Below, in pieces: positions 1-64,000 of a stretch of DNA of 64,000 nucleotides. The notes beneath the pieces were generated by a model, which had not been told where the DNA came from, made no database searches, and saw only the letters and a program-made list of their open reading frames with translations. The stretch is taken from NCBI RefSeq assembly GCF_002874965.1, contig NZ_CP025624.1, forward strand, positions 4,092,001 through 4,156,000. Direction: 5' to 3'. This stretch comes from Pseudomonas sp. NC02. Lineage in GTDB: Bacteria > Pseudomonadota > Gammaproteobacteria > Pseudomonadales > Pseudomonadaceae. A program made the position numbers and the translations under genes. How positions within the stretch are numbered: the first letter of the stretch is position 1; each line of letters begins with the position of its first letter.

Positions 1-1
1 C

Positions 2-559
2 GAGCCGGTGGGCTCCAACGAGATGATCCACAGCGATGTGCGGGTAATTGCGGCCACGTCCATGGACCTGGAAGCGGCAATCAAGCGCGGGGAGTTTCGG
101 GCGGACCTGTATTACCGGCTGAATGTGCTGCCGATCCAGGTGCCGCCGTTGCGCGCGCGGCTGGATGATTTGCCGGCGTTGAGCGAGGCGATTCTGGAGG
201 AGTTGCGCAGCCAGCATGAGCTGGACCGCGAGGCCTTGGCGTTATTGGCGCAGCATGCGTGGCCGGGGAATATCCGCGAGCTGCGCAATGTGCTGGAGCG
301 GGCGGCACTGTTGAGTGATGACCTGGTGCTGGATGCCAGTGAAATTCGCGCAGCAATTGGTACATTCAGCCCGGTTGAGCAGAGTTCGGTAGAGACCGTT
401 GAGGGCGAGAGTTTCAGCGCGGCCCGGGAGCGGTTTGATCGGCAGGTGATTGGGGCGGCGTTGAAGCACTGTGAGGGGAATGTGGTGGAGGCGGCGAAGC
501 GGCTGGGGCTGGGTCGGTCGACCTTGTACAAGAAAATGGTTGCCTTGGGCATCGCCTAG
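2..559 (+). CDS. hbcR: Sigma-54-dependent transcriptional activator, C-terminal part (HbcR-like), truncated by window edge
   Basis: The open frame enters from the left edge and ends at 559, so about 185 C-terminal residues are visible. The first ~95 residues are the end of an AAA+ sigma-54-interaction domain, including the FRADLYYRLNV segment and the WPGNIRELRNV motif. The C-terminus is a Fis-type helix-turn-helix (RLGLGRSTLYKKM). Downstream lie a -24/-12 promoter, a GntP permease, 3-hydroxybutyrate dehydrogenase and acetoacetyl-CoA synthetase. P. aeruginosa HbcR controls the same set, so an activator of 3-hydroxybutyrate use is the natural call. The symbol rests on this neighbourhood; the sensory N-terminus is outside the window. 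Confidence 0.85.
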   Translation, partial: EPVGSNEMIHSDVRVIAATSMDLEAAIKRGEFRADLYYRLNVLPIQVPPLRARLDDLPALSEAILEELRSQHELDREALALLAQHAWPGNIRELRNVLERAALLSDDLVLDASEIRAAIGTFSPVEQSSVETVEGESFSAARERFDRQVIGAALKHCEGNVVEAAKRLGLGRSTLYKKMVALGIA

Positions 560-600
560 TCTCCAAAAAGAGACACAATTCCAAATACAGAGAAAATCCA

Positions 601-691
601 ATGTGGGAGCGGGCTTGCTCGCGAATGCGGTGTGTCAGTGCCTGAATTACTGCCTGATACACCGCATTCGCGAGCAAGCCCGCTCCCACAT
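601..691. repeat. REPIN: paired inverted REP sequences
   Basis: The arm beginning ATGTGGGAGCGGGCTTGCTC is matched by its reverse complement ending at 691, with a short spacer. It sits between the activator gene and the permease promoter. The same family recurs at 3058, 9205, 11333 and 31410 in this window. Confidence 0.95.
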
Positions 692-781
692 TTGATCTCC
701 AACAGTCTCAAATTCGGGACAAAACTTGAGAACACTCTCACAGATCAAGAATTTCTCTATATATTTCAACAGGTTAACAAC

Positions 782-799
782 TTGGCACACATCTCGCTA
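782..799 (+). promoter_or_regulatory. Sigma-54 (-24/-12) promoter for the 3-hydroxybutyrate operon
   Basis: The sequence TTGGCACACATCTCGCTA has GG at 784-785 and GC at 796-797, separated by exactly 10 bases. This is the invariant geometry of RpoN promoters, with a good TGGCAC -24 half. It lies about 60 bases before the permease start and directly downstream of a sigma-54 activator gene. Transcription would begin near 808-810. Confidence 0.8.
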
Positions 800-855
800 A
801 AGCCCCTCCCCACCGCCTCACCCCCACAAAAATAACAATCAGATGGAGACACACC

Positions 856-2247
856 ATGAGTGTGATCATTGCCCTAGCGGCCCTGGCGCTGCTGATGCTG
901 GCCGCCTACCGTGGCTACAGCGTCATCCTGTTCGCCCCCATCGCCGCCCTCGGCGCCGTGCTGCTCACCGACCCTTCCGCCGTCGCTCCCGCGTTCACCG
1001 GGGTGTTCATGGAGAAAATGGTCGGCTTCCTCAAGCTGTATTTTCCGGTGTTCCTGCTCGGCGCGGTGTTCGGCAAGCTGATTGAAATCTCTGGCTTCTC
1101 GCGCTCCATCGTCGCCGCCGCGATTCAGTTGCTCGGCACCCGCCAGGCGATGCTGGTGATCGTGCTGGTGTGCGCCCTGCTGACCTACGGCGGCGTGTCG
1201 CTGTTCGTGGTGGTGTTCGCGGTGTACCCGTTTGCGGCCGAGATGTTCCGCCAGAGCAATATCCCCAAGCGCTTGCTGCCGGCGACCATCGCCCTCGGCG
1301 CGTTCTCGTTCACCATGGACGCCCTGCCCGGCACGCCGCAGATCCAGAACATCATCCCCAGCACCTTCTTCAACACCACCGCCTGGGCCGCGCCGTGGCT
1401 GGGGCTGATCGGCACGATCTTCGTGTTCTGCGCCGGCATGCTGTACCTGGCCCGCCAGCGCAACAAGGCCCAGCGCGCCGGTGAAGGCTATGGGACCGAG
1501 CTGCGCAACGAGCCGGAAACCGCCGAAGACATCAAGCTGCCCAATCCTTGGATCGCGCTGTCGCCGCTGTTGCTGGTGGGCATCATGAACCTGCTGTTCA
1601 CCCACTGGATTCCGCTGTGGTACGGCAAGACCCACACCCTCAGCCTGCCGGGCATGAGCGCGCCGGTGCAGACCGAAGTCGCCAAGCTCACGGCAATCTG
1701 GGCGGTGCAGGCGGCGTTGCTGGTGGGGATTATCGTGGTACTGGTGTTCGGCTTCTCGGCGATTCGCAGCAAGCTCGCCGAAGGCAGCAAGAGCGCGGTC
1801 AGCGGTGCACTGCTGGCGGCGATGAACACCGCTTCGGAATACGGTTTTGGTGCGGTGATCGCCTCGCTGCCGGGCTTCCTGGTGCTGGCGGACTGGCTCA
1901 AGGGCATTCCCAACCCACTGGTCAACGAAGCGATTACCGTGACCCTGCTGGCCGGCATCACCGGTTCCGCCTCGGGCGGCATGAGCATCGCGCTGGCGGC
2001 CATGTCGGAGAGCTTTATTTCAGCGGCCCATGCGGCCAATATCCCCCTTGAAGTACTGCACCGGGTCGCGGCCATGGCCAGCGGCGGCATGGACACCCTG
2101 CCCCACAACGGCGCCGTGATCACGCTGCTGGCGGTCACCGGGCTGACCCACCGCGAAGCCTATAAAGATATTTTCGGCATCACGATCATCAAGACCCTCG
2201 CGGTGTTCGTGGTGATTGGTACTTTCTACGCCACCGGCATTGTGTGA
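856..2247 (+). CDS. GntP-family permease, probable 3-hydroxybutyrate transporter
   Basis: This 463-residue polytopic inner-membrane protein has about a dozen hydrophobic segments and the layout of the GntP gluconate/carboxylate permease family. The ATG at 856 follows a GGAG at 845-848. It is the first gene after the sigma-54 promoter, and the dehydrogenase begins 7 bases after its stop, so they are co-transcribed. GntP members take up gluconate, other sugar acids or short hydroxy acids. The neighbouring 3-hydroxybutyrate dehydrogenase and acetoacetyl-CoA synthetase point to 3-hydroxybutyrate as substrate. That substrate is inferred from context, not from residues. Confidence 0.85.
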   Translation: MSVIIALAALALLMLAAYRGYSVILFAPIAALGAVLLTDPSAVAPAFTGVFMEKMVGFLKLYFPVFLLGAVFGKLIEISGFSRSIVAAAIQLLGTRQAMLVIVLVCALLTYGGVSLFVVVFAVYPFAAEMFRQSNIPKRLLPATIALGAFSFTMDALPGTPQIQNIIPSTFFNTTAWAAPWLGLIGTIFVFCAGMLYLARQRNKAQRAGEGYGTELRNEPETAEDIKLPNPWIALSPLLLVGIMNLLFTHWIPLWYGKTHTLSLPGMSAPVQTEVAKLTAIWAVQAALLVGIIVVLVFGFSAIRSKLAEGSKSAVSGALLAAMNTASEYGFGAVIASLPGFLVLADWLKGIPNPLVNEAITVTLLAGITGSASGGMSIALAAMSESFISAAHAANIPLEVLHRVAAMASGGMDTLPHNGAVITLLAVTGLTHREAYKDIFGITIIKTLAVFVVIGTFYATGIV

Positions 2248-2254
2248 GGTTGAT

Positions 2255-3028
2255 ATGACGACATTGAACGGCAAGACCGCCCTGGTCACCGGCTCCACCA
2301 GCGGCATCGGCCTGGGCATCGCCCTGAGCCTGGCCAAGGCCGGCGCCAACCTGATCCTCAACGGCTTCGGCGATGCCAGCGCGGTGATCGCCCAGGTGCA
2401 GGCCTTCGGCGGCAAGGTCGGGCATCATCCGGCCGACGTCAGCGACCCGGCGCAGATCGCCGAGATGATCGCCTACGCCGAGCGCGAGTTTGGCGGCATC
2501 GACATTCTGGTGAACAACGCCGGGATCCAGCATGTGGCGCCGGTGGACGAATTCCCGGTGGCGCGCTGGGATTCGATCATTGCGATCAACCTGTCGTCGG
2601 TGTTCCACAGCACGCGTTTGAGCCTGCCGGGCATGAAAGCCAAGGGTTGGGGGCGGATCGTCAATATCGCCTCGGTGCATGGGCTGGTGGGTTCGGTGGG
2701 CAAGGCGGCTTACGTCGCTGCCAAGCACGGGGTGATCGGGCTGACCAAGGTGGTGGGCCTGGAAACCGCCCAGAGTAATGTCACCTGCAATGCCATCTGC
2801 CCGGGCTGGGTGCTGACGCCGCTGGTGCAGAAGCAGATTGATGACCGCATTGCCAGCGGGGTTGACCCGCAGCAGGCGCAGCAGGATTTGCTGGCGGAGA
2901 AGCAGCCGTCGCTGGAGTTCGTGACACCGCCGCAATTGGGGGAGCTGGTGCTGTTCCTGTGCAGCGAAGCCGGCAGCCAGGTGCGGGGCGCGGCGTGGAA
3001 TATCGACGGTGGCTGGCTGGCCCAGTAA
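2255..3028 (+). CDS. bdhA: D-3-hydroxybutyrate dehydrogenase (SDR family)
   Basis: This 257-residue classical short-chain dehydrogenase oxidises D-3-hydroxybutyrate to acetoacetate with NAD. The TGSTSGIG cofactor loop is at residues 12-19, followed by NNAG, then Ser140 and the Tyr153-xxx-Lys157 catalytic pair. The HGLVGS, AKHGVIGLTK and CNAICPGWVLTPLV segments are typical of bacterial 3-hydroxybutyrate dehydrogenases. I chose the ATG at 2255, preceded by GAGG just after the permease stop; an earlier in-frame start at 2216 would overlap the permease. It is the second gene of the operon. A REPIN separates it from the acetoacetyl-CoA synthetase gene. Confidence 0.93.
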   Translation: MTTLNGKTALVTGSTSGIGLGIALSLAKAGANLILNGFGDASAVIAQVQAFGGKVGHHPADVSDPAQIAEMIAYAEREFGGIDILVNNAGIQHVAPVDEFPVARWDSIIAINLSSVFHSTRLSLPGMKAKGWGRIVNIASVHGLVGSVGKAAYVAAKHGVIGLTKVVGLETAQSNVTCNAICPGWVLTPLVQKQIDDRIASGVDPQQAQQDLLAEKQPSLEFVTPPQLGELVLFLCSEAGSQVRGAAWNIDGGWLAQ

Positions 3029-3057
3029 ACGACGATTCCCAAGACACCGCAGCTCAA

Positions 3058-3148
3058 ATGTGGGAGCGGGCTTGCTCGCGAATGCGGTGTATCAGTTAAC
3101 ACATCTGGAACTGACCCACCGCATTCGCGAGCAAGCCCGCTCCCACAT
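3058..3148. repeat. REPIN between bdhA and the acetoacetyl-CoA synthetase gene
   Basis: Two inverted REP arms (GTGGGAGCGGGCTTGCTCGC and its complement) surround a spacer of about 30 bases. It is inserted inside an operon and could modulate expression of the downstream gene or stabilise the upstream mRNA. Confidence 0.95.
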
Positions 3149-3197
3149 TTTGATCGGTGTCGTTAGATAGATCAGATAATAAAAAAGAGATTTCCTT

Positions 3198-5156
<1,959 letters not shown>

Positions 5157-5291
5157 AACGTTTTAGCCTTTAAGCACTCATTTGAAGACAAACCCCTCAA
5201 GCATGCTATTTTTCGAGGGTGGAAAGCCGGCCCCGGGTCGCGGGATAATCGGCTTTTGTCATTCTTCAAGCGTTACGCGCAGGGCATTTAC

Positions 5292-7829
5292 ATGAACGTA
5301 TCACCCACCGGCAGCGAGGCCGCAGCACTGATTGCGCGGCTGGACTGGGCACGAAGCCCCCTCGGTGACGCCATTGATTGGCCGCAAAGTCTCCGTACAG
5401 CCGTCGACATCGTGATCCATTCACCGATGCCGATGCTGTTGCTGTGGGGCGCCGAACTCACCCAGATCTACAACGATGGCTTCGCGATGCTGGCGGGCAA
5501 CAAGCATCCGGCAGCCTTCGGCCAACCGGCTGACCTGATCTGGCCTGAGCTCAAGCCGTTTACCGACCCGATCTACAGCGCCGTCCTCATGGGCCAGGTG
5601 CGCACCTTCACCGAGCAGCGTTTCGTCCTGCAGCGCAACGACCGCGACACCGAGATCTGGCTCGACCTGACCTACAGCCCGATCCGCGACGAACGTGGCG
5701 AGGTCGCCGGGATCCTGATTACCGCCATCGAAACCAACGAGCGCCGGCGCATCGCCCTGGAACTGCAGCAGCGCACCGAGAACAGCCTCAAGGCCCAGCG
5801 CAACACCGAGCAACGCCTGCAGCTGGCCCTGGCCGCCACCGATGCCGTGGGCACCTGGGACTGGGATATCGGCGAAGACCGCTTTATCGCCGACGCCCAT
5901 TTCGCCCAACTGCACGGTGTTGACCCGTGCGACGCCGACCTGCTGCCCATCAGCGACTACCTGCAAGGCGTGCACCCCGAAGACCGTGGCATGGTGGCCC
6001 GCAGCATCAAGCACTGCATCACCCACGGCACCGAGTACGCCGAGGAATACCGCCTGCAGCGCGCCGACGGCGAAGTGCGCTGGGTGTTTGCCCGGGGCCG
6101 CTGCTACAAGGACCACCATGGCCGACCGGCGCGTTTTCTCGGCGCCGCCCTCGACCTGACCGAACGCAAGCACACCGAACAGGCCCTGCGCCAAAGCCAG
6201 ACCGAGCTGCAACTGATCATCAACGCCATGCCGGTGTTGATCGGTTATGTCGACCACGAGCAGCGTTTTCGCCTGAACAACAGTGCCTATCTGGAATGGT
6301 ACGGCATGACCCCGCAGGAGTTGTACGGCAAGAGCATCCGCGAAGTCGTGGGCGACGAAATCTATGCCGGGCGCGTCGACAAGATCGAGGCGGCGCTCAA
6401 GGGCAAGGCCTGCAGTTTCGTTACCGTCACCCCGCACCATGACGGGCGGCCACGCCACGCGCTGATGAAGTACCTGCCGCGTTTCAGCGCTGACGGTTCA
6501 GTCAACGGTTTCTATATTTTTGTGATCGACGAGACCGAGCGCAAACTGACCGAAGAGGCCCTGCGCCACCTCAACGAAAACCTCGAAGAGCGCGTCAGCC
6601 AGCGCACCCAGGCCCTGGCCGAAGCCAACCAGCGCCTGCAAAACGAGATGTTCGAGCGCGAGCGTGCCGAAGACGCCCTGCGCCATGCCCAGAAGATGGA
6701 AGCGGTCGGCCAGCTCACCGGCGGCATCGCCCATGACTTCAACAACATGCTCACCGGGATCATCGGCAGCCTGGACCTGATGCAACGCTATATCGCCGCC
6801 GGGCGCAGCGACGAGATCGGCCGTTTCACCGACGCCGCCGTATCCTCGGCTCATCGCGCCGCTGCGCTGACCCATCGCCTGCTGGCCTTCTCCCGCCGCC
6901 AATCCCTGGACCGCAAGCCGGTCGACCCGAATCAATTGGTGGCGTCCCTGGAAGACCTGTTCCGCCGCACCAAGGGCGCGCACATCGAACTCAAGGTGCA
7001 ACTGGGCACCGACGTGTGGCCAGTGAACACCGACGCCAGCCAGCTGGAAAACGCCCTGCTCAACCTGGTGATCAACGCCCGCGATGCGATGCCCGACGGT
7101 GGGCAATTGTGCATCGAGACCGCCAACAGCTACCTCGACGGCACCGACATCACCACCCTGGAACCGGTCAAGGCCGGCGACTATGTGATGCTCGGCGTGA
7201 GCGACAACGGCGCCGGCATGACCGCGAAAATCCTCGCCAAGGCCTTCGACCCGTTCTTCACCACCAAGCCCATCGGCCAGGGTACCGGCCTTGGGCTGTC
7301 GATGATCTATGGGTTTGCACAGCAATCCGGCGGCCACGTGACCATCCAAAGCGAACCGGGCCAGGGCACCTGCGTGCGCCTGTACCTGCCGCGCCTGCAT
7401 GGCACGGCACTGGAGCGGACCACGCCCGCTACCCAGGGCGAAGCCCCGGTGGCGCTGGAAGGCGAAGCCGTGGTGGTGGTCGAGGACGACCCGGCAGTGC
7501 GGATGCTGGTGGTGAATGTGCTGGATGAACTGGGCTACACCGCACACCAGGCGGCGGATGCACGGGCGGCGCTGCCGTTGCTGGAGTCCGACTTGCGCGT
7601 GGATTTGCTGGTGACTGATGTGGGCTTGCCGGGGATGAACGGCAGGCAACTGGCGGAAATCGCCCGGCAACACCGGCCGGACCTGAAGGTGCTGTTCATG
7701 ACCGGTTACGCCGAGAAAGCCGCCGAGCGCCAGGGGTTCCTGGAGGAAGGCATGGACATGGTGGCCAAGCCGTTTTCGATTGACCTGCTGGCCAACAAAA
7801 TCCGCAGCATGATCAGCTCAGAGGCCTGA
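5292..7829 (+). CDS. PAS-domain hybrid histidine kinase with C-terminal receiver
   Basis: This is an 845-residue soluble sensor kinase with no obvious membrane segment. It has three PAS-like regions (about 25-155, 170-295 and 300-415), a predicted coiled coil with [18 protein letters not shown] near 430-460, and a HisKA domain with His481 in [11 protein letters not shown] HATPase domain follows, with [10 protein letters not shown] and [12 protein letters not shown] motifs, then a receiver from about 727 with acidic pair EDD and phosphoacceptor Asp776 in [14 protein letters not shown] prefer the ATG at 5292 over an upstream TTG at 5256, although the ribosome site is weak. No partner regulator is adjacent, so its output is unknown. 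Confidence 0.9.
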
Positions 7830-7871
7830 CTTCAGGCATAATCGCGCGCCGTTTCACATCAGGACCGATCA

Positions 7872-8147
7872 ATGAAAGCCCAAGCCCGTCACATTCTGGT
7901 GAAAACCAGTGAGGAAGCCGAACAGCTCAAGCAGCGTATTGCCAAGGGCGAAGCGTTTGATGTGTTGGCCAAGAAGTACTCCACCTGCCCTTCCGCCAAG
8001 CGCGGCGGTGATTTGGGTGAAGTGCGGCCGGGGCAGATGGTGGGGGTGATTGATGCGGTGATCTTCAAGAAGCCCGTGAAGGTGGTTCATGGGCCGATCA
8101 AGAGCAAGTTCGGGTATCACCTGGTGCAAGTGTTTTACCGCGATTGA
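7872..8147 (+). CDS. ppiC: Parvulin-type peptidyl-prolyl cis-trans isomerase (PpiC)
   Basis: This 91-residue single-domain parvulin has the ARHILVKTSEEAE start, the KYSTCPSAKRGGDLG core and the FGYHLVQVF end seen in PpiC. The length matches E. coli PpiC. It has no signal peptide, so it is a cytoplasmic proline isomerase. The ATG follows AGGA at a good distance. It is a single gene, followed immediately by a palindromic repeat. Confidence 0.93.
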   Translation: MKAQARHILVKTSEEAEQLKQRIAKGEAFDVLAKKYSTCPSAKRGGDLGEVRPGQMVGVIDAVIFKKPVKVVHGPIKSKFGYHLVQVFYRD

Positions 8148-8150
8148 TGG

Positions 8151-8261
8151 CTGATCGTTCCCACGCTCCGCGTGGGAATGCCTCACCTGACGCTCTGCGT
8201 CCGCTCTTGGGACGCAGAGCGTCCCTGGCTGCATTCCCACGCGGAGCGTGGGAACGATCAG
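8151..8261. repeat. Palindromic intergenic repeat (GATCGTTCCCACGCTC family)
   Basis: Two arms, GATCGTTCCCACGCTCCGCG and its reverse complement, flank an internal hairpin built on GACGCTCTGCGTC-like sequence. It is a different family from the GTGGGAGCGGG REPINs. A half copy lies at 18745. It fills the gap between convergent ppiC and the sugar kinase and may act as a bidirectional transcript end. Confidence 0.92.
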
Positions 8262-8263
8262 CG

Positions 8264-9172
8264 TTAGTCTCGGGGAATAAGTGCACCCGGCACCTGAATC
8301 ACCCGGCTCGCCAGCCGATGCCCGGCCAGTGCTGCATCCTGCGGCGAGCCGCCCTTGAGCCGACTGGCCAGGTACGCCGCACTGAACGAATCCCCCGCCG
8401 CCGTAGTGTCGACCACCTTCTCCACCACCAGCGCCGGCACCTCGAACCGCTCATCCTCCCAGCGAATCAAACACGCATCCGCCCCGCGCTTGAGCACCAC
8501 CTCGGCAATCGTCGGGTACGCCGCAAACACCTGCTCGCTGTCTTCATAGCCGAACAACGCCCGCTCGTCATCCTCGGTCAGCAAGGCGATATCCACCTCG
8601 GCCAACACCGCGTGATACGCCGCGCGTGCGGCGTCCACGCTGGCCCACAGGCGTGGCCGGTAGTTGTTGTCGAACACCACCTTGCCGCCGCGCTTGCGGG
8701 TTTCGACCAGGGTTTCCAGCAGGCGCGCACGGCCCACTTCGCCCAGCACCGCCAGGGTGATGCCGCTGAAATACACCACGTCATACCCCGGCAACGCGGC
8801 CAGAATCGGTTCGGCCGCCGCTGTGGTGAAGCAGTCGCGTACCGCCGCTTCGTTGCGCCAGTAGAGGAATTTGCGCTCGCCCTTGGCGTCGGTCTGGATG
8901 CAGTACAAACCCGGCAGGCGCCCGGGCAAGCGCTGGACCATACCCAGGCCCAGGCCTTCCTCAGCCCAGTGCTTGCACATGGCATCGCTGAAGCTGTCAT
9001 CGCCCAGGGCGGTGACGTAGTCGACGGTGCTCGGTTCACCCAGTTCGCGGCGCAGGTAGACGGCGGCGTTCAGGGTGTCGCCGCCGAAGCTTTGTTGCAG
9101 GCTGCCGTCGGCGCGGTGTTGCAGTTCGATCATGCATTCGCCGATCAGGGCGATGCGGGGTTTTGTGTTCAT
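8264..9172 (-). CDS. kdgK: PfkB-family sugar kinase, 2-keto-3-deoxygluconokinase-like
   Basis: This 302-residue ribokinase-fold enzyme begins MNTKPRIALIGECMIELQ. The PfkB signature 2 region DTTAAGDSFSAAYL near the C-terminus carries the catalytic Asp. KdgK-like members phosphorylate 2-keto-3-deoxygluconate. I chose the ATG at 9172, because upstream in-frame codons run into a REPIN. It lies downstream of a D-amino-acid deaminase-type gene across that REPIN. Its physiological substrate here is uncertain: the neighbours handle amino acids rather than sugar acids. Confidence 0.8.
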   Translation of the reverse strand: MNTKPRIALIGECMIELQHRADGSLQQSFGGDTLNAAVYLRRELGEPSTVDYVTALGDDSFSDAMCKHWAEEGLGLGMVQRLPGRLPGLYCIQTDAKGERKFLYWRNEAAVRDCFTTAAAEPILAALPGYDVVYFSGITLAVLGEVGRARLLETLVETRKRGGKVVFDNNYRPRLWASVDAARAAYHAVLAEVDIALLTEDDERALFGYEDSEQVFAAYPTIAEVVLKRGADACLIRWEDERFEVPALVVEKVVDTTAAGDSFSAAYLASRLKGGSPQDAALAGHRLASRVIQVPGALIPRD

Positions 9173-9204
9173 GCCTGGGGTCTCTCGATGTACTGGAGGG
9201 CCTC

Positions 9205-9288
9205 TTCGCGAGCAAGCCCGTTCCCACATTTGAATGCATTTCAACTGAAGGAACTCGGTCGAATGTGGGAGCGGGCTTGCTCGCGAAA
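9205..9288. repeat. REPIN between sugar kinase and deaminase genes
   Basis: The inverted arms start TTCGCGAGCAAGCCCG and end CGGGCTTGCTCGCGAA, with one mismatch (GTTCCCAC for GCTCCCAC) in the left arm. Confidence 0.93.
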
Positions 9289-9301
9289 GGCGCGACTCGG
9301 T

Positions 9302-10510
9302 CTAGAAGCAGGTATGCAGGCTTTCGATCACCTGCAATTGCTCATCCACCAGATTACCCACTTGCCACTTGTCGAAGGTCAGGCACGGGTGGGATGTGCC
9401 GAAGGAGATGATGTCGCCAATGCGCAGCTCAACCCCCGGTGCGACGACCATGAACGCATGCTGGTCCATCACGGCGGTGACCTTGCACGCGGTCACGTCA
9501 TCACCCTCGGCTGGCAGCACGCCAGCCTTGTAGCGCTTGAGCGGCACCGGCAGGCCGGCGTCGTAGGCGACGTCGCGCTTGCCCAGGGCGATCACCGCAA
9601 AGCCCGGCTCCGGCAGCGACTGCACATGGGCCCAGACTTCCAGCGCCGGGCGCAGGCCTTCGTTGAGGTCGCTGCGACGATCCAGTACGCAGCACTGCGC
9701 GTCTTTGTAGATGCCGTGGTCGTGAGCCACGTAGCTGCCCGGGCGCAATACGCTGAGGAAGCGGCCAGCGGCGTTCTGGGCTTCGAAGGATTCGGCAATC
9801 AGGTCGTACCAGGCCGAACCCGAGGCGGTAATGATGGGCTTGGCCAGGTCGAAGGCGCCGCTGTTTTGCAGGTCGACGGCCAGGCGTACCAGGGAGGCGG
9901 CGAATTCGCGGATGCCACTGATGGCGTGCTCGCCATGGATCACCCCTTCGTAGCCTTCGATGCCGGTGAGGGCCAGCGCAGGCTGGGCCTTGATCGCCTT
10001 GGCCAGGTCGAGCACCTGTTGTTCGGTGCGGCAACCGCAACGCCCGCCGACCACGCCGTATTCGATCATCACGTTCAAGCGCAGGCCACGGGCGGCGAAG
10101 AACAGGCCCAGGTCGGCGACGTTGTCCGGGTGGTCGACCATGCAGTGGAAGTCGAATTCGGGGTCGGCCAGCAGGTCGGCGATCAGCGCCATGTTCGGCG
10201 CGCCCACCAGTTGGTTGGCCATCAACACCCGGCGAACCCCACCGGCATACGCGGCGCGGGTCTGCACGGCGTTGGCCAGGGTGATGCCCCAGGCGCCCTG
10301 CTCGATCTGCCGCTGGAACAGCGCGGGCATCATGCTGGTCTTGCCGTGAGGCGCCAATTGCGCACCGCTGTTGCTGACGAAATCCTGCATCCAGCGGATG
10401 TTGTGTTCCAGGGCGTCGCGGTGCAACACCAGGGCCGGCAGGCTGACGTCACGGACCAGATGTGCACCGACGGCGGCGGCGCCTTTTTCAACGGCATTGA
10501 AGGCAGACAT
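9302..10510 (-). CDS. D-serine dehydratase-like PLP enzyme (amino acid deaminase, alanine-racemase fold)
   Basis: This 402-residue fold-type III PLP protein has its probable Schiff-base lysine at Lys57 in APHGKTSMMP. The C-terminal GTSHPCLTFDKW segment places His374 and Cys376 as the zinc pair found in DSD1-type D-serine dehydratases and D-threo-3-hydroxyaspartate dehydratases. Such enzymes remove water and ammonia from D-hydroxy-amino acids to give keto acids through an enamine/imine. The RidA gene in the same island fits, since RidA hydrolyses such imines. An IclR gene begins just upstream (10-base gap). The exact substrate cannot be read from sequence. Confidence 0.85.
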   Translation of the reverse strand: MSAFNAVEKGAAAVGAHLVRDVSLPALVLHRDALEHNIRWMQDFVSNSGAQLAPHGKTSMMPALFQRQIEQGAWGITLANAVQTRAAYAGGVRRVLMANQLVGAPNMALIADLLADPEFDFHCMVDHPDNVADLGLFFAARGLRLNVMIEYGVVGGRCGCRTEQQVLDLAKAIKAQPALALTGIEGYEGVIHGEHAISGIREFAASLVRLAVDLQNSGAFDLAKPIITASGSAWYDLIAESFEAQNAAGRFLSVLRPGSYVAHDHGIYKDAQCCVLDRRSDLNEGLRPALEVWAHVQSLPEPGFAVIALGKRDVAYDAGLPVPLKRYKAGVLPAEGDDVTACKVTAVMDQHAFMVVAPGVELRIGDIISFGTSHPCLTFDKWQVGNLVDEQLQVIESLHTCF

Positions 10511-10519
10511 AAGGGTTTC

Positions 10520-11284
10520 CTATTCGTTGATGCGACGGGCCAGGTTGTTCGCACTGTCGATCAGCACCCGGCGGTAGTCGTTGTAGTTTTTGATCGCATC
10601 GGCCCGTGGGGCGACGATGCACAGGGTCGCAATGCTGATGCCTTGGGCGTCCCGAACCGGGGCGGCAAAGCAGTGGGTAAAGGTGTCGGCGACACTGTCG
10701 AAGGAGAAGAATCCGTCGAGGGTGGCCTGACGGATTTGCCCGAGGAAGGTTTCCAGAGGCAGGCGCTGACCGTCCGGGAGGATGAAGTCGTCGTAGTCGA
10801 TCAGGTCGATGATTTGCTGGTCGCTCAGGTGGCCCAGCAGCAGGCGGCCGGAGGCGGTCCAGGGGATCGGCGCGTTCTCGCCGATGTCTGAGGAAATGCG
10901 GAAATGCCGCTCGCCTTCGCGCATCAGGGCCACGGTGTATTTGCGACCATTGAGCAGGCACATCTGGGCGGTTTCGTGGGTTTGGCTGACGATTTCCTGC
11001 AGGGCGTGGTCGGCTTCGCGGGTCAGGTCGAAATGGCGCAGGTGGGCCTGGCCGAGGAAGTACAGCTGACGGCCGAGGTAGACGTGACCGTCCTTGCCGA
11101 CGGTTTCGAGGATGCGCCGTTCCAGCAGCGAAGCCACCAGTTCGTAGACCGTGGATTTGGGGCTGCCGATGCCGCTGGCGATGTCATTCGGGCGCAGGGG
11201 CTGGCCGATTTCCTTGAGGAAATCGAGGATATCGAACGCCCGGTCGAGGCCTTTGGCGCGGCGTTTGATGGTGTCTTCGGTCAT
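10520..11284 (-). CDS. IclR-family transcriptional regulator
   Basis: This 254-residue protein has an N-terminal winged helix (DRAFDILDFLKE, then SPKSTVYELVASLLERR) and a C-terminal IclR effector domain (SGRLLLGHLS, GFFSFDSVADTFTHCFAAPV, ISIATLCIVAP). It lies between the RidA/ABC genes and the deaminase and is probably the local regulator. Whether it activates or represses is not visible. A candidate TTCCG/CGGAA palindrome is found before the first ABC gene near 14909-14924. Confidence 0.92.
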   Translation of the reverse strand: MTEDTIKRRAKGLDRAFDILDFLKEIGQPLRPNDIASGIGSPKSTVYELVASLLERRILETVGKDGHVYLGRQLYFLGQAHLRHFDLTREADHALQEIVSQTHETAQMCLLNGRKYTVALMREGERHFRISSDIGENAPIPWTASGRLLLGHLSDQQIIDLIDYDDFILPDGQRLPLETFLGQIRQATLDGFFSFDSVADTFTHCFAAPVRDAQGISIATLCIVAPRADAIKNYNDYRRVLIDSANNLARRINE

Positions 11285-11332
11285 GGCAGTCGTCGGTCCC
11301 GTTTGAAGATGTAGCTATCAACACAGATCCCC

Positions 11333-11421
11333 TGTGGGAGCGGGCTTGCTCGCGAAAGCGGTGTGTCAGTGAATACATCTACAACTGATCCACCGCTTTC
11401 GCGAGCAAGCCCGCTCCCACA
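11333..11421. repeat. REPIN between IclR gene and RidA gene
   Basis: Inverted arms (TGTGGGAGCGGGCTTGCTCG and complement) flank a spacer that includes GTGTCAGTGAATACATC. Confidence 0.95.
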
Positions 11422-11453
11422 TTGGGTCTCCTGTGGTCTCAAGAGACGGGCAT

Positions 11454-11843
11454 TTAGCCTTTTTTCTTGTAGGCCACGCAATCGATCTCAACCTTGCAAT
11501 CGACCATCATGTTCGCCTGCACACACGCCCGCGCCGGAGCATGTTCCGGGTTGAAGTATTCGCCGAAGACTTTGTTGAAGCTCCAGAAGTCCCGTGGGTC
11601 TTCCAGCCATACACCGACGCGCACCACGTCTTCCAGGGCGTAGCCGGCTTCTTCGAGAATCGCCACCACGTTGCGCATGGTCTGGTGGGTCTGCTCGACG
11701 ATCCCGCCCGTGATGATTTCACCGTCCACCGCCGGCACCTGGCCCGACACGTACAACCAGCCATCTGCTTCCACCGCGCGGGCGAAAGGACGAGGCTGGC
11801 CGCCGCCTGCAGTGGCGCCGGTGCCGTAACGAGTAATGCTCAT
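11454..11843 (-). CDS. RidA-family enamine/imine deaminase
   Basis: This 129-residue YjgF/YER057c/UK114 protein carries the YVSGQVPAVDG segment and a C-terminal ARACVQANMMVDCKVEID region. The latter contains the arginine that RidA proteins use to bind the imino acid carboxylate. RidA hydrolyses reactive enamines/imines such as 2-aminoacrylate made by PLP dehydratases. Its position beside a D-serine-dehydratase-like gene and an amino-acid importer suggests a dedicated role in this pathway. It starts 24 bases after the ABC ATPase stop codon and is likely in the same transcript. Confidence 0.92.
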   Translation of the reverse strand: MSITRYGTGATAGGGQPRPFARAVEADGWLYVSGQVPAVDGEIITGGIVEQTHQTMRNVVAILEEAGYALEDVVRVGVWLEDPRDFWSFNKVFGEYFNPEHAPARACVQANMMVDCKVEIDCVAYKKKG

Positions 11844-11866
11844 AATGGATCTCCTGAAGTGATGAT

Positions 11867-12652
11867 TTAAAAACGAATGTTCTTGAGAAATTCCGCGAGT
11901 CGCGGCGATTGCGGGCGTTCGAAAATGTCCTTCGGCGGCCCTTGTTCTTCAATGCGGCCCTGGTTCATGAAGACGATCTTGTCCGAGACCTCATAGGCAA
12001 AGCGCATTTCGTGGGTGACCAGCAACATGGTCATGCCCTCTTCCGCCAAACCCTTGATCACGCTGAGCACTTCGCCCACCAGTTCCGGGTCCAGGGCCGA
12101 GGTGACTTCGTCGAACAGCATCAGGCTCGGGTTCATCGCAATCGCCCGGGCAATCGCCACGCGCTGTTGCTGGCCGCCCGACAATTGGCCCGGGAAGTGA
12201 TTGCGGCGCTCCAGCAGGCCGACACGGTCCAGCCATTTTTCCGCCAGTGCAACCGCTTCGTCCTTGCCCATCTTCTTGACCTTGAGCAGGCCCAGGGTGA
12301 CGTTCTGCAAGGCGGTCAGGTGCGGGAACAGGTTGAACTGCTGGAACGCCATGCCGGTCATCGCGCGGTGCTGGGAGATCACCCGCTCCGGGTGGCGCAC
12401 GCGCTTGCCGCCGACCTCGCTGTAGCCGATGGATTCACCGTCGAGGGTGATCTGGCCGCCCTGGAATTCTTCCAGCAGGTTGACGCAGCGCAGCAGCGTG
12501 GTCTTGCCCGAGCCGCTGGAGCCGATCAACGTCACGACGTTGCCGCGCTGCATGCTCAGGTCGACGCCCTTGAGCACTTCCACCGGGCCGTACTGTTTAC
12601 GCAGGCCGCGAATGTTCAGCAGTGGCTGGCTTTCTTTTGAGAGTTGGTTCAT
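11867..12652 (-). CDS. Polar amino-acid ABC transporter ATP-binding protein
   Basis: This 261-residue ATPase has Walker [10 protein letters not shown] (residues 44-52), signature [14 protein letters not shown], Walker [15 protein letters not shown], and the H-loop in [10 protein letters not shown]. It belongs to the GlnQ/HisP group. Its start overlaps the upstream permease stop by 4 bases, showing translational coupling. It energises the importer formed by the two permeases and the family-3 binding protein encoded just upstream. Confidence 0.95.
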
Positions 12653-13311
12653 GGCAACGCCACCCGCTTTTCAATGTAACGCCCCAACAATTCGATGGCG
12701 TAGTTGATGACAAAAAACATAAAGCCTGCAAACAGGTAGAACTCCAGGGTCATGAACGTCCGGGCGATGACCTGTTGGGTGCTGAGGAGCAGCTCGGCCA
12801 CACCGATCACCGACAGCAAGGTGGAAGCCTTGACGATTTCGGTGGACGAGTTGACCCAGGTCGGCAGGATCTGCCGCAGCGCCTGGGGTAACAGCACGTA
12901 GCCCAGGGATTGATAGAAGGTCAGGCCGATGGCCTTGCCCGCTTCCAGTTGCCCCTTGGGAATGGCCTGCAATGCACCGCGCACGATTTCCGAAACGTGA
13001 GAGCCGCAGAACAGCGTCAGGCCCACGGCACCGGCCTGGAACGCAGTGATCTGCCAGCCAAGCGCCGGCAGCATGTAGAAGCACGCCAATACCAGCACAA
13101 ATACCGGCGTACCGCGGATCAGGTCGACGTACAGGCGAAACGGTGCGCGCATCCAGAATTTGCCGTAGGTCAGTACCAAGCCGGCGACGATGCCGATCAG
13201 GGTGCCGAAGATAATGGCCAGGGCCGAGCAGTAGACGCTGGTCTGGAACCCCGCCCAGAGGGTTTCCCGGGCGATCCACAACTCATGCAGCCAGCTGGGG
13301 GATTCGTACAT
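12649..13311 (-). CDS. Polar amino-acid ABC transporter permease (second)
   Basis: This 220-residue HisM-type inner-membrane permease carries the EAA-loop sequence [28 protein letters not shown], which contacts the ATPase. It has about five transmembrane segments. It is paired with the adjacent permease as a heterodimer and separated from it by 9 bases. Substrate class is polar amino acids by family; the deaminase in the island suggests a D- or hydroxy-amino acid. Confidence 0.93.
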
Positions 13312-13320
13312 GGGCGCTCC

Positions 13321-13983
13321 TTAGCGGCGAATTGCCAAACGCTGTTCCAGGTAACGGAGCAGCATGGCAATGAGGTAACAGGCAGCCACGTAGAGCGCGG
13401 TCGTGACCATCCAGGTTTCAATCACCCGGTAGCTTTCGACGTTGATCTTGCGGGCGTAATAGGTCAGCTCCGGCACCGCGATGGCGGCCGCGAGGGAGGT
13501 GTCCTTGAACAGCGAAATGAAATTGTTCGACAGCGCCGGCAGCACGTTGCGCAGCATCACCGGCACGGTGATGTACGCGCGGATACGCCATTCGCCCAGG
13601 CCAATGGCCAGGCCCGCTTCACGCAACCCCTTGGGAATGTTCAGCAGGCCTGCGCGAAAGACCTCGGTGAGGTAGGCACCGGCGTACAACGACAGGGTGA
13701 TGATGAACGAAGGGATCTTGTCCAGCCGGATACCCAGGCTGGGCAAGGCGAAGTAGATCAACAGGATCAGCACCAGGATCGGGGTGTTGCGGATCACCGT
13801 CACATACACCGAGGCCACGATGCGCAGCGCACGGTGTTTGGACAGCATCGCAAACGCCATCAACAGGCCGATCACGCAACCGATGGCGATGGACAGCAGT
13901 GCCAGTTCAAGGCCGAGGCCGAGCCCCGCCAGCAAGCTGGGGAAATCGCGCCACACAGCGGCAAAGTTCAACTGATAGTTCAT
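13321..13983 (-). CDS. Polar amino-acid ABC transporter permease (first)
   Basis: This 220-residue HisQ/GlnP-type permease has the family motif IRNTPILVLILLIYFALP and the EAA loop REAGLAIGLGEWRIRAYITVP. It is encoded between the binding protein and the second permease. A GC-rich hairpin separates it from the binding-protein gene, a common arrangement that lets the binding protein be made in excess. Confidence 0.93.
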   Translation of the reverse strand: MNYQLNFAAVWRDFPSLLAGLGLGLELALLSIAIGCVIGLLMAFAMLSKHRALRIVASVYVTVIRNTPILVLILLIYFALPSLGIRLDKIPSFIITLSLYAGAYLTEVFRAGLLNIPKGLREAGLAIGLGEWRIRAYITVPVMLRNVLPALSNNFISLFKDTSLAAAIAVPELTYYARKINVESYRVIETWMVTTALYVAACYLIAMLLRYLEQRLAIRR

Positions 13984-14001
13984 GGTCGGCAGTACCTGAT
14001 T

Positions 14002-14023
14002 GGGGCGCCGTCAGCGACGCCCC
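14002..14023 (-). terminator. Hairpin between binding-protein and permease genes (partial terminator or processing site)
   Basis: GGGGCG and CGCCCC arms (with further imperfect pairing) enclose a short loop. It lies 12 bases after the binding-protein stop and before the first permease. There is no long T-run on the minus strand, so full termination is unlikely; attenuation or mRNA stabilisation is more plausible. Confidence 0.4.
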
Positions 14024-14035
14024 AGGGTTTACGAA

Positions 14036-14884
14036 TTACTTGAACTCAACCGGGAAACCGATCGCAGGCTCCGGCAGGTCCACACCGAACCATTGCTTGA
14101 ACGAGGCCTTGTACATTGGGAATTCCACACCGGTCATGGCTTCATGCAGGGCGGTGTTGACGAAGTTCAGCCAGTCCTGGTCGCCACGCTTGACGGCGCA
14201 CGCATAGGTTTGCGGGCTCCAGGCGTAGCTCGGGCTGCGGTAGCGGCCCGGGTTTTGCACCATCAGGTACTTGACCGAGGACTGGTCGGTGGCAGCGGTG
14301 TCGGCACGCCCGGAGTTCACGGCCTGGTACATCAGGTCGACGCTGTCGTACTGGTCGACCTTGGCTTTGGGCAATGCCTGGTGCACCAGCTCTTCGGCGT
14401 AGACGTTTTGCAGCACGGCCACGGTGACGCTGTCGCCGGCGGCCTGCAGGTCTTCGATTTCCTTGTACTTGCTGTTGGCCGGCAGCAGCAGGCCCACACC
14501 TTCGCGGTAGTACGGCAGGGTGAAGGCCACCTGCTGCGCACGGCTTGCCGTGACGGTGATGAACTGGCAGCTCATGTCGACCTTGTCGGTCAACAGGTTG
14601 GGAATGCGGGCATCGGAAGACTGCACCACGTATTCGACTTTGCTCGGGTCATTGAACAGACCCTTGGCCACGATGTGGCCGATGTCGATGTCAAAACCCT
14701 GCAACTTGCCATCCGCTCCCTGGAAGTGCCACGGCGCATTGGTACTGCCTGTACCCACGATCAGGTGCCCACGCTTGAGCACTGTATCGAGCTTGCTGTC
14801 CGCCGCCTGCACTACGCTGGCGAGGGAAGCCGATGCGGCGAAGAGAAAAACACACGCTTTGAACACGGAAGGTCGGTGATGCAT
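14036..14884 (-). CDS. Polar amino-acid ABC transporter periplasmic substrate-binding protein (family 3)
   Basis: This 282-residue exported protein has a signal peptide at about 1-27 (VFLFAASASLASVVQA). The SBP_bac_3 fold follows, with LDTVLKRGHLIVGT at the mature start, LQGFDIDIGHIVAKGL and FITVTASRAQQVAFTLPYYREG. It captures the substrate in the periplasm for the two permeases and ATPase downstream. I chose the ATG at 14884 because it follows GGAG and gives a clean signal peptide; upstream codons do not. As the first gene of the transport operon it likely lies just after the island promoter. Confidence 0.93.
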   Translation of the reverse strand: MHHRPSVFKACVFLFAASASLASVVQAADSKLDTVLKRGHLIVGTGSTNAPWHFQGADGKLQGFDIDIGHIVAKGLFNDPSKVEYVVQSSDARIPNLLTDKVDMSCQFITVTASRAQQVAFTLPYYREGVGLLLPANSKYKEIEDLQAAGDSVTVAVLQNVYAEELVHQALPKAKVDQYDSVDLMYQAVNSGRADTAATDQSSVKYLMVQNPGRYRSPSYAWSPQTYACAVKRGDQDWLNFVNTALHEAMTGVEFPMYKASFKQWFGVDLPEPAIGFPVEFK

Positions 14885-15219
14885 GACAAGCACTCCAGGG
14901 ATTGTGTATTCCGCTATACCGGAACTTAGTATGTAACAACGGAATAGATAGCAGAAAGTGTGCCACACGCAGTAACAGAAAAATATTGCGGGATTAATTT
15001 CTTTTTAAATCAAATGGATAGATTTTTATCAGCGATAAGGCACTGGGTCAGCCGCTGCAATCAGATTGCTACCGTTGGCTACACACCGGGGTGACAGGCC
15101 ACATTTGGGTGCGGGGGCGGGTCGTTACCGTGCACGAAAGCGGTGCGGTGGCCGGATGGAAGAATTCCGTGGCTGGGCTAGTCTTGGCAGATGATCGACC
15201 CTCCAAGGAACGCGTTCAG
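14885..15219. other. Intergenic region holding divergent promoters
   Basis: This stretch separates the minus-strand importer operon from a small plus-strand gene. It includes an AT-rich centre (about 14985-15035) and the TTCCG/CGGAA palindrome near the importer start. I see no RNA gene and no clear -35/-10 pair that I would assign. Confidence 0.5.
14907..14946. promoter_or_regulatory. Candidate operator: nested TATTCCG/CGGAATA palindromes before the importer operon
   Basis: TTCCG (14909-14913) and CGGAA (14920-14924) form an inverted repeat with a 6-base gap. A second CGGAATA lies at 14940-14946, so TATTCCG at 14907 also pairs with it. The site is 23-62 bases before the binding-protein ATG, a position suited to repression by the IclR protein encoded in the island. 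The protein-site link is inference. Confidence 0.3.
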
Positions 15220-15456
15220 ATGAAGATCAGTCTTGTCCTTATGTTGTTGTCGCTGGCGTTTGCCACCCAGGTGTTCGCCAAGGATGACCGGCGCGAATGC
15301 AAGGCCGAGCTGGTCAGGCTGAAGGCGGCGTTCAGTACGAACTACACCACGCAGAATCATCATGGGTATCGTCGGGCCAAGGATGCCAAGGATCAGGGTG
15401 ACTATAAGCAGTGCGTGGGGTTGGCGAAGAAGGCTCGGGAGCGGGCGGAGCGCTGA
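15220..15456 (+). CDS. Small exported hypothetical protein
   Basis: This 78-residue protein begins with a signal peptide (MKISLVLMLLSLAFATQVFA) and continues as a short, basic, Lys/Arg-rich mature part with two cysteines (Cys at RRECKAEL and KQCVGLAK). The ATG at 15220 follows AAGGA at 15205-15209; the longer upstream frame has no support. I recognise no family. Small helical periplasmic proteins of this type are common in Pseudomonas, but no function can be assigned. Confidence 0.7.
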   Translation: MKISLVLMLLSLAFATQVFAKDDRRECKAELVRLKAAFSTNYTTQNHHGYRRAKDAKDQGDYKQCVGLAKKARERAER

Positions 15457-15463
15457 AGGCTTT

Positions 15464-15510
15464 GGGCTGCTGCGCAGCCCAGCGGGAGCAAGCTCCCTCG
15501 CCACAATGGG
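15464..15510. repeat. Hairpin plus single REP-like unit
   Basis: GGGCTGC-TGC-GCAGCCC is a perfect inverted repeat at 15464-15480. It is followed by a GCGGGAGCAAGCTCCCTCGC hairpin, a common Pseudomonas REP variant. It lies just after the small exported gene and may end its transcript. Confidence 0.75.
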
Positions 15511-15603
15511 CCAGTTGGAGGTGGGTACCTGTTAGTTTTGACAGTAGACGGTTTTGATCGCCGGGATTAGCGTGGGCCAGGCCTTTCGCTCAAGGAGATC
15601 ATC

Positions 15604-15981
15604 ATGGGAATTGCAACGGCGGTGATTGCCGATGCCGAGCAGTATCAGCAGTTGCTCAAGACGCATAGAACGGTGTTCATGCTGTTTGTTTCGCAGCACT
15701 GCCCGGCCTGCGGGGAAGCCGGGCCACTGTTTGAACGGATTGCCGGGAAATACGCCAGTTCCGTGAAGAGCCTGGTGCTCGACACTGCCCGAACCCCTAG
15801 GCATCCCGAGGTTACCGGCACGCCTACCCTGCTGGTTTTCCAGAATGGCAAGATGATCAATAAGCTGGAGGGGTTCGACGAAAAAACGCTGAGGGAGACG
15901 TTCGCCAGGACCAGAATCAGTCCTCCAACATCAACCGCGCCGTACCCGAAACCCGAATCGAGGCACCCTTTTCATCGGTGA
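15604..15981 (+). CDS. Thioredoxin-like protein
   Basis: This 125-residue single-domain protein has a CPAC redox motif in VSQHCPACGEAGPLF and the cis-proline segment GTPTLLVFQNGK of the thioredoxin fold. It has no signal peptide, so it is cytoplasmic. The ATG follows AAGGAGATCATC. The last ~20 residues (Pro/Ser-rich) are encoded by DNA that overlaps the convergent PhzF gene by 65 bases, so the tail may be a recent extension after loss of an earlier stop. Its partner is unknown. Confidence 0.85.
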   Translation: MGIATAVIADAEQYQQLLKTHRTVFMLFVSQHCPACGEAGPLFERIAGKYASSVKSLVLDTARTPRHPEVTGTPTLLVFQNGKMINKLEGFDEKTLRETFARTRISPPTSTAPYPKPESRHPFHR

Positions 15982-16759
15982 TCTGCGCCTGCAAGCGCGA
16001 ACGGCTGCCCATGTCCTCGCCTTGAATGATGTCGATGCGCCCGTTGTGCGGCCAGCCCAGGTCCCGCAGGTAGCCGGCAAAGGCAGCGGTCGCGGCACCC
16101 GTGGCCGGGTCTTCGTACACGCCGCCCACCGCAAACGGGTTGCGGGTGTGGAACAGCGTCGGGCTTTCGGCAAACACCAGCACCACGGTGCCCAAACCGG
16201 CGTCGGTCATGTAGCGGCGACCGGCTTCCAGTTCATAGTGCATCTGGCTGAGTTTGGCGCGGCTGGCGAGCGCCAGCACCAGGTGGGAAATGCCGGCATG
16301 GATGATCGCTGGCGGAATGCTCGTGTCCAGGTCATTGCGGGTGTAACCGAACAAGGTCAGGCCCGCGTCCACCAGGGCATCGTTGGCCGGTGCGCTGCGG
16401 GTTGGCGGGGATTGCAGCGCGGCCTCGATCAGGTCGCCTTCGCTGCGGCCGCTGACGGAAATATCGCCGTTGTTCAAGGTCAGGTGGAATTCGCCATCGC
16501 CCAGCGCCAGGCTCAAGGCCGCACCGAGGGCGATGGTGGCGTGCCCGCAAAACGCAACTTCGGACTCCGGCGCGAAGTACCGCACGCGCCAGCCGTCATC
16601 CTGCGGGCAGGCAAATACGGTTTCCGAAAACCCGACTTCGTGGGCGATACGCTGCATTTCTACAGCTTCCGGCAGGCTGTCACCGATCCAAACACCTGCA
16701 GGGTTACCGCCCTGGTTGCCGTCACAGAATGCAGAAATCTTAAGCACGTCCAAAGTCAT
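15917..16759 (-). CDS. PhzF-family isomerase-like protein
   Basis: This 280-residue protein has the diaminopimelate-epimerase-like fold of PhzF. The catalytic glutamate lies in GFSETVF and the glycine-rich AFCGHATIALG loop follows. No other phenazine genes are present, so it is one of the stand-alone PhzF-like proteins of unknown substrate rather than a phenazine enzyme. Its 3' end overlaps the thioredoxin-like gene on the other strand. Confidence 0.88.
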   Translation of the reverse strand: MTLDVLKISAFCDGNQGGNPAGVWIGDSLPEAVEMQRIAHEVGFSETVFACPQDDGWRVRYFAPESEVAFCGHATIALGAALSLALGDGEFHLTLNNGDISVSGRSEGDLIEAALQSPPTRSAPANDALVDAGLTLFGYTRNDLDTSIPPAIIHAGISHLVLALASRAKLSQMHYELEAGRRYMTDAGLGTVVLVFAESPTLFHTRNPFAVGGVYEDPATGAATAAFAGYLRDLGWPHNGRIDIIQGEDMGSRSRLQAQITDEKGASIRVSGTARLMLED

Positions 16760-16838
16760 TCGGGTAACCCTTCCTTAACGGTTCAGTGAGCGGCGATGCT
16801 ATCCAAAGGCCAGCCCAGCGTCGAATGAAATTCACCCG

Positions 16839-18392
16839 TTAAAGAGGGGCCAGCAACACCTGCGTGACCCGCCGCTCCTCCACCGCCGCCACGGTCAGGC
16901 GCCAGCCTTCATGTTCCAGGCTGTCACCGACCACCGGCAGTCGATCCAGCAGGCTCATCACCAGCCCGGCCAGGGTCTGGTAATCCTCCGTCGCCACAGC
17001 CTTGAAGCCGGTGCGCTGGCGGATCAGGTTGAGGTTCAAGGCGCCATTGACGCGAAAACCACCCTCCTCCTCGACGATATCCGGGCCTTCGACCTCACTC
17101 GCATCCGGCAACTCACCGGCGATGGACTCGAGGATGTCGGTCATGCTCAACACCCCGATAAAGTCGCCAAATTCGTTGATCACGAAGGCAATGTGAGTCG
17201 ACTCCTGACGCATCTGCTCCAAGGCATTGAGAATCGAAAAACTCTCCAGCAAGTTGACCGCCCGGCGCGCCAGGTGCTCCAGGTTCGGCTCGTTACCGGC
17301 CAGGTATTCCTTGAGCAACTCCTTCTTGTGCACAAAGCCCAATGGCTCGTCGACATTACCGTCGCGGATCAAGGGCAGACGCGAGTAAGACGAATGCATC
17401 AGTTTCAGGCGGATAGTGTCGGGATCGTCCGAGAGATCTATAGAGTCCACCTTCGCCCGAGGCGTCATCAGCGTACGGATCGGGCGTTCAGCCAGTTGCA
17501 GCACGCCACTGATCATCACCCGCTCGCGCCGGTCGAACAGCGGCCCGCCGTTGGCATCGGGGTTATCCAGCAGGTCGGCGACCTCTTCACCCACCTCCTC
17601 CACTGCCAGATTACGCCCGCCGAGCAAACGCATCACCGCGTGGGCCGTACGCTCACGCCTCGGCAGCGTGCCCTGGGCCGACTTCTTGCGGCGCGACCGG
17701 GCGATCTGGTTGAACAGCTCGATCAGGATCGAGAAGCCGATGGCCGCGTACAGATAGCCTTTGGGAATGTGGAAGCCCAGGCCTTCGGCCGTCAGGGCAA
17801 AACCGATCATCATCAGGAAGCCCAGGCACAGCATGATCACCGTCGGGTGGGCGTTGACGAAACGGGTCAGCGGCTTGCTGGCAATGATCATCAGGCCGAT
17901 GGAAATGATCACCGCGATCATCATCACCGCCAGCTCATCCACCATGCCCACGGCGGTAATCACCGCATCGAGAGAGAACACCGCATCCAGCACCACAATC
18001 TGCGCAACGATCGGCCAGAACATCGCATAGGCCACGTTGCCAGTGCGCTGAGCCACATGCCCCTCAAGGCGCTCATGCAATTCCATGGTGGCCTTGAACA
18101 ACAGGAACACACCACCAAACAGCATGATCAAGTCACGGCCCGAGAAACTCTTGTCGAACACCTCGAACAGCGGTTGGGTCAGGGTCACCAACCAGGAAAT
18201 ACTTGCCAACAGGCCCAGACGCATCAGCAACGCCAGGGACAAACCGATCAGACGCGCACGGTCACGCTGCTCCGGCGGCAGCTTGTCCGCCAGGATCGCG
18301 ATAAACACCAGGTTGTCGATGCCCAGCACCAGCTCCAGCACAATCAAAGTCAACAGGCCGAGCCAGGCCGTTGGATCCGCTAACCATTCCAT
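16839..18392 (-). CDS. TerC-family membrane protein with CBS and CorC/HlyC domains
   Basis: This 517-residue protein begins with a TerC-type membrane domain of about seven segments (1-240; [14 protein letters not shown] with the conserved acidic residues). A CBS pair follows (about 300-420; [34 protein letters not shown]), then a C-terminal CorC_HlyC domain (435-515). TerC proteins are linked to metal ion efflux, especially manganese, and the CBS/CorC parts usually sense nucleotides. It resembles the E. coli YoaE group. I looked for a yybP-ykoY manganese riboswitch upstream and could not recognise one. Confidence 0.9.
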
Positions 18393-18415
18393 TTTTCAGT
18401 ATCTCTTCAAGTTTT

Positions 18416-18571
18416 TCAGAATGCCGGGCACGGCAACGCACGGTCGAGGGACCGGGTAAGGGTAGGCAATCGGAAGACGGGATGCCTGGCCTGGAGGCAG
18501 GCGATCAGCGGGAACAGCGACAGTGCATGTCTTGAGGAAAGACGACTGGGAGGCTCCGAGAGGGTGTTCAT
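18416..18571 (-). CDS. Possible 51-codon upstream ORF before the TerC-CBS gene
   Basis: An ATG at 18571, preceded by AGGA at fair spacing, opens a frame of 51 codons that ends 24 bases before the TerC-CBS start. The peptide begins MNTLSEPPSRLSSRHALSLF and is rich in Ser, Pro, Leu and Arg, with no recognisable domain. It could be a leader ORF that tunes translation of the metal-transport gene, or a chance frame. No homologue is known to me. Confidence 0.2.
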   Translation of the reverse strand: MNTLSEPPSRLSSRHALSLFPLIACLQARHPVFRLPTLTRSLDRALPCPAF

Positions 18572-18744
18572 GCAGGTCCTGTTGTGGGAAAGGGACTTGA
18601 ATCGTACAGGCGAAACGGGAATTTCCTACAATCTAAAATTATTACAAGATCTGTAGGATCAAGCATTCTGATATTAGGGAGAATGTCGTGAGCCAACAAT
18701 TTTTCACTATGGTTGGGACAGCCCATAACAAATTTTGAGCATTT

Positions 18745-18794
18745 GATCGTTCCCACGCTCTGCGTGGGAATGCATACCGTGACGCTCCGCGTCA
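18745..18794. repeat. Half copy of the GATCGTTCCCACGCTC repeat
   Basis: The stretch GATCGTTCCCACGCTCTGCG and the following GACGCTCCGCGTC hairpin match one half of the element at 8151-8261; the second arm is absent. The surrounding gap 18572-18827 is otherwise AT-rich at 18610-18670 and shows no gene I would defend. Confidence 0.85.
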
Positions 18795-18827
18795 CCCTCT
18801 CGCCGGACTTCAGCCAGGCTCGTAGCA

Positions 18828-19298
18828 TCAAGCTTTATCGTCGGGCAGATCAACACGATCTTGCTGCTCTTCACTGATCAGGTATTCAAGAAACGCGGTA
18901 TACGTCGGCCATGAATCCGGCGCAGTCAACAAGGCCTCCCTACCCAGGCGGCACACATCCACGTCATCACACCAAATCACCCGACCGCCTCCGCCCGAGC
19001 AATCCATCACGATCAAACTGGCCGGCGGCTGGGCTAATACCAAAAACTGCCGCGCAAGCCCGGCACGCTCTCGAAGACTTCTGGTTTCGTCCAGGACATT
19101 CGGCGCAGGCGCCCACCCTATTGCGTGCAAGGGCAAAACGTAGATTCCAGAGCCATCGAAGAACTCGGCAGCCTCACGAAAATCATCCGCAAGCTCCAGG
19201 CCAAGGTGGCTCTGCACCTCATCAAGAAACCCAGGCTCAACGGCGCGCGCGCCATTCAAAAGCAAACATTGCTGCCGGATCATTGCCAACGTGGACAT
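18828..19298 (-). CDS. SUKH (SMI1/KNR4)-like protein, candidate immunity protein
   Basis: This 156-residue cytoplasmic protein has the SUKH-type opening FLDEVQSHLGLELADDFREA followed by a conserved hydrophobic strand and Trp (GIYVLPLHAIGW). SUKH proteins often neutralise polymorphic and contact-dependent toxins. It is the last of three minus-strand genes with TPR and YwqK-like proteins, separated by 18 bases from the TPR gene. I chose the ATG at 19298; a GTG at 19304 is also possible. No toxin gene is adjacent, so the immunity role is inferred. Confidence 0.6.
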   Translation of the reverse strand: MSTLAMIRQQCLLLNGARAVEPGFLDEVQSHLGLELADDFREAAEFFDGSGIYVLPLHAIGWAPAPNVLDETRSLRERAGLARQFLVLAQPPASLIVMDCSGGGGRVIWCDDVDVCRLGREALLTAPDSWPTYTAFLEYLISEEQQDRVDLPDDKA

Positions 19299-19316
19299 CA
19301 ACACCCGCCCTCGCGT

Positions 19317-19745
19317 CTAGAGATTTGCCCGCGTGCCAAGAAAGCGCAGATAGCGCCCATCCTCGTTGTCAAAGATCTCGGCCCCTGCGCCCATGTATGC
19401 CCGCATCAATTCATCGGCGGCCTGATCATCGTGGCCCTGATCCAGCAAAACCTGCCCCAGGCGCAGATGTAAAAACGGATTTCCGAGACCGCCCGGACAG
19501 GTCATCGCATAGTCCAAGGCATCCCGGGCTGAGCCTTTGAATCCGGATAAAAAGCATGCATCAGCGATGGCAGCCAATACCCAGGTGGAGGCTTCCCAAT
19601 CATTTTTCGGCTCGGGGATCAAGATCCAGGCCTTGTTGTATTGCTCGATGGCCTCTTCATAACGGCCGTCATCGGCCAATTGATCACCTGCACTGCATAA
19701 CGACTGGATCTCTTCGTGCAGCGACGCTGCAAGCTCAGTGGTCAT
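19317..19745 (-). CDS. Small TPR protein
   Basis: This 142-residue protein has at least two tetratricopeptide-type helix pairs (ADDGRYEEAIEQYNKAWILI and PFLHLRLGQVLLDQGHDDQA). Its ATG overlaps the stop of the YwqK-like gene by 4 bases, so the two are translationally coupled. Similar short TPR proteins are found beside polymorphic-toxin immunity genes in Pseudomonas. A binding partner is not evident. An earlier in-frame codon at 19787 would extend it deep into the upstream gene and is unlikely. Confidence 0.75.
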   Translation of the reverse strand: MTTELAASLHEEIQSLCSAGDQLADDGRYEEAIEQYNKAWILIPEPKNDWEASTWVLAAIADACFLSGFKGSARDALDYAMTCPGGLGNPFLHLRLGQVLLDQGHDDQAADELMRAYMGAGAEIFDNEDGRYLRFLGTRANL

Positions 19746-20050
19746 GAGGACTCCTCCAGAGATCCATCTGCATCCCAGAACGACCACAGCCCAACTTCCT
19801 GGCCACGCTCATAAACGCCCTGCGCCGCCACCTGTCCATTGTCGTGGTAGTCCCGCCAGTCGCCGTGTTCGGCGCCATCCACGTAATTCCCCTCGGAAGC
19901 CAGGTTGCCGTTTGGGTGGTAGGCGCGAAAAAGCCCATGTCGAATCCATTGCGTGCCGTCCTCGGACAGGTAACGCGAATACCTGAATCGAACCTCACCG
20001 GTCTCGTAGGGAATTTCCGCTATGTGTAACGCGTTTGGTTTTTCGTCCAT
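19742..20050 (-). CDS. YwqK-family MORN-repeat protein, putative antitoxin/immunity
   Basis: This 102-residue protein has two to three MORN-type repeats (HGLFRAYHPNGNLASEGNY, HGDWRDYHDNGQVAAQGVY, VGLWSFWDADG). This is the pattern of the YwqK family annotated as antitoxins. It has no signal peptide. It is the first gene of the three-gene set and overlaps the TPR gene by 4 bases. No cognate toxin can be seen on either side, so a role as orphan immunity is inference. Confidence 0.75.
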   Translation of the reverse strand: MDEKPNALHIAEIPYETGEVRFRYSRYLSEDGTQWIRHGLFRAYHPNGNLASEGNYVDGAEHGDWRDYHDNGQVAAQGVYERGQEVGLWSFWDADGSLEESS

Positions 20051-20137
20051 GGCAAACCTGCTGCGGTGTGTTGATGTGCTTTCAGACTCTGTTGAGAAAA
20101 CTGACTTTAGCCGGCGTTGTACCTTTATGCCCGTTAT

Positions 20138-20506
20138 TCAGAACGGCCCCTTCGTCATCACCCGCTCATCAATAAAGCTACGCAACATCGCAATACGCTC
20201 CGTATAGGCTTTGCTCAGGCAACTGACTTGGGCGCCACAGGTATGCCGCTGCTTGAGCCAAGCTGCCTGGTCATCCATCAGCGAACCGCGCCCTCCCATG
20301 GCCATGAAGTGCCGGTTGAGGTCATAGAGCAGCGCCATGGTCACGTCCTGATCATTCAGGGAGCGCGTGGCACAGATGGTTTTCTCGTCAGGCGCCTTCG
20401 CCCGGTCACAGTCAAAACTGGCCGCCAGGCTTGCAGGGCTGAGCCACAACACGGAAAACCCGGCGAGCACTGCGAATACCGCCGGTTTAATCAAACGAAC
20501 TGCCAT
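20138..20506 (-). CDS. LprI-like exported protein (lysozyme-inhibitor-like)
   Basis: This 122-residue protein has a signal peptide (about 1-28, ending SPASLA) and four cysteines spaced as in the LprI domain (FDCDRAK, TICATRS, HTCGAQ, SCLSKAY). LprI of Mycobacterium binds lysozyme; most bacterial members are uncharacterised periplasmic proteins. The start is secured by AGGAGG ahead of the ATG. It follows the MFS gene by 12 bases and may share its transcript. Confidence 0.8.
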   Translation of the reverse strand: MAVRLIKPAVFAVLAGFSVLWLSPASLAASFDCDRAKAPDEKTICATRSLNDQDVTMALLYDLNRHFMAMGGRGSLMDDQAAWLKQRHTCGAQVSCLSKAYTERIAMLRSFIDERVMTKGPF

Positions 20507-20518
20507 GAAAATTACCTC

Positions 20519-21709
20519 CTACAGAGGGCTACGCGCCACACCCTGCCCAAACCGATAAATCGCCAGGCAATACCCAATCAACGCCACCGCTGCCAGCAAC
20601 CCGCCCGCCGCGCCGATCCAGGCAAAACCAAAGTGGCTGCCCACCCAACTGCCCATCAACGCCCCACCGCCAATACCGATGTTGTAGATCCCGGAAAACA
20701 TCGCCATCGCCACATCCGTGGCATCCGGCGCCAGCACCAGTACCTTCGATTGCAACGCCAGGCCAAAACCCATGATGGCCATGCCCCAGAACACACTCAG
20801 GGTCACCAGGTACGACACCTCGCCACTCAACGGCAGCAACAACGCCAGGCACAGCGCCAGGATGGTCACCGCGCTGATCAGGAAACGATGGGGGCTAAAG
20901 CGATGCACCAGGCTGAACAACAACGAACCAATAATTCCCGCGCCGCCAAACACCAGCAGGATCAGGGTCACCGTATTGCCACTCATACCGGCAACACCTT
21001 CAACAAACGGCTCAACATAACTGTAGGCAGTGAACTGCGCCGTCACCACCATCGCCGTCAGCACATACAACGCCACCAGCGCCGGGCGCTTGAACAACAG
21101 CGGCAAGCTGCGCAGCGAACCGGAGTTCTGGCTCGGCAGCAGCGGCAAGGTGCGCGCCAGCCAGAACACCAGCCCGGCGGCAAACGCGCCGATCACCAGG
21201 AAGGTGGTGCGCCAGCCCATGGCTTCGCCCAGCAAGCGGCCCAGCGGAATACCCAGAACCATCGCCAGGGAAGTACCGGTAGCCAGCAACCCAAGGGCCT
21301 GCACCTGCTTGCCCTCCGGCGCCAAACGCACCGCGAGGGAGGCAGTAATCGACCAGAACAACGCATGGGACAGGGCAATGCCGACCCGACTGAGCATCAG
21401 GATGCCAAAGCTGGTGGCCACGCTGGACAGGATATGGCTGGCGATAAACATGCCGAACAGCACGATCAGCAGCTTGCGCCGCTCGACGTTACGGGTCAGC
21501 AGCATCACCGGCAGCGAGGTCAGGGACACGATCCACGCATAGATGGTCAGCATCAGGCCGACGCTGGCGATGGGCATGTCGAAGCTCGCGCCGATGGCAC
21601 TCAGCAGGCCGACCGGTACAAATTCGGTGGTATTGAAAACGAAAGCGGCCAACGCGAGAGCGAAGACCGGTTGCCAGTTAGCTTGAGGTGTTGCGGCGGA
21701 AATGCTCAT
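20519..21709 (-). CDS. MFS transporter, SotB-like sugar/drug efflux family
   Basis: This 396-residue protein has 12 predicted transmembrane segments and the opening [21 protein letters not shown] seen in the SotB/AraJ/YdhP group of drug-proton antiporters and sugar efflux proteins. The ATG at 21709 gives the standard start; the frame extends further upstream without a ribosome site. Substrate cannot be inferred. Confidence 0.88.
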
Positions 21710-21797
21710 TGACAGGTCGTCGTACTCGTTTGCGCGCAGATCAAGCCGGCCCGATGCCGGGCCTTGAGCCGCGCGCAAAAAATAGTAACACGACGAT

Positions 21798-22796
21798 TCA
21801 GGGATCGACTTGCCCCATCAGCTCGGGAATCGACTCAGGACGCTTGGCATAGCGCTGGGCCAGCGCCGCGCAGACCATCAACTGGATCTGGTGAAACAGC
21901 ATCAGCGGCAAGATCAGCACCCCCATGCTCGCCCCGGCAAACAACACCTGGGCCATCGGCACACCGGTGGCCAGGCTTTTCTTCGAGCCGCAGAACAGAA
22001 TGGTGATCCGGTCTTCCTGGCTGAAGCCAAAAGCCTTGCCCAGCACCGTGGACGCCACCAGCACCAGCGCCAGCAACACACAGCACGCCACCACCAGGCC
22101 ACCCAGCTCCCACAACGGAATTTGGTGCCAGATGCCCTCGTTGACCGCTTCGCTGAAGGCGCCGTAGACCACCAGCAAAATCGAGCCCTGGTCGACGAAC
22201 TTCAGCCAGGATTTGTTACGCCCTACCCACTCGCCGATCCAGCGACGGGCGATCTGCCCGGCGATGAACGGTAGCAACAATTGAACACTGATTTTCAGGA
22301 TCGCATCGACGGTGGAGCCGCCATCGCCATGCACATTCAGCAGCAACGTCACCAGCAATGGCGTCAGGAAGATCCCGAACAGGCTCGACGCCGCCGCGCT
22401 GCAAATCGCCGCCGGGATATTGCCCCGGGCCAGGGAGGTAAAGGCAATCGCCGACTGCACGGTGGCGGGCAACGCACACAAATAGAGCATGCCCATGTAC
22501 AGGTCTTTACCGATCAGCGGCGACAACACCGGCTTGAGCGCCAGGCCCAGCAACGGAAACAGCACGAAGGTCAGGCTGAACACCAGCAGGTGCAGGCGCC
22601 AATGACCCGCACCGGCAACAATGGCCTGGCGCGACAGTTTCGCGCCGTGCAGGAAAAACAGCAGCGCGATGGCCAGGTTGGTCACCCAGCCAAAGGCCAC
22701 GGCGGTCTGGCCGCTGGCGGGCAGCAGGGACGCGAGGATCACCGTGGCCACCAGGGTCAGGGTGAAGTTGTCAGGTAAAAAGCGTGGGCGGGTCAT
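21798..22796 (-). CDS. SBF-like (bile acid:sodium symporter superfamily) transporter, YfeH type
   Basis: This 332-residue protein has about ten hydrophobic segments. [14 protein letters not shown] and [25 protein letters not shown] match the YfeH-type putative sodium-dependent transporters of the SBF/CPA clan. It is divergent from the AraC-type regulator at 22882, with 85 bases between the starts, so that regulator may control it. Substrate unknown. Confidence 0.85.
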
Positions 22797-22881
22797 AGGC
22801 CAATCTTCCAGGGGTTGCCAAGAGCATCGTCGCGACTCTAACGTAACGGCTTGTTACCGACTAACGCCAATGAGCCAGTAA

Positions 22882-23670
22882 ATGCCGCCAAAAGGACATG
22901 ACAAAACCGTGCGCCGCAGCGTGCCCGGGCTTTCCAGCCTGCCCAGGCCGGTGTATGGCCGCACCGAATCGCTGCCCAACCGCGCGCTGACCCGCCGCCA
23001 TAGTCACCCGTGGGTGCAGTTGTCCTACGCAATATCCGGGGTGCTGGAGATCCAGACCAGCGTAGGACGCTTCGTCGCGCCACCCCAGCGGGCCGTGTGG
23101 ATACCGGCCGGCATGCCACACCGGGTGTTCAGTTCGCCCCATACCGAGATGCGCAGCCTGTACCTCGATTGCAGCGTCACCGCCTGGGCGGCCGACCGCT
23201 GCCAGGTGCTGGCGGTGAGCAGCCTGTTGCGCGAGTTGATTCGCAGCTTCAGCGAATTGCCGGTGGAATACGCCGAGGATGGCCCGGATGGACGGCTGGC
23301 CCAAGTGGTGCTGGACCAACTGGCCGCAGCGCCCCAGGTCGACCTGATGTTGCCGCTGCCGGCCGACAGCCGCTTGCGCCAGATTTACCGCAGCCTGAAC
23401 CTGCACCCGGAGCAGCAAACCACTCTGGGGCAGTGGAGCCAGAAGCTGGCGGTCAGCGAGAAAACCCTCAGCCGGCTGTTCCTGAGCGACACCGGCCTGA
23501 CCTTCCGTGCGTGGCGCCAGCGCCTGCGATTGTTGAGCGCCCTGCCCGCCCTGGAACAAGGCGAACGCGTGACCGATGTGGCGCTGGCCTGCGGCTACGA
23601 ATCCACCTCGGCCTTCATCAACGCCTTCCGCCAGCAGTTCGACGCCACACCGGGCGAGTTCTTCCGCTGA
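22882..23670 (+). CDS. AraC-family transcriptional regulator with N-terminal cupin
   Basis: This 262-residue protein has an N-terminal cupin-like part (residues 35-110; RRHSHPWVQLSYAISGVL, RAVWIPAGMPHRV) and a C-terminal pair of helix-turn-helix motifs (LAVSEKTLSRLFLSDTGLTF, VTDVALACGYESTSAFINAF). This layout is typical of AraC members that respond to small hydrophobic ligands or control efflux genes. The divergent SBF-like transporter is the likely target. Confidence 0.93.
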   Translation: MPPKGHDKTVRRSVPGLSSLPRPVYGRTESLPNRALTRRHSHPWVQLSYAISGVLEIQTSVGRFVAPPQRAVWIPAGMPHRVFSSPHTEMRSLYLDCSVTAWAADRCQVLAVSSLLRELIRSFSELPVEYAEDGPDGRLAQVVLDQLAAAPQVDLMLPLPADSRLRQIYRSLNLHPEQQTTLGQWSQKLAVSEKTLSRLFLSDTGLTFRAWRQRLRLLSALPALEQGERVTDVALACGYESTSAFINAFRQQFDATPGEFFR

Positions 23671-23768
23671 TCATCAGACAAAGAAGCTCCAGAGCGAAAA
23701 CTGGATTTCCTATGGGAACTCGCCCCCCCTGTGGAAACTCGGTCCCCTGTTGAACAGTTAAATCTCGC

Positions 23769-25004
23769 TCACTCCCCCGCCTTGGCCAACACCGCCTGCA
23801 ACAACACATCCGCCCCCGCCGTCGACCACTGCGGATAAATCTCCTCCGCCTCGTTATGGCTCAGCCCATCCACACACGGCACAAAAATCATCGCCGTCGG
23901 CGCCACCCGGTTCAGGTAGCAGGCATCATGCCCGGCCCCGGAAATCATGTCGCGATGGCTATACCCCAACGCTTGCGCCGATGCCCGCACCACCTCCACA
24001 CACTCAGGGTCGAAGGCAATCGGCGCGTACTGGAAAATCTGCTTCACGCTGTGCTGCAAACCAATCCCCTCGGCGATCCGCGCCACTGCCGCCTGCAACT
24101 GCTGATCCTGATACCCCAGCACGGCTTCGTCCGGATGCCGAAACTCCACACTGAAAAACACCCGCCCCGGCACCACGTTGCGTGAATTGGGGAGGATATT
24201 CGCCATGCCCACCGTCGCCCGCCCTTCGGCGCCCTGCTCCAGGCCAATCTGATTGACTGCCTCCACCACCCGGGCAAATCCGAGCAATGCATCGAGCCGG
24301 TGATCCATCGGCGTCGTCCCGGCATGAGCGCTGCGCCCGCTCAGTTCCACTTCATACCAGCGCTGGCCCTGGGCGCCGGTGACCACACCGATGGTCAGGC
24401 CCTGTGCCTCAAGAATCGGCCCCTGTTCGATATGCAGCTCAAACGCCGCATGCACCGCCTGGCCACCCACCGGATGCGCACCGGCATAGCCAATCTGCTG
24501 CAACGCCTGGCCGATGGTGATCCCGGCCTTGTCTTCCCGGGACAGGCCGTACTCCAGGTCAAACACCCCGGCATACACCCCCGAGGAAATCATCGCCGGC
24601 GCAAACCGCGAGCCTTCTTCGTTGGTCCAGTTCACCACTTCGATTGGCCGCTCGGTCTCGATCCCCAGGTCATTCAAGGTGCGCAGCACCTCCAGCCCGG
24701 CCAGCACGCCGTAGATACCGTCGTACTTGCCGCCCGCCGGCTGGGAATCGCCATGGGAACCGGTCAGCACCGGGGCCAGGTGATCCTGGCGCCCGGCGCG
24801 ACGGGCAAAGATATTGCCCATGGCATCCACCCGAATGCTGCAACCGGCCGCCTCGCACCATTGCACAAACAGGTCGCGACCGCGGCGGTCCTCATCCGTG
24901 AGGGCCAGGCGCGAGACGCCGCCCTTTTCGGTGCCGCCGATCTGCGCCATTTCCATCAGCGAGCCCCACAGGCGCTCGCCATTGACCCGCGCCAAGTCGT
25001 TCAT
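23769..25004 (-). CDS. Zn-dependent N-carbamoyl-L-amino-acid hydrolase (M20 family; AtcC-like)
   Basis: This 411-residue amidohydrolase has the metal-site motifs GSHGDSQPAGGKYDG (His84, Asp95), NEEGSRF (Glu129/Glu130), FELHIEQGP and the late GHDACYLNR histidine. This is the allantoate amidohydrolase / N-carbamoyl amino acid hydrolase group. The reaction is hydrolysis of a carbamoyl or ureido group. Its start overlaps the stop of the ATC-hydrolase-like gene by 4 bases. In Pseudomonas the atcB-atcC pair turns 2-aminothiazoline-4-carboxylate into cysteine through N-carbamoyl-cysteine, with AtcC about this length. The substrate is inferred from that pairing. Confidence 0.85.
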   Translation of the reverse strand: MNDLARVNGERLWGSLMEMAQIGGTEKGGVSRLALTDEDRRGRDLFVQWCEAAGCSIRVDAMGNIFARRAGRQDHLAPVLTGSHGDSQPAGGKYDGIYGVLAGLEVLRTLNDLGIETERPIEVVNWTNEEGSRFAPAMISSGVYAGVFDLEYGLSREDKAGITIGQALQQIGYAGAHPVGGQAVHAAFELHIEQGPILEAQGLTIGVVTGAQGQRWYEVELSGRSAHAGTTPMDHRLDALLGFARVVEAVNQIGLEQGAEGRATVGMANILPNSRNVVPGRVFFSVEFRHPDEAVLGYQDQQLQAAVARIAEGIGLQHSVKQIFQYAPIAFDPECVEVVRASAQALGYSHRDMISGAGHDACYLNRVAPTAMIFVPCVDGLSHNEAEEIYPQWSTAGADVLLQAVLAKAGE

Positions 25005-25492
25005 GAACGCGGCTCCTGGGGTTTGGCCCGGTAGCGGAAGTCACAGTGATGGGCACCGCCCATGATGGTCTGGGTGCGGGTCAGCTTGATGTCCGGGTTG
25101 TAGCCGACGATAAACAGTTCGTCGCGGTTGCAGGACAGCAGGTGACCGATCTCGCCCAGGCCCATCTCGTGATACATCTCGGCATAGCGGCAGCGCTTCA
25201 CGTCATAGTCGTAGTGCTCGGCGTCGCTGGCGATGATCTCGACCTTCAGCGCATCGTCCTTTTCCCAGAGCACTTGCAGCTCGACAAAGCTCTTGAGGTC
25301 GGCGCCCTGCTCTTCCAGCTCGGCAAAGTGCTTGCCGGCCTGGATCGCTGCATTGCCCACCGCCTCGCCAATCACCGCCGCCGCAAAGTCCTTGCCCTGC
25401 TCGCGCACCAGGATCTCGTAGATCGGCTTGATGATTTCGGCTTCGATCCGCCGCCGGGCCAGGATGCCCAGTTCACCTTCCAGCTTGCTCAT
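25001..25492 (-). CDS. L-2-amino-thiazoline-4-carboxylate hydrolase-like protein (AtcB-like)
   Basis: This 163-residue soluble protein opens GELGILARRRIEAEIIKPIYEIL and contains DVKRCRYAEMYHEMGLGEIG and LLSCNRDELFIVGYNP with conserved cysteines, which I recognise as the ATC-hydrolase family. ATC hydrolase opens the thiazoline ring to N-carbamoyl-cysteine, which the adjacent hydrolase would cleave. The ATG at 25492 gives the conserved N-terminus; the frame extends into a REPIN upstream. Many family members act on unknown substrates, so the reaction is probable rather than certain. Confidence 0.75.
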   Translation of the reverse strand: MSKLEGELGILARRRIEAEIIKPIYEILVREQGKDFAAAVIGEAVGNAAIQAGKHFAELEEQGADLKSFVELQVLWEKDDALKVEIIASDAEHYDYDVKRCRYAEMYHEMGLGEIGHLLSCNRDELFIVGYNPDIKLTRTQTIMGGAHHCDFRYRAKPQEPRS

Positions 25493-25508
25493 TGTGTGCC
25501 TCCGTAAA

Positions 25509-25597
25509 CCTGTAGGAGCGAGCTTGCTCGCGAAGATATTCCAGGCGCATCGCTGCGTTGACTGTACATTTTTCGCGAGCAAGCTCGCTCCTACAGG
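25509..25597. repeat. REPIN (CCTGTAGGAGCGAGCTTGCTCGC variant)
   Basis: Perfectly inverted arms start CCTGTAGGAGCGAGC and end GCTCGCTCCTACAGG. It sits inside the operon, between the binding-protein and ATC-hydrolase-like genes. Confidence 0.95.
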
Positions 25598-25606
25598 GGT
25601 GGGTTG

Positions 25607-26746
25607 TTACTTGCCGCCCGCCACACTGACTGGCTGCCACTGATTACTTTTGACCTCATACACGGTGAACGACGGCTTCTTCAGGTTGCCCTCGGCATCA
25701 AACGCAATGGTCCCGGTCACGCCCTGATAGCTGATGGCGCGCAGCACCGGCAGGTACTTTTGCGGGTCCACCGAGTCGGCCTTCTCGATCGCCGCCACCA
25801 ACACCCCGACACCGTCATAGGCAAACGGCGCGTGCAGTTCGATCGGCGCCTTGTAGCGATCCTTGTAAGCCTGCTCGAACGCCTTGCCACCCGGCATCTG
25901 CGCCACCGCCAGGCCCGGCTCCAGGGCAATCACGCCCTCGCCTTCGTTCTGCGCCAGTTGCAGGAAGGTCTGGCTGACAAACCCACCGGCCCCCATCAGC
26001 GGTGCCTTGATGCCCAGTTGCTTGATACGCCTGGCCAAAGGCGCGGCCTGGGAATCGACGCCACCAAAGAAAATCAGGTCCGGGTTCTGGCTGCGGATAT
26101 TGGTCAGCACTGCGCTGAAATCGATGGTCTTGTCGTCGACGTATTCACGAGACACCACCTTGGCGCCACCGGCCTCGATGGATTTGACGAACTGGTCGGC
26201 CAGGCCCTGGCCGAATGCGGTGCGGTCGTCGATCACCGCAATGCGCCGGGCCTTGAGGGTGTTCAAAGCATAGTCGCCGGCCACCTGGCCGCCATCGTCG
26301 TCATGGCCCATGATCCGGAAGCTGGTGTCGAAGCCCTGCTGGGTATACGCGTGCCCGGTAGCAACCGGGGCGACTTGCGCGATACCTGCATCGTGATAAA
26401 CCCGCGCCGCCGGAATGCTGGTGCCGGTGTTCCAGTGGCCGACCACGCCCACCACGCCTTCGTCCACCAGGCGCTGGGCCACGGTGACGGCGGTGCGCGG
26501 GTCGGACTGGTCGTCCTCGGACAGCAGCTTGAAGGTCACCGCCTCACCGTTGATTTTCGGGTGCTTGGCGTTGGCCGCGTCGATGGCCAGTTGCGCGCCG
26601 TTTTCCAGGTCCTTGCCGATCCGCGCCGACGGGCCGGTCAACGGCCCGGCCAGGCCGATCAATACGGTCTGGTCGGCCTGGGCCATGGCACTCGCCAGGC
26701 TGCTCAAGGCCAGGCCGATCACTAGGGTGTGCTTGAAAGTCTTCAT
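25607..26746 (-). CDS. Branched-chain-type ABC transporter substrate-binding protein
   Basis: This 379-residue exported protein has a signal peptide (about 1-24, ALSSLASAMAQA) and the Peripla_BP_6 fold (VLIGLAGPLTGPSARIGKDLENGAQLAIDAAN, GVVGHWNTGTSIPAARVYHDAG). It belongs to the LivJ/LivK family and would serve the four transport genes upstream in the operon. Such systems import many amino acids and ureides, and the two hydrolases that follow suggest a carbamoylated or thiazoline amino acid. A 66-base gap separates it from the LivF-like gene. Confidence 0.92.
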   Translation of the reverse strand: MKTFKHTLVIGLALSSLASAMAQADQTVLIGLAGPLTGPSARIGKDLENGAQLAIDAANAKHPKINGEAVTFKLLSEDDQSDPRTAVTVAQRLVDEGVVGVVGHWNTGTSIPAARVYHDAGIAQVAPVATGHAYTQQGFDTSFRIMGHDDDGGQVAGDYALNTLKARRIAVIDDRTAFGQGLADQFVKSIEAGGAKVVSREYVDDKTIDFSAVLTNIRSQNPDLIFFGGVDSQAAPLARRIKQLGIKAPLMGAGGFVSQTFLQLAQNEGEGVIALEPGLAVAQMPGGKAFEQAYKDRYKAPIELHAPFAYDGVGVLVAAIEKADSVDPQKYLPVLRAISYQGVTGTIAFDAEGNLKKPSFTVYEVKSNQWQPVSVAGGK

Positions 26747-26812
26747 CAGTGGTTCCTGTTTCTTTACGGGCTGGTCGGAACACGCCGGGCGTCCGGTAGC
26801 GTCAGGGTTGAT

Positions 26813-27529
26813 TCATTCACCGAGGTAGGCACTGCGCACCTCGGGGTGGTCGAGCAATTCATGGGACGGGCCAGTGAGGCTGATGCGCCCGGTGTCCATC
26901 ACATAGGCACGGTCGGTGACCTGCAGCGCGAGCCGGGCGTTCTGCTCCACCAGCAGCAGGGTCATGCCCTGGCGGCACACGTCGTCGATCACCTGGAAAA
27001 TCTTCTCCACCATGATCGGCGCCAGGCCCATGGACGGTTCGTCCAGCACCAGCAAGCGCGGCTTGGAGAGCAGCGCCCGGGCCAGCGCGAGCATCTGTTG
27101 CTCGCCACCGGAGAGCAGGCCGGCGGACTGCTGCAGGCGCTCCTCCAGACGCGGGAAGTGCTCGAACAACTGGCGGATCTCGCGGTTCACCTGCTCGGTG
27201 TCACGACGCAGGAAGGCTCCGGCCTGGAGGTTTTCCAGGACGCTCATGCGCGCAAAGATCCCGCGCCCTTCCGGTACCATCGCAATGCCCTGGCGCAGCA
27301 ATTGGTCCGGCGCCTGGCCGAGGATCGAACGCCCGGCGAAGTGAATCTGCCCCGCCGCTGCCGGCAGCAATCCGGTCAGGGCCTTGAGGCTGGAGGTCTT
27401 GCCGGCACCGTTGGCGCCGATCAACGTCACTCGCTCGCCTTCGCCGATGTGTAAATCCAGGGACTTGACCGCTTCGATGGCGCCGTAGCGCACCTGCAAG
27501 CCGTCGACTTTCAATAAAGGTTCAGACAT
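26813..27529 (-). CDS. Branched-chain-type ABC transporter ATP-binding protein (LivF-like)
   Basis: This 238-residue ATPase has Walker A GANGAGKTS, signature LSGGEQQMLALARALLS and Walker B LLVLDEPSMGLAP, typical of LivF. Its start overlaps the end of the LivG-like gene by 8 bases, so translation is coupled. It forms an ATPase pair with LivG. Confidence 0.95.
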   Translation of the reverse strand: MSEPLLKVDGLQVRYGAIEAVKSLDLHIGEGERVTLIGANGAGKTSSLKALTGLLPAAAGQIHFAGRSILGQAPDQLLRQGIAMVPEGRGIFARMSVLENLQAGAFLRRDTEQVNREIRQLFEHFPRLEERLQQSAGLLSGGEQQMLALARALLSKPRLLVLDEPSMGLAPIMVEKIFQVIDDVCRQGMTLLLVEQNARLALQVTDRAYVMDTGRISLTGPSHELLDHPEVRSAYLGE

Positions 27530-28295
27530 GGGCGCTGGCTCCCAGATAGGCCTGGATCACCGCCGGGTCGCGGCGCACCTCGGCAGGCGCGCCCACCGCG
27601 ATCACCTGGCCGTAATCGAGCACGCTGATGCGGTCGCACACCCCCATCACCAGCTTCACGTCATGCTCGATCAGCAGCAGCGTGTGGCCGTCGTCGCGGA
27701 TCTTTTCCAGCAGGCCGCGCAGTTGCACTTTCTCGGCAGCGTTCATCCCGGCGGCCGGCTCGTCGAGGGCCAGCAAACGTGGTTCAGTGGCCAGGGCCCG
27801 GGCGATTTCCAGGCGGCGTTGGTGGCCGTAGGACAGGCTGTCGGCGCGGTAATTGGCGAACCCCGCCAGCCCGACATACGCCAACAGGCGATGGGCATGG
27901 GCGCGGGTTTGCGCTTCTTCTTCCCGGGCTCGACGATGGCGACTCAAGGCGGCCCACACGCCATTGCGGGTGCGCACATGGCGGCCGACCATGACGTTTT
28001 CCAACGCGCTCATGGTGTTGAACAGGCGGATATTCTGGAAGGTCCGGGCGATGCCGGCCTGGGCCACCTGGTGCACGCTGGCCGGCTTGTAGTCCTCGCC
28101 GTCGAGCTGGAAGCGCCCGGAGTCCGGGGTATACAGGCCGGTCATCACGTTGAAGAAGGTGGTTTTGCCGGCGCCATTGGGGCCGATCAAGCCATAGATC
28201 TCCCCAGGCTGGATGCTCAGGCTCACGTCGGTGAGCGCCGCCACGCCGCCGAAGCGCTTGTTCACCTGGTCAATCTGCAACAGCGGCTGATTCAT
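27522..28295 (-). CDS. Branched-chain-type ABC transporter ATP-binding protein (LivG-like)
   Basis: This 257-residue ATPase has Walker A GPNGAGKTTFFNVMTGLY, signature LSYGHQRRLEIARALA and Walker B LLALDEPAAGMN, which mark LivG. The ATG at 28295 gives the conserved MNQPLLQIDQVNKRFGG start and follows GGAG. It overlaps the LivM-like gene by 4 bases. Confidence 0.95.
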   Translation of the reverse strand: MNQPLLQIDQVNKRFGGVAALTDVSLSIQPGEIYGLIGPNGAGKTTFFNVMTGLYTPDSGRFQLDGEDYKPASVHQVAQAGIARTFQNIRLFNTMSALENVMVGRHVRTRNGVWAALSRHRRAREEEAQTRAHAHRLLAYVGLAGFANYRADSLSYGHQRRLEIARALATEPRLLALDEPAAGMNAAEKVQLRGLLEKIRDDGHTLLLIEHDVKLVMGVCDRISVLDYGQVIAVGAPAEVRRDPAVIQAYLGASAHV

Positions 28296-29377
28296 CGCGC
28301 CACTCCTTTTGGCCACAGGCCTGCCGGTCGATAGAGCATCGCCAGGATCAGCGCGAGCCCGTAGAACAACTGACGAATGATTTCCGGGTCCACCAGCACC
28401 TGGCCAAACAGCGCCTGCTGCAACGGGCCCATGCTCGCGCGCAAGGCTTCGGGCAACGCCGCCAGCAATACGCAGCCGAGAATCACCCCCGGGATATGGC
28501 CCATGCCGCCGAGCACCACCATCGCCAGCACCGCGATGGACTCATTGAGAGTGAAGGACTCCGGCGAGACAAAGCCCTGGAACGAGGCGAACAACGCCCC
28601 GCTCACGCCGCCAAACCCGGCACCGATGGCAAACGCCAGCAGCTTCAAGCGCAAGGTGTTGACGCCCATGGCCTGGGCCGCTTCCTCATCTTCACGAATC
28701 GCCACCCAGGCCCGCCCGATGCGCGAACGCTCCAGGCGAATGCAGGCAAACAGGATCAGCACCACCAGCGCGGCGAACAGGTAGTAGTACAGATAGACCG
28801 AAGGCAGGCGCAGGCCGAACAGCTCCTGGGTGCGCCCGAGGTTGATCCCCAGCAGGTTGACCGGGTCGACCTGGGAAATACCTTTGGGCCCGTTGGTGAT
28901 GTTCACCGGGCGATCCAGATTGCGCAGCAGGATGCGGATGATTTCACCAAAGCCCAGGGTCACGATGGCCAGGTAATCGCCGCGCAGGCGCAAGGTCGGT
29001 GCGCCCAACAACACGCCAAAGCCCGCCGCCAGCAACGCGGCCAAGGGCAGGATCAACCAGATCGAGGTGTGCATGCCCGCCGGCAACAACGCAAGTAGCG
29101 CCGGGAATTGCTGCAACAGATGCGGCGAGGACAGCAACGCGGCGAGGTACGCGCCCACTGCGTAGAACGCGATAAAACCCATGTCCAGCAGCCCGGCGTA
29201 ACCCACGACGATGTTCAGGCCCAGGGCCAGCATGATGTACAGCAAGGCGAAATCGAGGGTGCGCACCCAGGTATTGCCACCGGCATGCCCGACAATCCAA
29301 GGCGCCAGCACCAGCGCCACGGCGAACAATACAAGGCCAAAGCTGGCGCGCTGGCGGGAGGTATTCAGGACACTCAT
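28292..29377 (-). CDS. Branched-chain-type ABC transporter permease (LivM-like)
   Basis: This 361-residue protein has about ten transmembrane segments and the LivM-type sequences YAGLLDMGFIAFYAVGAY and LRGDYLAIVTLGFGEIIRI. It pairs with LivH in the inner membrane. It overlaps LivH by 4 bases upstream and LivG by 4 bases downstream. Confidence 0.94.
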   Translation of the reverse strand: MSVLNTSRQRASFGLVLFAVALVLAPWIVGHAGGNTWVRTLDFALLYIMLALGLNIVVGYAGLLDMGFIAFYAVGAYLAALLSSPHLLQQFPALLALLPAGMHTSIWLILPLAALLAAGFGVLLGAPTLRLRGDYLAIVTLGFGEIIRILLRNLDRPVNITNGPKGISQVDPVNLLGINLGRTQELFGLRLPSVYLYYYLFAALVVLILFACIRLERSRIGRAWVAIREDEEAAQAMGVNTLRLKLLAFAIGAGFGGVSGALFASFQGFVSPESFTLNESIAVLAMVVLGGMGHIPGVILGCVLLAALPEALRASMGPLQQALFGQVLVDPEIIRQLFYGLALILAMLYRPAGLWPKGVAR

Positions 29378-30321
29378 GCGCGGGTCGCCAGTCGTTCGCC
29401 CAACAGCCCCGAAGGACGAAACACCAGCACCGCGATCAACACGATAAAGGCAAACACATCCTGGTAATTGCTGCCGAACACACCCTGGGTGGCAGCGCCC
29501 AGGTAGCCGGTACCCAGGGCCTCGATCAACCCCAGCAGCAGGCCGCCAAGCATCGCGCCCTTGAGGTTGCCGATGCCGCCCAATACGGCTGCGGTGAACG
29601 CCTTGATGCCCGGCAGGAAACCCATGTAGAAATGCGCGCTGCCGTAGTTGCTCGCCATCATGATTCCGGCCAATGCCGCCAGGGCGCCGCCAATGGCAAA
29701 GGTCAGCACGATGATGCGATTCGGGTTGATGCCCATCAGGCTCGCCACCTGCGGGTTCTCGGCCACGGCGCGCATGGCCCGACCAAAGCGTGTGCGTTCC
29801 ACCAACACCAGCAGCGCGACCATTACCGACAGTGCGACGGCAATGGTGGTCAGGGCGGTAGCGTTGGTGATCGCCGGATGCGCCGAAGCTCCCGCGAGCA
29901 CTTCAATCGGTTCCAGCGGCAGCAGTTGCGGGAACATCTGCGGGTTACGCGTCCACACCAGCATGGCGACGGTTTGCAGCAACAACGACACCCCGATGCC
30001 GCTGATCAATGGCGCCAGGCGCGGCGCATTGCGCAGGCGCCGGTAAGCGACCCGCTCAATCAGCACCGCGAGTACCGCGCAGAACGCCATGGCAATCACA
30101 GTGGCTGCCAGCAGCACCAGCACCGGCGGCATCGCCGGCCATGTCACCTGCAACAGGCGAATCACCGAGAGGCCCACCAAAGCGCCAATCATCAACACAT
30201 CGCCATGGGCAAAGTTGATGATCCGCAAAATGCCGTAGACCATGGTGTAACCCAAGGCCACTAGCGCGTAGAGACTGCCCGTCATCAAACCATTGAGCAG
30301 TTGCTGGATAAACGCATCCAT
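29374..30321 (-). CDS. Branched-chain-type ABC transporter permease (LivH-like)
   Basis: This 315-residue permease opens LLNGLMTGSLYALVALGYTM and GILRIINFAHGD, the LivH hallmark. The ATG at 30321 is chosen because the conserved region starts at once after it; in-frame codons further upstream add an unlikely hydrophilic extension. As the first gene of the seven-gene operon it faces a divergent LysR gene, and its promoter must lie in 30322-30493. Confidence 0.93.
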   Translation of the reverse strand: MDAFIQQLLNGLMTGSLYALVALGYTMVYGILRIINFAHGDVLMIGALVGLSVIRLLQVTWPAMPPVLVLLAATVIAMAFCAVLAVLIERVAYRRLRNAPRLAPLISGIGVSLLLQTVAMLVWTRNPQMFPQLLPLEPIEVLAGASAHPAITNATALTTIAVALSVMVALLVLVERTRFGRAMRAVAENPQVASLMGINPNRIIVLTFAIGGALAALAGIMMASNYGSAHFYMGFLPGIKAFTAAVLGGIGNLKGAMLGGLLLGLIEALGTGYLGAATQGVFGSNYQDVFAFIVLIAVLVFRPSGLLGERLATRA

Positions 30322-30432
30322 GGAAACCATCGACCTCACTACTGACGAGGGCGGCACACTAAGCATCTATTCTGTTTTTATCAAATATCAGATATTCATA
30401 TGGTTATGTCAAACGCATAAAGCGCTATAACC

Positions 30433-30455
30433 GCCATAAATGCGGCATTTATGGC
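30433..30455. promoter_or_regulatory. Perfect palindrome in the livH-lysR intergenic region (candidate LysR operator)
   Basis: GCCATAAATG at 30433-30442 and CATTTATGGC at 30446-30455 are exact inverted repeats with a 3-base gap. The site lies between the divergent Liv operon and LysR gene, 112 and 39 bases from the two starts. LysR-type proteins bind dyads in such intergenic regions. Its role as operator is inferred. Confidence 0.6.
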
Positions 30456-30493
30456 TCTTTATTTGCCATCTCACTTAGTATTTAATTCAACAC

Positions 30494-31393
30494 ATGAATA
30501 ATTTAGAACAGTTAGCCAATGACCCGCCGTTGCGTGCCGTGCGCACCTTCGAAGCGTTTGCCCGCCATGGCGGAGTGAATTCCGCTGCCCGCGAGCTGGA
30601 CGTGTCGCCCTCCGCCGTCAGCCATCAACTGCACCTGCTGGAAAGCTTTCTGCAGCAAGCGCTGACCTTGCGCCAGGGCCGCAACCTGGTGCTCACCGAA
30701 GAAGGCCGCGAGTACTACCGCGCAATTCGCTCGGCCTTCGCCGTACTGCGCAGCGCCACCGAACACGTGCGGGAAAAAAGCGCCACACGCCAGGTCACCA
30801 TCAGCCTGATCCCGCTGTTCGGCATCAACCTGTTCATCCCGCGCCTGGCACAGTTCCTCAAGGACCACCCGGCGCTGGACATCAACGTCACCTACGCCAA
30901 CCACCGCAGCTACCCCAGCGACGCTGCCGATTTATCGATCCGCTTCGGCACCGGGCACTGGCCGGGGTACCACAGCGAGCCGCTGATTTCCGGGGCGGTG
31001 ACGCCGTATTGCAGCCGCGCATTCCTGGAGCAACACGGGCCGATCGACACACCTGAGGCGCTGAGTGAATTACCGCTGTTGCACGACGAAGAGCGCGGCA
31101 CCTGGAGCCAATGGTTCCAGGCCGCCGACGTGCATCACGGGACCGCGTTGAATGGTTTGCTGCTGGAGGATGGTCAGTTGGCGCTGACGGCCACGCTGAC
31201 CGGATTGGGCTGCTCACTGCTGCGCGCGCGACTGGTGGCGCCGCATGTGGCAAATGGGGAGTTGGTGAAGCTGTTTGATCTACAGGTCGATGATGGCCGC
31301 CAGTACTACCTGTGCCGGCGGGCCAACAGCGAGTTGTCGAGCGAGGGGAATCACTTGTACGACTGGATCAAGAACAACCTTGCGGGAACCTGA
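30494..31393 (+). CDS. LysR-family transcriptional regulator (GcvA-like)
   Basis: This 299-residue protein has an N-terminal winged helix (RTFEAFARHGGVNSAARELDVSPSAVS) and a LysR substrate-binding domain (VTISLIPLFGINLFIPRL, DAADLSIRFGTGHWPGY) like GcvA. It is divergent from the Liv/ATC-hydrolase operon and is the likely local regulator. No strong Shine-Dalgarno is visible before the ATG, which may keep the level low. Confidence 0.93.
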   Translation: MNNLEQLANDPPLRAVRTFEAFARHGGVNSAARELDVSPSAVSHQLHLLESFLQQALTLRQGRNLVLTEEGREYYRAIRSAFAVLRSATEHVREKSATRQVTISLIPLFGINLFIPRLAQFLKDHPALDINVTYANHRSYPSDAADLSIRFGTGHWPGYHSEPLISGAVTPYCSRAFLEQHGPIDTPEALSELPLLHDEERGTWSQWFQAADVHHGTALNGLLLEDGQLALTATLTGLGCSLLRARLVAPHVANGELVKLFDLQVDDGRQYYLCRRANSELSSEGNHLYDWIKNNLAGT

Positions 31394-31409
31394 AAACACC
31401 GCAGATCCA

Positions 31410-31501
31410 ATGTGGGAGCGGGCTTGCTCGCGAATGCGGTGGTTCAGCCAGCACATGTATCGACTGACCCACCGCATTCGCGAGCAAGCCCGCTCCCACA
31501 T
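31410..31501. repeat. REPIN between convergent lysR and binding-protein genes
   Basis: Inverted arms (ATGTGGGAGCGGGCTTGCTC and complement) flank a spacer of about 30 bases in a convergent intergenic gap. Confidence 0.95.
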
Positions 31502-31530
31502 TTTTGTGTGCGTTTCAATTCAGAATGGAG

Positions 31531-32532
31531 TCAGCTGCCGTTCCCGCCATGCGCCTCTTCAAAGAAGTAATCCTTCCAGCTCCCCGCCTTGTTCTTCAAC
31601 ACGCCCAACTCCTGCAATTTCTCGGCATAGATATAGGTACGCTGCGGCACGATGGTGAAGTCGATTTCCGGGTCCTGGACAATCTTCTCCACCAGCGCCA
31701 GCGGTAGCTTCGACTGCTCTACACGAATGTAAGCCTGGGCAGCTGCCGGCCTGTCGGCCTTGATGATTTTCTCGGCCTCGGCCAACGCGTCATAGAACGC
31801 CTTGTAGGTCTTGGGGTTCTCGTCGTGGAATTTCTCGGTGGTGTACAGCACATTGAACGTCGCCGGGCCGCCGAGAATGTCGTAGGAACTCAGCACCTTG
31901 TGCACCTTGGGATTCAACAACTCCTGATACTGGAACGGCGGGCTGGAAAAATGCGCGTTGATCTCCGAACCGCCGGCAATCAACGCGGCGGTCGCGTCCG
32001 GGTGCGCCAGGCTGATGGAGATATCATCGAACTTCTTGTAGTTGTCGTTCCCGAACTGCTTGGCGGTTTCAATCTGCAAGGTACGCGACTGAAAACCCAC
32101 ACCGGCGGCCGGTACGGCGATGCGGTCTTTTTCGCTGAAGTCCTTGAGGGTCTTCACATCCGGGTTATTGGTCAGCAGGTAGTTGGGCATCGAGCCCAGC
32201 GAGGCGATGGCCTTGACGTTCTGCTTGCCCTTGGTGCGGTCCCACAGCGTCAGCATCGGCGGCACACCTGCCGACACCACGTCCAGCGCGCCGGCCAGCA
32301 GCGACTCGTTCATCGCGGTGGCGCCGGAGATACTGTTCCACTCCACCTTGATGTCCAGGCCCTGCTCCTTGCCGTGTTTCTCGATCAGGTTCTGGTCACG
32401 AACCACGTCGAGGATCAAGTAGCCGATGCCGAATTGCTGGGCGATGCTGATCTTGCCTTCGGCGTGTGCACCAAGGCTGAGGAGCGCACTGGCTGCTGCC
32501 AGGAGCGTCAGGGTGGGTCGTTTTATTATCAT
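31531..32532 (-). CDS. Sulfonate/nitrate-type ABC transporter substrate-binding protein, orphan
   Basis: This 333-residue exported protein has a signal peptide (about 1-25, LAAASALLSLGAHA) and the NMT1/SsuA-like fold (IAQQFGIGYLILDVVRDQNL, GALDVVSAGVPPMLTLWD, ATAALIAGGSEINAHFSSPPFQ). This family binds sulfonates, nitrate, taurine or thiamine precursors. No permease or ATPase gene is adjacent, so it must share a transporter encoded elsewhere or is a remnant. It is divergent from a LysR gene. The ATG at 32532 gives the signal peptide directly. Confidence 0.88.
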   Translation of the reverse strand: MIIKRPTLTLLAAASALLSLGAHAEGKISIAQQFGIGYLILDVVRDQNLIEKHGKEQGLDIKVEWNSISGATAMNESLLAGALDVVSAGVPPMLTLWDRTKGKQNVKAIASLGSMPNYLLTNNPDVKTLKDFSEKDRIAVPAAGVGFQSRTLQIETAKQFGNDNYKKFDDISISLAHPDATAALIAGGSEINAHFSSPPFQYQELLNPKVHKVLSSYDILGGPATFNVLYTTEKFHDENPKTYKAFYDALAEAEKIIKADRPAAAQAYIRVEQSKLPLALVEKIVQDPEIDFTIVPQRTYIYAEKLQELGVLKNKAGSWKDYFFEEAHGGNGS

Positions 32533-32689
32533 GAGAACGCTGCCGCGAGGTTGAGAAGGGTTGCGAGCGTAGCGGCCCACGTACAGTGCGAAAAAGAATA
32601 TCGCGATCTATGGATATACGAAAAACACTGCCCTCCGGCGCTGCTATATTGCGCGCCTGTGCCTGATGTCATCCCCGGAGCCACTCTGC

Positions 32690-33586
32690 ATGCTGCGCAC
32701 CAACCTCAACGAGATGCTGATCTTCATGGCGGTGGTCGATGGCGCCAGCTTCGTCGCCGGTGGGCAGGCGATGGGCCTGACGCGCTCGGCCGCCGGCAAA
32801 GCCGTGGCGCGCCTGGAGGACAGCCTTGGTGTGCGCCTGTTGAACCGCACCACCCGCACCTTGAGCCTCACCGACGAAGGCCGCGCGCTGTATGACCAGG
32901 GTCTGGAGATCCTCGCCGCAGTGGACAACGCCCAAAGCCGCATCGGCCAGCCCACCGGGGTACCGCGCGGTTTATTGCGGCTTACGCTGCCCGATGCGTT
33001 CGGGCGCAAGGTGTTGCTGCCGTTGTTGAAGAAATACCTGCACGCGTGGCCCGAGGTGCAGGTGGAAGTCAGTTTCAGCGACCGCACCGCCGATATCGTC
33101 GAGGACGGCTTCGACCTGGCCATCCGCATCGGCAGCGCCAACACCGACCGCCAGTTGGTGTCCCGGGTGGTCGCTCGTTATCAGGCGCTGCTGTGCGCCG
33201 CACCGGACTATCTCGCCGAGCGCGGCATACCCCGCGACATGGACGCCCTCGCCCACCACGACTGCCTGTATTTCAGCAGCCGCACGCGCAAGCAAAGCTG
33301 GCGCTTTCGCGAATCGGACGGCACCTGGGTCAAGGCGTACGGGCGCAACCGCCTGCGCCTGGACAGCGGCGAAGCACTGCGCGACGCTGCCGTGTCCGGG
33401 CTGGGCATCGCCTTGCTGCCGGACTTCGTGGTGGCCGAGGACCTGGCTGCCGGGCGCCTAGTGCCCGTGTTGCCCAACCTGGACGCGGGAGACGTGGAGA
33501 TTCTGGCGATGTACCCGAGCAAACGCTTCCTGGAGCCTCGGGTACGGCGCTTTATCGACCTGATGGTGGATGAGCTGGCGGGCTGA
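32690..33586 (+). CDS. LysR-family transcriptional regulator
   Basis: This 298-residue protein has the CrgA/PA2206-type winged helix (MLIFMAVVDGASFVAGGQAM, LTRSAAGKAVARLEDSLGVRL) and a LysR ligand domain (FSDRTADIVEDGFDLAIRIG). The ATG at 32690 follows GGAG at 32677-32680. It is divergent from the orphan binding protein and ends directly against the RidA gene stop. Target genes are unknown. Confidence 0.93.
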   Translation: MLRTNLNEMLIFMAVVDGASFVAGGQAMGLTRSAAGKAVARLEDSLGVRLLNRTTRTLSLTDEGRALYDQGLEILAAVDNAQSRIGQPTGVPRGLLRLTLPDAFGRKVLLPLLKKYLHAWPEVQVEVSFSDRTADIVEDGFDLAIRIGSANTDRQLVSRVVARYQALLCAAPDYLAERGIPRDMDALAHHDCLYFSSRTRKQSWRFRESDGTWVKAYGRNRLRLDSGEALRDAAVSGLGIALLPDFVVAEDLAAGRLVPVLPNLDAGDVEILAMYPSKRFLEPRVRRFIDLMVDELAG

Positions 33587-33979
33587 TCAGTCGGCGTGGG
33601 CAATCACCTTGATCTCGACGACCTGTGCATCGGACGCCAGGTAATTCACGCCGACCAGGGTCGCGGCCGGGCGATGCTCACCGATGTATTCTTTCCACAC
33701 ATTGACCACCGCTTCAAAATCGCGCTTGGCATGCACCAGGAAGAAATCCACAGCGGCAATGTTCGAGCGGCCAACGCCGAAGCCGGCCAGTACATGGTCG
33801 AGGTTCTCCAGTGTCTGGCGGGTCTGGGCGGCGGCATCACCGTCAACGAACTCACCTTCCAGGGTGTGAGAAAACTGCCCGGCAATATAGATCGTGCCAT
33901 TGACGCGGTAGCCCTGGCTGACGCTGTTGCCCTCTTCCCATGAAACGCCGTGGTTGTAGATCGTGGATTTGCTGCTCAT
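33587..33979 (-). CDS. RidA-family protein (second copy in window)
   Basis: This 130-residue YjgF-like protein contains VNGTIYIAGQFSH and the C-terminal RPAATLVGVNYLASDAQVVEIKVIA. The usual catalytic arginine region (R-x-A-x-x-x-V) is present, but its surroundings differ from the RidA at 11454, so it belongs to another subgroup and may have a different substrate. Its stop abuts the stop of the convergent LysR gene. Confidence 0.88.
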   Translation of the reverse strand: MSSKSTIYNHGVSWEEGNSVSQGYRVNGTIYIAGQFSHTLEGEFVDGDAAAQTRQTLENLDHVLAGFGVGRSNIAAVDFFLVHAKRDFEAVVNVWKEYIGEHRPAATLVGVNYLASDAQVVEIKVIAHAD

Positions 33980-34127
33980 GTCGGTTTCCTTGGGCGATGA
34001 TTTAAGGAAACTGTAACAAGGGCATTGGCGAATGGACGTCCCCACTGAGGCGACCAAAAACTACCCGCCCACGCCCTTCGGCTGGTATCGTGCCGCCCTT
34101 GAAAAAACCGCTGCGAGGAAATGGACC

Positions 34128-34559
34128 TTGAACACTGACGAAAAAATGACCGGGGACCTGTTCGAGGTGGATAAGCGCCTGTCACTCAAGCCCGTGGTGG
34201 ACTTCAACAACTACCTGCGCAGTGCCTTCGGCGATGGCCCCTGCACCTGCATCCGCTGCGTCGCCAGCGAGGGCAGCGAGGCCGGCTACGAGTTTCAGCA
34301 CACCTTCGATTTCGACGGCAAAAAAAACCACCGTCGCTTCGCCTCCACCGCCGGCAGCGACGTGCTGTTGATACTGAAGAAAGCCTGGTTGTCTTACACC
34401 AAGGCCGAGCTGCCGTTGAGCGGCGCGCTGGCGCTGGACACGGTGAAGGAATTTGTCGAGCCGCAGCTGCACAAGCGCGTGGCGCCGCTGTTCCTGGCCA
34501 GTGGGTTGGTCAAGGATGTGGAAGGTGAGTTGCGGATGCAGCCGCAGGCCGCGGGCTGA
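34128..34559 (+). CDS. Hypothetical cytoplasmic protein
   Basis: This 143-residue protein with no signal peptide or recognised domain is rich in charged residues and has a Cys pair in GPCTCIRCVASEG (three Cys in seven residues, metal-like spacing). I chose the TTG at 34128, which follows AGGAA at a 7-base distance. The open frame continues upstream to 34032, but those codons lack a ribosome site. Function unknown. Confidence 0.55.
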   Translation: MNTDEKMTGDLFEVDKRLSLKPVVDFNNYLRSAFGDGPCTCIRCVASEGSEAGYEFQHTFDFDGKKNHRRFASTAGSDVLLILKKAWLSYTKAELPLSGALALDTVKEFVEPQLHKRVAPLFLASGLVKDVEGELRMQPQAAG

Positions 34560-34575
34560 TCATCGACGGCTACCG

Positions 34576-34974
34576 CTAGATGTGCTGCCAGTTCTTGTAG
34601 ACAAATTCCAGGCTGTAGCCGTCGGGATCCAGCACGTTGGCCGCGTAGTAGTTCGGGTCATAGTGCAATCGTGCCCCAGGGGTTCCATTGTCGACGGCGC
34701 CCGCGTTCATCGCCGCCAGGTAAGCCGCATCGACCTCGACCCGGCTGCCGGCGACGAATCCCACATGCACCGCCCTGCCCCCGACCGCGCCCTCGCGCAA
34801 CCAGAAGAAGATCCGCCCGTTCGCGCCGAACCCCTTGAGGTCCGGGTGGCCCGGCGGACCGTCCTTGCCGTCGTAGTCGTGGCGCGTGGTGATGCCCAGC
34901 GGCGCAAGTGCAGCACGGTAGAAATCAATCGAGCGTTGTATGTCGCTGACCGACAAAAACAGATGATCCAGCAT
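34576..34974 (-). CDS. VOC-superfamily protein (glyoxalase/bleomycin-resistance-like)
   Basis: This 132-residue protein opens MLDHLFLSVSDIQRSIDFYRAAL and ends LDPDGYSLEFVYKN, the two half-sites of the vicinal-oxygen-chelate fold. Metal ligands are likely His4 and the Glu in SLEFVY. Members include glyoxalases, dioxygenases and fosfomycin or bleomycin resistance proteins; the specific role is unknown. It starts 16 bases after the SDR gene stop and may be cotranscribed. Confidence 0.88.
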   Translation of the reverse strand: MLDHLFLSVSDIQRSIDFYRAALAPLGITTRHDYDGKDGPPGHPDLKGFGANGRIFFWLREGAVGGRAVHVGFVAGSRVEVDAAYLAAMNAGAVDNGTPGARLHYDPNYYAANVLDPDGYSLEFVYKNWQHI

Positions 34975-34990
34975 AGTTCAGCCTCGCTTT

Positions 34991-35734
34991 TCAGATGAGG
35001 TAACCGCCCGCGACCTCGATCGTCTGGGCATTGATCCAGCGGCCTTCGTCAGACAGCAACATAGCGATCACACGCGCCACGTCCTCTGGCTCCCCAACCC
35101 GACCAAGGGCGGTTTGTGCAGCCAGCAGCGCTTCGAACTCATCATTGAGCCCGCCGCCCAGTTCGGTACGGATGGCTCCCGGAGAGACGGCATTTGCACG
35201 AATCTGCCGCTCGCCAAACTCCTTGGCCATGTAACGGGTGAGTACATCCAGCGCGCCCTTGAAGGCTGCGTAAGGTGCTACGCCAGCGGTGGCGACGCGA
35301 GTTGTCGCGCTGGTCAGGTTGACGATGCAGGCGTGGGCTTGCAGCAGCGGTAACAGGGCTTGAGTCAGGAAAAACGGCCCTTTGAGGTGCACATTCAGCA
35401 GGCCGTCGAACTGAGCCTCGGTGACCGATTCCAGGGGATTGAACAGTCCATAACCGGCGTTATTCACCAGGCCATTCAACCCACTCACACCCCAGGTGGC
35501 CGATAACGCCTGCTTTACCGCCTCGCCAAAACCTTGGAAGGAACTGATGTCGGCCACGTCCAATGGCAGCGCGACCGCCTTGCCGCCCGACGATACGATT
35601 CGCTGCACAACCGCCTGGGCGGCCTCTGGATGACTGTTGTAGGTCAGGATCACGCCCATGCCTTGCCGGGCACACAGTTCTGCGGTGCTGGCGCCAATGC
35701 CACGGCTGCCGCCGGTAATGAGGATAACGCCCAT
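34991..35734 (-). CDS. SDR-family oxidoreductase
   Basis: This 247-residue classical short-chain dehydrogenase has LITGGSRGIG at residues 4-13, NNAG, a catalytic Ser in NLTSATT, and Tyr-xxx-Lys in PYAAFKGAL. The C-terminal GRWINAQTIEVAGGYLI is typical of FabG-like enzymes. The ATG at 35734 gives the canonical start; the long upstream open frame is an artefact. It is divergent from an AraC-type regulator, a common arrangement for SDR genes. Confidence 0.93.
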   Translation of the reverse strand: MGVILITGGSRGIGASTAELCARQGMGVILTYNSHPEAAQAVVQRIVSSGGKAVALPLDVADISSFQGFGEAVKQALSATWGVSGLNGLVNNAGYGLFNPLESVTEAQFDGLLNVHLKGPFFLTQALLPLLQAHACIVNLTSATTRVATAGVAPYAAFKGALDVLTRYMAKEFGERQIRANAVSPGAIRTELGGGLNDEFEALLAAQTALGRVGEPEDVARVIAMLLSDEGRWINAQTIEVAGGYLI

Positions 35735-35864
35735 GTGTGGCTCCACTGCTTGCTCAAATGAGTCACCACAGTAGGCTTGCGCGCCTGCGCCGACGCAGCC
35801 GTTCCTGCTCGAAACCTGCCTGTTTCTGCTTTTTGCTTGCACAGGGCACACCTGGGCGCTCAGC

Positions 35865-36770
35865 ATGCCCGGCATGAACACACAACTGATCGAACTGCGT
35901 ACCCTGGCCGCCAAGGCTGAAAACCGTCGCACTGAAACCGGCATCCCGCGAGTGGCCATGGTCCAGGGCGCGATTCCCGAGCACATGCTGGCCGCGGTGT
36001 ACGACCCGATGATCAACCTGATCCTGCAGGGCAGCAAATCCATGACGGTGGGTGATCGCACGCTGCGATACGACCCGGCGACCTATTTCGTGATGTCCAT
36101 CGAACTGCCCGCCGTGGGCACCGTGCACCCGGCGGTGACCGGCGAACCCTACCTGGCGGTCAGCCTGACCCTCGACCCGACGGTACTCGCGACGCTGCTG
36201 AGCGACTTGCCCAAACCTGCCGGGCGCTACGACCACGATGCGGGTTTTTCGGTGGCCGCCGTCACCCCCGAACTGATGGACGCCTGGCTGCGCATGCTGC
36301 GGCTGATGGGCAACCCTGAGGCGATCACAGCCCTCGCACCGGTATACGAGCGCGAGATCCTCTACCGCGTATTGCAAGGCCCCCACGGCTGGATGCTGCG
36401 TGAAATCGCCGCGCCGGACACCGCCATGGCCCGGGTGAGCCAGGCCATCCAGTGGATCCGCCGAGACTTCGCCGAACCGATCCGGGTCGAAGCCCTGGCA
36501 CAGAAAGCCGCAATGAGCGTGTCGGCCTTTCACCGCCACTTCAAGGCCGTCACCAACCTGAGCCCGTTGCAGTACCAGAAGCGCGTGCGCCTGCTACAGG
36601 CGCGCACGCTGATGGTGGGCGGCGCCAGGAACGTCACCAGCGCCGCCTTCGAAGTCGGCTATGAAAGCGCCACTCAGTTCAGCCGCGATTACGCCCGGGT
36701 GTTCGGCCTGCCGCCGGCTCGCGATGCCGCGCGAATCCTCGGAGAAAACCGGAGCCCGAAGGCACGCTGA
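35865..36770 (+). CDS. AraC-family transcriptional regulator (AraC_N type)
   Basis: This 301-residue protein has an AraC_N-type cupin domain (MINLILQGSKSMTVGDRTLRYDP) and the C-terminal double helix-turn-helix (SVSAFHRHFKAVTNLSPLQYQK, VTSAAFEVGYESATQFSRDYARVFG). Such regulators sit beside oxidoreductase genes that they control. The divergent SDR gene is the likely target. The ATG at 35874 is an alternative start. Confidence 0.93.
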   Translation: MPGMNTQLIELRTLAAKAENRRTETGIPRVAMVQGAIPEHMLAAVYDPMINLILQGSKSMTVGDRTLRYDPATYFVMSIELPAVGTVHPAVTGEPYLAVSLTLDPTVLATLLSDLPKPAGRYDHDAGFSVAAVTPELMDAWLRMLRLMGNPEAITALAPVYEREILYRVLQGPHGWMLREIAAPDTAMARVSQAIQWIRRDFAEPIRVEALAQKAAMSVSAFHRHFKAVTNLSPLQYQKRVRLLQARTLMVGGARNVTSAAFEVGYESATQFSRDYARVFGLPPARDAARILGENRSPKAR

Positions 36771-36820
36771 CTACAACGTGCTAGCCTGCCATCGCACGCC
36801 CCCACGACAAGGAGTTGCCG

Positions 36821-38137
36821 ATGGCCGAGCCAAGCAAAAAGATGAGCCTGATGGGCCTGACCACCCTGGTGGCGATCAACATGATGGGCTCGGGCATCAT
36901 CATGCTCCCCGCCAGCATGGCGCAGTTGGGCGCGATCTCGCTGCTGTCGTGGCTGATCACCGCCGTGGGCTCGATGGCGATCGCGTACTGCTTTGCCCAG
37001 TGCGGCCTCTTCTGCACCCGCACGGGCGGCATGTCGGCCTACACCGAAGAGGCCCACGGCAAGTCCGGGTTCTTCCTCTGTTCGTTCCTGTATTTCCTGT
37101 CGCTGATCATCGCCAACGTGGCGATTGCGATTTCGGCGGTGGGCTACCTGTCGTCCTTCATCCCGTGGCTGGGCAGCGGCCCCATCCCCTTGTTCATCGG
37201 CACCCTCGGGCTGATCTGGCTGACCACCGTGGCCAACTTCGGCGGGCCGCGCCTGACCGGGCGGATCGGCGTGATCACGGTGTGGGGCGTGATCATTCCC
37301 GTGGCGGGCTTGAGCGTGATCGGCTGGTTCTATTTCAAGACGGAGGTGTTCAGCGATGCCTGGAACCCCAACCAACTGCAACTGTGGGATGCGATTGGCG
37401 CGAGTATCCCGCTGACCCTCTGGGCCTTCCTCGGCATGGAGTCCGCTGCCCAGGGCTATGACGCGGTGGAAGACCCCAAGCGCACCGTGCCGCTGGCCTG
37501 CCTGCTGGGCACCCTCGGCGCGGCACTGGTGTATGTGCTGTCGACCACAGTGATTCAGGGCATCGTGCCCAACGCTGAACTGGCCGAGTCTTCTGCGCCG
37601 TTTGCCCTGGTGTATGCGCAGATCTTCACGCCGCTGGTGGGCGACATCATCATGGCGCTGGCGGTGGTGGCGTGTATTGGTTCGCTGTTGGGCTGGCAAT
37701 TCACCTTGGCGCAAACGGCCAAGATGTCGGCGGACCAGCGTCTGTTTCCGCGCTTCTTCAGCCGGGTCAGCCGCGCCCACGCGCCGGTGTTGGGGCTGAT
37801 TGCCTGCGCGGCGTTGCAGAGCTTGATTGCCTTGTCGACCATCTCGCCCACAGCCAGTGCGCAGTTCGGCAAGTTGGTGAACCTGGCGGTGGTGACCAAT
37901 TTGATTCCTTACGTCACCGCGCTGACCGGGCTGCTGGTGATGATGCACAAAGCGCGGGTGGCGGCGGTGGTGTATGCGCGCAATACCACGGTGTTGCTGA
38001 TTGCCGTGGGGTATTCGCTGTATGCGATTTACGCGTGTGGTGAGGAGGCGGTGTTTGGTGCGACGCTGGTATTGGCGTTTGGGTATCTGTTGTATGGTTT
38101 TTTGGCGCGGCGGTTTATCACGGCCAGTGGCGGGTGA
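36821..38137 (+). CDS. APC-family amino acid/polyamine antiporter (PotE/AdiC-like)
   Basis: This 438-residue protein has about 12 transmembrane segments. It has the substrate-site motif GSGIIMLPASMAQLG in segment 1 and AFLGMESAAQGYDAVEDPKR in segment 6, as in PotE (putrescine/ornithine) and AdiC. The ATG at 36821 follows AAGGAG. Its stop codon directly abuts the terminal repeat of a MITE-like element at 38138. The exact amino acid or polyamine cannot be told. Confidence 0.9.
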   Translation: MAEPSKKMSLMGLTTLVAINMMGSGIIMLPASMAQLGAISLLSWLITAVGSMAIAYCFAQCGLFCTRTGGMSAYTEEAHGKSGFFLCSFLYFLSLIIANVAIAISAVGYLSSFIPWLGSGPIPLFIGTLGLIWLTTVANFGGPRLTGRIGVITVWGVIIPVAGLSVIGWFYFKTEVFSDAWNPNQLQLWDAIGASIPLTLWAFLGMESAAQGYDAVEDPKRTVPLACLLGTLGAALVYVLSTTVIQGIVPNAELAESSAPFALVYAQIFTPLVGDIIMALAVVACIGSLLGWQFTLAQTAKMSADQRLFPRFFSRVSRAHAPVLGLIACAALQSLIALSTISPTASAQFGKLVNLAVVTNLIPYVTALTGLLVMMHKARVAAVVYARNTTVLLIAVGYSLYAIYACGEEAVFGATLVLAFGYLLYGFLARRFITASGG

Positions 38138-38781
38138 ATATCCGTTATTTTGGTGATGGCTTGTATCGGTTCCGCTCTTACAGCGGCTCACTTTTGAACA
38201 GCGCAAAAGTAAACAAAACGCTCTTGCCCCACCACTCGGCTCCTCGCTTAGGCTCGGAGTGCCCAAGATCAAGATCAAAAGCAGATCAAGAGCACAGCGG
38301 CCTACCGGCCGGCTTGAGTGTTGAAGAGCAAAATCAAAAGCTAAAGCGGGCACGGTCCACTGTAGGAGCTGGCTTGCCGGCGATGGCATCAACTGGGTGT
38401 ACCTGATGTACCGAGGTGTCTGCATCGCAGGCAAGCCAGCTCCTACAGAAAAACAGAACCACCCCCACCCGTAGCAGCTGTCGAGCGCCAGCGAGGCTGC
38501 GTGCTTTTGATCTTGATCTGCGGGCCCCATTAACCACGATGGCCGCAAGTAGGCACGGTGGAGCGGGTAAATCGGCAAGGATGCCGATTTAGCCGCGCCG
38601 GGCCATGGATGGCCCGTCGCGGCGGCCCGCGGAGCCTTGCCGGAGTGCGGGCATGCCGAGCCTAAGCGAGGCACCGAGTGGTGGGGCAAAGCGTTTTTTG
38701 GTTACTTTTTTAGGCGTTTGTAAAAAAGTGACCCGCTGTAAGAGCGGAACCATAAGTAGCCGTTACCGAAGGAACGGATAT
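38138..38781. mobile_element. MITE-like inverted-repeat element A (644 bp), non-coding
   Basis: Terminal inverted repeats ATATCCGTT (38138-38146) and AACGGATAT (38773-38781) bound a long imperfect palindrome. The left arm has CCGCTCTTACAGCGGCTCAC and a Lys-rich AAAGTAAAC tract, then CCCCACCACTCGGCTCCTCG; the right arm has their complements. A REPIN (38361-38448) and a GTAGCAGCTGTCGAGCGCCA unit sit in the middle. No credible gene is inside. A shorter relative in the same orientation lies at 49027-49386. Confidence 0.8.
38361..38448. repeat. REPIN (TGTAGGAGCTGGCTTGCC variant) nested in element A
   Basis: Arms TGTAGGAGCTGGCTTGCCGG and GCAAGCCAGCTCCTACA are inverted around a spacer with GATGTACCGAGGTGTC. 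The equivalent position in element B holds a TGTGGGAGCTGGCTTGCC version. Confidence 0.93.
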
Positions 38782-38793
38782 GTACTCAATCAA

Positions 38794-39771
38794 TCAATCA
38801 AACCACTCCCCCCGCTCAAGAAACGTATTCCGAATCATCTCCACCACCCACCCCACCTCCAGCGGATGCCGCACATCAGCACTCACCCCCATCCAGACCT
38901 GCCGCTGCATCCCCTCCAGAAATACCCCATCCAACGCCGTCAACCCACGATCAAAACAACTCATATACCGCGGCAACAACCCAATACACGCACTGCACCG
39001 AATCATCTCCAGCATCAGCGGATACGCTTCCACCCGCACTACCCCCGCCAGCCGCTGCTCCACCAGGCTATTCCACGGCCGCAGCGCCTCCACCTGCCGG
39101 TCCGGCTGCCACTGCACCAACATATAATCCGCAAGGTCTTCAATGCTGTCCGGCCGCACCGCCAACCGCGAATACCGCTTGGCAATATGCGGCGAATAAT
39201 CCAACCGCGCCAACACCTCTGGCGCCCCAATGGCAAAACTCGGCCCCGCCCCCGGCGAATCCATCCCCGACAACCACACCACCACATCCGCATCCAGCGC
39301 CTGCAACCCCAACTCGCTGTCGATGGAAATGATCTCCAGCCGCACACTCGCATTGCGCCGCAACAGGGCAATCAGGTCCCGCCCCAGAATGTCATGCAGG
39401 ATCGACTCGGCAACCGCCAGCCGAATCAACGGCTGCTCCAGCACCGGCAAGCGTCGCTCATGCGCCAGGGCAATCAACTGCGCCTGCAACTGCTGCCCTT
39501 CACGACTCAGGGCCAGGACATTGCCCTGATAGCTGAACAGCGAACGCCGCAGTTGCTCTTCCAGCTGCGCCAGGCGCTTGCGCAACTGCGTGGCCTTGAT
39601 ATTGAGGCTGCGAGCCGCCTGCATGAAACACCCACAGCGGGCGCTGATCAGGAAATACTGCGCCACCTCGGGCTCGATGGCGGCCGCCAGGGCCAGCCAG
39701 GCCTCGCGGGATTCGGTCGACGCACGATAAGGCGCGACGCCGTGGGGTACAGCCGGTTCAACAAATACCAT
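38794..39771 (-). CDS. LysR-type regulator of the pdt-like locus
   Basis: This 325-residue protein has a LysR winged helix (QYFLISARCGCFMQAARSLNIKATQLRKRLAQLEEQL) and a periplasmic-binding-like effector domain (LIRLAVAESILHDILGRDL). The ATG at 39771 follows GGAG. P. aeruginosa has a LysR gene (PA0701) at the corresponding end of the PA0690-PA0701 locus, so this is probably its counterpart. It ends 13 bases from element A. Confidence 0.85.
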   Translation of the reverse strand: MVFVEPAVPHGVAPYRASTESREAWLALAAAIEPEVAQYFLISARCGCFMQAARSLNIKATQLRKRLAQLEEQLRRSLFSYQGNVLALSREGQQLQAQLIALAHERRLPVLEQPLIRLAVAESILHDILGRDLIALLRRNASVRLEIISIDSELGLQALDADVVVWLSGMDSPGAGPSFAIGAPEVLARLDYSPHIAKRYSRLAVRPDSIEDLADYMLVQWQPDRQVEALRPWNSLVEQRLAGVVRVEAYPLMLEMIRCSACIGLLPRYMSCFDRGLTALDGVFLEGMQRQVWMGVSADVRHPLEVGWVVEMIRNTFLERGEWFD

Positions 39772-39822
39772 GGGAGACTCCCTGTCTTGTGGGTACTGTG
39801 CATCCAATGCGGTGATACGGTT

Positions 39823-40758
39823 TTACTCCAGTACCTTATTCAGCTCGGCGCCATCGATACTCAAGGTCGCGGTATTGAGCATGCCTTCCAGGTAGGCCTT
39901 GGCAATCTGCTCCTGGCGTTGCGCACGCAAGGCCTCGGTCAAGCGGCCACGCAGTTCATCCAGCGTGGCGGTGCGCGCCGGTTGTTGCCCAGTGAGTTTG
40001 AGCACGTGAAAACCCGCCGCACTCTGCACCGGCTCCGACACCCCGCCCGTCTTGAGCCGCGCCACCACACCGCGCATTTCAGGCACCAGTTGCTGCAATG
40101 GCTGCATCCCGGAATCGCCACCGCGCCGGGCGCTGTCGGGGTCCTGGGAATACTGGCTGGCCAGGGCGGCAAACTCGCCCGGCGAGGCCTGCGCCTTGCG
40201 GCTCAACTCCTGGGCCTGGCGGCGCACATTGTCGACGGTTTGCGGGTCGCTCACGGCCAGGAAAATCTGGCTGACCTGGTACAACGGCGGCGTCACCCAT
40301 TGTGCCTTGCCGCTGTCATAGGCTTGCTGCAGTTCGGCGGCGCTGGGGTAATCCGTCGGCACCTGGCTGACCGACAACATGTAGTCGCGAAACACGATCT
40401 GCTCGGTGGCGGCGCGGGTCTGTTGCTCCACCTCCGGGCGCTGCCGCCAGCCCTGGGCATCGGCCTGTTCAAGCACGGCCTTTTGCGCCAGGCGCGAACG
40501 CAGCCAGGTTTCCAGGGCGCCACGGTTGCCACGCAACTGCTCGCGGGTTTCCACCGGCAAGGCGGCCAACACCGACTTGAGTTCGGCGAGGTCGATCTGC
40601 TGGTTGCCCAGGCGCGCCACCGCCGGGCCGCCCTTCACGGCCAGCGGTGCAGGCTGCTGGGCTGCGACCGGGTCACTGCCCGGCCGCAGGCTCAACCCCA
40701 CCGCGACCGCCAGCACCACCAGGGCGCCAGCGCCGACCACCAGGGTTGGTTTCTTCAC
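39823..40758 (-). CDS. Membrane-anchored parvulin-type peptidyl-prolyl isomerase (PA0699-like)
   Basis: This 311-residue protein has an N-terminal signal anchor (about 7-24), a SurA-like helical region and a central PpiC/rotamase domain (YQVSQIFLAV, ASQYSQDPDSARRGGDSGM, GFHVLKLTGQQ). It would assist folding of an exported or outer-membrane protein in the periplasm. Its start overlaps the YbjN-like gene stop by 4 bases. As the last gene of the phdA-pdtB operon it fits a chaperone for the secreted or outer-membrane part. Confidence 0.88.
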   Translation of the reverse strand: MKKPTLVVGAGALVVLAVAVGLSLRPGSDPVAAQQPAPLAVKGGPAVARLGNQQIDLAELKSVLAALPVETREQLRGNRGALETWLRSRLAQKAVLEQADAQGWRQRPEVEQQTRAATEQIVFRDYMLSVSQVPTDYPSAAELQQAYDSGKAQWVTPPLYQVSQIFLAVSDPQTVDNVRRQAQELSRKAQASPGEFAALASQYSQDPDSARRGGDSGMQPLQQLVPEMRGVVARLKTGGVSEPVQSAAGFHVLKLTGQQPARTATLDELRGRLTEALRAQRQEQIAKAYLEGMLNTATLSIDGAELNKVLE

Positions 40759-41243
40759 AGGGCAGGCGCCTCTTCACGGGCATCGACGGCAGGCGCGGCG
40801 TCGGCCTGGGCTTGAAGCTGGGCGGCTTGCTGGCTGTATTCACGCAGGTAGACGATGAATTCCTGCAGCAGGCGATCCCACAATTCCAGCTGATTGCGCA
40901 AGTACGGCGCACCCACGCCGGCGGCCACCACGTCCATCTCCATCAGCAGGAACTCACCCTGCAACGACAACCGCGCAAAACGTCGGGAAGCGTTCCAGAC
41001 CTGGGCCAGCCCCTCGGGCAATTCGCCCTGCACCCGCAGCGCGCAGCTGTAGGTGAAGTCCACGTAGCTGCCCTGCTCTGCCGCCGGGTTGCCGAAACGC
41101 ACGGCGAAGCCGATGCCCTGGCTTGCGCTGAGCAATTGCACGATGCCGTTCTGCTCGGTCTGGTTGACCCGGTAGCCGGCTTCCTGCAGCAGCTCGGTCA
41201 AGGCTTGCGGGGTCACGCTGGTGATCAGTTGTACGTCGCTCAT
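40755..41243 (-). CDS. YbjN-domain protein
   Basis: This 162-residue protein has a YbjN-type fold (LITSVTPQALTELLQEAGYRVN, FLLMEMDVVAAGVGAPYLRNQLELW), related to type III chaperone-like folds. It ends in an Ala/Gln-rich tail. There is no signal peptide. It lies between the coiled-coil and parvulin genes of the operon and overlaps the parvulin gene by 4 bases. A chaperone-like or regulatory role is possible but unproven. Confidence 0.75.
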   Translation of the reverse strand: MSDVQLITSVTPQALTELLQEAGYRVNQTEQNGIVQLLSASQGIGFAVRFGNPAAEQGSYVDFTYSCALRVQGELPEGLAQVWNASRRFARLSLQGEFLLMEMDVVAAGVGAPYLRNQLELWDRLLQEFIVYLREYSQQAAQLQAQADAAPAVDAREEAPAL

Positions 41244-41263
41244 AGGGGTCTCTTCCTTGTCGA

Positions 41264-41890
41264 TCAATGATTAGTGACGGTCTGTGGAGCATCGAACCGA
41301 TTAAGGTAAAGGCCGTCACCAAAACCCTGGGCGAGTTCCTCGAACTTGACCCGGGTGCTGCTGGCGAACGGTTGGCGGATGCTCATCACGTCGGCCACGT
41401 CGATTTTTTCGTAGGCCGTCAGCAACTGCTGGGCCACGTCGTACATCTGTTGATTCTTGACTGAACATTGCTGCACTTGTGTGTCACGTTCCGTGAGTTG
41501 CGCCTGCAAGCGTGCGCGCTCGGTTTCTTTGCCCCGGGCGATTACCAGCAAGTCTTCATAGGCTTTCTTGAACTTGCCCACCTGCTCATTGCTCGCGGCC
41601 ACCTGGGCCTGGGCCTGGCTGTGCAGACTCTGTTGCTGGCCCACCAGTTGCTCGGCCACGCCACGGGTCTTTTCCAGTTCGGCGGTCAGTTGCTTGACCT
41701 GCGCCTGGGCCTGCTTGGCCTGGGTTTCGGCGGCGATGCGTGCGGCACTGGCCTGGGCCTGCTCGCTTTGCAGCGCCTGCAACTGCTGGGTGGTGCTGCG
41801 CAGCTGAGTGCGCAGGCGCTCCTCCATGCCTTCAGCCGAAGCGCCGGTGGTGACGAGCAGTAGAAGCAGGCCGCAAATTCGCGTGTTCAT
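41264..41890 (-). CDS. Exported coiled-coil protein
   Basis: This 208-residue protein has a signal peptide (about 1-19, LLLLVTTGASA) and then a long Gln/Ala-rich coiled coil (residues 25-145), ending in a short globular tail. It is periplasmic by prediction. I recognise no enzyme motif. In the operon it sits between the porin and YbjN-like genes and could span the periplasm or organise the ExbBD/TonB/porin parts. Confidence 0.8.
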   Translation of the reverse strand: MNTRICGLLLLLVTTGASAEGMEERLRTQLRSTTQQLQALQSEQAQASAARIAAETQAKQAQAQVKQLTAELEKTRGVAEQLVGQQQSLHSQAQAQVAASNEQVGKFKKAYEDLLVIARGKETERARLQAQLTERDTQVQQCSVKNQQMYDVAQQLLTAYEKIDVADVMSIRQPFASSTRVKFEELAQGFGDGLYLNRFDAPQTVTNH

Positions 41891-41907
41891 GAGCTTTCTC
41901 CGGCGCA

Positions 41908-43605
41908 TCAGAAGCGCGTGTTGAGTTCCAGTTGCATGACATCCACTTCAAACGGCGCGCCATACACTTCGGAGGCGCTGAGCCAACGGGCACTGGCGTA
42001 GATGTTCTTGTCGAGGCCGTAGTTGGCACCGATGAAATAGCCCTTGGCGTTGGTGCCGCCGAGGTGGAACGAGGAGTCGTTGAAGCCGTCCGGCAAGGCA
42101 TCCGGCTGGATGTATTTGTAGCCGGCCAGCACGTTCCAATCGCCCTTCTTGCGCATCTCCAGCGCACTGCCGAGGGTGAACTGCACCAGCAGCGCATTGC
42201 CGCCACTTTCAAACTGGCCGTCGCTGTTGAGGTTGTTGACGATCTGGCCTTCGCTGCGCTTGAGCATCTCGCCCTTGTCGTAGGCCAGGTTGTGGATGAA
42301 GTTGGTCTGGCTGCGCAGCTTGAGGTCTTCCGGCAGCTCGCTGTCCCAGGCCAGGTTGAGGTCCAGCACGTTGAACTTGGACGCCAGGCCGACGAATTGC
42401 GGTTGCGGGGTCAGGCCAGGCGTTGCCGGGTTGGGGGTGATGTCTCGCAGCAGGAACACGCTGTTGCCCTTCTGCATGAAGGCCAGGCGCGTGCCATCGG
42501 TATCGCACGCCGGCTGGCCGGCCCACGGCGAGCAAGGGCTGGAGCGTTCGCCCTGGATATCGCCGAAGTGGTAGTAGGCCATCGAGCCCTTCAGGCTGTT
42601 GCTGCGGTTGATCTTCCAGTCGGCGCCGATCTGCCCGCCGAACAGCCATTTGTTTTCGCTCTCGTCCTTGTCGAAGCCGTTGGTGGTGGCGGTGTCGGGG
42701 CTGTATTCCACCGGGAACGCGCCGAGGGTGCCGAACAGGCCCCAGTCGCTGTTGAGCTTGTGGTTGAAGATCGCCGCCACACCGTCGAAGTTGAGGTCGC
42801 CGGAATACATCATGTCGGTGGAATAGAACGGGTTGGCAAAACGTCCGGCGGTCAGGGTCATGTAGTCGGTGGTCTTCCAGGTGAGGTAGCCCTGGTCGAG
42901 CCAGATGTCTTTCTTGCCGAAGCCGCCGCCCAGGGTCTGGGTGGTGGACACCGGGTTGTTGTCGTTGCCGGTGCCGAGGCGGATGCCGGCGGTCCATTCC
43001 GGCGAGATCACGGCTTTCATGCCCAGGCGGGCGCGCAGGCGGAACAGGTTCTCGCGGTCTTCGCGGGTGTTGAGCAGCGGCGGCAATTTGGTGTTGGTGT
43101 TCTTGTTCACGTCGTAGGGGCCGCTGTCGTTGAGCTTGGCGTAATCGACGATTTCATTGCTGTTGTTGCCCGAGAAATAGCGCGACTCATCCCGCAGGCG
43201 AATATCGCCGTCGAAGCTGATGCGCGAGACCCACTCCGGGAACGTGTTGGGCTGGGCCCAGTTTTCCTGCTTGGCGGTGGCCATGACCTCGGCCTTGACC
43301 TGGTCGCGAATCTGGTCGCGCACCGCGGCCGGCACGTACTGCACCCGCACATCGCCGGGGGCCGCAGTTGGACCTGCCGCTACTGCCGTGGCGGTGCTGG
43401 CCTGACGTGCCTGCTGAGCCTCTTTTTCAGCCTGGGCGATCAGCCCGTCGGCCTGTTCCTGCTTGAGCACACCTTGCTGCACCAGCAGGCGGATCAGGTT
43501 GATCGTGGCGTTTTCCGAAGGCGCGGCGGCGGCCGTCGCCTGGCCGACCAGGGTCGCGATGACCATGCCGACCGCCAGGGTCAATCGATTCAGGTGGGAA
43601 ATCAT
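41908..43605 (-). CDS. Putative outer-membrane porin
   Basis: This 565-residue protein has a signal peptide (about 1-27), an N-terminal helical stretch (NLIRLLVQQGVLKQEQADGLI, then a Gln/Ala-rich coil) and a beta-rich barrel of about 400 residues ending in phenylalanine (LELNTRF), the outer-membrane targeting signature. It matches the 'putative porin' family with an N-terminal trimerisation-like coil. The ATG at 43605 follows AGGAG. Its place beside TonB/ExbBD suggests an energised uptake or export role for the system. Confidence 0.85.
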   Translation of the reverse strand: MISHLNRLTLAVGMVIATLVGQATAAAAPSENATINLIRLLVQQGVLKQEQADGLIAQAEKEAQQARQASTATAVAAGPTAAPGDVRVQYVPAAVRDQIRDQVKAEVMATAKQENWAQPNTFPEWVSRISFDGDIRLRDESRYFSGNNSNEIVDYAKLNDSGPYDVNKNTNTKLPPLLNTREDRENLFRLRARLGMKAVISPEWTAGIRLGTGNDNNPVSTTQTLGGGFGKKDIWLDQGYLTWKTTDYMTLTAGRFANPFYSTDMMYSGDLNFDGVAAIFNHKLNSDWGLFGTLGAFPVEYSPDTATTNGFDKDESENKWLFGGQIGADWKINRSNSLKGSMAYYHFGDIQGERSSPCSPWAGQPACDTDGTRLAFMQKGNSVFLLRDITPNPATPGLTPQPQFVGLASKFNVLDLNLAWDSELPEDLKLRSQTNFIHNLAYDKGEMLKRSEGQIVNNLNSDGQFESGGNALLVQFTLGSALEMRKKGDWNVLAGYKYIQPDALPDGFNDSSFHLGGTNAKGYFIGANYGLDKNIYASARWLSASEVYGAPFEVDVMQLELNTRF

Positions 43606-43646
43606 CTGCACACAACTCCTGTAGAAAACTGCAAAAAAGGGTTCGA

Positions 43647-44354
43647 TCAATCCGGGCGCCGGCCCTTGAGGGACAGGCGTACCGGCAGGGTCATTGAGGC
43701 GGGTGTGCGTTCCTTCAGCCGCGGTGTGGCACGCAATGCGGCCAGCACCTGGGCGTCGGTGTCGGCGTCGCCGCTGGACTTGGCGAGCTCCACGCGCGTC
43801 ACCTCGCCGTCTGCGCTCAGCCACAGGTCGGCCTGCACCGTGTAGGCCTTCTTGCGCAGCTCCGGGTCTTCCCGCAGCAGGCGCTGGAACACCCCGGCCA
43901 GGTACTGCTTGAACGTCCCGGTACCGAGCCCGCCACCACCGGAACCGGCCATGCCGCCGCCCTTGCCGGCACCGATGTTGAAACCGTCGGTACCGGACTG
44001 CGCGTCGCCGTCGATCTGCATCGGGTTGGCCAGGTCGTCCGCCGGTGAAGGCGGTGCTTCCTCCTCGGGCTTGACCTCGTCCGGGGTCGGCGTGGGCTCC
44101 GGCTCGGGGACTTTCTCCTGCACCTCGGGCTCCGGTTCCTTGGGTTTTTCCGGCGGCGGTGGTGGCGGTGGCGGCAACGGAATAATCGTCGGCACCTTGG
44201 GCGCTTCACGGCGCACGCCACTCATGTCATTGGCCCACTGCCAGAGAAACCAGGCAGCCACGGCGCCCAGCAGCAGGCCAATGCCCCACTTCAGCGGGCG
44301 CAATGGCGGCTTGTTCTTGAGGGGCGTCGGCGTGATCGGCATCTGTGCGGTCAT
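43647..44354 (-). CDS. TonB-family energy transducer
   Basis: This 235-residue protein has an N-terminal anchor (about 23-42), a long Pro/Glu/Lys-rich periplasmic spacer (residues 55-105), a glycine-rich hinge and a C-terminal TonB domain (QADLWLSADGEVTRVELAKSSGD). It would couple the ExbBD proton channel to an outer-membrane partner, plausibly the porin or TpsB protein of the same operon. It follows exbD by 3 bases. Confidence 0.9.
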   Translation of the reverse strand: MTAQMPITPTPLKNKPPLRPLKWGIGLLLGAVAAWFLWQWANDMSGVRREAPKVPTIIPLPPPPPPPPEKPKEPEPEVQEKVPEPEPTPTPDEVKPEEEAPPSPADDLANPMQIDGDAQSGTDGFNIGAGKGGGMAGSGGGGLGTGTFKQYLAGVFQRLLREDPELRKKAYTVQADLWLSADGEVTRVELAKSSGDADTDAQVLAALRATPRLKERTPASMTLPVRLSLKGRRPD

Positions 44355-44357
44355 GAC

Positions 44358-44783
44358 TCAGCCCTGGCTCGGTTTGCCGGTGACCAGCCCGACCTGGGAC
44401 AGCTCCAGGCGACGCAGCAGGTCGAGCACTTCGATGACCTTCTGGTACTGCACCATGGCGTCGCCGCGCACGATCACCGGGAAGTCCGGGTTCAGCGCTT
44501 TCTCGATGCGCAGGCGCTCTTCGAGTTCAGGCAAGGTCACCGGGTAAGCGTCGAGAAACACCTGGCCGCCATCGTTCACCGAGATGGCCTTGGTCTTGGC
44601 CTCGGACAGCGATACCGAAGCACTGGCCTTGGGCAGGTGGATCTGGATCCCCGAGACCTGGGCGGTGGCGGTGAGGATAAACATCACCAACACCACCATC
44701 AGCACGTCCACCAGGGGCGTGATGTTGATGCTGTCGACGGGTGCGTCATCGTCATCGTCGTGGGAGGCATTCACGGAAGCCAT
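44358..44783 (-). CDS. exbD2: ExbD-like biopolymer transport protein
   Basis: This 141-residue protein has one N-terminal transmembrane helix with the conserved proton-path Asp (INITPLVDVLMVVLVMFIL) and an ExbD/TolR periplasmic domain. It forms the inner-membrane motor with the ExbB-like protein encoded 11 bases upstream. The symbol follows the P. aeruginosa locus where PA0694 is exbD2. Confidence 0.9.
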   Translation of the reverse strand: MASVNASHDDDDDAPVDSINITPLVDVLMVVLVMFILTATAQVSGIQIHLPKASASVSLSEAKTKAISVNDGGQVFLDAYPVTLPELEERLRIEKALNPDFPVIVRGDAMVQYQKVIEVLDLLRRLELSQVGLVTGKPSQG

Positions 44784-44794
44784 GCTGATTCTCC

Positions 44795-46594
44795 TCAGGC
44801 CGGGACGTGGGCGTGGTGGTCGCGACGGTGCGCCGCTTCACTGTGCTGGCTCTCGCCGTGCATCTCCGCCAGGCGGGTGATGAACTCGTCGACGAACACG
44901 CGCATGTCGGCGCTGACTTCCTTGTTGCGGGTAATCAGGCGGTTGTAGCCAAACAGCGCGGGGATCGCGACAAACAGGCCCATGGCCGTGGCCAGCAAGG
45001 CCGCCGCCATACCCGGGGCGATGGCGTTGATGTTCACGTCGCCGGCCATCGCCGTGCCGAGGAACACCACCATGATCCCCAGCACGGTGCCGAGCAGGCC
45101 GATATACGGGCCACCGGCAATCGCGTTGGAGAGGGTCGACAGCTTGGCGCCGAGCTGCTGGTTTTCCCGGGTACGCACGCCGTCCATGGAGCAGCGGATG
45201 GCTTCGATGGTGGCTGCCGAGACCGACGAGGTGTCGGCGCCCTGGGCGCGGCGAGTGCGGATTTCCTTGACCGCGACCCGGTACAGTCGCCACAGCGAGG
45301 AATGGGTCAGGCGCTCGGCCAGCAACGCGTCGTCGTAGTACATCTCCAGGCGCGTACCGATCTGTGCGAATTGCTCGCGGAAGATATCGTTGGCAGCACT
45401 CACGCGACTGACCTGGCGGTTCTTGCGGAGCATGATGAACCACGACTGGAACATCATCCCCACCAGCACCAGGATGATCACCCAGGCATCCACCGGCACC
45501 GCCTTGAGCAGGAACCCCAGGCTGCCGAAGCCGAAGCCCGACTGTTCTTCATCCACGCCATAGGCCACCAGTTTCGACTCGGCGCCCTGGGCCGTGGCAT
45601 CGGCCAGCAACAGGGCTGCCGGGCGCGCGACCTTGGACAAGCGCAGTTCGTCCATGGCCCCGGTAAACGGCAGGTGCCCGCCGGCGGCTTCCGGCAAATC
45701 GGCACCGATGGCCAGTGGCGAATTGAACGCCGGCATCGCCACTGCGAGGGTCGCGGTCTCACGGCCGTTGACGTACAGCGAGACCTTGTCGCCCTCGGCG
45801 GTGAACGCCAGGTGCTGCCATTGGCCGGGGTTCAGCGGCTGGGTCGAGACGGCGCGCTGGCCGTCGATTTCAATAAACGGCATGCCCTGGTTCAAGCCCA
45901 GCAACAGGCTGTGGGCGCCCTCGCGACGGGCCACCACCACTTGCTCGCCGCTGGCCTGGTCGACCCGCAACCAGGCGCTGAAAGTGAAGGCGCCGCCCGC
46001 TGCGTGTTGCAGCGACGGGCTGGCTGGCAGCAGCAACGGCTGGCCACTGAACTGCAAGGCCCGGCCGATCACGCCGTCGATGCTCGCACCGGTGGCGTTT
46101 ACGGCAGTGTTGCCGTAGGCCGTGGTGTCCCGGGGCGGCGTGCCGTTGGCGCCGTCGAAGTGATAGAGCGCGGTGTAGTTCGGGTCGAAGGTCAACTGGC
46201 CGTTGGCAGTGGCCGGCGCCTTCTGGTTGCCGTAGTACATCCACAGGTCCTGGCGCTGGCCGCCTTCGACCTTGGGCACATCGACCCAGATCAGCGCCAT
46301 GCCCATCAGCGGGTCGAAGCTTTCGATCTGGTGGTTGAACACGGTCTTGTCATCGGCGCTGACAAAGCGCAGGTCGGCGCCGTCGTCCTTGACCCCGTCA
46401 AAGCTGAAGTTGCCGGTGTGCAGGCGCACCAGCAGCGCGGTGCGGCCCAGGGCCTGGCTGATGGCTGCGCCCTGGGAGGTGGTGTCCACCGTGATCTGTT
46501 TACGGTAGTGCCAATCGTCCTGCCACCAGGCATGGGCGGTGGCCGGGAGCGCGAAGCCCAGGCAGATCAACAGGCTCAGAAATAGGCGTTGCAT
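44795..46594 (-). CDS. exbB2: ExbB/TolQ channel protein with large periplasmic DUF2341 and LamG-like domains
   Basis: This 599-residue protein has a signal peptide (1-22), a DUF2341 segment (about 45-145; LLVRLHTGNFSFDGVKDDG, PKVEGGQRQDLWMYYGNQKA), a concanavalin/LamG-like beta domain (about 180-330; FTFSAWLRVDQASGEQ, MDELRLSKVARPAAL), a membrane segment near 370-390 and a C-terminal MotA/TolQ/ExbB channel (about 395-590; GPYIGLLGTVLGIMVVFLG). Normal ExbB is about 240 residues. The extra part would sit in the periplasm and may bind a sugar or protein ligand. Confidence 0.88.
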   Translation of the reverse strand: MQRLFLSLLICLGFALPATAHAWWQDDWHYRKQITVDTTSQGAAISQALGRTALLVRLHTGNFSFDGVKDDGADLRFVSADDKTVFNHQIESFDPLMGMALIWVDVPKVEGGQRQDLWMYYGNQKAPATANGQLTFDPNYTALYHFDGANGTPPRDTTAYGNTAVNATGASIDGVIGRALQFSGQPLLLPASPSLQHAAGGAFTFSAWLRVDQASGEQVVVARREGAHSLLLGLNQGMPFIEIDGQRAVSTQPLNPGQWQHLAFTAEGDKVSLYVNGRETATLAVAMPAFNSPLAIGADLPEAAGGHLPFTGAMDELRLSKVARPAALLLADATAQGAESKLVAYGVDEEQSGFGFGSLGFLLKAVPVDAWVIILVLVGMMFQSWFIMLRKNRQVSRVSAANDIFREQFAQIGTRLEMYYDDALLAERLTHSSLWRLYRVAVKEIRTRRAQGADTSSVSAATIEAIRCSMDGVRTRENQQLGAKLSTLSNAIAGGPYIGLLGTVLGIMVVFLGTAMAGDVNINAIAPGMAAALLATAMGLFVAIPALFGYNRLITRNKEVSADMRVFVDEFITRLAEMHGESQHSEAAHRRDHHAHVPA

Positions 46595-46618
46595 GTCAGG
46601 AGTCTCCGAAAAAAGGGG

Positions 46619-48217
46619 TCAGAAAGTCGCCTGCACACTGAAGTGCAGTCGCGAGTCCTGTTTCTGGGTATTTGGGCCTTCAAGCAGCGGGTAGCCCCAA
46701 TCCAGGCTGCCGGACAACCACTTGCTCAAACTGGCGCGGGTGCCGAGGCCGACACTGGCCAGGCTGTATTCGTCTTCCTGCTCGGGCAGCGGGTCATGCA
46801 GGCGCAGGCGTGCGCCTTCGGCAAACGCGTAGAAGCGCCACTCCTGCACGTAGCTGCCGAGAAACTTGGCCAGGGACGGCGTGCGCAGCTCCTGGGACAA
46901 CAGGTAGCCTTCGTCGCCGGTGCGCTCGGCGGCGAGATACCCGCGTACCGACGTAGCGCCGCCAGCGGAATATTGCTCGTTGGACACCAGCGGCCCCGAG
47001 GCCAGCTGGAAGCCGGCCTTGGACGCCGACTGCCAGTCGTTGCCGAAGGTGTAGGTGTAATTCAGGTCACCCTTGAGCACCGCAAAACTCGGGCTGGCCT
47101 TGTCACGCTTGTACTGGAACTCCTCGGCGTCGCTGCCGTAGCCGAAGAACGCGCGGGTACCCACCACCAGGCTCAAGCCCAGCCCCAATTGCGACTGCTC
47201 GGTGTAGCGGTAGCCGTTGTAGCCGAAGGTCAGCGGTGCGTACTTGAGCGGGATATCGTCCGTGCTGCCGCCAAACTTCATCTGCTCCTTGAAGTCCTTG
47301 AAGTCGACCCCGGCAGAGAACGAATTGGCCCAATTGCCACTGGCCGGCAGGCTGTAGATCGCCGACACGCCGTAGGAATGGCCCTTGCCCAACACGTTGC
47401 TGCCGCCGATGGTGGCGATGTTGCTGTCGGACTGATAACCGGAGAACTGCAGGCTCCAGCGATCAGTCAGCGGCGCGGTGTAGGAGCCCGACCAGACCTT
47501 GGCGTTGTCGCTGTCCTGGGGTGCGGTGAAGTACGTCAGGGAAATGCTGTGGCCCAGTTGCCAGAGGTTGTCGTAACCCAAGGTCACGACGCTGCGCAGC
47601 TCCTTGGTGTCGGCGCTGTAGTCGTTGTTCAGGCCGAGGCTGGCGTGCCAGGGGTTCTGGTCTTCCACCTGCAGGTCGACGTCCATGGTGCCGGGGCGTT
47701 GGCCTTCGCGGACCAGCGGCGTGACCTGCCGCCCGGCGCTGCGATTGAGGCCGGCGAGTTGGGTTTGCACGCTGGTGAAATCCGGAACCGCGCCCTCCTT
47801 CAAGCCGGGTACTTCGTCGCGGATTTCCACCGGCGAATAGTGCTTGGCGCCGACCACGCGGACGCGCCCGACCTTGGTTTCGCTGACCTGCAGGTAGACG
47901 ATTCCGTCATCGACCTTCTGCTCCGGCAGTTCGACGAACACCGACTGATAGCCGCGTGCCTGATAGATCTTCTGCAAGGCATCCCGGGCGCCTTCGATGT
48001 CGGCGAGGGTCTTTTGCGGGCCGAGAAACGGGTACACCGCCTCTTCGATCGCACGAGCGTCGAGCACGGTGTTGCCGCGCACGAAGTACTCGTTGACGTC
48101 CACCAGCCGTGCCGGAGGCTCGGGCTGGGTGCCCTGCTCTTCGGCCTGTAGCGGTTGCGCCAGTGCACCCAGCGTCAGCCAGCACAGCGCCAGCGTTGAT
48201 TTGAACAGATGCTGCAC
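46619..48217 (-). CDS. pdtB: TpsB-type outer-membrane transporter (PdtB/ShlB/FhaC family)
   Basis: This 532-residue protein has a signal peptide (about 1-25), a POTRA region (about 38-115; YFVRGNTVLDARAIEEAVYPFLG), a second POTRA-like part and a C-terminal 16-strand barrel with the conserved loop motif VRGYLAAERTGDEGY near 415. It ends in phenylalanine (FSVQATF). TpsB proteins export one large TpsA protein. The order with phdA, exbB2 and exbD2 matches P. aeruginosa PA0691-PA0694, where PdtB exports PdtA; no TpsA gene is found here. Confidence 0.9.
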   Translation of the reverse strand: MQHLFKSTLALCWLTLGALAQPLQAEEQGTQPEPPARLVDVNEYFVRGNTVLDARAIEEAVYPFLGPQKTLADIEGARDALQKIYQARGYQSVFVELPEQKVDDGIVYLQVSETKVGRVRVVGAKHYSPVEIRDEVPGLKEGAVPDFTSVQTQLAGLNRSAGRQVTPLVREGQRPGTMDVDLQVEDQNPWHASLGLNNDYSADTKELRSVVTLGYDNLWQLGHSISLTYFTAPQDSDNAKVWSGSYTAPLTDRWSLQFSGYQSDSNIATIGGSNVLGKGHSYGVSAIYSLPASGNWANSFSAGVDFKDFKEQMKFGGSTDDIPLKYAPLTFGYNGYRYTEQSQLGLGLSLVVGTRAFFGYGSDAEEFQYKRDKASPSFAVLKGDLNYTYTFGNDWQSASKAGFQLASGPLVSNEQYSAGGATSVRGYLAAERTGDEGYLLSQELRTPSLAKFLGSYVQEWRFYAFAEGARLRLHDPLPEQEDEYSLASVGLGTRASLSKWLSGSLDWGYPLLEGPNTQKQDSRLHFSVQATF

Positions 48218-48277
48218 ACCGCCCCCCTGGTTTACTCGAGATGATTGCCGTCGCCGTTTGCCCGGCGTTTGGCCAGT

Positions 48278-48880
48278 TCAATTGCTGGATATCGAGGTGT
48301 TGCCGTGCCGTGCGAGCCAGGTGTGCAGCAGGGCGAAGTTCAGGGAGAACTCCGGCATGTGCAGCAAGGCGCCACAGAACACTTCACCAATGATTTTCTG
48401 GATCAACTGCACCGCCTGCGGGTTGTTCAGGAACGTGGCGATGTCGCGTTGCAGGAGGTTGATGCCCCAGACTTTCTGGTTCAGGTCGAGGCCGACGAAC
48501 CAGCGGAACAGCAGGTTGTAGTTGAGTTGTTCGTGCAGTTGCTGTTCGTTGGGGACTGAGTACAGGAGTTGCAGCAGCAGGATCTGCAAGACGGTCTGGG
48601 GGGCGATCTGGGTGCCGGGTTGGGCCTGGAGCAGGTCGCGGTGGAGGTCGAGGATGTCGTCGATCTGCGGGCGCAACAAGACCAATGAATGGCCTGCGGG
48701 GATGTAGCTGGAGACTTCCTTGAGCGCGCCTTGCCAGTCGTCCTGGGAGACGATCCATACCCACGGTGCGCCATAGCGGTAGACCGAGACCGGTTTTTTG
48801 CGTGCGGCTTCGACGATCTTTGACAGGCGCTGGTCGAGCTCCTGCATGCCGACTTTCGAGTAACGTTCCATAGTTCCCAT
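48278..48880 (-). CDS. phdA: PhdA-like protein: Phd/YefM-like N-terminus plus transposase-derived domain
   Basis: This 200-residue protein has an N-terminal prevent-host-death-like segment (KVGMQELDQRLSKIVEAARK, VSVYRYGAPWVWIVSQDDW; residues ~8-50) and a C-terminal part like the N-terminal domain of IS5-type transposases (LLQLLYSVPNEQQLHEQLNY, LLFRWFVGLDLNQKVWGI). No catalytic transposase part follows. P. aeruginosa PhdA (PA0691), upstream of pdtB, affects biofilm lysis and DNA release. The ATG at 48880 follows AGGAG; an ATG at 48871 is possible. Confidence 0.8.
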   Translation of the reverse strand: MGTMERYSKVGMQELDQRLSKIVEAARKKPVSVYRYGAPWVWIVSQDDWQGALKEVSSYIPAGHSLVLLRPQIDDILDLHRDLLQAQPGTQIAPQTVLQILLLQLLYSVPNEQQLHEQLNYNLLFRWFVGLDLNQKVWGINLLQRDIATFLNNPQAVQLIQKIIGEVFCGALLHMPEFSLNFALLHTWLARHGNTSISSN

Positions 48881-49026
48881 TCGCCCCACTCCTGGCATCC
48901 TGCTTGCGGCTCTGACGTCGCCTTTTTTGGCGGTGTTGAGCGCGTTACATAGCCAAGACGGGGGTCGCTGGGGACTACCGAACTTTTGTCATAAAAGCTT
49001 CTTTTTTGGGGCGGGGTGAGGTGGGC

Positions 49027-49386
49027 ATATCCGTTGCTGCGGTCAGGGCTGGTATTGGTTCCGCTCTTACAGCGGCTCACTTTTGGAGTGTTGTGAAGCA
49101 AAATCAAAAGTCAAAGCGGGCACGGTTCAAATGTGGGAGCTGGCTTGCCTGCGATGGCATCGCCTCGGTGTATCTGAAAAACCGAGTTGTCTGCATCGCA
49201 GGCAAGCCAGCTCCCACAGAAAAGCAGAACCACGGAGTGCGGGCATGCCGAGCCTAGGCGAGGCATCGAGTGGTGGGGCAAAGACCTTTTGGTTACTTTT
49301 GGCTGGGCCGGCATTCCGGGCGTTTGCCAAAAGTGACCTGCTGTAAGAGCGGAACCATAAGCGGCCGTTACCGAAGAAACGGATAT
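49027..49386. mobile_element. MITE-like inverted-repeat element B (360 bp), non-coding
   Basis: ATATCCGTT (49027-49035) and AACGGATAT (49378-49386) are the same terminal repeats as in element A. Inside are the CCGCTCTTACAGCGGCTCAC arm, a REPIN, and the right-arm block with GCATGCCGAGCCTAGGCGAG. The left arm lacks the CCCCACCACTCGG block found in A, so it is shorter. Orientation matches A. The stretch 48881-49026 next to it should hold the phdA promoter. Confidence 0.8.
49132..49218. repeat. REPIN nested in element B
   Basis: Arms TGTGGGAGCTGGCTTGCC and GGCAAGCCAGCTCCCACA are inverted around a spacer containing CGGTGTATCTGAAAAACC. Confidence 0.93.
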
Positions 49387-49390
49387 GTAC

Positions 49391-49876
49391 TCAAACCAAA
49401 GACCCCGGCAACGGCAGTTCATAAGACTTCTTAACCGTCCGCACCACCAAAGTAGACGAATAAGTACGAATCGGAATATCCCGATAAATCTCTAAAAACC
49501 GATAGATATAATCAGTGTACTCAGTGGCATCCCGAAACTTCGCCACCATCACAAAATCAAACTCCCCGGTCAGCAGATAACAGTCCTGAATCTCCGGATG
49601 ACTCGCCAGGATATGCTGCATCTTGCGGTCGATATCATTGCTGTCCCTATCAAGCTTGATCAGGAAGAACGCCGTAACCTGAATCCCAAGCTTGCGCTCA
49701 TCCAGCACCGCCACCTTGGCCTTGATGATCCCGACACTCTCCAACCGCCTGATACGCCGGTAACAACTGGTTGAAGACAGCCCGACACTGTCACTCAACA
49801 ACTCCAGACTCTGACTGCAATCCCTTTGCAATTTCCCCAGAATCTTCAAATCCATGGCATCTGTCATTTTTTCCAT
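49391..49876 (-). CDS. Lrp/AsnC-family transcriptional regulator
   Basis: This 161-residue protein has an N-terminal helix-turn-helix (MDLKILGKLQRDCSQSLELL, SSTSCYRRIRRLESVGII) and the RAM ligand domain (CYLLTGEFDFVMVAKF). Lrp proteins respond to amino acids. It is divergent from the tyrosinase operon with 138 bases between, so control of that operon, perhaps by tyrosine or another amino acid, is plausible. The ATG at 49876 follows AAGGAAG; 49867 is an alternative. It ends 4 bases from element B. Confidence 0.92.
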   Translation of the reverse strand: MEKMTDAMDLKILGKLQRDCSQSLELLSDSVGLSSTSCYRRIRRLESVGIIKAKVAVLDERKLGIQVTAFFLIKLDRDSNDIDRKMQHILASHPEIQDCYLLTGEFDFVMVAKFRDATEYTDYIYRFLEIYRDIPIRTYSSTLVVRTVKKSYELPLPGSLV

Positions 49877-50014
49877 ATCTTCCTTGAAAAAACTGCAATG
49901 AATCCACCGTAAACACCCACCAATTTGCACAAATCCTGCGCGGTGGCGCACTAACATCAATCCAGCTTAGCAGCCCAGCCAAATCAGGCACCGGGGCCGC
50001 ATGAGAGGGATCTT

Positions 50015-51841
50015 ATGATAGTCGCGAAACCGACATGGGCCACCGATATCCACGGCCTATTCAGCGCCCCCTACTGGATCCCCCAAGAGCAACGCGCCGC
50101 CGTCGCCGCCTCCTGGGTGGGCTGCATGAACGCCTACTTCGTATTCCTCGAAGACCCCGCCTCCGTCAAGACCTGGTCCGAAACCATCTACCAGCACCTG
50201 GCCTCCCGTAGCATGCCGCTGACCCTCGATCAGCAGCAGTTCTGGCCCATCGACGCGCTGGAAACCTTCAGGCTGTGGGTCAACCAGGGCTGGCGCCTCA
50301 CTCCCGCCTCACCGTTCGACGAGGCAGAACGCATCCCCCCACCCGACCTGCCTCACCCGGTCAAACGCGTGCGCCAGGACATTCGCGCACTGACACAGGA
50401 ACAACTGAACCTGTACCGCTCACGCCTCGATGACGTAATGCAGGTGGCCAACGCCGACAGCGGCTCCCCTTGGCAGCGTTACGCCTATATCCACACCAAC
50501 TGGTGCCTGCATTACCAGGAAGCGTTTGCCCTGTGGCACCGGGCCTATCTGCTGTACCTGGAAGCGCTGATCGACTGCCCCATTCCCTACTGGGACTGGA
50601 TGGCCGAAGACGCCAGTGTCGACGGCAGCCCCCAGGCCGGCTTGCCCCAGGCGTTTCTCGATGAAACCTACGTGCACCCGCACACCGGCGAGGTTCGCCC
50701 TAATCCGTTGCGCTACGCCGCTGCCAAGGACGGCTGTTCGAAGGTCTGTGAAAAGGCCAGCATCCCGGGTGTGGACTGCCGCTTCGTGCAACGCAATCCG
50801 CTGTTCTACACCCGGGGCGAAACGCAGCGCGTCGAACGCACCCAGTTGTACGGCATGAGCCGGATTTTCCAGCAACAGGTGGTCGATGCCCTGAAGTTCA
50901 ACACCTTCAGCCAGCCCCAGGGCGTGCCAGGTTATCCCTGGGCGAACATCCCGGTGTTTGATCCCCCCCAGGAAGATGACCTGTACCCCAACCGTGCGCT
51001 GAATTTCGACGGGCTCTACGAGCAGCCCCACGACAACTATCACGGCTGGATCGGCGGCGACATGGCTGACAACGCCTACACCGCGTTCGACCCGGTGTTC
51101 AGCTCCTACCACGCCAATATCGACCGGATGCTGGAGGTCTGGATCCGCGCCCACCCGGCAGCGCAGTACACCACCCAGTGCCTGCTCCAGCCGTTTGCCG
51201 GCAGCGAGGCCGACGATGTCACCTTCACCAGTGCCGACGCCTGGCGCTACACCACCCTGGGGGACATGGCCCAGGACAGTCGGCATATCGGCTATGACTA
51301 CGGTGTGCCCGTCGCACCGCCCTTTGGCACCCGCCGCCCGGCCGCAAAAGCCTGCTGCCAGCAAAGTTCGACGCCGATGCAAGCGCAGGAACAAACCGCA
51401 AGCCTGGGCCCGTGGGTGGTGTTCGACCATGTGCGCTGCACCCACGACACCTACCTGATCGACGTATTCCTCAACCAGCCCGACGCCACGCCGCAGCAGG
51501 TGAGCGCCGACAATCCGCACTATGTCGGGCGCTTCAGTCGCATCGGCATGGGCCTGGTGGATGACAAGGGCCGCTGCATCACCCATGGCGTGTCACGCGC
51601 GCTGAATGCCGCGCGCACTGCTGCCGCATTGAACCTTCGCCCCACTGACACCACGCAGTTATCCGTGGTGGTGACCCATCTCGATAGTGCCCGGGTGTTG
51701 ACGCCGCAAGAGTACGCGCCGCTGCCTGGCTTTATCGCCCAACTGGTGTGGGACGACCCGCGCCAAACCGTCGCCGGCCCTGCTCCCAGTGCCGGTTGCT
51801 GCTCCGTTTCCACCACAACAACACCTGGAGAATCGACATGA
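50015..51841 (+). CDS. Tyrosinase-family type-3 copper oxidase
   Basis: This 608-residue protein has no signal peptide and a ~130-residue N-terminal extension. The CuA region NWCLHYQEAFALWHRAYL supplies His166 and His175, with Cys164 two residues before His166, as in the Cys-x-His thioether of fungal tyrosinases. His160 is the only nearby candidate for the first CuA ligand. CuB has His339 and His343 (HDNYHGW) and His366 (SSYHANIDRMLEVW). A C-terminal domain of ~150 residues ends with Cys pairs (KACCQQ, GCCSVS). It probably oxidises phenols with oxygen. It overlaps the next gene by 4 bases. Confidence 0.9.
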   Translation: MIVAKPTWATDIHGLFSAPYWIPQEQRAAVAASWVGCMNAYFVFLEDPASVKTWSETIYQHLASRSMPLTLDQQQFWPIDALETFRLWVNQGWRLTPASPFDEAERIPPPDLPHPVKRVRQDIRALTQEQLNLYRSRLDDVMQVANADSGSPWQRYAYIHTNWCLHYQEAFALWHRAYLLYLEALIDCPIPYWDWMAEDASVDGSPQAGLPQAFLDETYVHPHTGEVRPNPLRYAAAKDGCSKVCEKASIPGVDCRFVQRNPLFYTRGETQRVERTQLYGMSRIFQQQVVDALKFNTFSQPQGVPGYPWANIPVFDPPQEDDLYPNRALNFDGLYEQPHDNYHGWIGGDMADNAYTAFDPVFSSYHANIDRMLEVWIRAHPAAQYTTQCLLQPFAGSEADDVTFTSADAWRYTTLGDMAQDSRHIGYDYGVPVAPPFGTRRPAAKACCQQSSTPMQAQEQTASLGPWVVFDHVRCTHDTYLIDVFLNQPDATPQQVSADNPHYVGRFSRIGMGLVDDKGRCITHGVSRALNAARTAAALNLRPTDTTQLSVVVTHLDSARVLTPQEYAPLPGFIAQLVWDDPRQTVAGPAPSAGCCSVSTTTTPGEST

Positions 51842-53574
51842 GCACACCCTTCAAACAATTCACCTCTCCCGCCGGGCAAGCTCCCAAGGACTACAACAAG
51901 CTGGGCCTGGAAAACCAGTTGCCGCAGTTTGAAACCGACTGGAACAACGACCTCACCGGCTGGACCCAGTCCGCGATCATCGGCAACCCGTGGTCGGGCC
52001 TCAATGACGCGCCGCGCTCGGGCTATTACAACCCACTGGTGGAAGGCTACGGCCCCACCACGCCGCCGGCGATTACCTGGGCGCCCTTCCCCAATCGGCT
52101 GTGGACGTTTTTCTACAACAACGGCACGGCGGTGATTCCACAGTTGGGCGGCAAGGCCATGTCCATGCAACAGTTGATGGAGCTGACCGACAACGGCCAG
52201 ATTACGATCAACAACACCCTGTACATGCTCTACGACCCGAACAAGCAAGGCACCCTGCTGCAACTCCCCGTCACTCGCTGCCCGAGCATCGACTGGCAAG
52301 GCAAGTACAAGGATTTCTCGCCTTCGGGCCCCCGTGGCTGGCTTGACGAATATTGCGAGTGGTCCATAGTGCGCGATGCCGACGGCAACATGCGCAAGAT
52401 CACCTTCACTTGCGAAAACCCGGCGTATTTCCTGGCCATGTGGCGCATCGATCCGACTGCTGTACTGGGGCTGTATCGCGACTACATCGACCCGCAGGTG
52501 CAACTCGAAGACCTGTACCTGCGCTACACCGCCGACTGCCCGACCGGTAAGGCCGGCGACCCGGTCATCGACCCCACCACCGGTCAACCGGCCTACGACA
52601 CCGTCAACAAATGGAACGCCGGCACCGCCTGTGTGCCAGGCCAATACGGCGGTGCGATGCACCTGACCTCCGGCCCCAACACCCTGAGCGCCGAGGTGTA
52701 CCTGGCTGCCGCGGCGACCATCCTGCGGCCATTGAGCAGCAGCCAGAATTCCCAGGCGTTGATCTGCTGCGCGCAATACGGGCAGAACTACCGCAACTCC
52801 GATCCGCATATCGGTTTCTCGGCCAACAGCGTGGCAGTGAATAACCGGCTCTCCCTGACCAACCCCATCGGCCTGTACCTGCAACAACCCACCGACTTCT
52901 CGGCGTGGAAAGGCCCCCAGGGCCAGGACGTCAGCCAGTACTGGAAAATCACCCGTGGCACCGCCAAGTCCGCCGCCAACGGCTCCGACCAGATTCTGCA
53001 AGCGGTGTTTGAAGTGCCGGTCAGCGCCGGGTTTTCGATCAACGACATCACCATCAGCGGCCAGCCGATCGACTACGTGTGGGTGATTGCCCAGCAGTTG
53101 CTGGTGGGCCTGAGTGTGACAACCACGCCCATCAGCCCGACGCCGGATTCCTGCCCGTGCGTGACGGACCGGGTCAACGGTGTGCAACCCTGGCCGGTAC
53201 AGCTGTTGCCGCTGGACCTGTTCTACGGGCAGTCACCCACCGACCTGCCGGCCTGGCTGGCACCCGGCACCAGCGGGCAGTTTGCCCTGGTGGTGCAAGG
53301 CGCCGACCTCAAGACCACCGCCGAGACGGCGCGGGTGCAATTCTCCAATCCCGGGGTGACGGCGCAGGTCACAAAGTTCCTGCCGGATGCCTCGGCCATC
53401 CCCGGGCAAACCAACTCCGGTGGCACCCAGGGCTACCTGCTGACCATCACCGTAAGCCCCACTGCCGCACCGGGGCTGGTGACAGTGCGCGCCCTCAACC
53501 CGGGCGAAGCCGATAACCCCAGCGCGGCGGAACACCCATGGGAATCCGGATTGGCGCTGGTGCCTGGCGCCTGA
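51838..53574 (+). CDS. Unrecognised 578-residue protein of the tyrosinase operon
   Basis: The ATG at 51838 overlaps the tyrosinase stop (ATGA) and follows GGAG. No signal peptide or membrane segment is visible. The first ~400 residues are rich in Trp, Tyr and Pro, with nine cysteines in the protein, including ICCAQ and CPC. The last ~110 residues look like an Ig/IPT-type beta domain (SGQFALVVQGADL, APGLVTVRALNPGE). It could be a partner enzyme, a copper or substrate carrier, or a structural product. I know no family match. Confidence 0.8.
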   Translation: MSTPFKQFTSPAGQAPKDYNKLGLENQLPQFETDWNNDLTGWTQSAIIGNPWSGLNDAPRSGYYNPLVEGYGPTTPPAITWAPFPNRLWTFFYNNGTAVIPQLGGKAMSMQQLMELTDNGQITINNTLYMLYDPNKQGTLLQLPVTRCPSIDWQGKYKDFSPSGPRGWLDEYCEWSIVRDADGNMRKITFTCENPAYFLAMWRIDPTAVLGLYRDYIDPQVQLEDLYLRYTADCPTGKAGDPVIDPTTGQPAYDTVNKWNAGTACVPGQYGGAMHLTSGPNTLSAEVYLAAAATILRPLSSSQNSQALICCAQYGQNYRNSDPHIGFSANSVAVNNRLSLTNPIGLYLQQPTDFSAWKGPQGQDVSQYWKITRGTAKSAANGSDQILQAVFEVPVSAGFSINDITISGQPIDYVWVIAQQLLVGLSVTTTPISPTPDSCPCVTDRVNGVQPWPVQLLPLDLFYGQSPTDLPAWLAPGTSGQFALVVQGADLKTTAETARVQFSNPGVTAQVTKFLPDASAIPGQTNSGGTQGYLLTITVSPTAAPGLVTVRALNPGEADNPSAAEHPWESGLALVPGA

Positions 53575-53589
53575 CTGATACAGCCCATC

Positions 53590-53616
53590 AGCCGCACCCA
53601 CCCAGGGTGCGGCTTT
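53590..53616 (+). terminator. Strong hairpin inside the tyrosinase operon
   Basis: AGCCGCACCC (53590-53599) and GGGTGCGGCT (53605-53614) form a perfect 10-bp stem with a 5-base loop, followed by TT only. It lies 15 bases after the second gene and before the cytochrome-type gene. It may terminate part of the transcripts or set the level of the third gene. Confidence 0.55.
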
Positions 53617-53636
53617 ACCTGCTTGCAAGGAGCGCG

Positions 53637-55250
53637 ATGATGTCCAGGTTACGCTTGAGTGTTTTATCGCTGCTGACCAGTGTGGTGCTGAGCCTGTTCG
53701 CCATGCAGGCCGCCTACGCATCCCCCACTTCCGACGCCGACGCTTGCGTGCAGCAACAGTTGGTGTTCAACCCGAAAAGCGGCGGCTTCCTGCCGATCAA
53801 CAACTTCAACGCCACCGGCCAGAGCTTCATGAATTGCTTTGGCTGGCAGTTGTTCATTGCCCTGAACTGGCCGGTGAATCCCGGTTGGCCAGCCACACCT
53901 ACCCTCGCGGGTGAGCCGGACATGAACAGTACCCTGGCGCAATTCGGCGTACCGACTGCCTCCGGGCAGCCGATGAGCGTGGCGCCGGTATGGGCCAGCT
54001 ACAAGGACGCCAACGATATCTTCCTGCCCGGCGCGCCCGCGCCCACCGGCTGGGGCGTGCAAACCTTGGTGCCGTCCAACTGCAGCACCCAGGGCAGCCT
54101 CAGGGCGATGTCGGTGGGGGCGCGCAAGTTCATGACCGCCACCTCCGAAAGCGCGATCAACGCGCGGCATGGGTTTCACCTGTCCAGCGGCACCCTGGCC
54201 TCGATTCCGGACCCGATCATGGAAGCCTCCGGCGGCTGGCTGACAGACCAGTCGCAGAACCTGGTGTTTTTTGAACGCAAGGTGGGCAAGGCCGAGTTCG
54301 ACTACATCGTCAGCAAAGGGCTGTACGACGCGGCCAACCAGCTGAAAGTCGCGCAGAACCTCGACAACCAGAACCCCGGCGGGCTGTCCTTGCCCATCGG
54401 TGAACCCATGCGCTCGCTGCCGCCCAACCCGGTGCCGCAGGAGCAACTGGGAGCTCTGGAGGTCAAGGCAGCATGGCGAATCCTCACCGGCAAACCCGAG
54501 CTCTACGGACGTTACCTGACCACCGTCGCCTGGCTCAAAAACCCGGCCACCTTGCAGTGCACCCAGCAGGTGGTGGGCCTGGTGGGCCTGCATATCATCA
54601 ACAAGACCCAGGCCTCGCCCAACTTCATCTGGACCACCTTCGAGCAAGTGGACAACGTGCCGGAACCCAACCAGGTGCCGCCACAACAAACGCCGCCCGA
54701 CAGCTTTGCCTTCAACAACCCGAACTGCGGCACCGGCCCCGAATGCACGCCGAACGTGGCGCGTATCCAGTGCAAGCAGCAGCATCCGGACCGCGACTGC
54801 ACCGAGCCGTTTCCACGGGACCAACCCGTGCAGACCACCCGGGAACATCCGCTGCCCACTGAACTGCAGGCGCTTAACGGCGCGGTGCAGGCCAATTTCG
54901 CCCAGCAGAGCCAGGGCAAGTCGGTGTTCCAGTACTACAAACTGATCAACGTACTCTGGACCCTCACCCCCAACCCGCCCACCCAGCCGGAACCGGGTGT
55001 CAGTGCGCAAGTGCCGCTGTCCTACGGGCCGTTTATCAGCCAGGGCAACGTACCGGTGGCCAACACCACCCTGGAGACCTACGTCCAGGGCGATAACTGC
55101 AATGCCTGTCACCAGTACGCGACCATCGCCGGCAGCTCGACCCTGGCCTCGGACTTTTCGTTCCTGTTCAACAGTGCCGATTCGGCCAGCAAGAAAAGCC
55201 TGGTCAAGCGCGTAAAAGCCTTCCAGACCCTCAAGGACGGTTCACCCTGA
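53637..55250 (+). CDS. Exported protein with a single C-terminal CXXCH heme site
   Basis: This 537-residue protein has a signal peptide (about 1-30, LSLFAMQAAYA) and a CNACH motif near the end (Cys488, Cys491, His492), so it likely carries one covalently bound heme c in the periplasm. The middle ~430 residues match no family I know; it has several cysteines (GTGPECTPN, IQCKQQH, RDCTEPF). AAGGAG precedes two adjacent ATGs (53637 and 53640). An electron acceptor or transfer role for the tyrosinase operon is possible, though the tyrosinase itself looks cytoplasmic. Confidence 0.8.
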   Translation: MMSRLRLSVLSLLTSVVLSLFAMQAAYASPTSDADACVQQQLVFNPKSGGFLPINNFNATGQSFMNCFGWQLFIALNWPVNPGWPATPTLAGEPDMNSTLAQFGVPTASGQPMSVAPVWASYKDANDIFLPGAPAPTGWGVQTLVPSNCSTQGSLRAMSVGARKFMTATSESAINARHGFHLSSGTLASIPDPIMEASGGWLTDQSQNLVFFERKVGKAEFDYIVSKGLYDAANQLKVAQNLDNQNPGGLSLPIGEPMRSLPPNPVPQEQLGALEVKAAWRILTGKPELYGRYLTTVAWLKNPATLQCTQQVVGLVGLHIINKTQASPNFIWTTFEQVDNVPEPNQVPPQQTPPDSFAFNNPNCGTGPECTPNVARIQCKQQHPDRDCTEPFPRDQPVQTTREHPLPTELQALNGAVQANFAQQSQGKSVFQYYKLINVLWTLTPNPPTQPEPGVSAQVPLSYGPFISQGNVPVANTTLETYVQGDNCNACHQYATIAGSSTLASDFSFLFNSADSASKKSLVKRVKAFQTLKDGSP

Positions 55251-55270
55251 ACTCGACTGTTCAGACCGCT

Positions 55271-55304
55271 GCTCAAGGTTTCTCGGTGCTGTAAGGCCTT
55301 GAGC
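55271..55304. repeat. Inverted repeat after the cytochrome-type gene
   Basis: GCTCAAGG (55271-55278) pairs with CCTTGAGC (55297-55304) around an 18-base loop and is followed by ATTTGG. It may mark the end of the tyrosinase operon transcript. The rest of 55251-55542 shows no gene. Confidence 0.5.
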
Positions 55305-55542
55305 ATTTGGTCCTTGCGCTAGCCCCTGCTGGTTAAAAGAGGCGCCCCTTATCAAGTAACGCCCGAAATGTCCGACAGCCCCCGCATCTACCCGGTAAGA
55401 CCGCTCTCGAGGGATATCCTGTGGCCACCCGCCGGCCACTCATGACTTTTGGTAAAGAGTCCTTTTCGGATTCAGCGGTTTTTCCGAAGGAACGAGAGGC
55501 CGATACTCGACTCCATTGTTCACACCACTTCAGGAGTCACTC

Positions 55543-56346
55543 ATGTCCATTCCCGCATTCGGCCTCGGCACGTTCCGCCTGCAAGGCCAGGTCGTCATCG
55601 ACTCCGTCAGCACCGGCCTGGAGCTGGGCTATCGCGTCATCGACACCGCACAAATCTACGAAAACGAAGCCGACGTCGGCCAGGCCATCGCCGACAGCGG
55701 CATCCCACGGGACGAGCTGTTCATCACCAGCAAGATCTGGATCGCCAACTTCGCCGAAGGCCAGCTGATTCCTAGCCTCAAGGAAAGCCTGCGCAAACTC
55801 CAGACCGACTACCTGGACCTGACCCTGATCCACTGGCCATCGCCGGAAGACCAGGTACCGGTCGCCGAGTTCATGGGCCAGTTGCTGGAAGCCAAGCGCC
55901 AGGGCCTGACCCGTCAGATCGGTATTTCCAACTTCACCGTCGACCTGATGAAGCAGGCAATTGCCGCCGTCGGTGCCGAGCACATCGCGACCAACCAGGT
56001 GGAACTGCACCCGTACCTGCAAAACCGCACCGTGGCGGAGTTTGCCAAGGCCCATGGCATCCAGATCACTTCCTACATGACCCTGGCCTACGGCGAAGTG
56101 CTGAAGGACCCAGTGATCCAGCAGATCGCCGAACGTCATCAGGCAACCCCGGCGCAAGTGACCCTGGCGTGGGCCATGCAACTGGGCTACGCGGTGATCC
56201 CGTCCTCGACCAAGCGCGCCAACCTGGCCAGCAACCTCAAGGCTCTGGACCTGACCCTGAGTGACGCTGACATGGCGCATATCGCCGCCCTGGAGCGTGG
56301 CCATCGGCTGACCAGCCCCAAAGGCATCGCGCCGAACTGGGACTAA
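55543..56346 (+). CDS. dkgB: Aldo/keto reductase (2,5-diketo-gluconate reductase B-like)
   Basis: This 267-residue TIM-barrel NADPH oxidoreductase has Asp and Tyr in [12 protein letters not shown], Lys in TSKIW and His in LTLIHWP, the AKR catalytic tetrad, and the C-terminal NADP motif [13 protein letters not shown]. Length and motifs match DkgB. It reduces small aldehydes such as methylglyoxal or diketogluconate. The ATG follows AGGAG at 55532-55536. It overlaps the convergent receiver gene by 4 bases. Confidence 0.9.
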
Positions 56347-56774
56347 GCCGCAGGGCTGCCGGACAACTCCCGCAGCCACGGCAACACCCGCAACCCGTCG
56401 GTGGCTGACGGCGGGTCGATGATGTCCATGAAGTGTTCAAGGTTGATGCTGTCCGGCGTACCCGGCAGGCGCACCAGCAGGGTTGGTGCGGCGGCCGGCG
56501 TGCCCAGTTCGCGGATATCGTAGACCAGCACATGGCGAATCTGCGGGTGCTGTTCCTGGAAGGCCAGCACCCCGCCGTCGCTGTCTGCCAGCCCGGCGTT
56601 GATGATCAGCACATCGAACGGCCTGGCCGGAATCGCCGTGAGGATCCGCACTTCTTCGAAGGTCTGCACCGGAACGATGCGGTAATAGCCCAATTGGTTG
56701 AGCATTTTTTCGATGTACAGTCGTTGCAGATGCTGTTCATCGGCGATCAGGAGGGTCAGTGCTTTGTTTGGCAT
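56343..56774 (-). CDS. Degenerate (pseudo-)receiver domain protein
   Basis: This 143-residue protein has the CheY-like pattern: LLIADEQH at strand 1 and [12 protein letters not shown] at strand 3. The residue aligned with the phosphoacceptor aspartate is Asn59, and the conserved Lys region reads LLVRLPG, so classical phosphorylation is unlikely. The acidic pair Asp12/Glu13 remains. It lies 135 bases downstream of a BvgS-type kinase gene and may be a phosphorylation-independent partner of that pathway. Confidence 0.75.
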
Positions 56775-56909
56775 GGCGAACACCTGAGCAAGAAGCGCTC
56801 GTGAAGGACTGGACGCACTATTTTCCAGACATATTCCGAAGACTAAATAAGGCTTGTTCCACCTTCACGTAGGAGTTGTCCCAAACAGCTCAATACCCCT
56901 CCGCACCGG

Positions 56910-59900
56910 TCAAGTCTGATTGCAATACCCCGACAGCGCGTGGTGCAGGTGCGAGAGCGCTTCATCCATGCCATCGACGGCACTGGCCAATTCGTCGCGG
57001 GCCTGACGTTCACAAACGCTTTCCAATACCTCGCAGCAAACCATCAGTGCATGGGCCTTGACCATCTTTGCCCCGCCCTTGGTGCGATGGGCCAGGTCAT
57101 GCAGGCCGGCAAAGTCTGCCTTGCGTTGCAGGTTCACCAGCTGCCCATGGTCTGCCTCGAGGCTGTCGAGCAAGGGCGCCAGCAGCTCCTTCACCGCGTC
57201 GATATCCCCGCCGGTCAGTTTCTCAAGGTGGCTCAAGTCAAAGCCTGCCGCCAGCTCATCCGTGGTGCCGGGCGCCACCGAAGGTGTGGCCGTGCGCCGC
57301 GCCAGGGCCGCATGCAAATCCTCAAGCCCGGTGGGTTTGAACAGGCAGCCATCCATGCCCGCCTGCCGGCAGCGCTCGGCTTCCTCGGGCTGGGCGTTGG
57401 CGGTAAACCCCAGCAACAGGCACGGCGCCAGGCCACGCTCGCCCTCAAGGGTGCGGATATCCCGCGCCAACTCATAACCGTCCTTGAACGGCATATTGCA
57501 GTCGGTAATCACCCCGTCAAAATGCCCGGACAGCCACAACTCAAGCCCCTCGACACCATCTTCGGCGGTGGTGATCCGGTGTCCCAGGAAGCTCAGTTGC
57601 CGGGCCAGCAGCAGCCGGTTGGCCGGGTAGTCATCCACCACCAGAATGTTCAGCGCGTGGGCCGGCGGAGTTTCCACGGCAACCGGTACGGGCGGCATCA
57701 GCGTGCTGTCGGCGACTGCCAGCTCCAGGGTGACATCCACCCGAGTGCCCTGCCCCAGCAGGCTGCTCAATTGCAATTGCCCCCCCATCATCTCGCACAG
57801 GTTGCGGCTGATGACCAGGCCCAGGCCCGAACCGCTGCGCGCCGATTGCGCAGTGTTGCTGCCCTGGATAAACGGGTTGAACAGGCGCTTCTGGTCTTCG
57901 ACACTGATGCCGATGCCGGTGTCTTCCACCCACAGCCTGAGGTTCAAGTAGCCGCTGGCAATCGCCGACGAGCCGGACGCGCCAAGCCGCACCCGGCCGT
58001 GAGGGGTGAACTTGATCGCGTTGCTCAAAAGGTTCGACACCACTTGCTTGAAGCGCATCGGGTCCACCAGCACGTACCGATCAATCAGCGGGTCGAGCTC
58101 CACCTGCAGTACCAGGCCCCTGGCCCGCGCCAGCCCCTCGAAAACCCGCGCCACCGACGCCAGCAACTCGTGCAGGTTGGAAGGCTCGAGGGTCAGGGAC
58201 AGGTGGCCCGATTCTATACGCGCGATATCGAGGATATCGCCGATCAATTCCAGCATGCCCCGTGACGCATCGGCGGCCACCTCCAGCGCATCGCGGTCGG
58301 CCCGGTTTTGCTCGGCGGCTTTCAGGGCCAGTTCGATCATGCCGATCACGGCGTTCATGGGCGTGCGGATTTCATGGCTCATGGTCGCGAGAAACGTGGT
58401 CTTGGCGCGGTTGGCCGCGTCGGCATCCTCCTTGGCCTCCTGCAACTGGCCGAGCAGTTGCTGCCTTTCGCTGACATCAACCCAGCCGGCGATCATGCCC
58501 ACCACCTGCTCATTACCGTCGCGGTACGGCAGCATCCAGTGGTAGATGGTCAGGACCGCACCGCCCGGCACCTTGAGCACGCGGTCCTGGATCTGTGGCT
58601 CGCCCCGCTCCATCAAGCGCAGGTAATCCTGATGAAAAGACTCGGCCTGGGGGCGATTGCCGGTGTCGGTCTCGACCACGGTTTTACCGGTCACGTCCTC
58701 CAGCTTGAAACCGAACACATCAAGGTAAGCGCTATTGCATGCCATCAGCCGGCCCAGGCGATCACGCACATAAATCGGATGGGGCGTGCCGTCGATCAGC
58801 ACGCCCATAAAGCGCATCTGATCACTCAGCGCCCGTTCGGCCTCGACGCGCTTGCGTATCAGCTGACGCAGATAAATCGCCCAGCCGAGGGTGATCAGCA
58901 ATAGCAGCGCCGCCAGGCTGAAACCTTGAATAATCGCATTGCGGTGCCGCGCCCAGTAGCTGTCTTCAACCAATACCTCGCTACGCCAGTGGCCAGCCAA
59001 TTCGTCCATTTCCTGGGGCGTAATACTCAGCAGCGCCTTGTCGAGGATCGAATACAACTCCAGTTGGCTGCGGTTGACGCCAAAGGCTATACGGGCCGGC
59101 TCGGACCCGACCGTGCTGGTGATCCGCAACCGGTCACGGTACTCGCGGGCAATCATGTAGCGGGCGCTGATCAAGGTATTGACGGCGGCATCGGCACCGC
59201 CATCGGCCACCAGCTCCATGCCGTGCTCGGGGTTCTCGACGTCCACGAACTTGATGCTCGGATAGTCCTGGGCGATGCCCTCCCGCAGGCTATTGCTGCC
59301 AATCAGCGCCAGGCGCTTGCCGGCCATGTCTTCCAGGGTAAGGGGGCTGCCGGCATCAATGCGACTGACCAACACAAACGGATTGGTCAGGTAAGGCCGG
59401 GTAATGCGTACCTTGTCCGTGCGCTCGACGCTGGGGGTGACCACCGCGATCATGTCTGCACCACCGGTGTTGACCCTGTCGATTTGCCGGAGCATCGAGG
59501 TGCCGGGAATGAAGTCAAACTTCAATCCCGTGCGCAAGCTGATGCGGGCCAGCACCTCGGCGCTCAACCCTTCGAACGCGCCCTGCTTGTCGATAAATGA
59601 AACCGGCAGAAACTTGTCGAGTACAGCGACCTTGATCCTCGGGTTCTTGTCCAGCCAACGCTGTTCACTGGCACTCAAGCGCAGCCGGTCCGCCCCCAGG
59701 AACCCCAGGTTGCCGGCACTCCAGCGCCGAAGGATTTCCATCTGCTCGCTGACCGGGATCACCGCCAGTGCCGCATTGATGATCGACAGCAAGCGCGCGT
59801 TGTCCCGGGAAAATGCAAACGCGAAGGGATTGACCTCAAGTGACGAGAAATCGGCCATGCGGACGTTGTTCAGGTGGTTCCTGTTGATCAGGTAGTTGGT

Positions 59901-60545
59901 GCTGATTGCATCGCCGAGGTAAACATCTGCATGGCCGAACGCAACCGCTCCGATGGCCTCGAAGGTTGAAGGGAACAGCTGGATCCGGGCATTGGGGTAA
60001 AACGCCTGCACCGCGTCAGGCTGCATGTAGTGATAAAACATCGCCACACGTTTATCGGCCAGGTCGCTGCTCAGGCCCTGGCTGTCACCCGTGCGGGTGA
60101 CCAGGGTCGGTTGATCCATGGCATAGGAGCGCGAGAGTACCAGCTGCGGGTCTGCTGCCTCGTAGCCGTTGGCAGATCCCACAAAATCCACCTCGCCACG
60201 CTTGAGCGCGGTGATGACTTCATCGCGATTGTCGTAGCGGCGCACTTCTATCGTGATGTTCAGCGCATCGGCGATCAGCGACGCGTAATCCGCCGTAATC
60301 CCCTCGAGTTCATCGCTGGTGCTCAACTCGAATGGTGCGTAGTCGGGCCCAGAGATCCCCATCAACAACCGGCGCCGTTCGCGCAGCCAGCTCCACTGCG
60401 TTTCATGCAGCCGTACGGCGGGCGTTTCAATGACGGAATGCCCCAACAGATACAGGGTGCGCGGCTCGCCAAGCGCCAGGCCTTGTGTGCAGAGCGCGCC
60501 CAGCAGCACACTTGCGCTGAGCCACAAGACCCGAAAGTTGATCAT
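56910..60545 (-). CDS. BvgS/EvgS/RocS1-type unorthodox sensor kinase
   Basis: This 1211-residue protein has a signal peptide (1-26), two tandem periplasmic Venus-flytrap SBP_bac_3 domains (about 55-285 and 305-530), a transmembrane helix near 550 and a PAS domain (about 585-690). It then has HisKA with His724 (MSHEIRTPM), HATPase (FTPHGRVRLG, GSGLGLVISRNL), a receiver with Asp1015 (ITDCNMPFKDG) and a C-terminal HPt with His1153 (LAHRTKGGAKM). A four-step phosphorelay would end on the LuxR-type regulator encoded 1 base upstream. The ligand is unknown; small nutrients or nicotinate-like compounds act on relatives. Confidence 0.93.
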   Translation of the reverse strand: MINFRVLWLSASVLLGALCTQGLALGEPRTLYLLGHSVIETPAVRLHETQWSWLRERRRLLMGISGPDYAPFELSTSDELEGITADYASLIADALNITIEVRRYDNRDEVITALKRGEVDFVGSANGYEAADPQLVLSRSYAMDQPTLVTRTGDSQGLSSDLADKRVAMFYHYMQPDAVQAFYPNARIQLFPSTFEAIGAVAFGHADVYLGDAISTNYLINRNHLNNVRMADFSSLEVNPFAFAFSRDNARLLSIINAALAVIPVSEQMEILRRWSAGNLGFLGADRLRLSASEQRWLDKNPRIKVAVLDKFLPVSFIDKQGAFEGLSAEVLARISLRTGLKFDFIPGTSMLRQIDRVNTGGADMIAVVTPSVERTDKVRITRPYLTNPFVLVSRIDAGSPLTLEDMAGKRLALIGSNSLREGIAQDYPSIKFVDVENPEHGMELVADGGADAAVNTLISARYMIAREYRDRLRITSTVGSEPARIAFGVNRSQLELYSILDKALLSITPQEMDELAGHWRSEVLVEDSYWARHRNAIIQGFSLAALLLLITLGWAIYLRQLIRKRVEAERALSDQMRFMGVLIDGTPHPIYVRDRLGRLMACNSAYLDVFGFKLEDVTGKTVVETDTGNRPQAESFHQDYLRLMERGEPQIQDRVLKVPGGAVLTIYHWMLPYRDGNEQVVGMIAGWVDVSERQQLLGQLQEAKEDADAANRAKTTFLATMSHEIRTPMNAVIGMIELALKAAEQNRADRDALEVAADASRGMLELIGDILDIARIESGHLSLTLEPSNLHELLASVARVFEGLARARGLVLQVELDPLIDRYVLVDPMRFKQVVSNLLSNAIKFTPHGRVRLGASGSSAIASGYLNLRLWVEDTGIGISVEDQKRLFNPFIQGSNTAQSARSGSGLGLVISRNLCEMMGGQLQLSSLLGQGTRVDVTLELAVADSTLMPPVPVAVETPPAHALNILVVDDYPANRLLLARQLSFLGHRITTAEDGVEGLELWLSGHFDGVITDCNMPFKDGYELARDIRTLEGERGLAPCLLLGFTANAQPEEAERCRQAGMDGCLFKPTGLEDLHAALARRTATPSVAPGTTDELAAGFDLSHLEKLTGGDIDAVKELLAPLLDSLEADHGQLVNLQRKADFAGLHDLAHRTKGGAKMVKAHALMVCCEVLESVCERQARDELASAVDGMDEALSHLHHALSGYCNQT

Positions 60546-60546
60546 T

Positions 60547-61173
60547 TCAGATCAGATGATTGCGCTGGGCGAACTTGGACAAATGCACCACCGACGACAT
60601 CCGCAGCTTCTCCTTCAGTCGGGTTTTATAAGTGCTGATGGTCTTGTGGCTGAGCAACATGTCCTCGGCAATTTCCTTGTTACCCAACCCCAGCGCCAGC
60701 TTCTGCAGTACGGTCAGCTCGCGGTCGGAAAGCTCTGCCACCAGGTCCTGCTCGGTGGATTGCAAATCGTCGCGGCGCACCGAGCTGGTGGGCAGGCTCG
60801 GAAAGCAGCTGTAGTTGGACATTACGGCCTTGATCGCTTTTTGCAGCTCATCCAGCTCGCCGGTCTTGGCGACAAACCCCATCGCGCCTGCACGCATGCA
60901 GCGGGTGGAAAAAAACACCGCCAGGTAGGACGTCAGCACCAGGATCTTGCACGGCAGGCCCAGCGCCTTGATCCGGCTGATCACCTCCAGGCCACCCAGC
61001 TTCGGCATCGCCAGGTCGAGGATGATCAGTTCGGGGCGTTCCTCCCGGGCAATCTGCATGGCATCGGCGCCGTTGCCGGCCTCGAAGATCGTGTCGAAGC
61101 CTTCCTGCTTCAGCAGATAGCGGACGGTTGCGCGGATAAATGGATGGTCATCCACGATTAAAGCTTTGCTCAT
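60547..61173 (-). CDS. NarL/BvgA-type response regulator
   Basis: This 208-residue protein has a receiver with Asp8/Asp9 and phosphoacceptor Asp53 (LIILDLAMPKLGG), the conserved Lys in FVAKTGE, and a LuxR helix-turn-helix (LSDRELTVLQKLALGLGNKEIA, HKTISTYKTRLKEKL). The ATG at 61173 follows GGGGAG; the upstream extension is not credible. It is the first gene of the pair with the sensor kinase. Its promoter should lie in 61174-61466, where I see no other gene. Confidence 0.93.
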   Translation of the reverse strand: MSKALIVDDHPFIRATVRYLLKQEGFDTIFEAGNGADAMQIAREERPELIILDLAMPKLGGLEVISRIKALGLPCKILVLTSYLAVFFSTRCMRAGAMGFVAKTGELDELQKAIKAVMSNYSCFPSLPTSSVRRDDLQSTEQDLVAELSDRELTVLQKLALGLGNKEIAEDMLLSHKTISTYKTRLKEKLRMSSVVHLSKFAQRNHLI

Positions 61174-61466
61174 AAGGCTCCCCTGGGAGGATTCAGTACC
61201 GTTACACATCACACGGGACCTATCTACCTGTGAGAAATGACAGTTCCGACGAACGGAACTGAACAGTCCTACAAGCAGCAGTCGGGTCCCTCCATTTGAA
61301 CAGCGCATAACCCTAGGTAGGCGGCACCTGCGTGCCTGGCTAGTCGCAAGCGCGCAACCTTACCAATGGAACGGCGTAACAACTGAAGGGATAGTCCCAG
61401 CTGTATGTAGGACTTTTCCTCACCATAAGCATAGTAAAGAGCCGGTCCCGGGGGCGCCAAGGCGGC

Positions 61467-62183
61467 CTAGTCGGTGGTACTCGGACTCCAGAACGCTTGC
61501 ACCACGAGGGCTGAAGTGGAAATACGGGCCACCAGCGCATCCAGTTCGTCACCGTCTACCGAGGTCACGGCCAGCGTCGCCTCGATTTCCACCTCTTCAG
61601 GACCAAAGGGACGTACGTCCACATCACTGGCCGGGTAGTTGCAGCGAGCAAGTTCGGCTTCGAGCAACGCCAATACCGCCTTCTGCTGGGTACGCCGGGC
61701 CACCACATACAGAATGTTGGTCACCTCGGCCGACACCACGTCCAGTGGCTGGCGGTTGATGTTATTGACGATCGGGCGCAGCAGCGTGTTGGCCGCCAGC
61801 ACAAACAGCGTACCGAGCAGCGCTTCGAGGATCAGGTCGGCACCGGCACAGGCACCCACCGCCGCCGACGCCCAGAGCGTGGCCGCAGTATTCAGGCCGC
61901 GCACGTTGCCTTCTTCACGCATGATCACACCGGCACCGAGAAAACCGATGCCCGAGACCACATAGGCCACGACCCGCACCGCCCCTTCGGCGCCGCCCAG
62001 GCGGTTGGCCATGTCGACGAAAATCGCCGCTCCCACCGCCACCAGCACGTTGGTGCGCAGCCCCGCCGTGCGCTGGCGGTACTGACGCTCAAACCCGATC
62101 AGGCCACCGAGAATGAAGGCCGCGGTGAGGCTGACCAGCGTGTCGATCAGCGAGTTGAGGTTGATGTTGTTGATTGCTTGCAT
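61467..62183 (-). CDS. mgtC: MgtC/SapB-family membrane protein
   Basis: This 238-residue protein has about five N-terminal hydrophobic segments with MgtC signatures (LGGLIGFERQYRQRTAGLRTN, GIGFLGAGVIMREEGNVRGLNTAA) and a soluble ACT-like C-terminal domain. MgtC-type proteins inhibit the F-type ATP synthase and help cells adapt to low magnesium. Length is normal for the long form. The gene is single and its 5' region is unusually long; see the entry for 62184-62658. Confidence 0.92.
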   Translation of the reverse strand: MQAINNINLNSLIDTLVSLTAAFILGGLIGFERQYRQRTAGLRTNVLVAVGAAIFVDMANRLGGAEGAVRVVAYVVSGIGFLGAGVIMREEGNVRGLNTAATLWASAAVGACAGADLILEALLGTLFVLAANTLLRPIVNNINRQPLDVVSAEVTNILYVVARRTQQKAVLALLEAELARCNYPASDVDVRPFGPEEVEIEATLAVTSVDGDELDALVARISTSALVVQAFWSPSTTD

Positions 62184-62658
62184 AGGCGTCTTCCCTATTC
62201 ATTACCAGCCAAACTTACGCGAGGAAACCTTCGGCCAGGTACGACCATCCTGGGCCGTGATTGAGTCACGGGCACGACAGGACAGGCCCGCCCGTCGCAA
62301 ACGACAGGCGCGTCCGCAGTACCGCGATGCAAGGCATCACGTACTGTTAAGCGTCGATGAGAGGGGAATTCGGAATCGGGCCAGGACTGGCCGCCATCGA
62401 AATGCCGCTTCTCGCTTCTGGGCGAGACAACGGCATCGGAAAAATGCGCGTTATCTTGCCAAGTATGTGCCGGTTATCGAGACCGGCCGACGACTGTCAC
62501 TCGAACAAGTACCCACTGAGGGTCTCCGCTATTGATGAAAACGCGCGAAGCTTACGCTCCGAATTAATGAGAGTAAACCGTAGGAAAATTTACCCGATGG
62601 GTTTGGGCAGGTTCTTCAGGGAGGGTTCAGGTACGCACCACTGCGCAGCTCTCCCCTC
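62184..62658. other. Long region upstream of mgtC with a hairpin
   Basis: No gene is evident. CCGTGA (62255-62260) and TCACGG (62266-62271) form a stem with a 5-base loop about 70 bases before the mgtC start, and CAGTAC/GTACTG near 62318-62347 forms another. Leader RNAs control mgtC in enterobacteria, so a regulatory leader is possible. I do not recognise a known riboswitch class here. Confidence 0.35.
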
Positions 62659-62772
62659 CGTAGCAGCTGTCGAGCCCAAGCGAGGCTGCGTCGGCCACAC
62701 TGCGATCATCAAGCCAGACACTCCAACCAGTCGCGCCGAACGCAGCCTCTCCCAGGCTCGACAGCTGCTACG
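62659..62772. repeat. Palindromic repeat (CGTAGCAGCTGTCGAG family)
   Basis: CGTAGCAGCTGTCGAGCC and its reverse complement GGCTCGACAGCTGCTACG flank an inner imperfect palindrome (GCGAGGCTGCGT...ACGCAGCCTC). A related single unit occurs in element A near 38472. The stop codon of the GNAT gene (62768-62770) lies within the right arm. Confidence 0.9.
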
Positions 62773-63370
62773 CAGAAGACGGTCGATCACGCTCCACCAG
62801 CGCCAAATACTCATTGATCGCCCCACCCGCCAACGCCTTCACCTGAATGGAAACCCGATTCACCTGCCGCCCCATCTCGATGCCATCCCGAGTCCGCACC
62901 TGAACATACCCAAGCCGGGGCCAGAACCGCTCAGCCTTGACGTTCCCCACCACCACCGTCAACCGCAACCAGCGTGCGCCCAGGCTCACTACCCAATCCT
63001 GGAAATCGGCATGCAACTGCCGCGCAAAACCGCTGCCATGCAACGGCGTGGCCACCAACAGCAACCCGATATGCCAAACCCCGACCGCCAACAGATCTGA
63101 CGCCACATTCACCACCGCAACCAACTGCCCTTCGGCATTGCGGTAGCCAATCCAATACATCCGCGTGTAGCTCCAGGTACCAGGCAGTTGAAGAGTCAAC
63201 TCATCTCGCGCCTCCGTGGGTGAGGCTGGCTCACCGTTGACCGCGAGAAAATATTCCGGGGCTGCTTCGAAAAAGCGCTGCAACTCGGCTTCATCCTCAA
63301 GGGTCAGCTCAACCACCCGAATGCCCGCTATCGAACTGCGCGGCAACTCCCCTGCTTCAACAACATCCAT
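62768..63370 (-). CDS. GNAT-family N-acetyltransferase
   Basis: This 200-residue protein has the GNAT core: VNVASDLLAVGVWHIGLLLVA (strands 4-5), the acyl-CoA loop in HGSGFARQLHADFQDWV, and ARWLRLTVVVGNVKAERFWPRLGYVQ. The ATG at 63370 follows GAGGGG; a GTG at 63376 is an alternative. Its 3' end runs into a palindromic repeat. The acceptor substrate is unknown. Confidence 0.88.
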   Translation of the reverse strand: MDVVEAGELPRSSIAGIRVVELTLEDEAELQRFFEAAPEYFLAVNGEPASPTEARDELTLQLPGTWSYTRMYWIGYRNAEGQLVAVVNVASDLLAVGVWHIGLLLVATPLHGSGFARQLHADFQDWVVSLGARWLRLTVVVGNVKAERFWPRLGYVQVRTRDGIEMGRQVNRVSIQVKALAGGAINEYLALVERDRPSSA

Positions 63371-63382
63371 GTTCACCGCCCC

Positions 63383-63724
63383 TCAATCATCCCGCGTCAG
63401 TACTTCCAGCAACTCAATCTCAAACCGCAAATTACTGTTGGGCGTGATATGCGCCCCCATCGAGCGCTCGCCGTAGGCCAGGTGCGCCGGCACGAACAAC
63501 GTGCGAATGCCGCCAACTTTCATGCCCATCAGCCCCTGGTCCCAGCCCTTGATGACGCGACCGGTGCCGATCACGCACTGAAACGGCTTGCCGCGTTCCC
63601 ATGAGGAGTCGAACACCGTGCCGTCTTCCAGAGTGCCGGTGTATTGCGTGGTGATCAGGGCGCCTTTGACCACGGTTTTGCCGTCGCCGAGGCGGATGTC
63701 GGTGATTTCCAGTTCGGTGCTCAT
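63383..63724 (-). CDS. FKBP-type peptidyl-prolyl cis-trans isomerase
   Basis: This 113-residue single-domain FKBP has VVKGALITTQYTGTLEDGTVFDSS, VIGTGRVIKGWDQGLMGM and ITPNSNLRFEIELLEV, the complete active-site set. It has no signal peptide, so it is cytoplasmic. It lies 12 bases upstream of the GNAT gene and is likely cotranscribed with it. Confidence 0.94.
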   Translation of the reverse strand: MSTELEITDIRLGDGKTVVKGALITTQYTGTLEDGTVFDSSWERGKPFQCVIGTGRVIKGWDQGLMGMKVGGIRTLFVPAHLAYGERSMGAHITPNSNLRFEIELLEVLTRDD

Positions 63725-63958
63725 TTTTTCTCGTTTTGTGTAATGCGCGGATCGCGCCAAATGGGCGTTTTCCCAGAGTCAAACGCATTTGGCAAGCCCA
63801 CATACCTCGTTTTCTCCAATAGCCTGCCAGTTCGAATGCACCAACCTACAAAAAATCACGAAAACGTACGTAAAAAAAATACAAACCACCTATTTATCTT
63901 CTTCGATACAACGAGCAGCCTAACTATCCAGAAACATAGAACATCAAGGATGACTTGT
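63725..63958. other. AT-rich intergenic region before the last gene
   Basis: From about 63835 the base composition falls well below the rest of the window (runs such as AAAAAAAATACAAACC). It separates the minus-strand FKBP gene from a plus-strand start at 63959 and should hold its promoter. No RNA gene is recognised. Confidence 0.5.
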
Positions 63959-64000
63959 ATGACCATAGGATCAGACTTCAACTACCCGGCTGATATTGCT
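63959..64000 (+). CDS. Start of an unidentified gene, cut by window edge
   Basis: An ATG at 63959 preceded by AAGGA opens a frame that reads MTIGSDFNYPADIA and continues past the edge. Only 14 residues are visible, so no family can be named. An ATG at 63950 is in the same frame but would leave no room for the ribosome site. The AT-rich upstream DNA hints at an acquired gene. Confidence 0.5.
   Translation, partial: MTIGSDFNYPADIA

Follow-up and report, generated by a model that had tools for sequence, protein, structure and literature searches.

PMC2855505 describes the MelC1 caddie of Streptomyces and PpoB2 of Marinomonas as helpers of bacterial tyrosinases, and PMC4417212 reports that some LodA/LodB quinoprotein operons also hold tyrosinase genes. 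Here we analyze a locus of Pseudomonas sp. NC02, whose genome is one 6.89-Mb contig; coordinates refer to the window, the stretch of 64,000 nucleotides analyzed as a whole. Like the MelC1 and PpoB2 systems, the locus combines a type-3 copper oxidase and a partner gene in one operon, but unlike MelC1 the partner has 578 residues and occurs in genomes without a tyrosinase match. It also resembles LodA/LodB in being an oxidase operon, and lodA and lodB-like genes follow the partner and its neighboring heme-c gene (hereafter the pair) in three of the 80 loci compared. Unlike LodA or GoxA, the partner has neither a LodA_N nor a LodA_C domain, and the window genome gave no LodA_N match (15 of the 40 genomes searched had one). 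A LodA relationship of the partner was rejected because no Pfam LodA domain matched it up to an E-value of 1.

Organization of the Locus

The three-gene layout and divergent regulator given in the initial annotation were confirmed in every element. On the plus strand, the first gene (50015–51841) encodes a 608-residue tyrosinase-family type-3 copper oxidase, as proposed (PF00264, E-value 8.6e-32). The second (51838–53574) encodes the 578-residue partner, whose relatives, identified by homolog search, are labeled PF26676.1; its start codon overlaps the tyrosinase stop within the ATGA at 51838–51841 that had been pointed out. The third (53637–55250; start ATG at 53637, AAGGAG at 53627–53632) encodes a 537-residue exported mono-heme-c protein, which has the expected hydrophobic N-terminus and a single CXXCH, the CNACH heme-c attachment motif at residues 488–492 (55098–55112). 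Divergent from these, the minus-strand ORF 49391–49960 matches both domains of an Lrp/AsnC-type regulator (PF13404, E-value 8.8e-12; PF01037, 7.8e-10), the family originally assigned; its real start is probably nearer 49880 than the ORF start, and its presence suggests control by an amino acid, for example tyrosine.

The gap between the partner and heme-c genes contains a GC-rich plus-strand hairpin with a 10-bp stem (53590–53614), found by RNA folding. The interval 53572–53640 folds at −27.2 kcal/mol (z −3.19), and only 1 of 200 shuffles folds as well or better. The hairpin is absent from the terminator-like sites predicted, and perhaps reflects uneven expression inside the operon. Elsewhere in the window, the minus strand encodes a ShlB/FhaC-type outer-membrane transporter of two-partner secretion (46619–48217; Pfam ShlB, E-value 1.3e-23) and an ORF (48278–48898) that matches a transposase DUF772 domain and, weakly, Phd/YefM antitoxins; inverted copies of GCTGGCTTGCC at 49139 and 49201 are what we take to be, probably, a Pseudomonas REP element.

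Conservation of the Pair

A one-genome-per-species scan with two peptide patterns, which favor the long subfamily of partners, yielded 161 relatives, of which the best 80 were kept. The conserved adjacency anticipated at the outset was found: the partner and heme-c genes lie next to each other on the same strand in 78 of these best 80 of 161 loci, the exceptions being a contig that ends after the partner (L055) and a broken partner ORF (L088). The phyla in which the two families turned up include Pseudomonadota, Bacteroidota, Myxococcota, and Cyanobacteriota. Within Pseudomonas, the partner was matched in 31 of 398 genomes (one marginally, E-value 8.5e-4), and among 30 loci retrieved all three families were matched in 29, more than chance would give, the distant L113 being without tyrosinase; among those 29, two have only the tyrosinase N-terminal domain (L110, L111) and one has a broken partner ORF (L112). 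The outcomes that would have spoken against the initial annotation, absence of adjacency or strong matches of the partner proteins to unrelated families, were looked for and did not occur.

Its view of the locus as primarily a tyrosinase system did not hold. A tyrosinase homolog is present in 44 of the 80 loci, including two reduced to the N-terminal domain (L028, L029) and two that are degenerate (L027, L036), and was not found in the other 36, two of which (L062, L078) have less than 400 bases of upstream sequence, too little to demonstrate a loss. We also searched for PF00264 in 39 partner-bearing genomes without an intact adjacent tyrosinase, namely those of 34 of the 36 tyrosinase-less loci (the L051 and L062 genomes were left out) together with L028, L029, G107, G185, and G217 (G217 and G434 gave the same coordinates and probably represent a single genome). 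PF00264 was matched in nine and unmatched in 30, some of which are incomplete metagenome-assembled genomes (MAGs). A tree of 89 partners, of which 85 carry a label, requires at least nine changes of the intact-tyrosinase label; the method was a quick one and several rows are long. A regulator relative (E-value ≤1e-20) was found in 30 of the 80 named loci; among the 35 loci with the N-terminal domain in their tyrosinase homolog, 29 have one. What is conserved is the partner/heme-c pair; the tyrosinase is frequently missing and in some loci is truncated or catalytically degenerate. The first interpretation is overall partly supported. The tyrosinase is one of the oxidases that join the pair, and the finding is broader than first described.

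These distributions bear on the idea of a dedicated tyrosinase system, in which the 578-residue protein would be an oversized caddie or copper chaperone and the heme protein would take electrons. The ATGA overlap and the joint occurrence of the three families in Pseudomonas favor it, as does a protein (P0055, possibly contig-cut) in which the C-terminal part of a tyrosinase precedes the partner; the window genome also gave no PpoB2 match, in a search that was silent on controls too. Against it stand the 30 genomes without PF00264, several of them incomplete assemblies, and nine Chryseobacterium loci that hold a tyrosinase and the pair with a gene of one cluster between them. In the sole Chryseobacterium locus tested with Pfam (L052), the tyrosinase has a DUF7868 domain and the gene in between has a match to the copper chaperone family PpoB2. 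A PpoB2-type gene thus adjoins Chryseobacterium tyrosinases themselves in loci that still keep the pair. We consider a dedicated system quite unlikely. The narrower proposal of a tyrosinase-only helper was rejected on the 30 genomes, the partner tree, and the 36 loci, and the earlier statement that the partner is not a known caddie agrees with its length and with the same genomes.

The Tyrosinase Homolog and Its N-Terminal Domain

The 608-residue protein scores 111.7 bits against PF00264 (curated cut-off 22.6), is the sole match to this family in its genome, and has no visible signal peptide. An N-terminal domain of about 110 residues, delimited by alignment of homologs (50015–50350), precedes the catalytic di-copper domain (Pfam stretch, residues 152–378; 50468–51148). 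All six candidate copper ligands are present (H160, H166, and H175 for CuA; H339, H343, and H366 for CuB), an assignment that follows the general copper-ligand pattern of the family, and Cys164 sits two residues ahead of H166. Among 48 aligned homologs, H175 and H366 are kept in 47, H166, H339, and H343 in 46, C164 in 47, and H160 in 39. Monophenolase and diphenolase activity would be expected of a family member.

Several homologs have lost part of this equipment. Two Thalassospira loci retain open ORFs; in one (L027), H166 has become Ser, the next position being His, and the stretch containing H339 and H343 is gone, and in the other (L036) five of the six ligands differ. Four loci encode the N-terminal domain only (L028, L029, L110, which is the same gene as L159, and L111), and L028, L029, and L159 group together in a single Pseudomonas branch with full support. 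The remnant domain (with a short deletion in L028) shows dN/dS of 0.26–0.28, compared with 0.14–0.19 for the partner, synonymous sites being near saturation; these values suggest that the remnant is retained for some purpose and is less constrained. In an alphaproteobacterial MAG (L154) the domain is a separate 188-residue gene adjoining a tyrosinase, and the same MAG contains the start of a tyrosinase with this domain, cut by the contig end and divergent from LodA and LodB-like genes. With the domain alignment as query, 16 short proteins were retrieved from the database; many of them come from short contigs and may be fragments. The possibility that the domain is the small protein encoded between lodA and lodB was rejected, as the 135-residue gene of L157 did not match the domain model.

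The 578-Residue Partner

The partner had been said to belong to no known family; this stands for the copies of Pfam (up to an E-value of 1) and NCBIfam searched, which gave no match, and fails in that PF26676.1 is a precomputed protein-database label on the 120 partner relatives listed. No paper on PF26676 was found in open-licence PubMed Central. We found 1004 homologs (E-value ≤0.001) among 7999 candidates scored, and the nearest rows in the partner tree are Pseudomonas yamanorum and other Pseudomonas. Several loci (L053, L060, L063, L072, L076) have two partner genes, and one protein (P0050) has two partner domains in a single chain. Only 2 of the 120 listed relatives passed a hydrophobic-start cut that 114 of 120 heme-protein relatives passed; four partner relatives have Tat-like starts, judged by the general Tat motif.

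The structure was predicted with a pLDDT of 93.4 and a pTM of 0.93. In this model the C-terminus (residues 448–578; 53179–53571) appears Ig-like, as had been proposed, with VIA rows spanning the same residues and the Ig-like domain of the quinohemoprotein amine dehydrogenase alpha subunit as the best VIA match. Foldseek with the whole partner likewise returned Ig-like and other beta-sandwich proteins (best E-value 6.3e-4), and PDB sequence and profile searches gave chance-level rows or none. The dehydrogenase alpha subunit has two heme-c sites; unlike it, the partner has no CXXCH, and its first 447 residues had no structural match in whole-chain searches, so that a known fold there is possible. 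A conserved core at residues 161–432 (52318–53133) was delimited by tblastn to plasmids and a 13-row alignment, in which D170, E171, Y172, E174, E193, H275, R297, R319, S321, D322, and others are invariant and Trp81, Tyr172, Cys173, Cys192, and Cys311 are invariant or nearly so.

LodB and MauG make built-in cofactors in quinoproteins. By analogy, the partner could itself be the working enzyme, with the copper and heme proteins oxidizing one of its Tyr, Trp, or Cys residues to such a cofactor. These conserved residues, the match of the Ig-like domain to that of quinohemoprotein amine dehydrogenase, and the company of LodA and LodB-like genes at some loci are in line with such cofactor making, which we nevertheless judge unlikely: the copper enzyme is lost while the pair stays intact, the partner contains no LodA domain, and its core fold is unmatched, so that no active site can be assigned.

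The Heme-c Protein

The heme-c protein (model pLDDT 86.7, pTM 0.89) has 1300 homologs among 8000 candidates scored, no match in the copies of Pfam and NCBIfam searched, and only chance-level rows or none in PDB sequence and profile searches. C488, C491, and H492 are present in all 59 aligned homologs; 3 of the 120 listed relatives lack CXXCH, none of them belonging to the aligned 59. The predicted fold weakly resembles cytochrome P460/c′-beta, whose five-stranded sheet it may share. The protein is three to four times longer than these cytochromes, PF16694 was unmatched in the 59 homologs up to an E-value of 10, and profile comparison with the P460 strands was not significant, the sequence link being supported only in the stretch containing CXXCH. 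All 59 homologs have K277; matching by eye, we take K277 and H319 to correspond to the P460 lysine and distal acid, and used this in no count. On that reading K277 is a candidate for the heme–lysine cross-link of P460. The window genome also encodes a separate, ordinary cytochrome P460 (L124, 3700691–3701062; PF16694, E-value 8.2e-38).

Linkage to a periplasmic electron acceptor had been offered as one possibility. The single CXXCH and the hydrophobic N-terminus would fit an ordinary cytochrome c that passes electrons on from a phenol oxidase into the respiratory chain. Tyrosinases use O2 directly, 23 residues are invariant across the 59 homologs, the model is P460/c′-beta-like, if weakly, and the heme protein occurs without tyrosinase. 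The role of plain electron acceptor is thus not favored, and an ordinary cytochrome c appears highly improbable.

Neighboring Oxidases, Fusions, and Plasmids

The three loci with LodA and LodB-like genes downstream of the pair are those of a Cellvibrio MAG (L042), Burkholderia lata (L045), and a Burkholderiales MAG (L049), the LodB name resting on position after LodA and on flavoprotein Pfam matches. A cluster in L041 (c70) was rejected as an alternative oxidase, since in our judgment it looks like a membrane protein. At L060 (2–1861) and L075 (273–2597), an exported-looking beta-propeller-like protein is encoded directly upstream of the pair.

By tblastn, 25 plasmid records matched the partner, 14 of them typed conjugative; query coverage reaches 80% or more in 5 of the matches, and identity falls short of 60% in 20. 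Among six records examined, a Paracoccus denitrificans plasmid carries the full set with the Lrp regulator, and the other five carry shorter partner relatives (about residues 161–432). In the Paracoccus strain, the standard laboratory strain PD1222, the tyrosinase is PDEN_RS23115, the partner RS23110, the heme protein RS23105, and the regulator RS23120. A LodA gene lies near the short partner in two of these five, one of them also adjoining a Dyp-type peroxidase; on the Mycetohabitans endofungorum plasmid (L163), the gene run comprises a short partner relative, a Dyp-type peroxidase, a LodA/GoxA oxidase, and a halogenase-like flavoprotein. Open-licence PubMed Central yielded no paper on LodA with Dyp-type peroxidase. 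On a Microvirga sp. VF16 plasmid (L161, 6731–9220), a single protein combines the partner core with a phospholipase D-like domain, and the second gene upstream of it encodes an S8 peptidase.

Four of the five short-form records encode a second large protein, upstream of the partner or, in Azospirillum, fused to its core, which is related to the CXXCH protein beside the extra partner copies of L053 and two Nostoc loci. Of the plasmid forms, three extend into the CXXCH stretch, and these have lost the motif cysteines; across this family (L161, L162, L165 vs. L053, L072, L076) some members have CFDCHH and others PFDSH; covalent heme seems, from these motifs, to be lost in part of it. The joined proteins of P0055 and Azospirillum support physical contact of the parts.

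LodA-type oxidases make peroxide, and the LodA company and mobile settings, including the conjugative plasmids, could be read as signs of a secreted weapon, a complex making quinones or peroxide outside the cell. Neither the partner nor the tyrosinase of the window shows a visible export signal, which argues against such a weapon, and we hold it to be very unlikely.

A Proposed Two-Protein Redox Module

The reading we tentatively prefer, at a little short of an even chance, is that the PF26676-labeled protein and the exported heme-c protein form a two-protein redox module joined by a type-3 copper oxidase. The copper enzyme would dock on the pair by its N-terminal domain and oxidize a phenol or catechol, and the substrate or its oxidized product may bind to the partner core, where acidic, His, and Arg residues are invariant. 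The heme-c protein, with a P460/c′-beta-like open heme pocket, could then carry out a second step of one-electron or peroxidase type; in tyrosinase-less species, the pair may act on a substrate needing no copper step. More doubtful is the broader proposal of a widespread, unrecognized class of two-protein redox systems, in which the partner, its core fold having no PDB match so far, and a greatly enlarged P460-like protein would accept interchangeable plug-in oxidases (tyrosinase, LodA/LodB) and the docking domain would outlive the deleted catalytic part.

The two families, with 1004 and 1300 relatives, had no role in the open-licence PubMed Central literature searched. The full set in Paracoccus denitrificans makes the pair and the module directly testable there. 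If the pair is one redox enzyme, many hypothetical proteins would gain a function, and part of Gram-negative tyrosinase biology would need re-reading.
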